A stretch of 45,647 nucleotides of DNA from a virus (IMGVR_UViG_3300046509_000002:1-45647); one strand, 5' to 3'. Counted from the first letter of the stretch, positions 1 to 45,647 are shown. Made by a program: numbers and translations. Notes: generated from the sequence alone by a model not told the origin.

Positions 1-1
1 C

Positions 2-103
2 CGGGCGTACGACGAGGCCTGCGCCCCCGCGCGCCGGGCGTACGCCGTAGCTATCAGGGCTAAGGTGTCGTTCGCGGATGTGCTGAAAGGATGTGGAGCA
101 TGA
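2..103 (+). CDS. Hendecad-repeat family protein, 3' end only (copy 0)
   Basis: This is the C-terminal end of a repeat-family protein; the gene begins outside the window. It shows one 11-residue unit (RAYDEACAPAR) followed by the family cap AYAVAIRAKVSFADVL and ends KGCGA-TGA. The stop overlaps the next start as ATGA at 100-103. It could be the missing 3' end of the truncated gene at 45368-45647: both ends contain CGTACGACGAGGCCTGCG (bases 6-23 and the last 18 bases), and merging on that overlap keeps one reading frame. The repetitive sequence means extra units or whole genes may be missing at the join. Confidence 0.85.
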   Translation, partial: RAYDEACAPARRAYAVAIRAKVSFADVLKGCGA

Positions 104-681
104 TGGCCCAGAGCGACCTCACGAAGTGGCTGCGCAGTCACGGCGCGTGCTATGAGTCCCTCACGTGGCTCGACGCACACGCGGATCTCACCCCACAGGA
201 GCTGTGGGAGTCGTGCCCACGGGGTGACTGGCTGGCGTGGGCCCTGGAGGCGGCGGGACTAGACGTGCCAGCCTCCGCGTACCGGGCGCTCGACGAGGTC
301 TGCGGTGCCGCGGACCGGGCGTACGACGAGGCCTGCGCCTCCGCGGGCCGGGCGTACGGCGAGGCCTGCGCCTCCGCGGAGGCGACGTACGACGAGGCCT
401 GCGCCTCCGCGTACTGGGCGTACGGCGAGGCACGCGCCTCCGCGCGCCGGGTGTACGACGAGGCACGCACCTCCGCGCGCCAGGAGTACGACGAGGCCTG
501 CGCCTCCGCGGACCGGGCGTACGACGAGGCCTGCGCCCCCGCGCGCCGGGCGTACGACGAGGCCTGCGCCCCCGCGCGCCGGGCGTACGACGAGGCCTGC
601 GCCCCCGCGCGCCGGGCGTACGCCGTAGCTATCAGGGCTAAGGTGTCGTTCGCGGATGTGCTGAAAGGATGTGGAGCATGA
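100..681 (+). CDS. Hendecad-repeat family protein (copy 1, 10 repeat units)
   Basis: A 193-residue protein in three parts: a conserved N-terminal domain (about residues 1-54, with GACYESLTWL, ESCPRGDWLAW and ALEAAGLD), ten tandem 11-residue Ala-rich units, and a C-terminal cap (about 20 residues). The N-terminal pattern resembles, from memory, proteins annotated as putative immunity protein (Imm-5-like) in phages and bacteria; its biochemical role is unknown. Eleven residues make three helical turns, so the repeat tract probably forms a long amphipathic or coiled-coil helix. I chose the ATG at 100 because it lies 8 bases after AAGGA and overlaps the previous stop; an in-frame ATG at 91 overlaps that ribosome site. 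Compared with copy 44856-45371 it carries two extra units. Confidence 0.88.
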   Translation: MMAQSDLTKWLRSHGACYESLTWLDAHADLTPQELWESCPRGDWLAWALEAAGLDVPASAYRALDEVCGAADRAYDEACASAGRAYGEACASAEATYDEACASAYWAYGEARASARRVYDEARTSARQEYDEACASADRAYDEACAPARRAYDEACAPARRAYDEACAPARRAYAVAIRAKVSFADVLKGCGA

Positions 682-1121
682 TGGCCCAGAGCGACCTCAC
701 GAAGTGGCTGCGCAGTCACGGCGCGTGCTATGAGTCCCTCACGTGGCTCGACGCACACGCGGATCTCACCCCACAGGAGCTGTGGGAGTCGTGCCCACGG
801 GGTGACTGGCTGGCGTGGGCCCTGGAGGCGGCGGGACTAGACGTGCCAGCCTCCGCGCGTCGGGCGTACGACGAGGCCGTCGCCCCCGCGTACCGGGCGT
901 ACGACGAGGCACGCGCCGCTGCGGGCCGGGCGTACGGCGAGGCCTGCGCCTCCGCGCGTCGGGCGTACTACAAGGCCTCCGCGGGCCGGGCGCTCGACGT
1001 CGCCTGCGCCTCCGCGGAGGCGACGCACGACGAGGCCTGCGCCTCCGCGCGTCGGGCGTACGCCGTAGCTATCAGGGCTAAGGTGTCGTTCGACGACGTA
1101 CTGAAAGGATGTGGAGCATGA
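678..1121 (+). CDS. Hendecad-repeat family protein (copy 2, about 6 units)
   Basis: A shorter paralogue of 147 residues. The first 54 residues are identical to the preceding copy, then the repeats diverge. One unit reads RRAYYKASA and has nine residues rather than eleven, consistent with loss of six bases in frame; another unit has EATHDEACASA. The cap ends FDDVLKGCGA where the previous copy has FADVLKGCGA. The start at 678 uses the GAAAGGATGTGGAGC leader and overlaps the previous stop as ATGA, so translation should be coupled. Unit composition suggests recombination among copies. Function unknown beyond the family resemblance. Confidence 0.87.
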   Translation: MMAQSDLTKWLRSHGACYESLTWLDAHADLTPQELWESCPRGDWLAWALEAAGLDVPASARRAYDEAVAPAYRAYDEARAAAGRAYGEACASARRAYYKASAGRALDVACASAEATHDEACASARRAYAVAIRAKVSFDDVLKGCGA

Positions 1122-1564
1122 TTCAGAGCGACCTCACGCAGTGGCTGCGCAATCATGGCGCATGCGCCGAGTCCCTCACGTGGCTCGACGCACACGCGGA
1201 TCTCACCCCGCAGGAGATGTGGGAGTCGTGCCCACGGGGTGACTGGCTGGCGTGGGCCCTGGAGGCGGTGGGACTAGACGTGCCAGCCTCCGCGGGCCGG
1301 GCGTACGACGAGGCACGCGCCTCCGCGAGCCGGGCGTACGACGAGGCCGTCGCCCCCGCGCGTCGGGCGTACTACGAGGCCTGCGCCCCCGAGCGTCGGG
1401 CGTACTACGAGCTCTGCGACTCCGCGGGTCGGGCGTACGACGAGGCACGCGCCTCCGCGTACCGGTCGTACGGCGAGGCCATCTACTCCGCGCGCCAGGA
1501 GTACGCCGTAGCTATCAGGGCTGAGGTGTCGTTCGACGACGTACTGAAAGGATGTGGAGCATGA
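1118..1564 (+). CDS. Hendecad-repeat family protein (copy 3, 6 units)
   Basis: A 148-residue paralogue starting MIQSDLTQWL at the ATG overlapping the previous stop. It has six 11-residue units, then the cap. Its third and fourth units (RRAYYEACAPE, RRAYYELCDSA) and its last unit plus cap (YRSYGEAIYSA, RQEYAVAIRAEVSF) match the copy at 44413-44859, while the units between differ. That makes the two genes mosaics of one another, although they lie in different parts of the array as drawn. This is the last repeat gene before the regulator at 1561, with which it shares the ATGA junction. Confidence 0.87.
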   Translation: MIQSDLTQWLRNHGACAESLTWLDAHADLTPQEMWESCPRGDWLAWALEAVGLDVPASAGRAYDEARASASRAYDEAVAPARRAYYEACAPERRAYYELCDSAGRAYDEARASAYRSYGEAIYSARQEYAVAIRAEVSFDDVLKGCGA

Positions 1565-1773
1565 CTAAACTAGGCACGGCTTTCGCGCAGAATCTGAGAC
1601 GACTACGTGAGAAGGCAGGGATCTCTCAGGAAGAAGTAGCGAGGCAGGCACACCTCACGAACGGCTACGTGTCCATGCTAGAGCGTGGTGTGCGCGGGCC
1701 GTCGTTTGACGTGGTAGAGGTGTTGGCCAAGGTGTTCGATGTCAACCCGCTGAACATGCTAAAGGAGAAGTGA
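1561..1773 (+). CDS. XRE-family helix-turn-helix transcriptional regulator
   Basis: A 70-residue, single-domain DNA-binding protein of the HTH_3/Cro-C1 type. It has the full five-helix pattern: FAQNLRRLREKAGISQEEVA (helices 1-2), then LTNGYVSMLERGVRGPS (recognition helix and turn) and a final VVEVLAKVFDVNP helix. It probably represses or activates phage promoters; palindromes at 38534-38607, 40681-40719 and 39143-39247 are candidate operators, but no link is shown. Its ATG at 1561 sits on exactly the junction that joins the repeat genes, so it is translated at the end of that array. An upstream in-frame ATG at 1552 overlaps the ribosome site and is unlikely. Confidence 0.93.
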   Translation: MTKLGTAFAQNLRRLREKAGISQEEVARQAHLTNGYVSMLERGVRGPSFDVVEVLAKVFDVNPLNMLKEK

Positions 1774-1774
1774 C

Positions 1775-2350
1775 ATGCCCAAGTTTACGATCGAAGTAGG
1801 CCCGAGTCCCGCGGAATACGCGGCGAAGTATCAGACCAAGAAGGGGTTCCTCTCCGTGGAAGCCGCGCTCGAAGCACTGCTTGGTGTGGGGGTGGGGCGG
1901 TCGATGGCGCTCGACCGGATGGCCGATAAGTACGCGAAGGCCAAGCGGTTCGAGGCCGGCGGACTCAAGACGGCACCCGTGTTCCAGCCTCGGAAAAACC
2001 TGCGTCCGGACCTGGTGGGCGAGCCCAAGAAGGCCGAGCCCAAGAAGGCCGAGCCCAAGAAGGCCGAGCCCAAGAAGGCCGAGCCCAAGAAGGCCGAGCC
2101 CAAGAAGGCCGAGCCCAAGAAGGCCGAGCCCAAGAAGGCCGAGCCCAAGAAGGCCGAGTCGGTCGAGGTTGCGCCTGCACAGAAGCTCAGCGCCGGGCGC
2201 ACCTTCGGCGTGGATGCCACTGAGGATGATGTCAGGCTCTTCGTCGAGTCCCGGCTCGCACATGGCGCGAAGGAGGTGAAGCCGTCCGAAATAAGGGAGG
2301 AGTTCAAAGGCATTTCGTTCGAGCGGGCGAAGACGTTCGCGAAGTGGTAG
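1775..2350 (+). CDS. Hypothetical protein with nine PKKAE repeats
   Basis: A 191-residue protein I do not recognise. Residues 1-82 look like a small folded domain (MPKFTIEVGPSPAEY... LALDRMADKY-like helix), residues about 83-127 are nine PKKAE units that alternate Lys/Glu/Pro and should be extended and highly charged, and the last 60 residues form a second domain ending REEFKGISFERAKTFAKW. The start is supported by AAAGGAG six bases upstream and lies one base after the regulator's stop. Two small domains on a charged linker would suit a nucleic-acid-binding or scaffold role, but that is a guess. The UAG stop is followed by a tRNA-like hairpin element. Confidence 0.85.
   Translation: MPKFTIEVGPSPAEYAAKYQTKKGFLSVEAALEALLGVGVGRSMALDRMADKYAKAKRFEAGGLKTAPVFQPRKNLRPDLVGEPKKAEPKKAEPKKAEPKKAEPKKAEPKKAEPKKAEPKKAEPKKAESVEVAPAQKLSAGRTFGVDATEDDVRLFVESRLAHGAKEVKPSEIREEFKGISFERAKTFAKW
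2021..2155 (+). repeat. 15-bp tandem repeat, nine perfect copies
   Basis: The unit GAGCCCAAGAAGGCC is repeated nine times without a single base change, inside the gene at 1775-2350. The lack of synonymous drift points to recent expansion by slippage or recombination. Copy number is likely to vary between isolates, and short-read assembly may have miscounted it. Confidence 0.97.
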
Positions 2351-2354
2351 CAGA

Positions 2355-2393
2355 GCCGGCCTGGAGCACGAGGGGTTCGACTCCCCTCCCGGT
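2355..2393 (+). ncRNA. tRNA acceptor/T-arm minihelix-like element
   Basis: Five bases after a UAG stop lies GCCGG, then C, a 10-base linker (CTGGAGCACG), a T-arm (AGGGG, loop TTCGACT, CCCCT), C, and CCGGT pairing with the first strand. The T-loop fits the tRNA rule TTCRANY. There is no D arm, anticodon arm or encoded CCA, so this is not a functional tRNA gene. Two elements at 41617 and 42651 have the same geometry with different stem bases, so the pairing covaries. RNase P model substrates made of only an acceptor stem and T arm have this shape; processing of the mRNA is my inference. Confidence 0.5.
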
Positions 2394-2455
2394 GTTCAGA
2401 TGTGGCAGTGCTCAGGTAGGGTGGCGTATCGTAAAAGGTTGGGAGACCGACACAC

Positions 2456-4486
2456 ATGCGTCCAGCCAAGAAGGTCATCGACACACTAGCTAAGGCCAAA
2501 TGGAGGAGCTCAGGGATCGAAGACAAGACGGCTGACCGGTTGGGGCTCGAGGAGCTCTCCCCCGAGGAGACGAAGGAGGCCATCAACTACGCGGCGGAGG
2601 TCCGGACCCTCAAGCTTCCGTACTTCGATCTACAGGGCGCCAGGACGGAGTTCTTCCGCCTGCGGTATTTGGAGCAGCTCCCTGGGTTCGGCGGGCTCGT
2701 AGAGAAGCCCCAGCGCTACGTGCAGCCAAAGGCGCTGAACGAACCATACCTTGCGCCTATCCTGGATAAGAGCTGGGCCGAGATAGCCAAAGACCCTGAG
2801 GTCTCGTTGGCGATCACTGAGGGCGAACTAAAGGCGGCGGTGGGGTGCCAGGCAGGCGTGCCGACGATAGGCCTCGGTGGAGTGGACGTGTGGCGGGCGC
2901 AGAAGGTGGGGGTGCCCCTCCTCCCCATGCTGGGGGAGTTCGAATGGAAGAACCGCCTGGTGGTGATCGTGTATGACTCCGACGCGCACGTGAATCCCAA
3001 CGTGGTGCGGGCTCAGAACCAGCTCGCTAGAGAACTCACGGCCCACGGAGCGGTTCCCTCCATTGCATCCCTGGCCCCCAGGGCTGACGGCAGTAAGCAG
3101 GGGCTCGACGATTTCTTGTTGGGCTCGCGGGATCCCAAGTCTGCGTACCTCGCATTGCTTGAGGAGGCCCTACCCGTCGAGGAGGCCGCAGCGCTGTGGG
3201 AGCTTAACGAGGAGGTGGCCTACGTCCACAACCCCGGGGTCGTAGTGGTGCGGGACACGGGGCGGCTCATCCGCCCGGGGGACTTCATCTCGCACGCCTA
3301 CGCGAACCGCCACTACGCGTTGTCGGTGACGGACAAGACAGGCACGCACCTGAAATCCAAACCCCTTGCTCCTCGGTGGGTAGAGTGGGAACACCGGGCA
3401 GAGCTGCGAGAGATGGAATATCTGCCTGGGGCTGAGCGGTACGCGGACGGTGCGTACAACACCTGGCCAGGGTGGGCGTGCGAGCCGAAGAAAGGGGACG
3501 TAGCGTGCTGGACAGGGCTCCTAAACTACCTGTTCAAATCCCAGGCCAAAGAGCGCCAGTGGTTCGAGCAGTGGTGCGCGTACCCGTTCCAGCATCCGGG
3601 GGAGAAGCTCTACACGTCTGTGCTGGTGTGGGGGCTCGTCCACGGCACTGGTAAGTCCTTCGTGGCATACATGCTGGGTATGATCTACGGTAATAATTTC
3701 GTCGAGATCAAAAACAAAGACCTGAAAGGAAACTTCAATGGCTGGGCTGCCAGGCGGCAATTTGTCTATGGTGACGAGATCACCGGGGGAGATAGGGCGA
3801 CTCACCGCATTGACGCCGACTGGCTCAAGGGCCTTATCACTCAGCCACGGATCAACATTAACGCGAAGTACACTCCGGAGTACACACTCCCGGACAGGAT
3901 CAACTATTATTTCACTTCGAATCACCCAGACGCATTTTTCATTGAGGGAGACGACCGCAGGTTCTTCGTACACGAAGTGGTCGGCCCGCCCGCGTCGAGG
4001 CCATTTTACGAAGCGTGTGACGCCTGGGTGAAATCGCCGGAGGGGGGCCCCGCGCTGTTCCATCACCTCTTGACCCTGGACCTCACCGGGTTCAACCCCC
4101 GCGAGCATGCGCCGTTCACGCGGGCCAAGCAGGACATGATTGAGGGCGGGAGGTCCGACTTGGGCGAGTGGTGCGCCATGCTCCGCGTCGACCCCACCAT
4201 GCAGCTCATGAGCCTCGGAGAGCGGGCGGGGAAGGAATGTGAGGTTTGGAATGCAAAGCAATTGCTCAGGGCTTATGACCCTGACGGACGCAGCAAGATC
4301 AATGTGGTCATCATGGGTCGTGAGCTCAAGCGGGCTGGGGTCGCACAGCTAGGGGTGGTACGCACGTCAGTCGGGGCTCAGCGGCTGTACGCTGTCAGGC
4401 GGTGGGATCATTGGAGCAAGCGAGGAGGAGCAGAGGTCGCGGCACATTGGGAGCAGTTTTTCGGTGAGGGTACAAAGAAGTTCTAG
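2456..4486 (+). CDS. Primase-helicase-like protein (TOPRIM-like plus DUF5906-type ATPase)
   Basis: A 676-residue replication protein. The N-terminal third has a TOPRIM-like module, with ITEGELKAA (Glu122) and VYDSDAHVN (Asp174, Asp176), as in DUF3854 phage primase-type proteins. The C-terminal half is an SF3/D5-like ATPase: Walker A HGTGKS (Lys400), an acidic Walker B-like FVYGDEI (Asp440-Glu441), and later YYFTSNHPDAFFI and DDRRFFVHEV, typical of DUF5906. It probably primes and unwinds DNA for the family A polymerase encoded downstream. No classical Cys4 primase zinc finger is visible, so primer synthesis is inferred rather than shown. The ATG at 2456 follows GGGAGA at some distance. Confidence 0.88.
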   Translation: MRPAKKVIDTLAKAKWRSSGIEDKTADRLGLEELSPEETKEAINYAAEVRTLKLPYFDLQGARTEFFRLRYLEQLPGFGGLVEKPQRYVQPKALNEPYLAPILDKSWAEIAKDPEVSLAITEGELKAAVGCQAGVPTIGLGGVDVWRAQKVGVPLLPMLGEFEWKNRLVVIVYDSDAHVNPNVVRAQNQLARELTAHGAVPSIASLAPRADGSKQGLDDFLLGSRDPKSAYLALLEEALPVEEAAALWELNEEVAYVHNPGVVVVRDTGRLIRPGDFISHAYANRHYALSVTDKTGTHLKSKPLAPRWVEWEHRAELREMEYLPGAERYADGAYNTWPGWACEPKKGDVACWTGLLNYLFKSQAKERQWFEQWCAYPFQHPGEKLYTSVLVWGLVHGTGKSFVAYMLGMIYGNNFVEIKNKDLKGNFNGWAARRQFVYGDEITGGDRATHRIDADWLKGLITQPRININAKYTPEYTLPDRINYYFTSNHPDAFFIEGDDRRFFVHEVVGPPASRPFYEACDAWVKSPEGGPALFHHLLTLDLTGFNPREHAPFTRAKQDMIEGGRSDLGEWCAMLRVDPTMQLMSLGERAGKECEVWNAKQLLRAYDPDGRSKINVVIMGRELKRAGVAQLGVVRTSVGAQRLYAVRRWDHWSKRGGAEVAAHWEQFFGEGTKKF

Positions 4487-4492
4487 GAGGTC

Positions 4493-4759
4493 ATGGCGAT
4501 GACAAGAGGTGAGGCGTTGAAGGAGTGGAAGGCGAGGGAGCGGGAGTACAGCACTGCGGCCGAGGCGTCCGGCGCCACGCAGGAACTCCACAAAGCGGCT
4601 GAGGAGATTTTCCACGCGGCGACGGAGGCGCTCAACGTTGCGAAGCTGGGGCGTGACAAGGCGAAGGTCGAGGCTGACACGGCTTTTAGCTGGTTGAGCG
4701 TGGCGCGCAGCCGTTACGCGGCGGTCTGCCGAAAGGAAGAGGAGGACTGCGATGAGTAG
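4493..4759 (+). CDS. Small coiled-coil hypothetical protein
   Basis: An 88-residue, highly charged, almost entirely helical protein (repeated A/E/K/R, few prolines), probably a coiled coil. A strong AGGAGG lies just before the ATG; a second in-frame ATG at 4499 is also possible. It sits between the primase-helicase and the DNA ligase and overlaps the ligase start by eight bases, so it belongs to the replication operon. No recognisable domain. Confidence 0.8.
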   Translation: MAMTRGEALKEWKAREREYSTAAEASGATQELHKAAEEIFHAATEALNVAKLGRDKAKVEADTAFSWLSVARSRYAAVCRKEEEDCDE

Positions 4760-5756
4760 GTGGGTGTTCAAGCAGATCGAGCCGCAGCCTGCGCGTGGCA
4801 AGTTCACCGAGGACATGTGGGAGTCTGATGCCTGGGTGGCAGAGGAGAAGTACGACGGCGACCGGCGCATTGCGCAATTCTGCCGGACGGCGATTCGGTT
4901 CACCGGGCGGCGGAAGAGCGTGGAGGACGGTCTGTACGTGGAGAAGACAGACAACGTGCCTCACCTGTCGAAGCTGGACTGGGGCGCCGCTGAGTTGGAG
5001 GGCACCGTTCTCGATGGAGAGATGATCGTAGACCCCAACGTGCCGGGCGATGGTGGGATGTCTAAGTATGTCACCTCCATCATGGGCAGCCTCCCCGCCG
5101 AGGCCATCCGCAAGCAGACGGAACGGGGTTGGCTGCGCTACGCGGTGTTTGACTGTCTCTACTGCGGGGGCAAAGATGTGCGTGGTGAGGACTTGCTGCG
5201 CAGGCGGTCTTACGCCGAGCAGGCCGTGAAGGCGTGGGGTAATCAGTACGCCTTCATGGCTCCCGCGTACCACGACAAGCGCGCTGCGCTGAAACACGTC
5301 ATGGCGGCGGGCGGTGAAGGAGTCATCCTGAAACACGTCGCGCACCGCTACGGGGAGAAGAACCGGTGGGTGAAGGTGAAGCGAGAGGCTACCGCGGACG
5401 TGGTGATCATGGGTTACAAGGCGGCGAAAGAGGTGTCGACAAAGAAGAGCGGTGAGGAGTCCATGACGAAGTACGCCAAGGCTGGGGTCATCGGTGCGCT
5501 CGTGGTGGGGCAACATAAGCTCACCCCCCGGTCATACGTTGCGCTGTGGGAGCTCACGGAGGTCGCTACCGTGAGCGGCATGACGGATGATGAGCGGAGG
5601 GACTTCACCCTTCGCGGGAAGGAATACATCGGTATGGTGGTGGAGATCAAGCACAACGGGCGCGAGCCCACGGGGCGGTTCCGCCACCCTCGTTTCGTTC
5701 AATTCCGCCACGACAAGACCGCCGAGAGCTGCATCTACTATCCGGAAGAGAGTTGA
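4752..5756 (+). CDS. ATP-dependent DNA ligase
   Basis: A 334-residue nucleotidyltransferase-type ligase. Motif I is EKYDGDR with the adenylated Lys33; LDGEMIV fits motif III, GGEGVILKH motif IV and WVKVKRE motif V. It would seal nicks in phage DNA using ATP. Size and layout match phage ligases with an adenylation domain plus an OB fold (C-terminal region from about residue 225). The ATG at 4752 is embedded in the end of the preceding gene. A promoter candidate begins within its last codons. Confidence 0.93.
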   Translation: MSRWVFKQIEPQPARGKFTEDMWESDAWVAEEKYDGDRRIAQFCRTAIRFTGRRKSVEDGLYVEKTDNVPHLSKLDWGAAELEGTVLDGEMIVDPNVPGDGGMSKYVTSIMGSLPAEAIRKQTERGWLRYAVFDCLYCGGKDVRGEDLLRRRSYAEQAVKAWGNQYAFMAPAYHDKRAALKHVMAAGGEGVILKHVAHRYGEKNRWVKVKREATADVVIMGYKAAKEVSTKKSGEESMTKYAKAGVIGALVVGQHKLTPRSYVALWELTEVATVSGMTDDERRDFTLRGKEYIGMVVEIKHNGREPTGRFRHPRFVQFRHDKTAESCIYYPEES

Positions 5757-5782
5757 CACTAAAAGTCAGCCGTGATTAGATT
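5753..5782 (+). promoter_or_regulatory. Candidate sigma-70 promoter for the 5815-6999 gene pair
   Basis: TTGACA (5753-5758, a perfect -35) lies 18 bases before TAGATT (5777-5782), which keeps four of six -10 positions; shifting one base gives TTAGAT with a 17-base spacer. It overlaps the ligase stop codon and leaves a leader of about 25 bases before the ribosome site GAGAGG and the ATG at 5815. This is one of the few non-coding gaps in the plus-strand block, which supports an internal start. Confidence 0.5.
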
Positions 5783-5814
5783 GGTTCCACGTTCATATCA
5801 GAGAGGAAAAGACC

Positions 5815-6216
5815 ATGGCGAAGAAGTTTCCCAAGACAATCGGTGCCTGCGTGGACCTGGCGTACACCATCAGGGGCAAGCGCATCGACTTGCAGAAAAC
5901 CTACGACGCTGAGATCTCCGAGATGAAGGACGAGGAGGCTCAGCTCGAAGACTACATCATCAACACCTTCAAGAAGGCCGAGATCGATGGGGCGAAGGGC
6001 TCCGTCGCGAGTGCCTCAATCTCCACCGCCATCTACCCTAAGGTGAATGACTGGACGGCGGTGTGGGAGTACATCGTGGAAACGAAGTCGTATGACCTCA
6101 TGGAGCGGCGGATGGGCAAGCTTGCGTTCCGGGCCCGCTTCGAAGAGGGTGTCGCGATCCCCGGAACGGAAGCGTTCACGAAGATGGAACTCTCCCTGAC
6201 GAAAGTGAGCAAGTAA
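5815..6216 (+). CDS. Conserved phage hypothetical protein (replication-region)
   Basis: A 133-residue protein with a helical, charged N-terminal half (RGKRIDLQKTYDAEISEMKD, then KDEEAQLEDYIIN) and a C-terminal half containing VNDWTAVWEYIVETKSYDLM and AIPGTEAFTKMELSLTKV. I recall similar proteins of unknown function in other podoviruses, next to a putative single-stranded-DNA-binding gene as here. Three bases separate it from the next gene, so the two are probably one transcript, ending at the terminator at 7028-7064. Confidence 0.82.
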   Translation: MAKKFPKTIGACVDLAYTIRGKRIDLQKTYDAEISEMKDEEAQLEDYIINTFKKAEIDGAKGSVASASISTAIYPKVNDWTAVWEYIVETKSYDLMERRMGKLAFRARFEEGVAIPGTEAFTKMELSLTKVSK

Positions 6217-6219
6217 CCA

Positions 6220-6999
6220 ATGGCCAAGTCCAAGAACACAGACCTCGCAACTACCCCGAAGAACGTCGCACTCGCGCCGCTGGAAGACTGGGAGCAGGAC
6301 CTCGCCGGCCAAGCCAAGGATGACGTGGCGAAGGAGCAGCAAGGCATCCCCCGCATCTCGCACAAGTCGGGGGTGCTCCAGGTCGAGGGCAAGCCCGTGG
6401 CGGGCGGAAAGATCCAGCTCGTGGTCGTCGACTACGGGTTCGAGAAGTGCTTCTACGCGGGAGAGTACGACCCGAACGCGCACCAGACCCCCGCCTGTTA
6501 CGCCTTCGGCAAGGACGAGCAGAGCCTCACCCCCCACGAGGCGGCGCCGGACAAGCAGGCCGAGGCGTGTGCCGGCTGCAAGTGGAACGCCTTCGGGACG
6601 GCGGAGAAGGGCCGAGGCAAGCGGTGCAAGGATGTCCGGCGCCTGCTCTGCGCGGTGCCGACTGGCGGCCCCGACGACCTCGCGAAGGGCGAGATCCGTA
6701 TGATGTCCATCCCCCCGGGGAGCCTCAAGGACTGGGCGCGCTACCTCCTCGCAGTGCCCGATATCGACCCCCGCACCCGCAACGTGCGCTGCCTCGTCAC
6801 CGAGGTGGGGACGGTTCCACTGCCCAATGGTGGGCATGGCCTGACGTTCCGGGCCATCGACCGCCTCGCCCCTGAGCAGATCAAGGCCCTGCAACAGCGG
6901 GCCAAGGAGCTGGAGTCTCAGCTCTTCGGGGCGTACCCGGTGATCTCCGAGGAGGAGAAGCCGGCCGCTCCTGCGCGGGGCAAGTCCAGGAAGTTCTAG
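6220..6999 (+). CDS. Zinc-ribbon phage protein, possible ssDNA-binding protein
   Basis: A 259-residue protein with CFYAGEYDP and ACYAFGKDEQ, then CAGCKWNAFGT and GKRCKDVRRLLC: several Cys residues that could bind zinc. The fold appears mostly beta, followed by a helical segment (LAPEQIKALQQRAKELESQL) and an acidic-then-basic tail. In many podoviruses a protein of this pattern stands in the replication block, where a T7 gp2.5-like single-stranded-DNA-binding protein would be expected; I infer that role from position only. It is followed directly by a palindrome and a strong terminator. Confidence 0.75.
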   Translation: MAKSKNTDLATTPKNVALAPLEDWEQDLAGQAKDDVAKEQQGIPRISHKSGVLQVEGKPVAGGKIQLVVVDYGFEKCFYAGEYDPNAHQTPACYAFGKDEQSLTPHEAAPDKQAEACAGCKWNAFGTAEKGRGKRCKDVRRLLCAVPTGGPDDLAKGEIRMMSIPPGSLKDWARYLLAVPDIDPRTRNVRCLVTEVGTVPLPNGGHGLTFRAIDRLAPEQIKALQQRAKELESQLFGAYPVISEEEKPAAPARGKSRKF

Positions 7000-7002
7000 G
7001 AG

Positions 7003-7014
7003 CTGTCTAGACAG
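7003..7014. promoter_or_regulatory. Perfect 12-bp palindrome
   Basis: CTGTCTAGACAG begins four bases after the stop codon of the preceding gene and 13 bases before the terminator stem. It may be a protein-binding site or simply part of the 3' RNA structure. No second copy was noticed. Confidence 0.45.
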
Positions 7015-7027
7015 GTAGTCTGTAACG

Positions 7028-7064
7028 GAGGGCGGCGGGTACATGCCGCCGCCCTCTTTTCTTT
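7028..7064 (+). terminator. Rho-independent terminator
   Basis: A perfect 11-bp GC-rich stem (GAGGGCGGCGG / CCGCCGCCCTC), a 7-base loop (GTACATG) and a TTTTCTTT tract. It ends the transcript of 5815-6999 and separates that pair from the sigma-like/polymerase block. An ATG inside the loop can be read as an upstream start of the next gene but is not credible as one. Confidence 0.93.
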
Positions 7065-7081
7065 CCACTGAGGGCTACGCC

Positions 7082-7252
7082 ATGAAGGGCATCTCCGACG
7101 CAGACCGCATCAGGCATTTGGAACAGGAGGTTGAGTGGACGAAGGACGAGATCTGGAAGCTAAAGGACTTGCTTGCCAAGACCCGAGTCCGGGCGGAGGC
7201 GGCCGAAGCGGTGCTCCTCGACGCGGCTCTCGCAGAGGACCCGGTCCTGTGA
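7082..7252 (+). CDS. Small helical hypothetical protein
   Basis: A 56-residue protein, MKGISDADRIRHLEQEVEWT and onward, with heptad-like Leu/Val spacing suggesting one coiled coil. I chose the ATG at 7082 because the alternative at 7043 lies in the terminator loop. Its TGA overlaps the GTG start of the sigma-like gene (GTGA), so the two are coupled; a role as partner or modulator of that protein is possible but unproven. Confidence 0.65.
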   Translation: MKGISDADRIRHLEQEVEWTKDEIWKLKDLLAKTRVRAEAAEAVLLDAALAEDPVL

Positions 7253-7776
7253 TCACCGAAGGATTCAAGGCGGCGAACAGAGAGCTCGTGGCATACCTGT
7301 CTCGCCGCGTGGGGTGCCAGGAGGACGCGGAGGACCTGGCGCAGAACGCCTGGCTGGCCGCAGTAAAGAAGACCAGCATCCGCGGTGGGGTAGGCGGGGT
7401 TCGGGCTTTCGTCTTCGTTGTCGCCAAGCACGAGGCAGTCCACGCTCAACGTAAGGCCAAGCGGCAACGCGATGGAGCTGCCACGCTGCTCGTGTTCGGG
7501 TCGTCTACGCCAGTAGCCGGCTGCATGTACTGTGGGTCTGGCTCAGGCCTCTACAGCGGCCTCTGCCCCGCGCACCACGCGAGGAGGAAGCAGGGCAGGC
7601 CGATGGCCACGCCTATCGCCAAGCGCTCACTCGGGCGTCGGGTGCGACTGTCTCCCGAAGTGGTGGGCCAGGTGTTGGTGATGCTGAGGGAAGGAGCCAC
7701 GACGCGGAAGATAGCGGTCGCCTGTCACATCAGTCGAACCACAATCGCCAAGATCAGGGATGGAGCCAAGCAATGA
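7249..7776 (+). CDS. Sigma-70 region 2-like protein with zinc insert and C-terminal HTH
   Basis: A 175-residue protein starting at GTG 7249 (overlap GTGA). Residues about 8-75 match ECF sigma factor region 2: ELVAYLSRRVGCQEDAEDLA, QNAWLAAV, then VRAFVFVVAKHEAVHAQRKA as the 2.3-2.4-like helix. Region 4 is not obvious. Instead there is a Cys/His cluster (Cys92, Cys95, Cys106, His109; GLCPAHHARR), like the small zinc motif of some phage HNH proteins, and a C-terminal HTH (LREGATTRKIAVACHISRTT) of resolvase/Hin flavour. It may redirect host RNA polymerase to phage promoters, or be a DNA-binding protein derived from a sigma factor. It lies just after a strong terminator and overlaps the polymerase start by four bases. 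Confidence 0.75.
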   Translation: MITEGFKAANRELVAYLSRRVGCQEDAEDLAQNAWLAAVKKTSIRGGVGGVRAFVFVVAKHEAVHAQRKAKRQRDGAATLLVFGSSTPVAGCMYCGSGSGLYSGLCPAHHARRKQGRPMATPIAKRSLGRRVRLSPEVVGQVLVMLREGATTRKIAVACHISRTTIAKIRDGAKQ

Positions 7777-9590
7777 AACCAATCTGCGTAGACTTCGAGA
7801 CCCAGGCCATTGAGGATCGCCCGAAGTACCCGCCCGAGCCGGTGGGCGTGGCTATCGCGCGGCCAGGCAAGAAGCCCTACTACCTGGCGTGGGGCCACCC
7901 TACGGAGAACAACTGCGACAAGTCGCGAGCGGCGAAAGAGCTGAAAGACATCTGGTCTGGCAAAGCTGAGATACTTTTCCACAACGCGAAGTTCGACCTG
8001 GCCGTAGCTAAGGCGCACTTCGGTCTCGCGCTTCCCCCGTGGGAGAAGGTTCACGACACGCTGGTCGAGCTATTCCTCAGGGACCCCCACTCCAAGACCT
8101 TGAGCCTCAAGCCCAGCTCTGAGAAGTGGCTGGGGATGCCTCCCGAGGAGCGGGATGCCGTGCGTGACTGGCTCGTGGAGCACGGGGTCATCGCCAAGAA
8201 CGGAAACCCTGGCCCCCACATCGCCAAGGCGCCTGGCAAGCTCGTGGGGGCCTACGCCATCGGAGACGTGGTGAGGACGGTGAAGCTCCATGAGAAGTTC
8301 TACCCCGAGCTCGACGAGCGCATGCGCCAGGCCTACAACCGAGAGCTCCAGCTTCTGCCCATCCTGATGGAGAACGAGGAGCGTGGAATCCGGCTCGACG
8401 TGGACCGGCTGAACACAGACCTCATGACGTACCGCCTAGCGAAGGAGGCGGTGGAGGTATACCTCCGCAAGTCGCTCAAGGCCCCCAAGCTCAACCTCGA
8501 TGCTGACGAGGAAGTGGCCGAGGCGCTGGCCAGCGCAGGCATCGTCACTGAGTGGACGTACACTCCCAAGTCGAAGAAGCGCTCGGTGTCTAAGAAGAAC
8601 ATGACGATCGATAAGTTCAATGACCCACGAGTGGCGGGGGCTTGGGACTACCGGAACCGGCTCGCCACTGTGCTGTCGATGTCCATGGAGCCGTGGCTCG
8701 CGCAGGCCATGGCTGGCGGGGGTTTCATCTACACAGACTGGAACCAGGTGCGTGGGCCTGACAAGGGCACGCGGACGGGCAGGCTGTCCTGTTCGCGGTT
8801 CATGAACGTGACGAAGGCGTTCAAGGGCCACACCCATCCGAAGTTCCTGGGGGTGCCCGAGCTGCCCCTCGTAAGGAAGTACCTCCTCCCCGACGAGGGC
8901 GGGCTGTGGTGCCACCGTGACTACAGCCAACAGGAGTTCCGCATCGCCGCCCACTACGAGGACGCAGACCTCAAGCGGGCGTACCAGCAGAACCCGCACA
9001 TCGACTACCACGACCTCATCCAATCGAGGATCAAAGAGATCACGGGTAACGACTATGACCGTGGGCTCATCAAGATCATGAATTTTGGGATCAACTACGG
9101 GATGGGCGTGCCGCTGCTCGCGGCGACGGCGAAGGTGGACCTGGGCCTGGCTGCGGAAGTTCGGTCGGCGGTGAAGCAAGCGGCGCCGGGCATCGCTGGT
9201 CTCGACCAGGAGCTCAAGGCTCGTGGGAAGGCCGGTGAGCCAATCCGCACCTGGGGCGGGCGGTTGTACTACTGCGAGCCCGCTGCGTTCTCGAAGAAGT
9301 ACGGCCGCATGATGACCTATGAGTACAAGCTGCTCAACTATCTCATCCAGGGGAGCGCGGCAGACTGCACGAAGGAGGCACTTATCCGGTATGACAGCGT
9401 GAAGCGGGAGGGTCGGTTGCTCGTGACGGTGCATGACGAGATCAACATCAGCGCGCCGAAGGGCGCTGCTCGGAAGGAGCTGGAGATCATGGAGGAAGCG
9501 ATGGGGTCGATCGAATTCGACGTGGCGATGTTGTCGGAGGCGAAGCTGGGTCCGAGCTGGGGTGAGCTCAAGAAACTGGAGGACCTGTGA
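7773..9590 (+). CDS. Family A DNA polymerase with 3'-5' exonuclease domain
   Basis: A 605-residue replicative polymerase. The exonuclease starts at the N-terminus with CVDFETQ (Asp7, Glu9, Exo I), followed by ILFHNAKFDLAV (Exo II-like). The polymerase domain has motif A DYSQQEFR (Asp383), motif B RGLIKIMNFGINYG (Arg430, Lys434) and motif C VTVHDEI (His554-Asp555-Glu556). It lacks the 5' nuclease domain of cellular Pol I, as is usual in phages. Motif A reads SQQEF where many family A enzymes have SQIEL. The start overlaps the preceding stop as ATGA. Confidence 0.97.
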   Translation: MKPICVDFETQAIEDRPKYPPEPVGVAIARPGKKPYYLAWGHPTENNCDKSRAAKELKDIWSGKAEILFHNAKFDLAVAKAHFGLALPPWEKVHDTLVELFLRDPHSKTLSLKPSSEKWLGMPPEERDAVRDWLVEHGVIAKNGNPGPHIAKAPGKLVGAYAIGDVVRTVKLHEKFYPELDERMRQAYNRELQLLPILMENEERGIRLDVDRLNTDLMTYRLAKEAVEVYLRKSLKAPKLNLDADEEVAEALASAGIVTEWTYTPKSKKRSVSKKNMTIDKFNDPRVAGAWDYRNRLATVLSMSMEPWLAQAMAGGGFIYTDWNQVRGPDKGTRTGRLSCSRFMNVTKAFKGHTHPKFLGVPELPLVRKYLLPDEGGLWCHRDYSQQEFRIAAHYEDADLKRAYQQNPHIDYHDLIQSRIKEITGNDYDRGLIKIMNFGINYGMGVPLLAATAKVDLGLAAEVRSAVKQAAPGIAGLDQELKARGKAGEPIRTWGGRLYYCEPAAFSKKYGRMMTYEYKLLNYLIQGSAADCTKEALIRYDSVKREGRLLVTVHDEINISAPKGAARKELEIMEEAMGSIEFDVAMLSEAKLGPSWGELKKLEDL

Positions 9591-9703
9591 CTGGCCTAGC
9601 GTTCGTTGCAGGGATGGTTGTGGTGGTGTGGTCAACGCTAGTCTACGTCGTCGGTTATGCTGACGGGCTCCGCAAGGGCTCGCGGTTCTGGAGGATCAAG
9701 TGA
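9587..9703 (+). CDS. 38-residue single-span membrane microprotein
   Basis: A short gene starting at GTG 9587 and overlapping both neighbours by GTGA: polymerase stop at its start, nuclease start at its end. It encodes a hydrophobic stretch (LAFVAGMVVVVWSTLVYVVG, residues 4-23) followed by a basic tail (GLRKGSRFWRIK), the pattern of one transmembrane helix with a cytoplasmic positive end. The perfect double coupling argues that it is a real gene although it is very small. It could anchor replication proteins at the membrane or act on the host envelope; nothing more can be said. Confidence 0.65.
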   Translation: MTGLAFVAGMVVVVWSTLVYVVGYADGLRKGSRFWRIK

Positions 9704-10479
9704 ATAAGTTTACAGCATGGAGCCCGAGCCGCCTGGCAGACTACGACGCCTGTCCTCGGTCGGCAAAGTACAAGCACCTCGACAAGCTGTGCCCCGTCTG
9801 CTTCAAGGGCGCCCTCAAGGGCTGGGACCCTCAGGTCTGCACCCTGTGTGGCAAGAGCCCAGAGACGGGTGAGGCCCTCGTTCGAGGAACGGCTATCCAC
9901 AAGCAGGCCGAGGAGTTCGTGAAGGGTATCTCCGTGGCGATGGATGTTTCGCTCAAGAACGCGAAGAAACTTCTCCGCACTCTGCGCACCGCCGCGCGCG
10001 CGGGCAAGGTGCAGACCGAGCTCGACCTCGTCGTCAACCGGGCGTGGCGCCCCGTGCAGAAGTTCTCCCACGATGCGTGGGGCCGGTTCAAGATCGACAT
10101 CCTACACATCAAGAGTAAGACGACGGCCCGGGTCATCGACTGGAAGACGGGCGGCGTCGACAAGAAGACCAAGGAGGTGCGAGACGATGCGAAGTACGAG
10201 GGGCAGCTTTCCGCTTACGCTACGGTGGTGGCGTCGGTGTTCCCCGCTCAGAAGGAGGTCACGGCCGCGCTCGTGTTCCTCGACGCGCCCGAGGGGGCGA
10301 ACATCGTCGAGAAACCCCAGGGCACCGTCAGGGCGGGAGCGGATCTGAAAGCTCACCAGGAGTCTTGGGAGAAGCGTGTCCTCCCGATGTTCTCCGACGA
10401 GACGTTCGCGCCGTCCCCGAACTACACCTGCCGGTGGTGCCCGTTCTGCAAAGGTCGTGGTGGTCCCTGCCCGTACTAG
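9700..10479 (+). CDS. Cas4/RecB-like PD-(D/E)XK exonuclease with zinc-ribbon insert
   Basis: A 259-residue nuclease. SPSRLADYDACPRSAKYKHL opens the fold, RGTAIHKQAEEF provides the conserved His region, FKIDILH the Asp, and VIDWKTGG the D-x-K, with YEGQLSAYA after it (QxxxY motif). Cys18 together with Cys244, Cys247 and Cys250/Cys257 near the C-terminus fits a Cas4/AddB-type 4Fe-4S cluster. An extra pair, CPVC and CTLC (Cys31-Cys50), looks like a zinc ribbon inserted between the first helix and the nuclease core. It probably resects DNA for recombination together with the SNF2 helicase and VRR-NUC protein encoded just downstream. Confidence 0.88.
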   Translation: MNKFTAWSPSRLADYDACPRSAKYKHLDKLCPVCFKGALKGWDPQVCTLCGKSPETGEALVRGTAIHKQAEEFVKGISVAMDVSLKNAKKLLRTLRTAARAGKVQTELDLVVNRAWRPVQKFSHDAWGRFKIDILHIKSKTTARVIDWKTGGVDKKTKEVRDDAKYEGQLSAYATVVASVFPAQKEVTAALVFLDAPEGANIVEKPQGTVRAGADLKAHQESWEKRVLPMFSDETFAPSPNYTCRWCPFCKGRGGPCPY

Positions 10480-10488
10480 GAGCTGAGT

Positions 10489-10668
10489 ATGCTTTTCATC
10501 TACGTTACGTGTTTGGTCTGCGACAAGCCCATGAAGATAGAGCGATCGTCGGCAGGAACCCAAGCGGCGGTGGCGCAGTGCCCACGCTGCACGGCACGAG
10601 TAAAGCTCAAGTTCGATGACGTGGAGCAGGAGCCGGTGACGCCTAACATGGAGGAAGCGAAATGCTAG
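10489..10668 (+). CDS. 59-residue zinc-ribbon protein
   Basis: A short gene whose ATG at 10489 follows TAGGAGCTGAGT (AGGAG about seven bases upstream). The product has CLVC at residues 8-11 and CPRC at 31-34, a treble-clef or zinc-ribbon arrangement, and an acidic C-terminus. Its TAG overlaps the next start (ATGCTAG). Such proteins in phage replication blocks are usually of unknown function; nucleic-acid binding or protein contacts are plausible. Confidence 0.75.
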   Translation: MLFIYVTCLVCDKPMKIERSSAGTQAAVAQCPRCTARVKLKFDDVEQEPVTPNMEEAKC

Positions 10669-10943
10669 AGAAGGCGGTTCAGAAGAAGGTGGTGGATCTG
10701 TGGAAGAAGGCGGGGTGGCTGGCCATTAAGCTCTCCACCAATGGCAGGTTCGGCTCGTCGGGATGGCCTGACTACATGTTCCTAAAGGGGGGCCGAGCGG
10801 TGTTCATCGAGTTCAAGGCGGCGGGGAAACACATGACAGCGTTGCAGCAAGAGCGCGCGAAGCAGTTGATCGCCAGTGGGTTCGCCGTTTGGACTTGCGA
10901 CATCGTAGAGGAAGGCGCTGAGCTACTGGAGAACTACACATGA
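10662..10943 (+). CDS. VRR-NUC domain nuclease
   Basis: A 93-residue stand-alone VRR-NUC protein. It shows the family core: GSSGWPDYMFL (the P-D of the active site), AVFIEFKAAG (E-x-K) and the helix LQQERAKQLIASGFAVW. Stand-alone phage VRR-NUC proteins are structure-specific nucleases, often Holliday-junction-like resolvases. The gene abuts the SNF2 helicase, a common phage pairing, and is coupled to it through ATGA. Confidence 0.93.
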   Translation: MLEKAVQKKVVDLWKKAGWLAIKLSTNGRFGSSGWPDYMFLKGGRAVFIEFKAAGKHMTALQQERAKQLIASGFAVWTCDIVEEGAELLENYT

Positions 10944-12304
10944 AGTGGACGCCGCACGCCTACCAGAAGCAAGCGATCAAGTTCATGGTTGAGCGAGGAG
11001 CCGCGGGGCTCTTCCTGGACCCTGGACTCGGCAAGAGCTCAGTCACTCTCGCCACCTTCAAGCTGCTCAAGAAGCAAGGGCTCGTGCGGCGCATGCTCGT
11101 CATTGCGCCCCTCCGGCCGGCGTACTCGGTCTGGCCGGGGGAGGCGCAGAAGTGGGACGAGTTCCGCGAGCTCAAGGTGTCTGTGCTCCACGGGCCTGAC
11201 AAGGAAGACCGCCTCAAGGCGGGGGCCGATGTCTTCGTGATCAACCCCGAGGGGCTCACCTGGTTAGCCACCCACAAGCAGGAAGAGGTGGGCTGCGACA
11301 TGCTCGCGGTGGACGAGTCGACGCGGTTCAAGCACGGGGACACCCAGCGGTTCAAGACCCTGCGCCCCATGCTCGCCTGGTTCCGCCGTCGCTACATCCT
11401 CACCGGCTCTCCCGCTCCGAATGGTCTGCTCGACCTCTTTGGTCAGTGCTACATCCTCGACCAGGGGAACGCGCTGGGCCGATACATCACCCACTACCGG
11501 ATGAACTACTTCAACCCGAGCGGCTTCGGGGGCTACACCTGGCTTCCCAAGGCTGGGGCTCAGGAGGCCATCTACAAGAAGCTGCAGCCCCTCGTGCTGC
11601 GCATGTCGGGCGCGGACTACCTGGACCTCCCACCGTACATCTCCAATACGGTGGAGGTGGAGCTCCCCGAAGAGCAGCGCGCAACGTATGACCAGATGGA
11701 GAAGCTGCTTCTCGCCACGGTGGAGGACGGCGTAATCACGGCGGCCAACGCTGCGGCAGCCACGAGCAAGTGCAGGCAAATCGCGAACGGAGGCATCTAT
11801 CATGACGGCGGAGAAAAATGGACAAACCTGCACCACGCCAAATCTGATGCAGTGGTTGAGATCGTGGAAGAGCTCTCCGGAAAGCCGTGCCTTGTTGCTT
11901 ATGAATTTCGCCATGATCTCGATCGGCTACTCCGAGTGTTCCCGGATGCACCGCATATTGGCGGCGGTGTCTCGCCACGTCGCTTCCGGGAGATTGAGGG
12001 CGCCTGGAACGCTGGTGAGATTCCTGTCCTTCTGGCGCAACCACAGTCTGTCGCTCACGGACTGAACCTCCAGGGCGTGGGGGCGGCGGTGGTCCTCTTG
12101 AGCGTCCCCTGGGACCTGGAGACCTACGAGCAATTCATCCGCCGAGTGTGGCGGCAGGGACAGAAGGAGCGGGTAGGCGTACATCACATCATCGCAAAGA
12201 ACACCATCGACGAGATCGTAATGAAGGTGCTGGTGAAGAAGGATCGTGTACAGCAAGACTTGCTCGAAGCACTCAAGACGAAGGCCTCAAGGAGGGCCGC
12301 GTAG
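10940..12304 (+). CDS. SNF2-family DEAD/DEAH helicase
   Basis: A 454-residue ATPase: Q-like HAYQKQAIKFM, Walker A DPGLGKS (Lys32), motif II VDESTRFKH (Asp125-Glu126), motif III LTGSPAPNGLLDLF, and C-terminal motifs V-VI (SVAHGLNLQGVGAAVVLLSV, then EQFIRRVWRQGQ). This is the compact phage SNF2 type that remodels or translocates on double-stranded DNA, usually in recombination-dependent replication. It is the last plus-strand gene before the convergent terminator. Confidence 0.95.
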   Translation: MKWTPHAYQKQAIKFMVERGAAGLFLDPGLGKSSVTLATFKLLKKQGLVRRMLVIAPLRPAYSVWPGEAQKWDEFRELKVSVLHGPDKEDRLKAGADVFVINPEGLTWLATHKQEEVGCDMLAVDESTRFKHGDTQRFKTLRPMLAWFRRRYILTGSPAPNGLLDLFGQCYILDQGNALGRYITHYRMNYFNPSGFGGYTWLPKAGAQEAIYKKLQPLVLRMSGADYLDLPPYISNTVEVELPEEQRATYDQMEKLLLATVEDGVITAANAAAATSKCRQIANGGIYHDGGEKWTNLHHAKSDAVVEIVEELSGKPCLVAYEFRHDLDRLLRVFPDAPHIGGGVSPRRFREIEGAWNAGEIPVLLAQPQSVAHGLNLQGVGAAVVLLSVPWDLETYEQFIRRVWRQGQKERVGVHHIIAKNTIDEIVMKVLVKKDRVQQDLLEALKTKASRRAA

Positions 12305-12319
12305 CTCTCAGGTAAGTAA

Positions 12320-12360
12320 AGCGAAGGGCCCTCCGGGCAATTCACGGAGGGCCCTTCGCT
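12320..12360. terminator. Convergent bidirectional terminator
   Basis: A 16-bp perfect stem (AGCGAAGGGCCCTCCG and its complement) with a 9-base loop lies between the last plus-strand gene (ends 12304) and the last minus-strand gene (ends 12404). Read on the minus strand the stem is followed by CTTTACTTAC; on the plus strand the tail is poor in T. It should insulate the early and late units from one another. Confidence 0.88.
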
Positions 12361-12403
12361 TCGGGAGAGGCGGCCATGGCGAGCCGCGACTTGATTCATC
12401 TTC

Positions 12404-13165
12404 TCAGAAGCGAACCACTCCCGTCAACATCCCCACCGGTTTAGATGACACCGTGGCGCCCACCGTGAGCTCGCCCTGGAGACCCAGGAGTCGAACCGGG
12501 GGAAGCGCCAGCACCGGGCCCACGCTGCACGCAGACCCCCAAGCGCAGGCGGCGGAGAGCCCGGCACCCCAGCGCGGAGGAGTCTTCTCAGCCACCGTGG
12601 AGGAGCCAGAAAGCCCCGCCTGGAACCCACCCCCGAAGAGCTTTTCAGGGGTGCCGGGGGACACCTTCCAAGCAGCTCCGGTGCCTACGATGAGCCTGTT
12701 GCCCGCCTTCGTCTGGAGTTCGATGCCGTCAACCCGCACCTCGCCCATATCGCCCTCCGAAAGGAGGCAGCGCTTAGAGGTGCCTGCCACCTCGTCATGT
12801 CCAAGGGCAGGCGGGCTTGGTGAGGAGACGGCCGGCTGTGGAGCTGGCCTCAACGGTGGCGAGGTTCCGGCGACAACGGGCCCAGTGCTGAGCTGGGCAG
12901 ACCCCGATACGCTGGCGTCAGGCGCGGCGGCTAGGGCGGCGGCGTACAGGGTTTTGAGGTCGGCGTTCTTCTTGAGGAGGTCTTGTGCGTCAGCCTTGGC
13001 CTCCTTGGCAGAGGCCTGCTCCACTACGAGCTGGCCCTTCGCCTTGAGCTCGCCGGCCTCCGCGAGCGTTCGGAGCTTGACCTGGGTTCTGTGGTCCCAG
13101 GCCCAAGTGCTGGCGACTGCGAGCAGTGCTACGAGGACAAGGCCAGTAGGGAGCCATTGCTTCAT
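12404..13165 (-). CDS. Spanin-like membrane protein of the lysis cassette
   Basis: A 253-residue protein: an N-terminal transmembrane or signal-anchor helix (WLPTGLVLVALLAVASTWAW), a charged helical segment (about residues 25-75, coiled-coil-like, rich in A/K/E/Q), then a Pro/Ser-rich linker and a Gly-rich C-terminal domain. The N-terminal half resembles an inner-membrane Rz spanin; the longer C-terminal domain is unusual. It is the last gene of the lysis cassette. The ATG at 13165 overlaps the previous stop as ATGA; the upstream GTG at 13171 is less likely. No separate outer-membrane partner was found. Confidence 0.6.
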   Translation of the reverse strand: MKQWLPTGLVLVALLAVASTWAWDHRTQVKLRTLAEAGELKAKGQLVVEQASAKEAKADAQDLLKKNADLKTLYAAALAAAPDASVSGSAQLSTGPVVAGTSPPLRPAPQPAVSSPSPPALGHDEVAGTSKRCLLSEGDMGEVRVDGIELQTKAGNRLIVGTGAAWKVSPGTPEKLFGGGFQAGLSGSSTVAEKTPPRWGAGLSAACAWGSACSVGPVLALPPVRLLGLQGELTVGATVSSKPVGMLTGVVRF

Positions 13166-13686
13166 GCCCACCTCACGGGGACGCAGGGGAGCCGAGTGGA
13201 AACTGCACCACAGCTTACGATCTCATCCTCAAGGTGGAGAGGATCGGTCTGACCTACCGGGAGGTCGAGCTTCTTCCCCGAATCGGCTGCCACCTTCGCC
13301 GTGAACTCCGAACAGAACCATGCCGACTTACTGTCGAGGGGGTTCTTGACGCGGCGCTTGATCCAGTGCCAGCACACTTCCACCCAACCCATCCCGAGCA
13401 ATCCGCCGATGTCGTAGGGTGCTCCGAGCCACTGGCGGTTCTTCTGGATGCCAGAGAGGAGGACTCCGGCCTCTCCCGGGAAGTAGTAGAGCCCGCAGAC
13501 GTTCTCCATGGCTTCGGCGGGCAGGACGAGGAGCCCGCGCGCCTCGGCGCTGATGGCAATCCAACCGAGCTCCTGGGACTGGTACACGAGGAACGCGTGG
13601 CTCGGGCCTCCGCCCGAAGCCCACTCGATGATGCGGGAGAGGACCCCCTTCCCTTTGCAGAATCCAATGAACACGACGGGGGTCAC
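13162..13686 (-). CDS. YiiX/NlpC-P60-like permuted papain-fold hydrolase
   Basis: A 174-residue protein starting at GTG 13686 (GTGA overlap). GGGPSHAFLVY supplies a His (about residue 30) early in the sequence, and SAWFCSEFTAKVA supplies a Cys (about 125) late, the circularly permuted order of YiiX/LRAT-type Cys hydrolases. Lying between the holin-like and spanin-like genes, it is probably a cell-wall or lipid hydrolase helping release. Several extra Cys residues occur (10, 64, 105 and near the end). A longer reading from 13806 runs through the upstream gene and is not credible. Confidence 0.7.
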   Translation of the reverse strand: MTPVVFIGFCKGKGVLSRIIEWASGGGPSHAFLVYQSQELGWIAISAEARGLLVLPAEAMENVCGLYYFPGEAGVLLSGIQKNRQWLGAPYDIGGLLGMGWVEVCWHWIKRRVKNPLDSKSAWFCSEFTAKVAADSGKKLDLPVGQTDPLHLEDEIVSCGAVSTRLPCVPVRWA

Positions 13687-13937
13687 TCGGGGGCCCCCTC
13701 TCGGCGGGGGTTCGTCTGGCCGGCGACGATGTTCCCAGAGAAGAACCCGACGACCAGCGACCCGACTGCCAGGCTGGCCACGAGCCAGGCGGGCACGGTG
13801 GGCCACACGCGGGAGAGCTGGGTGGCGAGGCCCATCCCACCGAGGCCGAGGCTGTGCAGCCCGCCACGGATGAGCCCGCGGGCGTAGTTCTCATCGTTCC
13901 ACAGCGCCTTCCAGAAGTTCTTCCACAGGGGCTTCAT
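13683..13937 (-). CDS. Holin-like membrane protein
   Basis: An 84-residue protein with a basic/aromatic N-terminus (PLWKNFWKALWNDENYARG), a Gly/Leu-rich hydrophobic stretch (about 25-42), a strong transmembrane helix (WLVASLAVGSLVVGFFSG, about 51-68) and a charged tail. Size, topology and its position beside the peptidase fit a small holin. It overlaps both neighbours by four bases. A second small membrane protein at 14404 is an alternative holin or antiholin. Confidence 0.6.
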   Translation of the reverse strand: MKPLWKNFWKALWNDENYARGLIRGGLHSLGLGGMGLATQLSRVWPTVPAWLVASLAVGSLVVGFFSGNIVAGQTNPRREGAPE

Positions 13938-14407
13938 CGCAGTCTCCGATCGTTAGGGTCAAACGTCAGGTACTCGCCCGGGTTGAAAATCATCAGCGCC
14001 TGCCCGCGGGGGTGGCCGGACACCACGTCTCCGAGGTGAATCCATCTTCCGTATTCCCAGATCAATTGGTCGTATGCCACGCGCGACTTGAGCAGCGCTT
14101 TGTAGGCGTCGAGCATCGGCATGTCGAGCGGAACGAGGTCCGCGGCGAGGCCATCCATGTGGCGTGAGAACTTCGCGTGGCCAGGGAGGACAGCGTTGAG
14201 GGCGGGGCACCGGTAGAGGCTGTTCACGTGCAGTGGACCCACCACCTCACGGGCCTCCTCAAAGAGGCCGTTTGCGAAACGGGTGATGTTGTTTACGATG
14301 GCGGGGCACAGGTCGTGCTGCGCGGTCATGAATTCCAGGTGGTCCGTAGTGGTGGCCTCCCCCCACGTGAGGTGGAGGGAGACTTTCTCATGAGGGTCGA
14401 ACTTCAT
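13934..14407 (-). CDS. Peptidase M15 endolysin
   Basis: A 157-residue zinc peptidase of the M15_3 type. SRHMDGLAAD holds His83 and Asp90 of the SxHxxGxAxD motif, and WIHLGD supplies His124, the third ligand; Glu118 in LIWEYG is the likely catalytic base. These enzymes cut D-Ala-linked peptides of peptidoglycan. There is no signal peptide, so export would need the holin-like protein. Confidence 0.9.
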   Translation of the reverse strand: MKFDPHEKVSLHLTWGEATTTDHLEFMTAQHDLCPAIVNNITRFANGLFEEAREVVGPLHVNSLYRCPALNAVLPGHAKFSRHMDGLAADLVPLDMPMLDAYKALLKSRVAYDQLIWEYGRWIHLGDVVSGHPRGQALMIFNPGEYLTFDPNDRRLR

Positions 14408-14775
14408 TGCTTCTCTCGCTGACTCAGGCCGTTCATGGCGAGAGTCTTGTAGATGTCAATGATACGGTCTGAGTTGTCCGACTGTGCTGAACGGATTTTT
14501 TCGATCACCTCCCACATGCGCGTCATGGTGTCCATGCGCGCCTTGTTCTCCAGCGTGATGGCTTCGAGTCGGGCCGCGAACTCAGAAAGCCGGGGCTCCA
14601 CCCGCGCCCACATCTTATCAGCCACCGTCACTGCGGCGGCCTCGGCTTCCGCCTTGTTCCACGCCTTGACCTTGAGCGTGGCAGTGACGACGGGGGCCAC
14701 GAACCCAAGCACGCAGACCAGCGCGAAGACCGACCAGCCGAGAGCGCTGGGGTTGGCTAGGAGCTGTGAGGTCAT
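14404..14775 (-). CDS. Small membrane protein with C-terminal coiled coil
   Basis: A 123-residue protein beginning MTSQLLANPSALGWSVFALV at the ATG overlapping the upstream stop. One long hydrophobic segment (about 13-35) is followed by an extended charged helix to the C-terminus (RLEAITLENKARMDTMTRMW and beyond). It lies next to the M15 endolysin, so it is probably part of the lysis system: a second holin, an antiholin or an inner-membrane spanin. Confidence 0.65.
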   Translation of the reverse strand: MTSQLLANPSALGWSVFALVCVLGFVAPVVTATLKVKAWNKAEAEAAAVTVADKMWARVEPRLSEFAARLEAITLENKARMDTMTRMWEVIEKIRSAQSDNSDRIIDIYKTLAMNGLSQREKQ

Positions 14776-15161
14776 CCCTTCCTCGGGGAGGTCGTGTTGA
14801 TGAAGACCTTGCAGGCCTGCCCCAGGTTGTTCGGCCGAAAGTCGATGCGGCCCATGGGGCCGTCTACCTTGAGCCCCGCGAACGCCTGCCCTGAGAGCCC
14901 CGCCGTGACAGTGAAGTCCAGGGCCGAGCAGCGGTTCCATTGGCCTGAGCCATCCGTGTAACCGTTGGGGTTCCAGAGATAAGCCTGGAGAGTCCCCGCC
15001 GAGAACGCAGCCGCGGTGCTCTCCACGTGAATGGACAGCGACTCCACTCCCTCCAGGGAAAGCCCGTCTGTCACGAGCGTGGGAGCGGACTCCGACCCTG
15101 TGGTGCAGGTCGCAGTCGTCGAGTTGAAACCCTTCTTACTGAGTGCGTAGGTCGTTGACAT
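14772..15161 (-). CDS. Hypothetical structural or fibre-associated protein
   Basis: A 129-residue, Ser/Thr/Gly-rich, mostly beta protein (SLSIHVESTAAAFSAGTLQA, then WNRCSALDFTVTAGLSG) without signal peptide or membrane span. The composition is that of a phage virion or fibre-associated protein. It follows the two fibre genes after a gap of 118 bases and precedes the lysis genes. GAAAG lies upstream of its ATG. I do not recognise the family. Confidence 0.7.
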   Translation of the reverse strand: MSTTYALSKKGFNSTTATCTTGSESAPTLVTDGLSLEGVESLSIHVESTAAAFSAGTLQAYLWNPNGYTDGSGQWNRCSALDFTVTAGLSGQAFAGLKVDGPMGRIDFRPNNLGQACKVFINTTSPRKG

Positions 15162-15245
15162 CTTAGATCTTTCATAGTGTAGCTACGTTAGTGGTAATTT
15201 CGCCGCTAGGACTGCGAGGAGAGGGACCGGTACCAGGCTCGGGCT

Positions 15246-15268
15246 CGTCTCATCGTCTCATCGTCTCA
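15246..15268. repeat. Short 8-bp tandem repeat between fibre and lysis genes
   Basis: CGTCTCAT occurs 2.9 times in a row inside the 118-base gap 15162-15279. Flanking CGAGGAG and CTCCTCG are complementary and could enclose the repeat in a hairpin. No clear terminator or promoter was seen in this gap. Confidence 0.5.
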
Positions 15269-15279
15269 GCTCCTCGGGG

Positions 15280-16725
15280 TCAGGGACAGGTGGTCGTGTT
15301 GCCGACCCCGGTGCCGGCTGAGTTCTTGAGCGCATTCACCCAGGCGTAAACCGTGCCGGTCGGGGTATAGGTGCAGACGCACATCTTGGTGGGTGTGGTC
15401 GTCGCCCCCGCTACCATGACGAACGTGCCTTCCGTGTGCGTCGCATCGCCGCACGTCCCCAGAGCTTCTGGCGTGATCGTGACTCCCGTGGGCGCTGTCA
15501 GGGTGATCGCGCCGGTGGAGGTCATAGTGTAGTTGGCCGTGCCATACGGCACGCCAAGTGTTCCGTTCCCTGCATAATCCCCGCCGTCGTACTGTTTGAT
15601 CGCGCCGTACATCTCGACGGTGTTCGTCCCGGGATCGTGGGTGCCGAGACCGATGTTGCTCACCTTGAGCTTCGACGACGCACCGATGACCACCACTCCG
15701 GTGGAGGCTCCGGCGGAGAGCGTCAGGGACTTCCCGGTACCGGAAACGGAGACTACTCCGTTTCCGGAGGCATCCATGTAAGCCCGGACCGAATCGCCGG
15801 TCGCACCGTTGTAGCCGGCCGTGATGCCCTTGCCCGTGGTGCCGGACACGACGTTCAGATAATCGGTGGGGGCCGCGTGGTAGGCGCCCAAGTACAGCCC
15901 GGTCGGCACCAGGACGGCCCCCGTGGTGTCGTCCGTGATCAGATCGTCCACCCAGGTAGTAGGGGTCGCGGCCAAGCTGTGCGAGATCTTCGTTCCAACG
16001 GTCTGCCCCGCCCCCAAGACCGTGTTGATGCGCGCGTAGGCTACGCTCGCGCTCGGATTGTCCAGCCCAACCTTCATCCCTCCGCCTTCTTCTAGCCAGA
16101 GAGCAGGAGAGGACGCGCTCATTGGGCCGACATTGCCGCCCCAGTTTAATAACATCCCCGGGGCCTTTAGGGGAGGAGCAAACAGGGCGAGCGAGCCATC
16201 GAGTTGCAGACCCCAAACGTCGTTAGAGGTCCCGAATTTCCAAGACGACGCTCCGGTAGACCAGGAGCGCAAAAATGCCAACGCCCGGCCGCTCCAACCG
16301 CAATCCGATGTTCGGTAGAAATCCCAATTCACCTCGGCGTTGGGGGACACGGTTGGGTGACCCGGAACGTCATTGTATCCGTAGTGTGACTCAACCTGGA
16401 TCGAGATCCCCCCGAGGCCTGCAACGTCACAACCGGACCCGGCTCCAGTCCTCGCGGGCAGAATGTTGTACTGTAAGGCGAATACCTGATCATCGGCGTT
16501 CGGCGCCTCAGCCGCTGCGCTGAGGACGCGCCAAGGACCATTCCCCGGCGCTCCGACAAACTTGAGCGCCTGCATCTCCTGGGGCAGTGTGAACCCCGGC
16601 GCAGTGATCGGCTGCGCCGACGATCCCGAGGAATCCACTGCCGACGACCCAGACCACCCCGTCACGCTCTGAGCTCCCGCGGACACGCACAGAAGTGTCG
16701 CTAGTAACCCTGTGCAGGTCTTCAT
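15280..16725 (-). CDS. Tail fibre or spike protein with N-terminal signal peptide
   Basis: A 481-residue, Gly/Ser/Thr/Ala-rich beta protein. It begins MKTCTGLLATLLCVSAGAQS, a textbook Sec signal with an AGA-QS cleavage site, which is strange for a virion protein. The middle has SKLKVSNIGLGTHDPGTNT, like the repetitive strands of phage fibres and spikes, and the C-terminus holds Cys pairs (MCVCTYTP, TTTCP). It probably binds the host surface together with the fibre encoded upstream. The ATG at 16725 overlaps the previous TAA by one base; a TTG at 16737 also lies in frame. Confidence 0.72.
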   Translation of the reverse strand: MKTCTGLLATLLCVSAGAQSVTGWSGSSAVDSSGSSAQPITAPGFTLPQEMQALKFVGAPGNGPWRVLSAAAEAPNADDQVFALQYNILPARTGAGSGCDVAGLGGISIQVESHYGYNDVPGHPTVSPNAEVNWDFYRTSDCGWSGRALAFLRSWSTGASSWKFGTSNDVWGLQLDGSLALFAPPLKAPGMLLNWGGNVGPMSASSPALWLEEGGGMKVGLDNPSASVAYARINTVLGAGQTVGTKISHSLAATPTTWVDDLITDDTTGAVLVPTGLYLGAYHAAPTDYLNVVSGTTGKGITAGYNGATGDSVRAYMDASGNGVVSVSGTGKSLTLSAGASTGVVVIGASSKLKVSNIGLGTHDPGTNTVEMYGAIKQYDGGDYAGNGTLGVPYGTANYTMTSTGAITLTAPTGVTITPEALGTCGDATHTEGTFVMVAGATTTPTKMCVCTYTPTGTVYAWVNALKNSAGTGVGNTTTCP

Positions 16726-17819
16726 TATAGCTCCCAAGCGACCAGCACGCAGTTGTAAACACTTACTGCGGTGCCACCGCTGCCTATGCCTTGGATTTGT
16801 AACGTGTACGTGTACGTGCCCGCTCCGACTACATCTAACATAGTTATTGATCCAGGAGGTGACATCAAAGTTTGAACAATGTCGGTATTGAGTGTCACTC
16901 CACTGATCCTCGTAGACCCTCTCATAAGCTGAAAGTGCGCGGCATGCCCAGTGGTCCCCGGCGACACCAATCCGATGTAAGCGTTGGCCCCCGTGCCGTC
17001 AGGCATCAAAGACACCAACACAGGTCTGCCTGTGGTAGTTATAGTCACCGACAGATTATCTACGTTTGTGTACGTGGCAGTATTAAGATTGAAAGACCCC
17101 GACGACGCGCTTACCTGCTGGCCCACCGCCGCCATTTGAGGCCGAGTAACGTAAGCCGCGGATGTCACGCCGGCACTGGTAATATTCAGAGGAAGCGCGA
17201 TAGGTGGGAAGAGCGGCAGCCCGATGGGGAATCTAAATGTGTAAGTCCCCGTCTGATTAGGCGGAGCCAACGTTACGCTTCCCCCCGTAGCCTGGTTCAC
17301 CAAGTTATAACTTGGCACGCTGACCCCTGACCCGATAGCGGTGATCGCCGCATCTTGATTGGAGTCTCTCGTGGCCTGAGCGGCTATTACGGCGGATCGG
17401 TTACGATCGATTTGCTGTACTTGCATCACCACCCTGTCAAAAGCGTTCTCATGTACTTTGGGGGAGAACGTCCCCTGAGTTAAGAAAGACGTGGGCTGCG
17501 TGAGCGGCACAGTCCTAGACACGGTCAGGCCATACCCAAACTGGCATTTCGACCCTGCGGCGAGTGTGATGATGCCGGAGGCGCCACCTGCCCCCGCCAC
17601 GGTGTAGTCAGAATTAAGAGTCAACGTCACCGATCCGATGTAAGGCGCGGGTGCCGCCACAACTACTTGGAGGTCTGAGTCGGCCAGAAACCGGAACCCC
17701 ACCGTGTAGACCGTCTGGGAGCCATCGCAGGTGTAAGGCCCGCTAGAGCTGGCGGTTGAGGTGACGCTTGCCCTGGTGGAACCTGCCAGGAACAGAACTG
17801 CAAGGACCAGCTTTTTCAT
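16725..17819 (-). CDS. T7-gp17-like tail fibre N-terminal domain protein with signal peptide
   Basis: A 364-residue protein. Residues about 20-165 match the virion-attachment domain of T7-type tail fibres: VYTVGFRFLADSDLQVVV, LNSDYTVAG, VSRTVPLTQPTSFLTQGTFS, then VVMQVQQIDRN. Upstream of it is MKKLVLAVLFLAGSTRASV, which reads as a cleavable Sec signal. The remainder is a beta-rich shaft and tip. It should attach to the tail and carry or contact the second fibre protein. The ATG at 17819 overlaps the previous stop as ATGA; the longer in-frame extension to 17963 lies inside the upstream gene. Confidence 0.82.
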   Translation of the reverse strand: MKKLVLAVLFLAGSTRASVTSTASSSGPYTCDGSQTVYTVGFRFLADSDLQVVVAAPAPYIGSVTLTLNSDYTVAGAGGASGIITLAAGSKCQFGYGLTVSRTVPLTQPTSFLTQGTFSPKVHENAFDRVVMQVQQIDRNRSAVIAAQATRDSNQDAAITAIGSGVSVPSYNLVNQATGGSVTLAPPNQTGTYTFRFPIGLPLFPPIALPLNITSAGVTSAAYVTRPQMAAVGQQVSASSGSFNLNTATYTNVDNLSVTITTTGRPVLVSLMPDGTGANAYIGLVSPGTTGHAAHFQLMRGSTRISGVTLNTDIVQTLMSPPGSITMLDVVGAGTYTYTLQIQGIGSGGTAVSVYNCVLVAWEL

Positions 17820-20800
17820 TTCCCGTTCTCCTCGATCGCTTTCTGAACCAGCGTTAAGGGAGTCTCTGCCTCGTGGCGCAACCCCCAACCCGTCTTCTTT
17901 CCGTACATGAAACCCGACACGGCGTCCCAAGCCCCGCGGGGCTGAGCCTCCCCCGTAGCCCAATCATACCCGTATTTTGCAGCTCTTACAGGCCCAACGG
18001 CGGGCGCACCGCCCACCATCAGCGACGCTTTCACCATGTCCACTACCTTGTCCTCGTCGGGCTTACGAGCGTTGAGAAGTCCCTCCACAGCCCGGAGCAG
18101 CCCCACGGTGGGGCCAAAGTACGGATTCTCATTCATGATGTCGCGGGGCTTCGTGCCCTTGACAGCCGCGTCGATGATCGGTTCAGACAGAGCCGCCGCG
18201 TAGGGGAACATCTCCGTGGGCGCCGAGAGCTCCTTCCGGAGAAGCCAGGTCTGCCAATCCTCGTCGGGCTCCTTGCCCTTACCCTTAAGGAACGAGCCCA
18301 TCACAGTGCCGAACGTGAGCATCCCCACCGCGCGGCCTGCCCACATCGAGTAGGACACAGCTTTCGATGCCTTGCCCCCCACCCCTTGCGCCTCACGGAA
18401 GGGGAACTCGGCGGCCTGCTTACCCTCCGCCGCCATCTCGTAGAGCTTCGCGTAGTACGAATGGAACGTGAGCATGGAGGCGGCGATCAGATTGTGCTTC
18501 TCCGCCATGATGGCCGGCATCTCCATGGTGGAGAAGTTCGGCATCGCAGCGCGCACTTGCTCGTCAGCGGCGGAGACAGCCTTGGCGTGGTCCTGCGTGG
18601 TGTCCAGCGTGTGGCGGTACTTTGCGTCCCAGATCATGGTGGACATGAGCTTGTCCATTTCATGAAGGTGCCAGAACGCCGCGTTGTGGATCTTGGCCTT
18701 CGGGCCCTCCCAGTATCCAGGCTCACCAATGTACGTGCCGCGGAACCACGAAGTCATCTGTTCACGCAGCGTGTCCGCTCGTTGTGCCAGCTCCTGAGAA
18801 TTGGCTAGGGCGAACTCCCGCACCGGGTTCGACCCTGTGGTGAGCTCAGAGGCCGCGCTCTCAAGCACTCGCCCCATGGACGGCGCGGCGTAGGTGATCG
18901 TGAACCATGCACCATCCCGCATCGCCGCTGTGGCGAGTGGGTGGCCCAAGTGCGCCGCCAGAACGGGGAGGGAGAACCCGAGCGCTCCCGTGACGAGCGA
19001 GCTGCGAGCCTGGCGGAACGAGTTGCTCACATCGCGCAGGTACCCCGGCACTGAGCCCGCCGACTCGGTGGCGACGCGCCACAGCCAGCCCTGTGTCTGC
19101 TTGGCGTAGTCCTCCCCCACTCCTTGCGCCATGACCCCTTGCATGCTTGGGTCCATCAGGAGCTTCGAGGCGTCTTGCACGAAGTCGCCGAAAGCGAGGT
19201 TGTGGATATCCGCCAGAAGATGCTGAGGGTAGTTGTTCCAGTTGAAGTCAGGGATCCCTGTGTACCCCGTCCGTGCCTGGAATGACCCGTCAGGTACCGA
19301 GGGGCGACCAGCCTGCGCCGTGCCCACCGCGTCGACGGAGATGTGAGGCACTTGCTTGGCTACGCCAGGCCGCTGGTCCCAGTGGACGGGGTAATAGCCG
19401 CCGTCGTACTCCACGGGGCCGTCAGCGAACGGCACCGTGTAGCTCATCGGGGCGACCTCCTCCAGTGGTAGCCCCGTCCGCGCCTCGTGCGCGGCGGCCT
19501 TAAGCGGCCAGAGCTTCTCAGCGAAGAACTTGTGCTCGGCCTGGATGGCCTCCAAGTCGGCGGGCTTCAAGTACTTCGCCGCCGCCTCGAAGACCTTGTC
19601 AGCCACGAGCCCCGTGCCTTTGAGCGCCTTCTCGCGCCCCGACTCCGAGCCCATCCACTTCATGAGCTGCGTCAAGTAGCCCTTGGTGATCATCCCCTTC
19701 ATCCCAGGAATCCGCACGAGCTCCTCAGCCCTGGTGAGCACCTTGTGCCTGTCAGGATCAGCCTCGAAGTTCTTCTGCGTCTCCTTCCATGGCAGGTACA
19801 GATTGTTGAACATCTCGCGCGCCTTGTTCCGAGCGTCCAGAAATCCGCCGTACACACGATCCGAAACCTCAGGCCCGAGCCGCTTGAGGAGCAACCGAGG
19901 CGTGTCCAGGTAGGCCCCTCCCCACGCAGATGTGAGTGGGTTCTTGGCCGCTTTGGTCTTGATCGAGTTCGTGTCCTGAACAGGGAGCTCAGTCGGCCGA
20001 GGCGGCCCCTCAACCCCCGGCGCCAGGCCGCTGATGTACCGGGCCGCGCTAGTGATGAGCGCCTCACGGTCCGCTGCTCTGATGCCTGCGAGCTTCTCGG
20101 TTTGCAGTTTCGAGATGTGCTCGATGTTCTTGAGCGCGTCGAAGACCTGCCGCGCTTCTTCGGGCTTGAGGTCGGCCCACGTCTTCTCCCCGCTCAGCAA
20201 CGGGGAGATGCCCTCAGGAGTCCACCGGTCCAGGGCCAGGTTCTCGGCCTGACCGTTCTTCTCGATGGCATCTTGGAATCCCTGGACAACGGCACGTGGG
20301 TCAGCTCCTTGGGGGTCGGTGAACCCCAGCGCCCCGAGCACCGCGTCGTGAAGCTGGCGGTAGGCGGGGTCACCTTTCCCAACGATGGCGCGGACCCGGT
20401 CCGAGGTGGCCCGCTCCGCAAGCTTATTGAACATCGACTGGATCGAGGTACTCTGGTCGCGGGCCTCCCGGTAGAGGTAGTGATTCATGAGCTGCGCTTC
20501 GGTGGCGTCAAACGCCCGCACCACGTTGCCAGCCGCGAGGGCCTCGGCGGCTTCTTGAGACTTCCGCGCCGCGGTCCTGGAGTAGATCTCAGGATCAACT
20601 TCGCTCAAAGCCTTCCCGGAAATCATGCGGTGCGCAAAGTCCTGCCACATCTCGGGGGTGACCTTCATCCGTGCCTGACGAGTGGGGTCTAGCTTCCGAG
20701 CCATGGCCCCCATCTCAGCAAGGAGTTTGGGCGCGACCTTCTCGTTGTGGACCGCGTCCAACACGGCGGCGGCCATGGCCTTCGGCTCGTCAAGCAGCGC

Positions 20801-23800
20801 TGGGTGGTGTAGCTGCTCCATCTTGAGATCGGCTAACTGCTTGGTGGCCTCTCTCTCCGGGAGAGCGTCCCGCAGGCTCACAACGAGGTGGTCCCCGCCC
20901 GCCCCAGCATCGCCCTTGAACCCGAGGACATCCGCCGCCACGTCGATGTCCACGGCCTGGCGCGGGTCAGATGTCACGAGGCCCCGCTTCTGCTTGAGCT
21001 CCTCTACGACGCGGGACCCGGGGAACCGCTCAGCCAGATCCTTGTCCAGGAACCGTAGCGGCTTGCCGTCAGGGCTGGTGAGCCGTGCGAGCTGGTCCGT
21101 GTTTCCGCGGAGCTCGCCGGTCTGGAAGAAGTGCTGGGCCCGGTACACCGGGTCCGATTTGATCTCTTCTTCGGCCTGAGCCTGTAGGCGAGTATGCTCT
21201 TTGACGATGAACGACCGCCCGTGCCCCACCATGATGGCGGCCAGAGCCCGCTTCTGCGCGGTGTCCCTGGCGGCGGCTACCTTCTTGTCGTATTCGGCGG
21301 GGTCCTCGAAGAGCGCCCGCGCCGCGAGCTGCGGCTCAGTTACTCTTGCGGCTTCTCGCCCTCGCTCAATTTCGGTTTGGATGATGCGCTGATCCGCTGG
21401 CGCAAGTAGTCCTTCATCCGCGCTCGCCGCTCGTCCATCGACATCCCCGGCTCCCACACCACCATGTCCCCGTACTTGATCGACACTGGCACGGCCTCTT
21501 TCAAGTTCATCGGCTGTGGTGGGGCGCCTGGTGATGCTGCCTGCGGTGATGTCGGCTCCGCGCTCGCCGGCTGCGGCGCGGCTTTCTTTGTGAGCTTTGA
21601 GAGCAGACTCGGCAGCTTCATCCGTAGCTCCTACACCGAAAGAGAACTTGATGCCCTTCTGTTCCACCACCTCCCCAGACTTCGGGTCAATGTAGGATAC
21701 AGTGACATCTTTCAGTACATCCGTCAACTCCCCTGCCACCTGATGCAGAAGCTCGGGGACCCCGTGGCTGCCAGCGAACTCGTCTCCGTGGAGGTGCGTG
21801 GCGTAGACTGCGTCTCCTCCCAACCCACTTAGGGCGTCCCCGAAGTGCTGGAGCACCGCGTTGCCCAGCGCCTGCCCGCCCATCTTATTTGAGATCTTTA
21901 GACCGTCGACATCAATCGCTAGCCGGTGCCCTCCCTGACCTACGGCCTTCGACCCCTTTTCGGTGAGGAGCCCCGTGAGGCCGTCGCGGTAAGCCTGGTG
22001 CGACACGTCCGACTCTGCTAGCGCCATGTGCGCCGCTCGCGGTGCTTGCTCCACGGGCTTGGCGGGAACCTGCAAGCTACCAGGCTCCACGCTCTTCGGG
22101 ACCCCCTGGGGGCGCTGACCGCGCTGAGCACGCCGGCCGGCCTTCTCCTCGGCGTCCTTCCACTTGCCATGTACCTCGCCGGCCGCCTCCAAGCTGTCAC
22201 CTGTGGCCACCGTGAGCTTGAATCCCTGGAGCTCCTTCGGCAGCTTCGCGTTGGCCTCGCCCACCACTCGACGTGCCTCAGCCTCCGTGGCTGCCCGGAA
22301 CGCGAAGTCTCCACCGTTCGTCTTCGCCGTGTCGGGCTCCACAGCCGCTAACGCGTGCGCCGCAGCCCGAAGGAGCCCGTTCCCAGTGGCGTGGCCTGCC
22401 GCAGAGTTGTCCTGCGCCCACTTGAGTCCCTCCATGGATACGTGGGCCACGAGAGGCTTCGCGTTGTCAGGAGGGAGAGTCCGGAACCCCGCCTCGTTCA
22501 TGAGGCCCGTTACCGGATCATGGAACGCCTCCACTGCCCGCTTGTCCACCGGCAGGCTCATGAAGTACTGCGATCCCCGCTCATCCAACGTCGGCGGGCG
22601 GGCCTCCTCATTGTACAGGCCGCCTGCTCCGAACGTGTCGCGGTAGACATCCATGAGCTGCCGCTCAGGCATCCGCGTGTGCAGCCCCTTCGCGGCCCCG
22701 AGCACTGACCTCGCATAGGCCTCCGCGTCCTTGGAGTCCACGTGGGTCCGCGCATCCTCGTACACCGCGCGCTCCTCCGAGGTCATCTTCTCCGGCGCCG
22801 TCTTCTGGGCGTACTCCCGGGCCTTTTGGAACGCCTCTGCGGCGCGGTCAACATCGGACCCCGACATGCCCTTGGGGTCGAACTTCCCCTCCTGCGCGAC
22901 GAGGTCTCCGAGCTTCGCCTTGGCAAGCTTGTGCAGCTTCTCCACGGGGACCGGCAGGTCATAGGCCCCTGCCATTGACGCCTCGTGGTGCTGATCGCCG
23001 AGGTCAAGCGACACCGCCAGCTCGCGGGGGTCCATCTTGAGGCGCTGAGCCTCCTCGTTGAACCGGTCAAGCGGGAGGTACACGGTGGAGTTTCCAGAGC
23101 CCGCCGCCATTCCCTTTAGGATCTGTTCGTGGAGGCTGGGGTCTTGCTGAGCCATGGTGGACTTCGCCACGTTCTGCATGATCTCAGTAAGCATGCGGGA
23201 GGTCTCGCGACCCCGAGCGGCGCGCCCGATTTCCGCGACGGCGTGCCGGCCGGTGGAGTACGCCGACATAAGCCACGCCGCGTCGCCGCTCTCCCAGCCC
23301 TGCTGAGCGCCACCAATGATCTTACCGAAGTCAGCCGGCTTGCCTGCCCACGTCTTCGCCGTCTCCGTTATTGCAGCGGACGCCGCACTTTGCGCGGCGA
23401 AAGAAGTCTTGCCCATGAGGAAGTCCAGGCCGACCTTCTTCGCCGTCGCTGCCGCGAACTTCATCCACGTCCCAGAGCTAGCCGCCTTGGCGGCCGCGCG
23501 CACCATGCCCTCATCCACCGCTCCGCTAATGGCGCTGCCCGCTGCGCCTGATACGGGAGACCAGCCCATCATCTTCCCCATGATGGGAGCTCCGAGCGCT
23601 GTGGCTCCGAGCGCTACACCAGTATCACCGCCCGTGGCCTCCTTCATCTCCGGGTACAGCTCACCCACGCTGTAGAGCGAGTTGACGAGCAGCACGCCCC
23701 GGGAGGCTCCCTGCTTGATGGCAGCCGCAGACGCCAGCCCTTTGGCCTCCGCACCAGCGGCGCCCACCCCTCCGCCGAGTGCACTCGCCACGAGGAGCGG

Positions 23801-24658
23801 CGCACTACGGGCGGCGAACGACAATCCCAGGTCGAGCACATGGGCCGCCTTGCCCGACAGCGTGGTGGGATCCACGTCTCCACCAGCGTAGTCCTTCGTG
23901 TCCTTCTTGAGCCGCTCTACGGTGGACTGCCAGTAGCGATGCGAGAAGTCATCCCGCGGGGGAGCTGGCTCGTGCGTCAGCTTCGCGGCTAGCTCCTGAC
24001 TGGTAGGAGTGCGAAAATAGTCGTTCGCATCGTACACAAATTCCGCGGTGCCTGCTCCGGTGCGCTTGAGCCCCTCGGTGAAAGCGTCCTTGAGCTCACT
24101 CGCCCACGGAGGGGCGGTGTACTGACCGTCGCTGGTCGTACCCCCGATGATCCGGTGCCAGTCGGTGAGCGTAGCCGAGTCCTGGAGAACCTGGGTGGCC
24201 GTGCCGGGGTCTCGAAGGTACTTTGTCAGCGTGGGGTGATCCCGCTGGAGCTTCTCCCAGTTGATGCCGTCAGCCCTGACTTCCTCCCGCACCTTGTCGA
24301 GATTCTGCGCGATGTAGTCCAGGTCGTACTGAGGCTTCGCGATCGAATACTGCCGAGCTTCGGCCATCGTGCCGGGGCTGTACTTCTGGGAGTTCTGCGC
24401 TTGCCACCACGTATACGACGCCTCGGTGGCGTGGTCAGCCTCGTCTCTGGCCGACCGCCGCTCCGCCTGCTGGCCCTGCAACGCCTTGTCGAATGCGGAG
24501 TAGTTGGGGGCCTTCTGGTTCGTTGGTGCGTTGGCTGCCGCCAGCTCCTCGGCGGTCGGCGGAGTGTCCCAGCCTTGTTCCTTCGCCGGCTGGTTCGTTG
24601 GTGCGTTGGCTGCCGCCAGCTCCTCGGCGGTCGGCGGAGTGTCCCAGTCGCCCATCAT
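17816..24658 (-). CDS. Giant internal virion protein with two GGDEF-like domains
   Basis: About 2,280 residues, the largest gene. The N-terminus has a duplicated WDTPPTAEELAAANAP segment; residues about 270-480 are Ala/Gly-rich and membrane-active in look. Two GGDEF-like domains follow. The first (about 714-845) has DPVTGLMNEAGF and NGGDFAF (782-785) but has lost its metal Asp (VSMEGLK). The second (about 890-1040) has DGLTGL, IDVDGLK (Asp916, Asp918), HGDEF (957-961) and IKFSFGVGAT, so its metal ligands are intact, although guanine-binding GHxxGD reads GQALGN. The C-terminal third resembles large phage polyvalent/internal virion proteins (LPD38-like end). It is likely ejected into the host. 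The start at 24658 (ATGA overlap) is preferred over ATG 24668 or GTG 24685. Confidence 0.85.
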   Translation of the reverse strand: MMGDWDTPPTAEELAAANAPTNQPAKEQGWDTPPTAEELAAANAPTNQKAPNYSAFDKALQGQQAERRSARDEADHATEASYTWWQAQNSQKYSPGTMAEARQYSIAKPQYDLDYIAQNLDKVREEVRADGINWEKLQRDHPTLTKYLRDPGTATQVLQDSATLTDWHRIIGGTTSDGQYTAPPWASELKDAFTEGLKRTGAGTAEFVYDANDYFRTPTSQELAAKLTHEPAPPRDDFSHRYWQSTVERLKKDTKDYAGGDVDPTTLSGKAAHVLDLGLSFAARSAPLLVASALGGGVGAAGAEAKGLASAAAIKQGASRGVLLVNSLYSVGELYPEMKEATGGDTGVALGATALGAPIMGKMMGWSPVSGAAGSAISGAVDEGMVRAAAKAASSGTWMKFAAATAKKVGLDFLMGKTSFAAQSAASAAITETAKTWAGKPADFGKIIGGAQQGWESGDAAWLMSAYSTGRHAVAEIGRAARGRETSRMLTEIMQNVAKSTMAQQDPSLHEQILKGMAAGSGNSTVYLPLDRFNEEAQRLKMDPRELAVSLDLGDQHHEASMAGAYDLPVPVEKLHKLAKAKLGDLVAQEGKFDPKGMSGSDVDRAAEAFQKAREYAQKTAPEKMTSEERAVYEDARTHVDSKDAEAYARSVLGAAKGLHTRMPERQLMDVYRDTFGAGGLYNEEARPPTLDERGSQYFMSLPVDKRAVEAFHDPVTGLMNEAGFRTLPPDNAKPLVAHVSMEGLKWAQDNSAAGHATGNGLLRAAAHALAAVEPDTAKTNGGDFAFRAATEAEARRVVGEANAKLPKELQGFKLTVATGDSLEAAGEVHGKWKDAEEKAGRRAQRGQRPQGVPKSVEPGSLQVPAKPVEQAPRAAHMALAESDVSHQAYRDGLTGLLTEKGSKAVGQGGHRLAIDVDGLKISNKMGGQALGNAVLQHFGDALSGLGGDAVYATHLHGDEFAGSHGVPELLHQVAGELTDVLKDVTVSYIDPKSGEVVEQKGIKFSFGVGATDEAAESALKAHKESRAAAGERGADITAGSITRRPTTADELERGRASVDQVRGHGGVGAGDVDGRAASADEGLLAPADQRIIQTEIERGREAARVTEPQLAARALFEDPAEYDKKVAAARDTAQKRALAAIMVGHGRSFIVKEHTRLQAQAEEEIKSDPVYRAQHFFQTGELRGNTDQLARLTSPDGKPLRFLDKDLAERFPGSRVVEELKQKRGLVTSDPRQAVDIDVAADVLGFKGDAGAGGDHLVVSLRDALPEREATKQLADLKMEQLHHPALLDEPKAMAAAVLDAVHNEKVAPKLLAEMGAMARKLDPTRQARMKVTPEMWQDFAHRMISGKALSEVDPEIYSRTAARKSQEAAEALAAGNVVRAFDATEAQLMNHYLYREARDQSTSIQSMFNKLAERATSDRVRAIVGKGDPAYRQLHDAVLGALGFTDPQGADPRAVVQGFQDAIEKNGQAENLALDRWTPEGISPLLSGEKTWADLKPEEARQVFDALKNIEHISKLQTEKLAGIRAADREALITSAARYISGLAPGVEGPPRPTELPVQDTNSIKTKAAKNPLTSAWGGAYLDTPRLLLKRLGPEVSDRVYGGFLDARNKAREMFNNLYLPWKETQKNFEADPDRHKVLTRAEELVRIPGMKGMITKGYLTQLMKWMGSESGREKALKGTGLVADKVFEAAAKYLKPADLEAIQAEHKFFAEKLWPLKAAAHEARTGLPLEEVAPMSYTVPFADGPVEYDGGYYPVHWDQRPGVAKQVPHISVDAVGTAQAGRPSVPDGSFQARTGYTGIPDFNWNNYPQHLLADIHNLAFGDFVQDASKLLMDPSMQGVMAQGVGEDYAKQTQGWLWRVATESAGSVPGYLRDVSNSFRQARSSLVTGALGFSLPVLAAHLGHPLATAAMRDGAWFTITYAAPSMGRVLESAASELTTGSNPVREFALANSQELAQRADTLREQMTSWFRGTYIGEPGYWEGPKAKIHNAAFWHLHEMDKLMSTMIWDAKYRHTLDTTQDHAKAVSAADEQVRAAMPNFSTMEMPAIMAEKHNLIAASMLTFHSYYAKLYEMAAEGKQAAEFPFREAQGVGGKASKAVSYSMWAGRAVGMLTFGTVMGSFLKGKGKEPDEDWQTWLLRKELSAPTEMFPYAAALSEPIIDAAVKGTKPRDIMNENPYFGPTVGLLRAVEGLLNARKPDEDKVVDMVKASLMVGGAPAVGPVRAAKYGYDWATGEAQPRGAWDAVSGFMYGKKTGWGLRHEAETPLTLVQKAIEENGK
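24515..24647. repeat. 58-bp direct duplication, 75-bp period
   Basis: Bases 24515-24572 recur at 24590-24647 and encode the repeated WDTPPTAEELAAANAPTNQ near the start of the giant virion protein. The near-identity at DNA level marks a recent in-frame tandem duplication; the spacer encodes a short PAKEQG linker. Confidence 0.9.
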
Positions 24659-26394
24659 TCCACCACCCATTTCGTACCATTCCACACACGCCCGTTGCGC
24701 CTCGGCCTCGTGTCTGGCTTCTTGTCGAGCCCTAGCGCCTCGTCCCGCTGACTCGACCAGACCTCTCCCTTGAGCTTCCGATTCTGTTGATACTTTACCG
24801 TCATTTCTCGGATGATCTCATTCACGCCTGTTTGCAGGTCCACAGCATGCGTCGCACTCGGACCCTTCTTCTTCGTGGCATCCTTCTCACCCGCGATGAG
24901 GTTGTGGACCTTGAGCATCGCCTGGAGGTGGAGGTCCCTCTGCACATCGGAGGCGCTGTCCCACACCGACCGCTCGGGATGGCCCGCCGGATCGCGCTTG
25001 TAGTCCAAGCCCACACGGACCCTCGACTCCGCGTCGTCCAGGATGGCCTTGTCGTTGATATCGGATCCGGGATCCCGTTCCTTGTCCTTCTCGAAGAGCT
25101 CCAGCGCCTTCTTGCGGTAGACGGGGCCGAGCCCGATGAGCCGGGCCTTGAACACCTCGGGGTCTACCTTGTCGGACCAGCCGGGGGAACGCATGTTATC
25201 CAGCTCTTTGGCAAACTCCACGGCCTTCGCGGGGTCGTCCCTCTCCTCTTTCTTCATGGACTGCTCCACCTGTAGCTGGAGCTTCCCGGGGAGCCGTGCG
25301 TACTGCGCCAAGAACTTCGGGTCGGCCTTGGCCTTCTCAAGATCGCCATCGTAGTTGTGCATCACGGAATCGAACGTGCTGTTGAGCTGCGACGACTCGC
25401 CGATCTCCTGCATGCGGTGAGCGTCGCCCACGAGGGAGGTATACTGCTGATAGGCCTTACCAGCCTCCGCGTAGGTGATGTTTCCTTGCTGCACCAGCGC
25501 CGTAAGCTTGTCCTGGATGTTGCGCTCTTTGGTGAGGAAGAACTGGGCCCCTAGATCCACGCCAACCTTCGAGGCCTTGGCGTCTTTGAAGTGCTTCTCC
25601 CACTTCGCCACCTCTGCCGTGTTCAGAATGGCCGGCTCGTCGGGGTGATCATGGTTGTACGCGACGCGCGTGCCGTCAGGTAGCTTCGCATTCAGCAGGG
25701 CCAGCCCCGCTTCGTAGTTCATTCCGTAGGCATCGAGCGCCCCGTGAACCGCGTGTTTGTCGACCTCCGCCATCTTCTCTTTCAGCGCATCGGGCGGGAG
25801 ATTGGAGAGTCTCTGGAGAGCGTCATGCGCGAGCCCCGTCTGCTCTGCGATGTGCTGCACGTCACTGGTGATGTCGCCGGACACGTCCGCGGCGTGGTTG
25901 ATGCTGTTCTTCACTACACCGTCCATCGTGTGCTGGCGCCACTCCTGCACCTGGGAGTCGCCAAACAACATCATGTGCCGAACAGCCGCCTGCGTTTGGA
26001 GCCTCGTGCGCACGTCAAACTGCTTGAGCGCAAGCTGGTCGCTGAGCGTGCCACCCACCTTGGTGCGGAGCTGCTCCAGCTTCGCACTGTACTGTTGCTG
26101 GAGCTGGATGGAGGACTTCTGATAGTTCTCCGGGCTACTGTCAGTTAACGCCTTGTGCTGCGTCTTGTACTCGTCGACCAGCGCGTCAGCCTGCTCACCA
26201 TACTTTAGCTCGCGGTCACTGGCATCGAACTGAACAGCGAGGAGCCGTTCACGGTGGGCGATCTGGTTTACGTCCTGCGCCACCTTCTCAGCGCCCTGCG
26301 CCACGGCGGCGCCGTAGGTGTTGGGGTTCACCTGCGGAACCGGCATCGCCCGCGCGGCGACAGTCGGCTCAATCTGCTCGGGCAATTGCGCCAT
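24655..26394 (-). CDS. Internal virion protein, gp15-like
   Basis: A 579-residue, almost wholly helical and charged protein (repeated Lys/Glu/Gln/Ala, such as SSIQLQQQYSAKLEQLRTK), without signal peptide. It lies between a small Gly/Ala-rich virion protein and the giant protein, the place of T7 gp15 among gp14-gp15-gp16. It is probably part of the ejectosome that carries DNA through the envelope. The assignment rests on size, composition and order. The start overlaps the upstream TAA by one base. Confidence 0.75.
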   Translation of the reverse strand: MAQLPEQIEPTVAARAMPVPQVNPNTYGAAVAQGAEKVAQDVNQIAHRERLLAVQFDASDRELKYGEQADALVDEYKTQHKALTDSSPENYQKSSIQLQQQYSAKLEQLRTKVGGTLSDQLALKQFDVRTRLQTQAAVRHMMLFGDSQVQEWRQHTMDGVVKNSINHAADVSGDITSDVQHIAEQTGLAHDALQRLSNLPPDALKEKMAEVDKHAVHGALDAYGMNYEAGLALLNAKLPDGTRVAYNHDHPDEPAILNTAEVAKWEKHFKDAKASKVGVDLGAQFFLTKERNIQDKLTALVQQGNITYAEAGKAYQQYTSLVGDAHRMQEIGESSQLNSTFDSVMHNYDGDLEKAKADPKFLAQYARLPGKLQLQVEQSMKKEERDDPAKAVEFAKELDNMRSPGWSDKVDPEVFKARLIGLGPVYRKKALELFEKDKERDPGSDINDKAILDDAESRVRVGLDYKRDPAGHPERSVWDSASDVQRDLHLQAMLKVHNLIAGEKDATKKKGPSATHAVDLQTGVNEIIREMTVKYQQNRKLKGEVWSSQRDEALGLDKKPDTRPRRNGRVWNGTKWVVE

Positions 26395-26915
26395 TAGCCC
26401 CTCGTGAAGTTCGGGAAGTCCGACTCGCCCAGATTGCTACCTGTCGTTCCAGCGAAGTTGTCAGACCCGGAAGACCCCGAGCTGTTGAACAGCCCAGACC
26501 CGTAGGCGCCCGTGAGCAAACTGCCGGCTCCGGAGATCCCAGCTCCCAGCGCACCTTGGTTGCCCTCTGACTTGGCAATGGCACCCTGCGCGGCGTACCC
26601 GTAGGCCTCCCGCAGCGCGTTGTTCCGAGTGGTGGCCGCGTCGAGCGCCGACATCAACCGCGTTCCACCTACAACGTCCGTCACGGACCCCGACTGAATG
26701 TCCACCCCAGACGCGCCCGCGGCCGCTCTGGCAGAGCTTATCGTCTGAGTGCCTCGACCTTGGATGATGCTCGCCTGCGTTGAGCCACGGTCAAGAGCGT
26801 CTGCGCTAGCCCTACCGTAGAGCTGGCTCTGAACGTTGCCTGCCTGCGCCTTGGCATGCGCGGCATAGGCCGACGCTGCCGCAGTAACCGCCAGACCTAC
26901 AAGAGGAAGTCCCAT
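26394..26915 (-). CDS. Internal virion protein, gp14-like
   Basis: A 173-residue protein with a hydrophobic N-terminus (LPLVGLAVTAAASAYAAHAK), an Ala/Ser/Gln-rich helical centre and a Gly/Ser-rich tail. This is the usual look of small podovirus internal core proteins, which form the outer-membrane part of the ejection channel. The order GNAT-like gene, this gene, gp15-like gene, giant gene supports the call. Confidence 0.72.
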   Translation of the reverse strand: MGLPLVGLAVTAAASAYAAHAKAQAGNVQSQLYGRASADALDRGSTQASIIQGRGTQTISSARAAAGASGVDIQSGSVTDVVGGTRLMSALDAATTRNNALREAYGYAAQGAIAKSEGNQGALGAGISGAGSLLTGAYGSGLFNSSGSSGSDNFAGTTGSNLGESDFPNFTRG

Positions 26916-26920
26916 GGGCC

Positions 26921-27367
26921 TCAGCCCCCCAAAGTGATTCTACAGAAAGTAGAGCCGTTTGACAGCTTCTCCGGAGGCCCGACTTTGAACCCGAGGTGGC
27001 GCGCCCACCTGAGGGCTTTCGTGTAGCCGGCGTCCACCCAGTTTGTGAGTTCGCCGCACTCCGCCCGGATGATGGGGAGGAACTTCTTGCATGCCTTGTA
27101 GAACGCCACCGGTTTCCGGTCCACCACCTCACCGGTGAGCAGCCACGGTACGGCTTCCTCGCCATTGAGCACCACACCCCACACGGCGGCGAGTTCTCCC
27201 CCGAGATAGGTGGCATAAGCGCAGCCGTCTGACATGAGGATGGCGTCTTGCACGGCCGCCTCGGCGGTACTGTACCCGGGCGACGCCGCTATCTCGGCGC
27301 GGTCATCAGCCCGCATCACGGCCGCCAGCTCTATCGCGTGGGCCTCGGTTGCCTTCACTGTCCGCAT
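26921..27367 (-). CDS. GNAT-like protein, gp13-like virion-associated
   Basis: A 148-residue protein beginning MRTVKATEAHAIELAAVMRA. Its CAYATYLGGELAAVWGVV followed by PWLLTGEVVDRKP resembles the beta strands of GNAT acetyltransferase folds; RWARHLGFKVG near the end fits the last strand-helix. Podoviruses often have such a GNAT-like gene between the tail tube and the internal virion proteins. Whether it is an active acetyltransferase is unclear. The ATG at 27367 is preferred because an earlier start would overlap the upstream stop. Confidence 0.78.
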   Translation of the reverse strand: MRTVKATEAHAIELAAVMRADDRAEIAASPGYSTAEAAVQDAILMSDGCAYATYLGGELAAVWGVVLNGEEAVPWLLTGEVVDRKPVAFYKACKKFLPIIRAECGELTNWVDAGYTKALRWARHLGFKVGPPEKLSNGSTFCRITLGG

Positions 27368-27368
27368 A

Positions 27369-29990
27369 CTAGTCTCCTCCGAGCTCGAACTCTCTCTCAA
27401 CAGCTAGCAGGGTCATTGGGAGTGGGTCCCTCTGCTCCAGTCGGACACTTCCATCATGCTCCCACGTCCCTGGAAGCCTGACGTGGTCGAGGCCTGTCGT
27501 GGGCTGGATGGCCACATAGCCGTCTGACACGTCCCGCTGGTTCCACTCCTGCATCGTTGAGTACGTGTTGCCCACCCACATGCCCCGCGAGTCGGCGACC
27601 TCGAAACTGACGCGGAAGACATTCTTGACGTTCGACCTGATGCTTTGCGCGCTGTTGATGTAGATCGGGAGGAGGTCCACCTGGGACAGGTAGGGCAGCC
27701 CCACCGTAGCGCGCAGCACACCATCCGGGCAGTCTGCGGTGATGTCAATCGTCCCCGTAGGGCTCACCGTGTACGGCCCGTACACGCTTCCATCTCCCAG
27801 CACCATGACCTGCTGACCAGCGAGGTGACCCAGGCTACTGAACGCATACATCGCCCCCGTCGCCACATAGGTGATCGCGGCATCGAGGAAGACACCCGCC
27901 TGCACATCCACCTGTCCCGTGGGCAGCCGGGGGATCCGGCGCGACGCGAACCGCTCCACGTACCGAGTGTAAGTTCCATTTATGACTCGCCCCACCACCA
28001 CGTACACCGCCGTCTCGCTGCCCTCCGGGATCGTACAGATCGACTCGAAGTGGTGTGTGGCGTTACCATTTACGTCGAGCGGGCCCGTGTCATGCCAGTG
28101 CCACGCGGCCACTTCCTGCTCTTTCAAGTACGTGAACCCCAGCAGTTTCCCGTCTTCTCGGACAGACCAGATAATGCTGTACGGGTTCTGGGCGTAGGCC
28201 CAGTCGACAACCGTGTGATTCTCCAGAAGGTGAGCTGACTGCACGGACACGCAGTCGCCCTGAAACGTGTTGGAGAAGAAATTGAACACCAACTCGCGGA
28301 CCTCCGTGCCCGTGGCCTGAACGAACAACGCCAGGTTCCCCACGAGGAGGGGGTCAAGCCACGACGACCCGCGGTAACTCTGAGCGCGCGCGGCGATGCT
28401 GGACGGCGTGATCGGGTTGGAGGACCCCTGTGCGGAGTTGACACTCCACTCCGACTGCGAGCACAGCGCAAGCAACCCCCACGTCGGTAGGAATCCTCTG
28501 ATCTCCTCGAAGTACCTTGACGCCAGGTCGAACGTCACGGCGTCCGAGGAGCCGGGATTCAGCTGGACATCGAAGTTATTGTAGTCTCCGGAAACCGACC
28601 CGACGATCCTACTGGGGGACAACGGGATGTTTCCGTAAACCCTCCGCTGGTCGAAGTACGTCACGCACGCAGGCCACTGTGGCTGGGCCTGGCCTACCTG
28701 GACGAACTTCCACACCGCCCGGTCCCCGAACGCTATCCAGTTCCATGTGACCGTACCATCCGTGAAGGTACCGGGGGACCCGCTCGTAGTGGACACGTAG
28801 CTGTTCGTAGACGTTGTACCCGCTATGATGCATTGCCACAGCCCACCGTCGATTATCGCTGTGGCTCCTAAAGCATATCCTGTGTTGGCGGCGCGGTACG
28901 CGGGGCCATCCTGGAAAGTCCCCGAGGTACCAGCCGGGCCGGACCCGGTGCCCGCCGTAAGACCAGGTGTGGTGATCTCATAGGTGTTGCCATTCACATA
29001 CACCCTCTGTCCAGGCGCGTAATAAGTTAGCAGCGCGTAGGCCAGTGTGGACCCAGGGAAGGGGTTCGTGGCCTGCCGGGGACCTGAGTTGAAGTTCGGA
29101 GCGTTGGCCACGTTGGACCCGCATGGCAACGCGCCCTTGTTACCCATCGGCGCCGCCAGGTCTGATGGCAACGTGGAGTCCGTGTATGTGGCGAAGCCAG
29201 ACCCGCCGCCTGAACTTGTGTAGTTGTCACCCATCGGCACATAGTCCAAGAACCCCCACACCCCTCCGCGCCCCAAGTAAATATTGAACCCGACCGGTCG
29301 GTTCGATCCGTAGTACCACCACTTGAAGCTCGGCGCGTACTGCACGCGGTCCACCAGCACTTCACGCATGGCAAGAGGCAGTGACTCGGAACCGTCCGTG
29401 TACAGCGCGGTCACCGCGTATGACCAGCTCTTCGGCTTGCCGTCAGCCGCCCAGCCCGCCACCCAATTCGTGAACCCCATCCACCTGGCCGGAGTGGGCG
29501 CGTACCCAATCGGCGTAGCCGTCAGGCTCCAGCTCGTGCCATCGACCACCAGCAATCGAAGATCCCTGGGGGCGTAATTGGGGTGAGTGATCGTAAGTAC
29601 AGCGCCCTGCTGAGCATACTTCAATTGCGGTAGATCCACCGCCGCATACGGCGACGACACATCCACGGGGGAGCCACTCACCTTGACCTGATACCCGTTC
29701 TGATAGAACCGGATGTGCCCCGCGCTGAACTCCAACACGAACGCCGTCGAGTTCGAGTACACGAACGGGATGAGCCGGACCTTGTCGGACCCGGCAGCCT
29801 GCGCCACGAACTTCGTGCCTGGCCGGTTGAGCGCAGCCCCGTGCTGGTCAATGAGGACATTCCGGCACCGCTTGAGCGCCGTGTAGTAGCCCGCCCAGTC
29901 CGACCTTCCGTACAGCGCTGGGGCGATCTCACCCTTACCGAAAGAGCTCTGCCTAACGGCGGGGGAATCTCCCCCTCCAGACTTAGCCAT
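27369..29990 (-). CDS. Tail tubular protein B (nozzle), gp12-like
   Basis: An 873-residue, beta-rich protein. The N-terminus SSFGKGEIAPALYGRSDW with CRNVLIDQHGAALNRPGTKF is the signature of podovirus tail nozzle proteins. It probably forms the distal tail tube. Size is close to T7 gp12 (about 800 residues) with some added domains. The ATG at 29990 overlaps the previous TGA by one base; a GTG at 29993 is also in frame. Confidence 0.9.
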   Translation of the reverse strand: MAKSGGGDSPAVRQSSFGKGEIAPALYGRSDWAGYYTALKRCRNVLIDQHGAALNRPGTKFVAQAAGSDKVRLIPFVYSNSTAFVLEFSAGHIRFYQNGYQVKVSGSPVDVSSPYAAVDLPQLKYAQQGAVLTITHPNYAPRDLRLLVVDGTSWSLTATPIGYAPTPARWMGFTNWVAGWAADGKPKSWSYAVTALYTDGSESLPLAMREVLVDRVQYAPSFKWWYYGSNRPVGFNIYLGRGGVWGFLDYVPMGDNYTSSGGGSGFATYTDSTLPSDLAAPMGNKGALPCGSNVANAPNFNSGPRQATNPFPGSTLAYALLTYYAPGQRVYVNGNTYEITTPGLTAGTGSGPAGTSGTFQDGPAYRAANTGYALGATAIIDGGLWQCIIAGTTSTNSYVSTTSGSPGTFTDGTVTWNWIAFGDRAVWKFVQVGQAQPQWPACVTYFDQRRVYGNIPLSPSRIVGSVSGDYNNFDVQLNPGSSDAVTFDLASRYFEEIRGFLPTWGLLALCSQSEWSVNSAQGSSNPITPSSIAARAQSYRGSSWLDPLLVGNLALFVQATGTEVRELVFNFFSNTFQGDCVSVQSAHLLENHTVVDWAYAQNPYSIIWSVREDGKLLGFTYLKEQEVAAWHWHDTGPLDVNGNATHHFESICTIPEGSETAVYVVVGRVINGTYTRYVERFASRRIPRLPTGQVDVQAGVFLDAAITYVATGAMYAFSSLGHLAGQQVMVLGDGSVYGPYTVSPTGTIDITADCPDGVLRATVGLPYLSQVDLLPIYINSAQSIRSNVKNVFRVSFEVADSRGMWVGNTYSTMQEWNQRDVSDGYVAIQPTTGLDHVRLPGTWEHDGSVRLEQRDPLPMTLLAVEREFELGGD

Positions 29991-30685
29991 CACAGCCTCC
30001 CTGAAACCATCTCTGAGTCTGGTACCGCGTCCTCTTGCGCCTCGTTCATCCCCATGGCCGCTGCGAGCCGCCAGGCCGCCTCGAACTTCCCCTGCGCGAA
30101 CTGCTGGAGGTTCGTCTTCTTCGTCAGCGGCATGGCGATCTCAGCCGCCACCGACCACGCCAGAGCATCCTTGAACAACGGTGGGAAGTTCGCTGGGTCG
30201 GTCATCCTCGACGTGTACACCAAGAGTGGCGTGGTCAGGTCGCACAACAGCACCTTGGAGTCGACCAAGTTTCCGTCAGGATCAGTCGTCATTCCGGACT
30301 CAACCGAGAATGGCACCCGCTGGTCCGGCCTAGGCATGCGGGGGTTTGTCCATACTCCCATGAGCTGGCTGGGCGGCAGCGGGGTGTATAGCACCTGGCT
30401 TGGCCCGCTGGGGTAGATGTACCGCGCCGCCACGCAGTCCGTGGGCACGGTGTAAATATAGCCCCATCCCGCGCGCGGGTCTTCCGCACTCGCCGGCAGC
30501 ACCGCGCGACGCGTTGCGAAGGGCCACCAGAAAGCAGCCAAGAGCGAGTCACGCTGATTCTCGTAGAACACGTTGCACAGCGCCGCCTCTTCCGACGTGT
30601 CAGTGCCCAGGTCCTCGAGAAAATTGTCCGTGTCCCCGATTCTCGCCAGGGCCAGATTGCACAGCGTGGCTTCGCTCGTCGGCAT
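29990..30685 (-). CDS. Tail tubular protein A (head-tail adaptor), gp11-like
   Basis: A 231-residue protein beginning SEATLCNLALARIGDTD and continuing LCNVFYENQRDSLLAAFWWP, the classic start of T7 gp11-type gatekeepers that join portal to tail nozzle. Length and place before the nozzle gene agree. Confidence 0.93.
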   Translation of the reverse strand: MPTSEATLCNLALARIGDTDNFLEDLGTDTSEEAALCNVFYENQRDSLLAAFWWPFATRRAVLPASAEDPRAGWGYIYTVPTDCVAARYIYPSGPSQVLYTPLPPSQLMGVWTNPRMPRPDQRVPFSVESGMTTDPDGNLVDSKVLLCDLTTPLLVYTSRMTDPANFPPLFKDALAWSVAAEIAMPLTKKTNLQQFAQGKFEAAWRLAAAMGMNEAQEDAVPDSEMVSGRL

Positions 30686-30688
30686 CGC

Positions 30689-31162
30689 TTACCCCGGCTC
30701 CACGTCAGAGGGGCGCTTCTGAATCTCGCTGAACGTATCCGCTTGGCGCTTCGGCCCCTGGAGAATGACGGGGAGAACCGACGCCTCGTCCTCAGGCACG
30801 TACTTCTTGATCTTCTCAGCGACCGGCAGACATGACAGCACCGTGGGGTCCTCAACGAGGTCGTGGATGATGAACGGCGCGGCCACCGCCGATAGCGCGT
30901 CAAGCTGCGTCTTGAGCGCCGCCTTGGCGGGGTCATTGTCGGGCAGCTTGGCGTAGAGCTTCGTCAGCGCCTCGCGCGCAGGAGCCGGTGTGCTAACGGA
31001 GTCCCTAAGTTTGATCAACGCCGCGTGGGCCTTCTTGTCGAGGGGGTACCACTTATGATTGGGCACCTCCTCGTCGGGGTAATTGAAAACGTGAGGGGCC
31101 TCCGCAGAGGCAGGGTAGTAGTTTCCGTTGTAGTACCAAGGCTCGATTGCCATGAATCGCAT
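30689..31162 (-). CDS. Hypothetical virion-region protein
   Basis: A 157-residue protein beginning MRFMAIEPWYYNGNYYPA, with an aromatic-rich first 40 residues and a helical, Ala/Lys-rich remainder. GGAGAT lies before the ATG at 31162; an inner ATG (31153, MAIEP) is also possible. It sits between a capsid-associated gene and the tail adaptor, downstream of a hairpin, so it may be expressed less than the capsid genes. I do not recognise the family. Confidence 0.72.
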   Translation of the reverse strand: MRFMAIEPWYYNGNYYPASAEAPHVFNYPDEEVPNHKWYPLDKKAHAALIKLRDSVSTPAPAREALTKLYAKLPDNDPAKAALKTQLDALSAVAAPFIIHDLVEDPTVLSCLPVAEKIKKYVPEDEASVLPVILQGPKRQADTFSEIQKRPSDVEPG

Positions 31163-31178
31163 GTCATCTCCTCGTAGG

Positions 31179-31211
31179 AAAGGGCGCCGTACTTGTAGAC
31201 CGGCGCCCTTT
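31179..31211 (-). terminator. Hairpin between capsid and tail genes, weak terminator
   Basis: AAAGGGCGCCG pairs with CGGCGCCCTTT across an 11-base loop, 11 bases after the stop of the gene at 31223. On the minus strand only three T follow within the stem end, so it may attenuate rather than stop transcription, giving more capsid than tail mRNA. Confidence 0.7.
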
Positions 31212-31222
31212 GGGTTCACTGC

Positions 31223-31795
31223 TTAGCTGGCGTCCTCTTCGGTCTCGATTTCGATGTCCAGCTTACCACCAGCTGGCACCGCGTCGCCACCGAGATTCAC
31301 GCACAGCCAGTCCGACGTTCCGCGGACCAGAACGGGTTGGTCGCAGTTTTGGCAGAAGTCCCATTGCACGAACTTCGTGTCGCTCGTGGCAGCCACCGCG
31401 AGGGTAAGGCGCTTCGAGCCGAGCTGACCCGCCGAGGTGCCCTCGGTCGTCCAGTTCGCCGTCTGCACGTAGTTAACGGTAGCGGTGGGCGATCCCTTGT
31501 TCGGGTCGTGCTTCGCCGCCGTGATGGCAGTCACTGCACCCGATCCGATGGTGCCCGCGGTGGAGCGCCGGATGAGGTTCACCTGCATCGTGCCGAGCGT
31601 GGTGGCGAGGCCACCGATGTACAGCTTTTTGACTCGAATGGTCTTCGTCGACGAGCCTTGGATGCGCAGGAAGTCCTGTGGCGTGGCCACGGGAGTCACC
31701 TGCGTCACCGAGTATCGGTAAGTCGCAGTCACTTCGTTGTCAGCCACGGGGGTGGTTTTTACCGCCCCCGAGGCGTCGATCACTTGAATTGCCAT
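31223..31795 (-). CDS. Hypothetical capsid-associated or decoration protein
   Basis: A 190-residue, beta-rich protein (ATYRYSVTQVTPVATPQDFL, IRVKKLYIGGLATTLGTMQV) with one CQNC pair near residue 150 and an acidic C-terminus. It lies with the cement gene directly after the major capsid gene. A decoration role is likely from context; I do not recognise a family. Confidence 0.7.
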   Translation of the reverse strand: MAIQVIDASGAVKTTPVADNEVTATYRYSVTQVTPVATPQDFLRIQGSSTKTIRVKKLYIGGLATTLGTMQVNLIRRSTAGTIGSGAVTAITAAKHDPNKGSPTATVNYVQTANWTTEGTSAGQLGSKRLTLAVAATSDTKFVQWDFCQNCDQPVLVRGTSDWLCVNLGGDAVPAGGKLDIEIETEEDAS

Positions 31796-31806
31796 CTAGG
31801 TTCCTT

Positions 31807-32034
31807 TCAGATTACGGTGGCCAGCAACGTCGCCACCGTCCCACTGGTATCGGAAAATTCACCGTTAAGCGCCCCAGCCTCGGGCACCGCCGCCATCAAC
31901 CGCCGAACCATCGCTCGAAGGTCATTAAGAGCTGCCGAAACAGCCACGAGGGACTGTTGCGGCAGCTCAGACCTCGGAGGCTGGTTCGAGTCCGTCTTGA
32001 CGACGGAGGTCTGTCCAGCATCCGTGAAAGCCAT
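31807..32034 (-). CDS. Small hypothetical structural-region protein
   Basis: A 75-residue protein with a polar N-terminus and a helix LVAVSAALNDLRAMVRRLMA, ending in a Ser/Thr/Gly segment. It overlaps the stop of the cement gene by one base at its start, so it is probably translated with the capsid group. Function unknown. Confidence 0.68.
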   Translation of the reverse strand: MAFTDAGQTSVVKTDSNQPPRSELPQQSLVAVSAALNDLRAMVRRLMAAVPEAGALNGEFSDTSGTVATLLATVI

Positions 32035-32435
32035 TAGTACACCACGCTCGTCTTGATCGTCTCAGTGCCGACGACGATGGTGGCCCCGGTGGGGATGTGA
32101 GGAGACGACCCACCATTGATCGTGTAGTACATGCGGTAATACCGCTTCGAGAGCGCGGGCGGTATGGAGATCTCGTACATGGTCCCCGTGGTGGGCGTGA
32201 TGGTCTTGCCCTGCGCCACCGTGATCTTGTTGGTACTGAACGCGGTGTCGTCGGCCCCTTCGAGCGCCGCGGACATCGTGGCGTTCGACACCACCGTGCC
32301 GAAGGTCAGAATGACCTTCATGGGCTGGCCTGCGCCGAAGTCGAGCGACGCCTCCAGGTCCAGATAGTTATCCGAGGCCGCGTTGGCCGTAACGTCCTGG
32401 CCGTCGCTGAGCATGAGTTGCTGATCGATGATCAT
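32034..32435 (-). CDS. Bbp16-like capsid cement protein
   Basis: A 133-residue protein with MIIDQQLMLSDGQDVTANAA, LEGADDTAFSTNKI and LSKRYYRMYYTING, which match my recollection of the Bbp16 family of BPP-1-type phages. In BPP-1 the cement protein binds the capsid surface and stabilises it. The place next to the capsid gene agrees. The fold should be a jelly-roll dimer. Confidence 0.85.
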   Translation of the reverse strand: MIIDQQLMLSDGQDVTANAASDNYLDLEASLDFGAGQPMKVILTFGTVVSNATMSAALEGADDTAFSTNKITVAQGKTITPTTGTMYEISIPPALSKRYYRMYYTINGGSSPHIPTGATIVVGTETIKTSVVY

Positions 32436-32459
32436 TTTCGTTTGTCCTTTCCGAGCCGA

Positions 32460-33470
32460 TTAGGAAACGACCGACTCAGTGGAGGTGATGGCGTCCACGT
32501 ACTTGATGGGGACGCCGAGGAACGCCGGGATACGTCGCTTGCCGGGGCCACCGTCAATGAACTCCAGCCAGTTCGCCTGCCGCTTCACGAGCTGCTTGTT
32601 CAGCATGGAGTACGCGTCCCTGTTCATGTAGAACACGGGATTGACGACGTTGATATTGTAGATCGCTCGGTAAGCGTCCATCATACGCATGGCCAGGTCA
32701 GCGCCCTGCGAGAGGTCTTCCTTCCACCGAGTAACGTCGATGTTGCAAACGCGCGAGACGAAACGGTAGTCGCGGACGCAGACACCGAGCTTCCACTGCC
32801 ACCGAGTCGTGTACGCGAGGAACTGCCGGTTCGAGGCGTCGAGCACGAGCTGACGGCCGAGGTCCTCGTTCTGGAGCCCACCGATCGAAGCCTTCGGATA
32901 GATGCCGAAGACCGTCTCAGGAGACCAGCCCACGAGCCAGATCGAAGTCTGGTTCGCGCCAGACGCAGAAGCGTCGGCCAGCCAGATCTGATTCTTGGAG
33001 GGGGTGGTGTTCGACGAGTAGGTGTTGAAGCGCGGTGAGAGCCCGGTGATCTGCTCGGGGTTGCTCGCGACCGACGCGTAGAACAGCGCCGAGGCCACCT
33101 GGATGTTCATGTTGGCAATGAACGCGGTGTCCTCCGACATGCGGAACGCCTGCTCATTACCGTTGAGCTGAGCGAGGTCCACATCGACCTTGCTGTAGCC
33201 TTCCAGCATCCCGCAGACCTCATCGGCCTGCTCGGTGCCGCTCTTCGTCGGAACGACGCCTTGGTTCAGCCGGCGCCAGGTCAGCGAGGGGAGCGAGGTC
33301 CGACTCGTGTACCGGTGCCCAGTGGGCAGGTTCCCCTCAACCCACGTCATGTCCTCCAGAATCGGGTTGTACTTCGAGAGAACCTCGGCGATGGTGCTGA
33401 TTCGCCCAGTCGGGTCGAGCCGCTTGGTGACGGTCTCCAGAGTGGGGTAAGTGTTTGCGAGAACGGCCAT
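32460..33470 (-). CDS. Major capsid protein (BPP-1 Bbp17-like)
   Basis: A 336-residue protein with MAVLANTYPTLETVTKRLDP, LEDMTWVEGNLPTGHRYTSR and PVFYMNRDAYSMLNKQLVKR, features of the BPP-1-type HK97-fold capsid protein. It is followed by the cement gene and preceded by the scaffold, the usual order. Length is normal for the family. Confidence 0.93.
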   Translation of the reverse strand: MAVLANTYPTLETVTKRLDPTGRISTIAEVLSKYNPILEDMTWVEGNLPTGHRYTSRTSLPSLTWRRLNQGVVPTKSGTEQADEVCGMLEGYSKVDVDLAQLNGNEQAFRMSEDTAFIANMNIQVASALFYASVASNPEQITGLSPRFNTYSSNTTPSKNQIWLADASASGANQTSIWLVGWSPETVFGIYPKASIGGLQNEDLGRQLVLDASNRQFLAYTTRWQWKLGVCVRDYRFVSRVCNIDVTRWKEDLSQGADLAMRMMDAYRAIYNINVVNPVFYMNRDAYSMLNKQLVKRQANWLEFIDGGPGKRRIPAFLGVPIKYVDAITSTESVVS

Positions 33471-33481
33471 TTGCTATCCTT

Positions 33482-34123
33482 TCAAGGTTTGTGCTGCATG
33501 GTGGGGTACCACTTTGCGGCGATCTCAGCCGGGCTCAATTCTCCCCCTCCGCTCATCCCTGCCGTTGGGGCGATCTTATCCTCCGCAATGGCCTGGCCGG
33601 CTTTGGCGAAAGCTCGGATGATGGCCTTGTGATTTCCAAGACCTGTTGAAACAAGCAGCTCCTTCAAGTCGGTCCCTCCGAAACGATCAAGTGCTTTCTT
33701 GGCCACGTCGAGCGTCGCATCGAACTTCGCTCCACCGATCTCCGGATCTGCCTTTGCTTCCTCCGCCCACTTCGTCGACTGCTCAGCTTGCGCGGCGAGA
33801 GATGTCTTCTGCATCGAGAAGTAGTGGTCTGCGATCTTCTGCGCCTTCACAGAATCCAGCCCGAGCTCCCCCGCGACCTTGACGAACCCCTCCATGCTTG
33901 CCTTGTCAATCGACGCACCATCAGGAACCTTGATCTCTACCGGCGCGCTCTTCTCGGCTTTCGCCTGAGCTGTCGGAGTTTCGACTTTCGGCTCCGCCAC
34001 GGCCGGTGTCGCTGGCGTGGCTACTGCCGGCGTCTCTGCCGGAACTGCGGCCGCGGGTGCAGGAGTAGCTGCAACCGCGGAAGAAACGGGCGCCGCTGCC
34101 GGCGTCGCAATAGGATCAGCCAT
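33482..34123 (-). CDS. Scaffolding protein
   Basis: A 213-residue protein: a Pro/Ala/Val-rich disordered N-terminus (about 1-60), then an acidic helical body with VKVAGELGLDSVKAQKIADH and LLVSTGLGNHKAIIRAFAKA, the pattern of podovirus scaffolds. It would guide capsid assembly and leave the head before DNA packaging. It overlaps the upstream gene by eight bases. Confidence 0.85.
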   Translation of the reverse strand: MADPIATPAAAPVSSAVAATPAPAAAVPAETPAVATPATPAVAEPKVETPTAQAKAEKSAPVEIKVPDGASIDKASMEGFVKVAGELGLDSVKAQKIADHYFSMQKTSLAAQAEQSTKWAEEAKADPEIGGAKFDATLDVAKKALDRFGGTDLKELLVSTGLGNHKAIIRAFAKAGQAIAEDKIAPTAGMSGGGELSPAEIAAKWYPTMQHKP

Positions 34124-34481
34124 CCTTCTCCTCGTCAGTCTCCGATGTGATCTTCTCTCGGACTTTGGTTTCTGTGTCGTCTGCCCGCATGTGCTCGCTC
34201 ACCATGAGCAAGTAATCCTCGGGCGTTCTCTTCTGGAGCTCTCCCACGAGCATGTTACCGAACCACCGGATCCCCTCGTGCCTCTGGAGTCCCTCGTTGT
34301 CGAGCCCGGAGTAGATGTTTAGCAGATCGGCCCGCTCGAAGATGAGCGAGTACATGACCCGCCGCCCCTGGTGCGTGGACATCACCCACCGGAGGTCTTC
34401 CTCCCAACGGTGATCCGCCTCTTTCTCCCGCTGACGGAGTTTCCCCTGAACGGTGGGATTACCGGTGGTTCCCTGGCTCAT
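34116..34481 (-). CDS. Bbp19-like phage protein
   Basis: A 121-residue protein with DLRWVMSTHQGRRVMYSLIF and LQKRTPEDYLLMVSEHM, the core of the Bbp19 family found between portal and scaffold in BPP-1-like phages. Its role is unknown; the conserved place suggests head assembly. The start overlaps the portal stop by four bases. Confidence 0.85.
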   Translation of the reverse strand: MSQGTTGNPTVQGKLRQREKEADHRWEEDLRWVMSTHQGRRVMYSLIFERADLLNIYSGLDNEGLQRHEGIRWFGNMLVGELQKRTPEDYLLMVSEHMRADDTETKVREKITSETDEEKDG

Positions 34482-36187
34482 CCGCCCATCCCTCCCACTC
34501 CGAGGCCGCCGAGCACTTTGTTCAAGTTCGCTGAGTCCACATCACCCGCGGTCTTCGCCGCCTGAGCCCCCGCAGTCATCATCTGTGCCGCCTGAGCCTG
34601 CTGTTGTTCCTGCGCCCTCTGCTGGCGGAGCTTCTGCACCACCTCGTCCTTATTGATGGAGTCGACCGGGATGCCGAGCATGTCGGCATAGTCTCGGATG
34701 ATCCGATCGAAGTTCGGCAGGTCCAGGATGTCCTTGTTCACGGCAGAGAGCGAACCCACGAAGGACGTAAACCGCTCGATGCCCGCGGTGCCCAGCACCT
34801 TCTGAGCTTGGGCCATGATGGAGATGTACTCGATCTTGACATTCTGGCCCTGGAGCTTCTTCGACGGCGGGGGGAGCTTGCCCCGCCTAACGAGAATCCT
34901 GATGCACCGATTGATGAGCGGCGTCAGGAGCTCATCGTGAATCCGATCCAAGACCGGCCCAAGCTGGAGCATCTTCTCATCCGTCCGCGCGTTGACCTCG
35001 GTCGCCGTCTGCGGTTGCTGCCGCTCGTCGGAGAGCATCATCAGGAAGAGGTCGGCGAAGAACGTGCTCCAGATGCGCTGCTCGTGTTTTGAGATCGAGT
35101 CCTCCACGGCTTGCAGTGCCGATGGATTGATCTCAATCGCCGGCTCGAACTTCTGCCCGTTGGTGTTGTCGGGTACGTAGGTGATGTCCCCCGGCAGGAG
35201 CGACGCTCGGGAAGACTTTAGACTCATCGGTCCCCGCATCGGTGGGTTGACGATCTTATCGATGAGCTGAGCCTTGCGCCGCTCCAGCAGGGTGAGCGCC
35301 TTCACGTCTCCCAACGCGTCCATCCCCGGGCCCGACCCGTACACGTCCTCACCCGTGACGAACCACCGGGGTGCCATGACAGGGAACTCGTCGTAGCCAG
35401 ACTCCCGGAGGAACCTACCATCCGCGGACTCCGAAGCCTCCCACCACGCCGACTTGAACGCTTTGTTCTTCGAGTCGACTTTCCCCGCGATCCGGTTAAC
35501 GTTCGGCTCGATGATGTGGCAGACATTAACCCACTGGTCGTAGGCCCCAGCCTGGTAGTGCCCTTGAACGGTGAGCGAGCACTTGTCGAAGCCGAACTCC
35601 TCAACGAGCTGCGCCACGGTCATTCCGAATTCTCGGATCGCCGTGTCCGCCCGCTGGGTGGAGGAGACCGCCAGGCAGTACTGACCCATCGGCCAGAGGT
35701 ACGCGCGGAAGTCGTCTTTCTGATCTTCTGCCACGTACATCCCCGCCGTGCCGAACATCGGCAGCATGACGTAGAGCTCATGCAGCACGTTGTAGATGTT
35801 CGACCGATTGAACGCCTGGCGCAGCACGCGCTCGTACAACTCCAACTCACCCTTCACCTCGTCGTCATCAATGAACTGGTCGGGAGGGATCATCTTGAAC
35901 CACGGCCGAGCGGGGGAGGTGATCCCCGCCATCATACCAGCCGCCAGTGTGCGCAATGCGATCATCGCCTTGTTGTTAATGATCGACTCGTTGCGCTTGT
36001 AGCCCTTGTTCCGGTCCGTCATGAGGTATCGGAACCGCCTAGGCCACAAGTAGTCCCCGATCTCACGCCAGTGGTAGAGCCACGTCGACCGCTCCGTGCG
36101 CAGCGCGGTGAGCCTCGCGTTGTAACGCGACAGCGCGCTGCCGGGGTTCGGTTCGGGGTTAGCGTTCTCTCGGGTCTCGATGATCAT
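34478..36187 (-). CDS. Portal protein (head-to-tail connector)
   Basis: A 569-residue protein. WLYHWREIGDYLWPRRFRYL, LAAGMMAGITSPARPWFKM and the later LLERRKAQLIDKIVNPPMRG are typical of podovirus head-tail connector proteins (PF12236 type). It would form the dodecameric DNA entry port. The C-terminal 40 residues are Gln/Ala-rich (the barrel or crown). A one-base overlap links it to the small gene upstream. Confidence 0.94.
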   Translation of the reverse strand: MIIETRENANPEPNPGSALSRYNARLTALRTERSTWLYHWREIGDYLWPRRFRYLMTDRNKGYKRNESIINNKAMIALRTLAAGMMAGITSPARPWFKMIPPDQFIDDDEVKGELELYERVLRQAFNRSNIYNVLHELYVMLPMFGTAGMYVAEDQKDDFRAYLWPMGQYCLAVSSTQRADTAIREFGMTVAQLVEEFGFDKCSLTVQGHYQAGAYDQWVNVCHIIEPNVNRIAGKVDSKNKAFKSAWWEASESADGRFLRESGYDEFPVMAPRWFVTGEDVYGSGPGMDALGDVKALTLLERRKAQLIDKIVNPPMRGPMSLKSSRASLLPGDITYVPDNTNGQKFEPAIEINPSALQAVEDSISKHEQRIWSTFFADLFLMMLSDERQQPQTATEVNARTDEKMLQLGPVLDRIHDELLTPLINRCIRILVRRGKLPPPSKKLQGQNVKIEYISIMAQAQKVLGTAGIERFTSFVGSLSAVNKDILDLPNFDRIIRDYADMLGIPVDSINKDEVVQKLRQQRAQEQQQAQAAQMMTAGAQAAKTAGDVDSANLNKVLGGLGVGGMGG

Positions 36188-36408
36188 TACTGCCCCAGCA
36201 AGGTTTTCGGTGCGCCCACCGCCACACCACTCGGTGCGTTACCCGCTTGACCCGATGTCCCCTCCTGCTGGGAGGTGGCCAAGTACGTCGACATGCGCCC
36301 CTGGAGCCCGAGTTGCTTGCGGCGCTCCATGAGCCGAGCCGCCTGCACAGCCTGGTCCGCTGCGTCGGGCGCAGCCGCAGGCGCGGCGGGGAGAGTGGGT
36401 CCACCCAT
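36187..36408 (-). CDS. Small hypothetical protein between terminase and portal
   Basis: A 73-residue, Ala/Gly/Gln-rich protein with one helix (AADQAVQAARLMERRKQLG) and a flexible C-terminus. Two bases separate it from the terminase stop, and it overlaps the portal start by one base, so it is part of the packaging operon. Small proteins at this spot are common in BPP-1-like phages; their role is unknown. Confidence 0.72.
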   Translation of the reverse strand: MGGPTLPAAPAAAPDAADQAVQAARLMERRKQLGLQGRMSTYLATSQQEGTSGQAGNAPSGVAVGAPKTLLGQ

Positions 36409-36410
36409 GG

Positions 36411-38351
36411 TTAAGCCTCCGCGTAAGCCGACTCGACCGATGAGATCGAGTAGGGGTCGTATTCTGAGATCAGTGTACCAACACCTGAGATTCGCGCCTC
36501 GTGCGCAATCGACGCCGGCAGCGCCTCACGCGCCATGAACACCGGTTCACTGTACGTGAACGCCAGCGCGTCAGCCATGTTGGGGGAGGGGATCCCTCGC
36601 TTCTTCATGGCCTCTTTCGACTCCAGCTTGAGCTTGCCCCGGTCGTTGAAGTGCGTGGTGGGCGCTGTGATCTCGGCTAGAAGCTCAGCGGACTTCGGCA
36701 GTGCCAGACGGGGACGCTCGGAGTTCCCCTTCACTTCGAGGTGCATGGCCCACCACATCTCAGTGCGCTTATCGGCAAAACGCTTGTCAGCGGGACCGGC
36801 TCCGGAATCCACCCCGACCACTGGGAGCCCCAGCTCACGGAGCCGGTCCACAACCCCGCCACCCATGCCGCACACGTCGATGAAGACCTTGTCGGCCTTC
36901 CACTTCGAGTACTCCAACACGAGCTGCCCGCAGAGCTGCATGAGATCCGGAATGCGCCAGGTCCGGAACGGGTAGACGCAGGCCCCCTGGCGCCGGCACA
37001 GCGCCGAGGCGTCGGAGTTTAGCGACCGAGCCACGTCCACGCCCATCACCCTCGGCTCGTTCTGCCACGTGGCGGGGGCGATGTAGACCTCCATCGCCTT
37101 CCTGACGATGTCCGGCCCTAGCAGCTTGTTGTCAGCGATCGGCGGAAATTTCCCGAAGACGTTGACGAGGACCCACGGGTTGTCGGCTCCCCAGGTGTCA
37201 ATTTGGTCCTGAGCCCACTTCATGTCGATGCGGGGCGCCCGGTTCGGATCCTTCGGGTCGCCTGTGATTTCCTTGACCCACCACGTAGCGCTGTCCCGCG
37301 TACAGGCGTTCCACAGAGGGCCGTCTGTACGCGTCGGGTTGCCCGCGATGAGCGTCAGGTGTGTTTCCACGGTCCCCGGCTCTTGCGTCGAATGGTGAGC
37401 CAATGCGGCAACGACTACGCCATCTGGGATGTCACCTGCCTCGTCGACCACCACCATCGTGTTCCTGGCGTGGATCCCAGCGAGCGTGTTCGCCTGCTGG
37501 GTCTTGTCGGCGTCTTTTGGCCAGGTTCTTGCAGTGGCGAACCAGGTCTCCTTGGCCTCCTTGGCGTAGATCCGATCGCTCTGAATCTCCAGGAGCGCCT
37601 TGAGGAGCTCGCTCTTGTTCCGCCACAGCGAGATCTCAGTCCACAGCCCGTCGCGGAGGTTGTCCCCGGTGATGGACGTGCAGACCACCTTCGGGTTCTC
37701 GAAGCACGTCAGGAACCACAAGATTACCCACGCCAGCAGACAGGACTTGCCGGGGCCCTTGCAGGCCTTGAGTGCGAACTTTTGGAACCCGCTCTCGATC
37801 AGCGCGTGTAGGCACTCGTCCTGCCAGGCGTCGGGGGCGGCGGAGAGCACCTCCCGAACATAGATCCAAGGCGCCCCGCGCCAGCGCCGCATGTTCTCCA
37901 CGGCCTCCTCGCGGATCTTCGCCTTGAACCTGCCCGCCACGGCTCGGCCGTCTGCGGGTGCCTCCCCCTCCTCGTCGAGGTACCCGATCTTTCGGTCGAC
38001 ATTGGTCACGATGGCCGAGCCATTCGGCATGATCTCCACTTCCGGCACCATCTCGATAACGGAGGGGCCTTCTGCGTTGGCTCGCTGGCGGGCCTCCTTC
38101 CACTCCTGGTACTCGATCCATTCCTTCTCGTTCTTGGCGCGGGCGGATTCCAGCGCCAGCTTTCGGCGGATGGTCTCACAAGGGCCGCAGTAGCCCTCGT
38201 CGCTGAGGGGAGCCACCACGAGGCAGCACCCTCGGCATTTAGCAGGGGCAGCCGATGGCGCCCCCTTGCCAGTCGCGTCTCCGTGAGCTTTGCGCTCGGC
38301 GGGCGGAGCCACCGGCTGGCCTTTTCGGCGGATGGTGGGGCCCCTGCTCAA
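36411..38351 (-). CDS. Terminase large subunit with N-terminal zinc-binding extension
   Basis: A 646-residue packaging motor. Walker A is KGPGKS (Lys202), Walker B VVVDEAGD (Asp303-Glu304). The RNase H-like nuclease has MGVDVARSLNSDAS, VFIDVCGMGGGVVDRL and NMADALAF. The first 150 residues are not part of the usual motor: they hold AKCRGCC and EGYCGPCETI (Cys39, Cys42, Cys43, Cys55, Cys58), a likely zinc finger, and a Glu/Arg-rich linker. This could stand in for part of a small subunit's DNA recognition. It overlaps the upstream Cys-rich gene by four bases. Confidence 0.93.
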   Translation of the reverse strand: MSRGPTIRRKGQPVAPPAERKAHGDATGKGAPSAAPAKCRGCCLVVAPLSDEGYCGPCETIRRKLALESARAKNEKEWIEYQEWKEARQRANAEGPSVIEMVPEVEIMPNGSAIVTNVDRKIGYLDEEGEAPADGRAVAGRFKAKIREEAVENMRRWRGAPWIYVREVLSAAPDAWQDECLHALIESGFQKFALKACKGPGKSCLLAWVILWFLTCFENPKVVCTSITGDNLRDGLWTEISLWRNKSELLKALLEIQSDRIYAKEAKETWFATARTWPKDADKTQQANTLAGIHARNTMVVVDEAGDIPDGVVVAALAHHSTQEPGTVETHLTLIAGNPTRTDGPLWNACTRDSATWWVKEITGDPKDPNRAPRIDMKWAQDQIDTWGADNPWVLVNVFGKFPPIADNKLLGPDIVRKAMEVYIAPATWQNEPRVMGVDVARSLNSDASALCRRQGACVYPFRTWRIPDLMQLCGQLVLEYSKWKADKVFIDVCGMGGGVVDRLRELGLPVVGVDSGAGPADKRFADKRTEMWWAMHLEVKGNSERPRLALPKSAELLAEITAPTTHFNDRGKLKLESKEAMKKRGIPSPNMADALAFTYSEPVFMAREALPASIAHEARISGVGTLISEYDPYSISSVESAYAEA

Positions 38352-38542
38352 CTGGCCTCCGAGGGCGGGTTCTCAGGAATCTCGATCTCGACCTCATACT
38401 TGTTCATTCCCACCACGGGACAGACGGCGGTGCAGGCCTCGCACAGGGTGGGGCGCAGGTCGCATGCGAACGGCCGGGGAGGGAATTCCTCGGCGCTTGG
38501 ATTTTGTGGGACGAGTCGCGGTGTAGATCTGTTCTTACGCAA
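38348..38542 (-). CDS. Small Cys-rich protein upstream of terminase
   Basis: A 64-residue reading frame with four Cys (27, 34, 37, 41; LCEACTAVCP), likely a zinc or metal site, and an acidic tail (KYEVEIEIPENPPSEAS). It ends with the ATGA overlap that starts the terminase, which supports it. The start is unsure: the longest version uses TTG at 38542, inside the CTTAC palindrome, and the only internal ATG would leave 19 residues. The real start may be another GTG/TTG. Confidence 0.5.
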   Translation of the reverse strand: MRKNRSTPRLVPQNPSAEEFPPRPFACDLRPTLCEACTAVCPVVGMNKYEVEIEIPENPPSEAS

Positions 38543-38607
38543 AGTAAGGATTCCTTTGCTCTTGGGTTTCTAAATTTCTGGAGGGCAGTGGTCTTACTAT
38601 AGGTAAG
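38534..38607. promoter_or_regulatory. Pair of CTTAC-N5-GTAAG palindromes
   Basis: Two matching inverted repeats: 38534-38548 (spacer GCAAA) and 38593-38607 (spacer TATAG), with centres 59 bases apart. On the minus strand the second one contains TATAGT (five of six -10 bases), but no clear -35 is present. They lie just upstream of the terminase block and are likely operator sites for a dimeric regulator such as the XRE protein. Confidence 0.55.
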
Positions 38608-38669
38608 GTTGCGTTGATCTTTGTGGTTTGGGCTCTGAGATGGGTCCCACACCCAAGCACAAAGCACCA

Positions 38670-38701
38670 CCCCCGGGGGCCACCCCCTCCACCCGCCCCC
38701 C
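38670..38701 (-). promoter_or_regulatory. Potential G-quadruplex in the late leader
   Basis: The minus strand reads runs of six, three, five and five G separated by 1, 4 and 8 bases (plus-strand C runs at 38696-38701, 38692-38694, 38683-38687 and 38670-38674). The run CCCCCGGGGG can also pair as a hairpin. It sits in the 225-base gap between the first late gene and the Cys-rich gene, so it would be present in the late transcript. Confidence 0.45.
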
Positions 38702-38706
38702 AAAGA

Positions 38707-38741
38707 TCAAAGCACAGAGGGCCATGCCCAATGTGCTTTGA
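38707..38741 (-). terminator. Hairpin downstream of the first late gene
   Basis: TCAAAGCACA (38707-38716) pairs perfectly with TGTGCTTTGA (38732-38741) across 15 bases. It begins 26 bases after the stop of the gene at 38768 on the minus strand; the sequence after the stem is TCTTTGG, so termination would be weak. It may be an attenuator or a 3'-end stabiliser. Confidence 0.45.
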
Positions 38742-38767
38742 CTCTTGGTCTATGTACACTGTGAGTG

Positions 38768-39082
38768 TCACTTGTCTGCCTTGCTCGCGGCGGCGACCAA
38801 CTCGGCCAGTCCCAAGCCCTTTGACTGAACGTCAACCTTCTGCACGAGCGGCCCGCAAATCTCTGCCCTGACCTGTTTGGCCGCTGCGACTACGTGCGCA
38901 GCCATGCGGTGCGGGATTTTGCATTCGACCACGCGCATGAGCTGCACGAGGCAGACATCGGCTGCTTCACCTTGAGCGGGGGTCGCACTGTCAGGAACTC
39001 TGGTCTTTGCGACGCGGAGCGCCGCCAGCGCCTCAGGGCTGAGGGGTTTGATCTTGGGAGGTTGGCCGTTCGGTCTGCGCAT
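38768..39082 (-). CDS. First late gene; candidate small terminase or regulatory protein
   Basis: A 104-residue protein beginning MRRPNGQPPKIKPLSPEALA with a basic N-terminus and a helical body (CLVQLMRVVECKIPHRMAAH, then VVAAAKQVRAEI). It is the first gene of the leftward domain. Position and helical, basic character suit a terminase small subunit or a late regulator, but no HTH motif is convincing. CGGAGA lies before the ATG at 39082; the longer reading to 39148 would pass through the promoter. Confidence 0.6.
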   Translation of the reverse strand: MRRPNGQPPKIKPLSPEALAALRVAKTRVPDSATPAQGEAADVCLVQLMRVVECKIPHRMAAHVVAAAKQVRAEICGPLVQKVDVQSKGLGLAELVAAASKADK

Positions 39083-39098
39083 GCTGTCTCCGAGCTTG

Positions 39099-39104
39099 AT
39101 TATA
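39099..39104 (-). promoter_or_regulatory. Candidate late promoter -10 (TATAAT)
   Basis: The minus strand has a perfect TATAAT here, 17 bases upstream of the ATG at 39082, with the ribosome site between. No standard -35 is found at 16-18 bases; the nearest is TTTGCC. The iteron cluster begins 39 bases further upstream, so this promoter may need an activator bound there. Confidence 0.55.
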
Positions 39105-39142
39105 CGCAGCTCTGCCAGAATGGCAAAGCCCAAAGCACTGAG

Positions 39143-39247
39143 TGCCAAAATGTCAATGGCATGAGTGCCAAAATGTCAATGGCATGAGTGCCAAAATGTC
39201 AACGGCAGAGTTTTGACATTTTGGCAAAGAACTTTGACATTTTGGCA
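39143..39247. repeat. Five-copy TGCCAAAATGTCAA iteron cluster
   Basis: Three identical 14-mers in one orientation start at 39143, 39166 and 39189, exactly 23 bases apart with conserved spacers. Two identical 14-mers in the opposite orientation (TTGACATTTTGGCA) lie at 39213-39226 and 39234-39247. All five are perfect. The spacing of about two helical turns suggests cooperative binding of one protein, as at replication origins or at switch regions between divergent promoters. The first three bases of the inverted form extend into TTGACA, a -35 match. Confidence 0.85.
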
Positions 39248-39851
39248 AAAGTCAGCGAAACACCCAAAACCCAACCCACTGTTACACCAGCAACATCGGC
39301 AGCTTGCGCCCCTTTTCGGGGAGGATGTAGCAGCGGTTACACTGGCGGTTTGGTCTGTAACCTATGAATTATCCTAAAGTATTACAGTAGACTTATTCTT
39401 CTTTAAAAGAAGAAGAAGAAGAAGAAGAGAGTAGAGAATATATAGGGGAAAGTTTGAGAGCTCGTTCTCTGTAACATTTTCGTCTAAGATCCTGAGCTCA
39501 TTGACAAAAAGTCCGTTACAGCAGCTTTTTGGCGTGTGTGCTTACGGTTAGTATTAAACCTAGGAATGCCGGGTAGTTAAGTGCACTTTTTACCAAAGAA
39601 AGAAAACCAGCTTAGGGCCTATTTTACGCCGGTGAATACAATTCACACTGAACAAGTGAAGAGTAGTTTGGATGTAACCTACGGCCGTCACAGTGGATTC
39701 CCAGCGCATGGTAACACAATAAGTATCAAACCTAGGAATGTCGGTAGGTTAGGTTACCCCAATTCCACCTGAACTAAAGTTCAGCTACTCGCGAGGCGTG
39801 TCCAAGCCCGGGAGGGTTGACGCCCCAAAAAGAAATAGGGTAACCTAGCGC
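39248..39851. promoter_or_regulatory. AT-rich non-coding control region, possible origin
   Basis: About 600 bases without a credible gene and clearly richer in A/T than the rest. It contains a purine tract of GAA triplets next to a 19-base inverted repeat (TTCTTCTTTAAAAGAAGAA near 39396), an A/T stretch GAATATATAGG, at least nine GTTAC/GTAAC sites, and a direct repeat. TTGACG (39817) and TAACCT (39841) are spaced 18 bases apart just before the ATG at 39852 and would give a very short leader. Together with the iterons it looks like an origin and/or divergent promoter region. Confidence 0.6.
39551..39750. repeat. Imperfect direct repeat around AAACCTAGGAATG
   Basis: GTATTAAACCTAGGAATG (39551-39568) recurs as GTATCAAACCTAGGAATG (39723-39740), followed in both by similar GCCGG/GTCGG and TAGTTA/TAGGTTA. 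The 172-base period and the location in the control region suggest a duplicated binding site. Confidence 0.75.
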
Positions 39852-40277
39852 ATGCTCAAAAAACTAGAACACGGGGTCGCAGAGGTGTCCGCAGGGTCTG
39901 AGTCCGACCAGGCGACAGTCTTGCTGGACCTGGCTGACGCCTCCCGCTTGGTCTCGGCGGGCATGAAGATCGGCCTAACTTGGAGTCATGGTAAACGTTA
40001 CCCCTACACGGGAGGGGTACGCACCCCCCGCGTTTCGCTCGCACAGTTTATCCTGGGTGAAGGTCGGCGCGCGCAATACCTGGACGGGAATCCCCTTAAT
40101 TGCACCAGGGCTAACCTGTTAGTGAAGTCAGTCAGTGCCAAAGTGTGTTGTCACGAGCAGGAACGTGACGCTATCGCAGCCTGCTACGACGACGCCCTGG
40201 CGAAGATCGAAGACCTTCGTGCTCAGTTGCGCGCGAAGCGTTCAGTCATCCGGCAAATGCAGGATGACGCTGCGTGA
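39852..40277 (+). CDS. HNH-like remnant with C-terminal coiled coil
   Basis: A 141-residue protein. YPYTGGVRTPRVSLAQFILG and AQYLDGNPLNCTRANLLV follow the strand-helix pattern of phage HNH/AP2-type endonucleases (D78-G79-N80, then N88-L89), but the catalytic His expected just before is replaced by Tyr-Leu. The C-terminal 40 residues form a charged helix (LAKIEDLRAQLRAKR). It may be a DNA-binding protein derived from a homing nuclease. It is the first gene of the rightward domain, coupled to the next by GTGA. Confidence 0.65.
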   Translation: MLKKLEHGVAEVSAGSESDQATVLLDLADASRLVSAGMKIGLTWSHGKRYPYTGGVRTPRVSLAQFILGEGRRAQYLDGNPLNCTRANLLVKSVSAKVCCHEQERDAIAACYDDALAKIEDLRAQLRAKRSVIRQMQDDAA

Positions 40278-40708
40278 GGGCTAAGCGAAAGGCGCGAGCC
40301 AGGCTAGGCCCCCGCCCTGAGACGCGCCTTACCCAGGAAAACGTAGACAGCGCGCTGGACAGGCACACGGCGTGGTTGCGGGGTGACCCTGCAGGCGTGC
40401 GGCTGAACTTTGACTCGTGTGACCTGATAGGCTTTGACCTGCGCAACCGCGACCTGCGAGGGATTAAGATGCGCCAGGCCTACGTCCACCGAGTGGACCT
40501 CTCAGGATCTGACATGTCTAGCTCGGACCTGAGTGGGTCGCTGATAAGTGATTCGGCCCTGGCCGCTACGAGCCTTGCGGGGGCAGACCTGAGGCACACC
40601 AGGTTCATCCGCTCCCCGTTGCATGCCACGAACGTAGACGGCGTCGTGTGGACGACGGCCGGCCTGACCCGCGCAAAACTGCGTAGATCTTTACGCGGAA
40701 GTGCGTAG
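40274..40708 (+). CDS. Pentapeptide-repeat protein
   Basis: A 144-residue protein starting at GTG 40274. Residues about 48-115 show the A(D/N)LXX pattern: FDSCDLIGFDLRNRDLRGIK, VDLSGSDMSSSDLSGSLIS, ATSLAGADLRHTRF. This gives a square right-handed beta helix that can mimic DNA; some members bind gyrase. The first 45 residues are basic and helical. Its last codons overlap a pair of palindromic sites. Early expression from the control region would fit a host-takeover role, which is inferred. Confidence 0.88.
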   Translation: MRAKRKARARLGPRPETRLTQENVDSALDRHTAWLRGDPAGVRLNFDSCDLIGFDLRNRDLRGIKMRQAYVHRVDLSGSDMSSSDLSGSLISDSALAATSLAGADLRHTRFIRSPLHATNVDGVVWTTAGLTRAKLRRSLRGSA

Positions 40709-40719
40709 ATCTTTACGCG
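40681..40719. promoter_or_regulatory. Two GCGTAGATCTTTACGCG sites, 22 bp apart
   Basis: Identical 17-mers at 40681-40697 and 40703-40719; each is an inverted repeat (GCGTA / TACGC) around GATCTT. They overlap the 3' end of the pentapeptide gene and lie about 90 bases before the next start. A variant with four extra bases (GTAGATCT-GTTC-TTACGC) occurs at 38523-38540 near the terminase operators. Likely operator pair. Confidence 0.65.
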
Positions 40720-40809
40720 ATTTGGAACCTTTGCTTCGCACCCCTTTTGGGAACCCACGTGGAATCACTTACTAAAAGTTCTGGCACGCACCGTGCTAAG
40801 AAGGGAATC

Positions 40810-40980
40810 ATGATTTACAAAATCCTGAGGCGCACGCTAAACTCGCTAATCCCAGGGTACTACGTACTCGTCACCCCCCGGGGCAACGCCCAGTATTTCG
40901 AGGGTCTGGGGGATGCCCTCGACTACGCAGCCTGGCACGCGGCGATTTCCGGGGTATCACTCAATGTGGAGGTGTCCTAG
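40810..40980 (+). CDS. Small hypothetical protein ahead of repeat genes
   Basis: A 56-residue protein starting MIYKILRRTLNSLIPGYYVL, with beta-like segments and AAWHAAISGVSLNVEVS at the end. AAGGGA lies before the ATG at 40810; the reading from 40747 would start in the leader. It is the first gene after the operator pair. No family recognised. Confidence 0.65.
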   Translation: MIYKILRRTLNSLIPGYYVLVTPRGNAQYFEGLGDALDYAAWHAAISGVSLNVEVS

Positions 40981-40982
40981 TC

Positions 40983-41615
40983 ATGAGCGGCCTCACGAAG
41001 TGGCTGCGCAATCATGGCGCATGCGCCGAGTCCCTCACGTGGCTCGACGCACACGCGGATCTCACCCCGCAGGAGATGTGGGAGTCGTGCCCACGGGGTG
41101 ACTGGCTGGCGTGGGCCCTGGAGGCGGTGGGACTAGACGTGCCAGCCTCCGCGTGCCGGGCGTACGACGAGGCCTGCGCCTCCGCGCGCCGGGCGTACTA
41201 CGAGGTTTGCGCCTCCGCGCGCCGGGCGTACTACGAGGTTTGCGACTCCGCGGGCCGGGCGTACTACGAGGTTTGCGCCTCCGCGAGCCGGGCGTACGAC
41301 GAGGCACGCGCCGCTGCGGACCGGGCGTACGACGAGGCACGCGCCGCTGCGGGCCAGGAGTACGACGAGGCACGCGCCTCCGCGGACCGGGCGTACGACG
41401 AGGCACGCGCCTCCGCGCGCCGGGCGTACGACAAGGTCTGCGCCTCCGCGCGCCGGGCGTACGACGAGGCACGCGCCTCCGCGCGCCGGGCGTACGACAA
41501 GGTCTGCGCCCCCGCGCGCCAGGAGTACGACGAGGCACGCGCCTCCGCACGCCAGGCGTTCGCCGTAGCTATCAGGGCTAAGGTGTCGTTCGCGGATGTG
41601 ATGGCTGCACTGTAG
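40983..41615 (+). CDS. Hendecad-repeat family protein (copy 4, 12 units, longest)
   Basis: A 210-residue member with the longest repeat tract, twelve 11-residue units. It begins MSGLTKWLRNHGACAESL and differs from array members in its C-terminus: RQAFAVAIRAKVSFADVMAAL with a UAG stop rather than the KGCGA-TGA ending. Several units carry YYEVC or YDKVC in place of YDEAC. GGAGGTG sits eight bases before the ATG. It is a separate cistron, not part of an ATGA chain; the stop is followed by a tRNA-like element. Confidence 0.9.
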   Translation: MSGLTKWLRNHGACAESLTWLDAHADLTPQEMWESCPRGDWLAWALEAVGLDVPASACRAYDEACASARRAYYEVCASARRAYYEVCDSAGRAYYEVCASASRAYDEARAAADRAYDEARAAAGQEYDEARASADRAYDEARASARRAYDKVCASARRAYDEARASARRAYDKVCAPARQEYDEARASARQAFAVAIRAKVSFADVMAAL

Positions 41616-41616
41616 T

Positions 41617-41657
41617 CCCAGTCTTGGACCTAGCTGGGTTCGATTCCCAGCGCTGGG
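41617..41657 (+). ncRNA. tRNA acceptor/T-arm minihelix-like element
   Basis: One base after a UAG stop: CCCAGT, C, a 10-base linker (TTGGACCTAG), a T-arm (CTGGG, loop TTCGATT, CCCAG), C, and GCTGGG pairing with the first strand (one G-T pair). The next bases are GTTT, so there is no CCA. Other pairings are possible because CCCAG and CTGGG each occur twice, including the palindrome CCCAGCGCTGGG, which with GTTT could act as a weak terminator. The nested pairing is favoured because the element at 2355 keeps it with other bases. Confidence 0.5.
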
Positions 41658-41707
41658 GTTTACGTTGGTTCACTAGGAGGGGACACGGAGTCCCCAGGAG
41701 AACGAAG

Positions 41708-42013
41708 ATGACGATCAGTACCCGCATCGCCCCCACCCACTACATCGTCCAGACCGCCGCAGCGCCCATGCCGTCGAGCTGCTGGGGCGTCTACCGCCGC
41801 GTGGCAGTCCTCGAGGTCGAGGCCGGGGTGACCCGCGCCAGCATGATCTCGACGCACGCCCGTGGCGTCCGCCGCGTCGTCCAGACCTGGGAGCGGCTCA
41901 ACGTCGGCCACACCGCTCGCTGCGCCTACGCGCGGGCCCTAGCAGCCGCGGAGAGGTTGGCCGCCGAGTACAACGGCACCAGCCAGATCGCGCACTCCAC
42001 GCCTCACGAGTAG
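41708..42013 (+). CDS. Small hypothetical protein between repeat genes
   Basis: A 101-residue protein beginning MTISTRIAPTHYIVQTAAAP with a helical, Ala/Arg-rich C-terminal half (CAYARALAAAERLAAEYNG). AGGAGAACGAAG leads to the ATG. A small hairpin (GGGGAC-ACGGA-GTCCCC, 41679-41695) sits just before the ribosome site and could control its access. The next repeat gene follows after a 30-base leader. Family unknown. Confidence 0.7.
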   Translation: MTISTRIAPTHYIVQTAAAPMPSSCWGVYRRVAVLEVEAGVTRASMISTHARGVRRVVQTWERLNVGHTARCAYARALAAAERLAAEYNGTSQIAHSTPHE

Positions 42014-42043
42014 ATGACTCAGGGGGAGCCGAAAGGACACAAA

Positions 42044-42649
42044 ATGACTCAGGGCGACCTCACGAAGTGGCTGCGCAATCATGGCGCATGCGCCGAGTCC
42101 CTCACGTGGCTCGACGCACACGCGGATCTCACCCCGCAGGAGATGTGGGAGTCGTGCCCACGGGGTGACTGGCTGGCGTGGGCCCTGAAAGAGGCGGAGC
42201 TATACGTGCCAGCCTCCGCGCGCCGGGCGTACGACGAGGCATGCGCCTCCGCGCGCCGGGCGTACGACGAGGCACGCGCCTCCGCGCGCCGGGCGTACTA
42301 CGAGGTTTGCGACTCCGCGGGCCGGGCGCTCGACGAGGCCTGCGCCTCCGCGAGCCGGGCGTACGACGAGGCACGCGCCGCTGCGGACCGGGCGTACGAC
42401 GAGGCACGCGCCGCTGCGCGCCAGGAGTACGACGAGGCACGCGCCTCCGCGGACCGGGCGTACGACGAGGCACGCGCCTCCGCGGACCGGGCGTACGACA
42501 AGGTCTGCGCCCCCGCGCGCCAGGAGTACGACGAGGCACGCGCCTCCGCGGACCGGGCGTACGACAAGGTCTGCGCCCCCGCACGCCAGGCGTTCGCCGT
42601 AGCTATCAGGGCTAAGGTGTCGTTCGCGGATGTGATGGCTGCACTGTAG
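42044..42649 (+). CDS. Hendecad-repeat family protein (copy 5, 11 units)
   Basis: A 201-residue member, sister to the copy at 40983: same ending AFAVAIRAKVSFADVMAAL and UAG stop. Its N-terminal domain differs from the consensus at WALKEAELYVPA (other copies WALEAVGLDVPA). Units include two identical RAYDKVCAPA. The ATG at 42044 is preceded by GAAAGGACACAAA, a leader shared with the copy at 43329; an in-frame ATG at 42014 lies directly after the previous stop and would add ten residues. Confidence 0.88.
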   Translation: MTQGDLTKWLRNHGACAESLTWLDAHADLTPQEMWESCPRGDWLAWALKEAELYVPASARRAYDEACASARRAYDEARASARRAYYEVCDSAGRALDEACASASRAYDEARAAADRAYDEARAAARQEYDEARASADRAYDEARASADRAYDKVCAPARQEYDEARASADRAYDKVCAPARQAFAVAIRAKVSFADVMAAL

Positions 42650-42650
42650 T

Positions 42651-42691
42651 CCCAGTCTTGGACCTAGCTGGGTTCGATTCCCAGCGCTGGG
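42651..42691 (+). ncRNA. tRNA acceptor/T-arm minihelix-like element, second copy
   Basis: Identical in sequence to the element at 41617, again one base after the UAG stop of a repeat gene. The identity continues through GTTTACGTTGGTTCACTAGGAG into the ribosome site of the next gene, so gene end, element and leader were duplicated as a unit. Confidence 0.5.
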
Positions 42692-42719
42692 GTTTACGTT
42701 GGTTCACTAGGAGAGAGAC

Positions 42720-43031
42720 ATGGCGAGAATCAAAGCCTTCCAGATTTACGACTGCGGCGTAGACCATGAGCAGTATTTCCCGGGGCGAGGTGTGGCAGGG
42801 TCGGAGTGGACCGGTGTCGTGGTCGGCGTGGGTGACTCGGCCAATGAAGCGGGCGACGACGCTCTAGAGTATCTGGCTCAAGCGGAAGACGTAGATGGCG
42901 TCCCGCCCGTGTTGGAGAACGAGGCGAAAGAGCTCTCCGCTAAGATGGATGCGCACTCAGAGTGCATGCACTCTGAGGACAAAGAAGAGGCGTGTCCCAT
43001 GCATCACTATGTGGCGATTTACTGGAGGTAA
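42720..43031 (+). CDS. Small phage hypothetical protein (FQIYDCGVDHEQYF-type)
   Basis: A 103-residue acidic protein. FQIYDCGVDHEQYFPGRG near the start and GVGDSANEAGDDALEYLAQ are shared, as I recall, with small proteins of unknown function in many phages and plasmids. The C-terminal part has Cys/His (HSECMHSEDK, CPMHHY) that might bind metal. AGGAGAGA precedes the ATG. The gene follows the duplicated leader. Confidence 0.75.
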   Translation: MARIKAFQIYDCGVDHEQYFPGRGVAGSEWTGVVVGVGDSANEAGDDALEYLAQAEDVDGVPPVLENEAKELSAKMDAHSECMHSEDKEEACPMHHYVAIYWR

Positions 43032-43034
43032 CAT

Positions 43035-43277
43035 ATGAGGTCTAGACTCCTCGCCGCAGGGCTCTGCCTGGCTGCAGCATATGTGGGCGCTCGCCTGGGG
43101 TACGAGCAGGCCGAGCGGGAAGAAGACCAGCGTGCCAGGCGCGAGGCGCAAACGGAATGCATGGAGGATGCGGGAATCTGGACGGACGACCGGGGCTGCG
43201 TGGAAGACCGAGGGTGCTCCACTGACCGCGGGTGCTCTGAGGGCCGTGCCATCACTGGTTACTACGAGGATAGGTGA
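43035..43277 (+). CDS. Small exported or membrane-anchored Cys-repeat protein
   Basis: An 80-residue protein. LLAAGLCLAAAYVGARLG is a hydrophobic N-terminal segment (signal or single membrane helix), followed by a charged helix and then three DRGC/EDRGC repeats (DDRGCVEDRGCSTDRGC). The Cys could form disulfides outside the cytoplasm. GGAGG lies upstream of the ATG at 43035, three bases after the previous stop. It may act on the host envelope, for example in superinfection exclusion, but that is only suggested by topology. Confidence 0.72.
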   Translation: MRSRLLAAGLCLAAAYVGARLGYEQAEREEDQRARREAQTECMEDAGIWTDDRGCVEDRGCSTDRGCSEGRAITGYYEDR

Positions 43278-43281
43278 GAAG

Positions 43282-43332
43282 ATGAAATGTTTCACTGTCG
43301 TAGGCTACACCGCGCGAAAGGACACAAAATGA
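43282..43332 (+). CDS. Possible 16-residue leader peptide
   Basis: An ATG at 43282 opens MKCFTVVGYTARKDTK and stops at TGA 43330-43332, overlapping the next start (ATGA at 43329), exactly as the repeat genes overlap one another. GGTGAGAAG stands before it. It may couple translation of the next gene, or be fortuitous. Confidence 0.35.
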   Translation: MKCFTVVGYTARKDTK

Positions 43333-43940
43333 CTCAGAGCGCCCTCACGCAGTGGCTGCGCAATCATGGCGCATGCGCCGAGTCCCTCACGTGGCTCAGA
43401 GTGCATGCGGATCTCACCCCGCAGGAGCTGTGGGAGTCGTGCCCACGGGGTGACTGGCTGGCGTGGGCCCTGGAAGAGGTGGGGCTAGACGTGCCAGCCC
43501 CCGCGGGCCGGGCGTACGAGGAGGCCTGCGCCTCCGCGGACCGGGTGTACGACGAGGCACGCGCCTCCGCGTACCGGGCGTACGAGGAGGCCTGCGCCTC
43601 CGCGCTCCGGGCGTTCGACGAGGCACGCGCCTCCGCGCACCGGGCGTACGGCGAGGCACGCGCCTCCGCGCGCCGGGTGTACGACGAGGCACGCGCCTCC
43701 GCGCGCCGGGCGTACAACGAGGCTCTCAACTCCGCGCGCCGGGCGTACAGCGAGGCTCTCAACTCCGCGCGCCGGGCGTACAGCGAGGCTCTCAACTCCG
43801 CGCGCCGGGCGTACTACAAGGCCTGCGCCCCCGCGCTCCGGGCGTTCGATGAGGCCTGCGACTCCGCGCGCCGGGAGCTTGCCGTAGCTATCAGGGCTAA
43901 GGTGTCGTTCGACGACGTGCTGAAAGGATGTGGAGCATGA
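43329..43940 (+). CDS. Hendecad-repeat family protein (copy 6, 11 units)
   Basis: A 203-residue member and the first gene of the long ATGA-coupled chain. Its N-terminal domain has TWLRVHADLTPQEL and WALEEVGLDVPAPA. Three successive units are NEALNSA/SEALNSA types not seen in other copies; two are identical at DNA level, pointing to recent unit duplication. The end RRELAVAIRAK followed by FDDVLKGCGA is shared with the next copy. Confidence 0.9.
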   Translation: MTQSALTQWLRNHGACAESLTWLRVHADLTPQELWESCPRGDWLAWALEEVGLDVPAPAGRAYEEACASADRVYDEARASAYRAYEEACASALRAFDEARASAHRAYGEARASARRVYDEARASARRAYNEALNSARRAYSEALNSARRAYSEALNSARRAYYKACAPALRAFDEACDSARRELAVAIRAKVSFDDVLKGCGA

Positions 43941-44416
43941 TTCAGAGCGACCTCACGCAGTGGCTGCGCAATCATGGCGCATGCGTCGAGTCCCTCACGT
44001 GGCTCGACGCACACGCGGATCTCACCCCACAGGAGCTGTGGGAGTCGTGCCCACGGGGTGACTGGCTGGCGTGGGCCCTGGAGGCGGCGGGACTAGACGT
44101 GCCAGCCTCCGCGTACCGGGCGCTCGACGAGGTCTGCGGTGCCGCGGACCGGGCGCTCTACGAGGCCTGCGCCTCCGCGCGCCGGGCGTACTACGAGGTT
44201 TGCGACTCCGCGGGCCGGGCGCTCGACGAGGCCTGCGCCTCCGCGAGCCGGGCGCTCGACGAGGCCTGCGCCTCCGCGAGCCGGGCGTACGACGAGGCAC
44301 GCGCCGCTGCGGACCGGGCGTACGACGAGGCCATCTACTCCGCGCGCCGGGAGCTTGCCGTAGCTATCAGGGCTAAGGTGTCGTTCGACGACGTGCTGAA
44401 AGGATGTGGAGCATGA
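43937..44416 (+). CDS. Hendecad-repeat family protein (copy 7, 7 units)
   Basis: A 159-residue member. It opens its repeats with YRALDEVCGAA, as do the copies at 100 and 44856, but then switches to RRAYYEVCDSA and GRALDEACASA, seen in the copy at 42044. It thus looks like a recombinant between two lineages. Start and stop both use the ATGA junction with GAAAGGATGTGGAGC before it. Confidence 0.9.
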   Translation: MIQSDLTQWLRNHGACVESLTWLDAHADLTPQELWESCPRGDWLAWALEAAGLDVPASAYRALDEVCGAADRALYEACASARRAYYEVCDSAGRALDEACASASRALDEACASASRAYDEARAAADRAYDEAIYSARRELAVAIRAKVSFDDVLKGCGA

Positions 44417-44859
44417 TTCAGAGCGACCTCACGCAGTGGCTGCGCAATCATGGCGCATGCGCCGAGTCCCTCACGTGGCTCGACGCACACGCGGATCTCA
44501 CCCCGCAGGAGCTGTGGGAGTCGTGCCCACGGGGGGACTGGCTGGCGTGGGCCCTGGAGGCGGTGGGACTAGACGTGCCAGCCTCCGCGCTCCGGGCGTA
44601 CTACGAGGCCTGCGCCTCCGCGGACCGGGCGCTCGACGAGGCCGTCGCCCCCGCGCGTCGGGCGTACTACGAGGCCTGCGCCCCCGAGCGTCGGGCGTAC
44701 TACGAGCTCTGCGACTCCGCGGGTCGGGCGTACTACAAGGCCTGCGCCCCCGCGTACCGGTCGTACGGCGAGGCCATCTACTCCGCGCGCCAGGAGTACG
44801 CCGTAGCTATCAGGGCTGAGGTGTCGTTCGCGGATGTGCTGAAAGGATGTGGAGCATGA
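44413..44859 (+). CDS. Hendecad-repeat family protein (copy 8, 6 units)
   Basis: A 148-residue member closely related to the copy at 1118: units RRAYYEACAPE and RRAYYELCDSA and the end YRSYGEAIYSARQEYAVAIR with RAEVSF are common to both. The first two and the fifth units differ. The Glu in RAEVSF, where other copies have Lys, marks this pair. Flanked by coupled family members on both sides. Confidence 0.9.
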   Translation: MIQSDLTQWLRNHGACAESLTWLDAHADLTPQELWESCPRGDWLAWALEAVGLDVPASALRAYYEACASADRALDEAVAPARRAYYEACAPERRAYYELCDSAGRAYYKACAPAYRSYGEAIYSARQEYAVAIRAEVSFADVLKGCGA

Positions 44860-45371
44860 TGGCCCAGAGCGACCTCACGAAGTGGCTACGCAACCACGGC
44901 GCGTGCTACGCGTCTCTCACGTGGCTCAAGGCACACTCAGACCTCACCCCACAGGAGCTGTGGGAGTCGTGCCCACGGGGTGACTGGCTGGCGTGGGCCC
45001 TGGAGGCGGCGGGACTAGACGTGCCAGCCTCCGCGTACCGGGCGCTCGACGAGGTCTGCGGTGCCGCGGACCGGGCGTACGACGAGGCCTGCGCCTCCGC
45101 GGGCCGGGCGTACGGCGAGGCCTGCGCCTCCGCGGAGGCGACGTACGACGAGGCCTGCGCCTCCGCGTACTGGGCGTACGGCGAGGCACGCGCCTCCGCG
45201 CGCCGGGTGTACGACGAGGCACGCACCTCCGCGCGCCAGGAGTACGACGAGGCCTGCGCCTCCGCGGACCGGGCGTACGACGAGGCCTGCGCCCCCGCGC
45301 GCCGGGCGTACGCCGTAGCTATCAGGGCTAAGGTGTCGTTCGCGGATGTGCTGAAAGGATGTGGAGCATGA
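44856..45371 (+). CDS. Hendecad-repeat family protein (copy 9, 8 units)
   Basis: A 171-residue near-twin of the copy at 100: all eight units match in order, and the latter simply has two further RAYDEACAPAR units before the cap. The N-terminal domain, however, differs in several places (CYASLTWLKAHSDL here). So the repeat tract and the N-terminal domain have separate histories, probably through gene conversion. Confidence 0.9.
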   Translation: MMAQSDLTKWLRNHGACYASLTWLKAHSDLTPQELWESCPRGDWLAWALEAAGLDVPASAYRALDEVCGAADRAYDEACASAGRAYGEACASAEATYDEACASAYWAYGEARASARRVYDEARTSARQEYDEACASADRAYDEACAPARRAYAVAIRAKVSFADVLKGCGA

Positions 45372-45647
45372 TGGCCCAGAGCGACCTCACGAAGTGGCTG
45401 CGCAGTCACGGCGCGTGCTATGAGTCCCTCACGTGGCTCGACGCACACGCGGATCTCACCCCACAGGAGCTGTGGGAGTCGTGCCCACGGGGTGACTGGC
45501 TGGCGTGGGCCCTGGAGGCGGCGGGACTAGACGTGCCAGCCTCCGCGTACCGGGCGTACCGGGCGTACGACGAGGCCTGCGCCTCCGCGGGCCGGGCGTA
45601 CGGCGAGGCCTGCGCCTCCGCGGAGGCGACGTACGACGAGGCCTGCG
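45368..45647 (+). CDS. Hendecad-repeat family protein, 5' end only (copy 10)
   Basis: The gene is cut by the window end after 93 codons. The N-terminal domain equals that of the copies at 100 and 678. Its first unit reads YRAYRAYDEACASA, which has three extra residues (a nine-base insertion of TACCGGGCG). If the window is circular, the protein would continue at base 23 and end in the cap at 2-103. Confidence 0.85.
   Translation, partial: MMAQSDLTKWLRSHGACYESLTWLDAHADLTPQELWESCPRGDWLAWALEAAGLDVPASAYRAYRAYDEACASAGRAYGEACASAEATYDEAC

Follow-up and report, generated by a model that had tools for sequence, protein, structure and literature searches.

The window analysed here, the whole virus record IMGVR_UViG_3300046509_000002 at its full length of 45,647 bases, carries one tandem, partly coupled family of hendecad-repeat genes, which we tentatively read as an amplified and recombining array of accessory proteins that may serve in host takeover or counter-defence. 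The array stands at the start of the plus-strand block, which holds the replication genes (primase, ligase, DNA polymerase and helicase), and spans the junction of the record ends; the minus strand carries the late genes (terminase, portal, tail and a 2,289-residue protein), and the terminase shares about 42% identity with its counterpart in Xanthomonas citri phage CP2. The first-pass annotation had counted eleven loci at 40983-45647 and 1-1564, and the gene family is indeed present in both places, but the count falls to nine because the record ends overlap: the last 379 nt (45269-45647) align with the first 403 nt (1-403) with zero mismatches and one 24-nt gap, therefore the genome is taken to be circular or permuted, about 45.27 kb long, and to close through the array. 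The nine distinct copies, all on the plus strand, are A1 (40983-41615; 210 aa, 12 full units), A2 (42044-42649; 201 aa, 11 units), A3 (43329-43940; 203 aa, 11 units), A4 (43937-44416; 159 aa, 7 units), A5 (44413-44859; 148 aa, 6 units), A6 (44856-45371; 171 aa, 8 units), B1 (100-681; 193 aa, 10 units), B2 (678-1121; 147 aa, 6 units, two residues out of register) and B3 (1118-1564; 148 aa, 6 units). The 3' end of A6 is duplicated at the record start (2-103), and A7 (45368-45647), truncated by the record end, is the B1 locus in a version eight residues shorter. Together the nine copies take up 4,767 nt or 10.5% of the genome, in line with the earlier estimate of more than a tenth.

The exact number and order of the copies are uncertain because A6 and B1 have 370 identical nucleotides in common. 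The suspicion that the array might be an assembly artefact does not hold for the array in kind, because the DNA of the copies differs, purifying selection acts on the heads, and this virus has a second contig (99.98% identity across 12,392 nt) that reaches into A1 and ends within its repeats. Records of relatives such as L185-L187 likewise end inside the repeats of this gene.

The paralogues had also been described as coupled, which stands for the run A3-A4-A5-A6-B1-B2-B3, where stop and start overlap by ATGA, but not for A1, A2 and A3, which are separated by small unrelated ORFs. The ATGA overlaps from A3 onward share one upstream sequence, GAAAGGATGTGGAGC, and place the true start of most copies downstream of the first ATG. 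The coupled run is closed, again through an ATGA overlap, by an HTH_3 Cro/CI-like regulator (1561-1773, plus strand; PF01381, E 2e-15; PADLOC Control_protein, 3e-13) similar to the control proteins of restriction-modification systems. This regulator is adjoined by an ORF at 1775-2350 with about nine tandem AEPKK copies and no Pfam match. Identical 42-nt terminator-like elements follow A1 (41617-41658) and A2 (42651-42692) on the plus strand, each with a stem akin to the T-arm of tRNA, CTGGGTTCGATTCCCAG; an Rfam search of the window, these elements included, returned zero matches, and the element folds no better than its shuffled versions. Upstream of the array lies a pentapeptide-repeat protein (40274-40708; PF00805, E 1e-11), a type of protein also seen among the neighbours of one relative. 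The intergenic region from which the late and early blocks diverge has, at 39158-39250, tandem 23-nt repeats with TGCCAAAATGTCAA and two inverted copies TTGACATTTTGGCA that look like an operator or origin (iteron) region, and it also holds two similar sequences around AACCTAGGAATG(C/T)CGG at 39555-39600 and 39725-39760.

The protein architecture was largely borne out as it had been proposed. A constant head of about 54 residues is present in every full copy, followed by 6-12 units of 11 residues, for which the self-identity at lag 11 is 0.52-0.72 against 0.31 or less at lags not divisible by 11, and by a constant tail, AVAIRA[KE]VSF[AD]DV. The repeat lengths follow n x 11 + 7, with n = 6, 7, 8, 10, 11 and 12, B2 being the one exception with two residues fewer. 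The consensus of the unit is A-S-A-x-R-A-Y-D-E-A-C (positions 0-10), with the hydrophobic moment of an amphipathic helix (0.29-0.34 at 11/3). AlphaFold models of B3 and A1, built from 36 and 29 sequences respectively, are all-alpha (pLDDT 92.6 and pTM 0.79 for B3; pLDDT 92.1 and pTM 0.74 for A1), and both show four short head helices, then two long helices (57-88 and 96-136 in B3; 55-122 and 127-200 in A1), then a short tail helix. The long helices are interrupted about halfway along the repeats, and the sequence at the interruption is not the same in B3 and A1. The models suggest that the arms are antiparallel helical hairpins, with a length that scales with the number of units and with the tail brought back towards the head, the hairpin packing being judged from secondary structure and pTM. 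The straight rods envisaged by the first-pass annotation were thus not recovered, as both models split the repeats into two long helices. Foldseek returned nothing at E <= 0.001 for the A1 and B3 models against the PDB or for B3 against BFVD, and a PDB sequence search gave zero matches.

No structural or characterised homologue of the family was found by Foldseek or by profile searches, and the head, which might have belonged to a known enzyme or structural family, matches nothing in Pfam, NCBIfam or the solved structures. A tblastn search of the phage collection with the head gave a sole credible match, in Caudoviricetes sp. vir526 (35% identity, E 1e-5); a match in Escherichia virus TH16 (E 6) was discarded as chance because its reading frame is full of stops. 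A DNA pattern encoding W..C.RGDW[LM].W was found in at least 119 stretches of viral contigs and in only 37 stretches across bacterial and archaeal genomes from 84,980 species. A profile of 147 heads found by the pattern, with this virus left out, recovers all heads of the window (E 4e-14 to 4e-12; A1, 5e-14) among 34,918 ORFs, and in profile-profile comparison the window head aligns with the heads of the relatives at 98.4% (E 7e-15), the middle region of the relatives staying unaligned. The window proteins therefore belong to the RGDW-head family both by the motif GAC...W...W..C.RGDW[LM].W and by the profile from unrelated phages, and the IR-containing C-terminal tail after an Ala-rich helical region was recognised by eye and by alignment. 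Judged by sequence, the head defines an uncharacterised family that is present in more than 100 IMG/VR phages and nearly absent from isolates; a typical member searched against 50,697 phage records and a hendecad relative searched against isolate phages gave no family match. Since it occurs in more than 100 environmental phages, almost no isolate, and without a match in Pfam, NCBIfam or known structures, the family appears to be a common phage accessory protein that laboratory models lack. In most relatives the head leads into a middle region and then into Ala-rich repeats that show no 11-residue period, with a tail similar to that of the window proteins, and no convincing domain fusion to the head was observed.

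The distribution of the family is that of an accessory gene, because, of 15 virus records whose portal or primase is related, just one has it, the other contig of the same virus. Among 48 virus records with the family, some of them chosen for multiple matches, a single copy was counted in 37 and two to four in the other 11, four being the maximum. A 24.5 kb contig of a Chloroflexi assembly contains seven dispersed members together with a DNA methyltransferase-like ORF. The 138 genes beside the relatives are most often helicases, RecE/RecT/Erf proteins, exonucleases and integrases, each in two or three cases, and these neighbours include no recurrent toxin family and no recurrent defence or counter-defence partner. 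Three window copies searched with PADLOC gave zero matches to known anti-phage defence proteins.

Differential selection patterns were observed for the parts of the proteins across the nine copies. The heads (pS 0.124, pN 0.052, pN/pS 0.42) and the tails (pS 0.122, pN 0.042) are constrained, and the hendecad units have pS 0.110 and pN 0.226, a ratio of about 2 that codon bias and gene conversion may have raised, as these are paralogous units in very GC-rich DNA. Variation in the unit is greatest at positions 3, 10 and 7, with 2, 8 and 9 constrained, and a similar ranking recurs within proteins from eight of the relatives (Spearman 0.865, p 0.0006), where position 1 is variable too. Plotted as an 11/3 helical wheel, the unit has positions 10, 3 and 7 next to each other at 262-327 degrees, beside the tyrosine at 229, a contiguity that is not significant taken alone (permutation p 0.10-0.31). 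The variable recognition repertoire suggested earlier is thereby supported indirectly, through the position pattern of the repeat variation.

From the replication-side location, the accessory distribution, the amplification and the uneven variation, a role in host takeover or counter-defence is preferred; we infer that neither a part of the virion nor an immunity protein against toxins fits as well. The array would then be an amplified accessory family opening the replication-side block of a podovirus-like phage, presumably expressed early. Each protein would consist of the constant four-helix head, which may bind a shared partner or oligomerise, a hendecad arm predicted to fold back as an antiparallel hairpin, and the constant tail returning headward. 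Positions 10, 3 and 7 would form a variable stripe next to the tyrosine stripe, and with it the arm might face a target in the host, for which a host-takeover or defence protein is the likeliest candidate. Both the arm length and the sequence of the stripe would be altered by recombination among the near-identical 33-nt units and from one copy to another, so that the array would work as a recombining repertoire and as a dosage reservoir. In its strongest form, in which the hairpins would be recognition proteins, nine different binders directed at fast-changing host targets with the stripe reshuffled through the 33-nt units, the proposal is rather unlikely.

A serious rival, one to which we give a real if minor chance, is that all the copies do one job, as an early inhibitor or scaffold, with amplification boosting expression and the differences between the repeats nearly neutral. 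The coupled tandem copies and the conserved heads agree with such a dosage effect, and identical tracts of 370, 282 and 279 nt between copies indicate recent copying, but near neutrality would not lead one to expect variation this uneven over the unit positions and recurring in other phages. There is a small chance that the array is a by-product of recombination, in which GC-rich 33-nt repeats expand readily and persist with little benefit: adjacent units are identical (513, 546 and 579), the record end carries a length variant differing by 24 nt, and the GC content of the array is 70% against 63% for the genome. All nine copies are nevertheless open, with constrained heads, at the cost of a tenth of the genome.

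The name of the Pfam family PF21805, Imm5_like ("Imm-5 like putative immunity protein"), raises the alternative of immunity or decoy proteins against toxins of the host or of rival phages, for which the chance appears slight. In relatives with the same head, the Imm5_like region follows directly after it (residues 48-151 in L138) and covers the middle and the Ala-rich part, and L138 and L234 exceed the cut-off used, 25 bits, with 38.7 and 27.2 bits. The Imm-5-like head of the first-pass annotation is accordingly correct in that the head shares homology with the N-terminal domain preceding Imm5_like, but the Pfam model omits the head, and the modelled region is missing from the window proteins: the window record has no PF21805 match at E <= 10, and a search with the whole proteins gave none either. 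Imm5 itself was linked to toxins by comparative genomics (PMC3482391), and no literature naming PF21805 or "Imm5-like" was found, nor anything relevant on hendecads or gene accordions in phages. A polymorphic-toxin immunity protein would be expected to adjoin a toxin gene, but no toxin family recurs among the 138 neighbours of the relatives, and Pfam gave no toxin for those small ORFs near the array that were searched, which argues against the toxin-directed decoys proposed before. It is hardly probable that the proteins are structural parts or rulers, whether in the virion or in a replication compartment, with the arm setting distance in 11-residue steps: the strict register and a tape-measure profile weakly matched by the A1 repeats (phrog_1533, E 3e-6) speak for this, but the gene block lies opposite the late genes, any ruler would be cut to half its length by a hairpin, the register is broken in one copy, and the match, good in the A1 repeats alone, drops to E 0.09 in A6, with A5 and B3 not among the matches listed, so that composition is its likely cause.

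The window proteins can be compared with several known systems. Other whole-protein matches in Pfam, NCBIfam, PHROG and PADLOC (apolipoprotein, Kazal, tape measure) are likewise compositional only. Proteins of the apolipoprotein, LEA group 3 and synuclein types are built of eleven-residue amphipathic helices, and the window proteins resemble them in period and amphipathicity, with a weak apolipoprotein match (E 0.003-0.007); however, PF01442 reaches 16.6-17.8 bits against a cut-off of 90, no LEA family is among the matches listed, the head and tail are unrelated, and the arm is predicted to form two helices. The PF21805-bearing relatives follow the same overall plan, a head and an Ala-rich helical region with a tail behind it, and differ by the modelled region. 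The hypothetical protein DBA34988.1 of vir526 (phrog_18326) has a head homologous to those of the window, but it carries a middle region and Ala-rich repeats and is present as a single copy. As to the search for such proteins in related phages, hendecad-armed members do exist, as a minority of the family in unrelated phages (L181-L194 and L201). What this variant brings is a new repeat architecture in which the same unit positions reproducibly stay constant or vary, and arm length and positions 3, 7 and 10 are features that experiments could act on. Should the arms prove to be recognition surfaces, host targeting in phages would include a modular system of repeat proteins. The members in L181-L194 and L201, which have units such as AEYQRVTAPAL and RAYDEATAPAR, are about 30-50% identical to B3, differ in repeat composition and mostly occur as one copy per record, with three in L201, whereas they share with the window proteins the head, a variable number of 11-residue units, a tail with the IR...P motif and the same variable positions of the unit.
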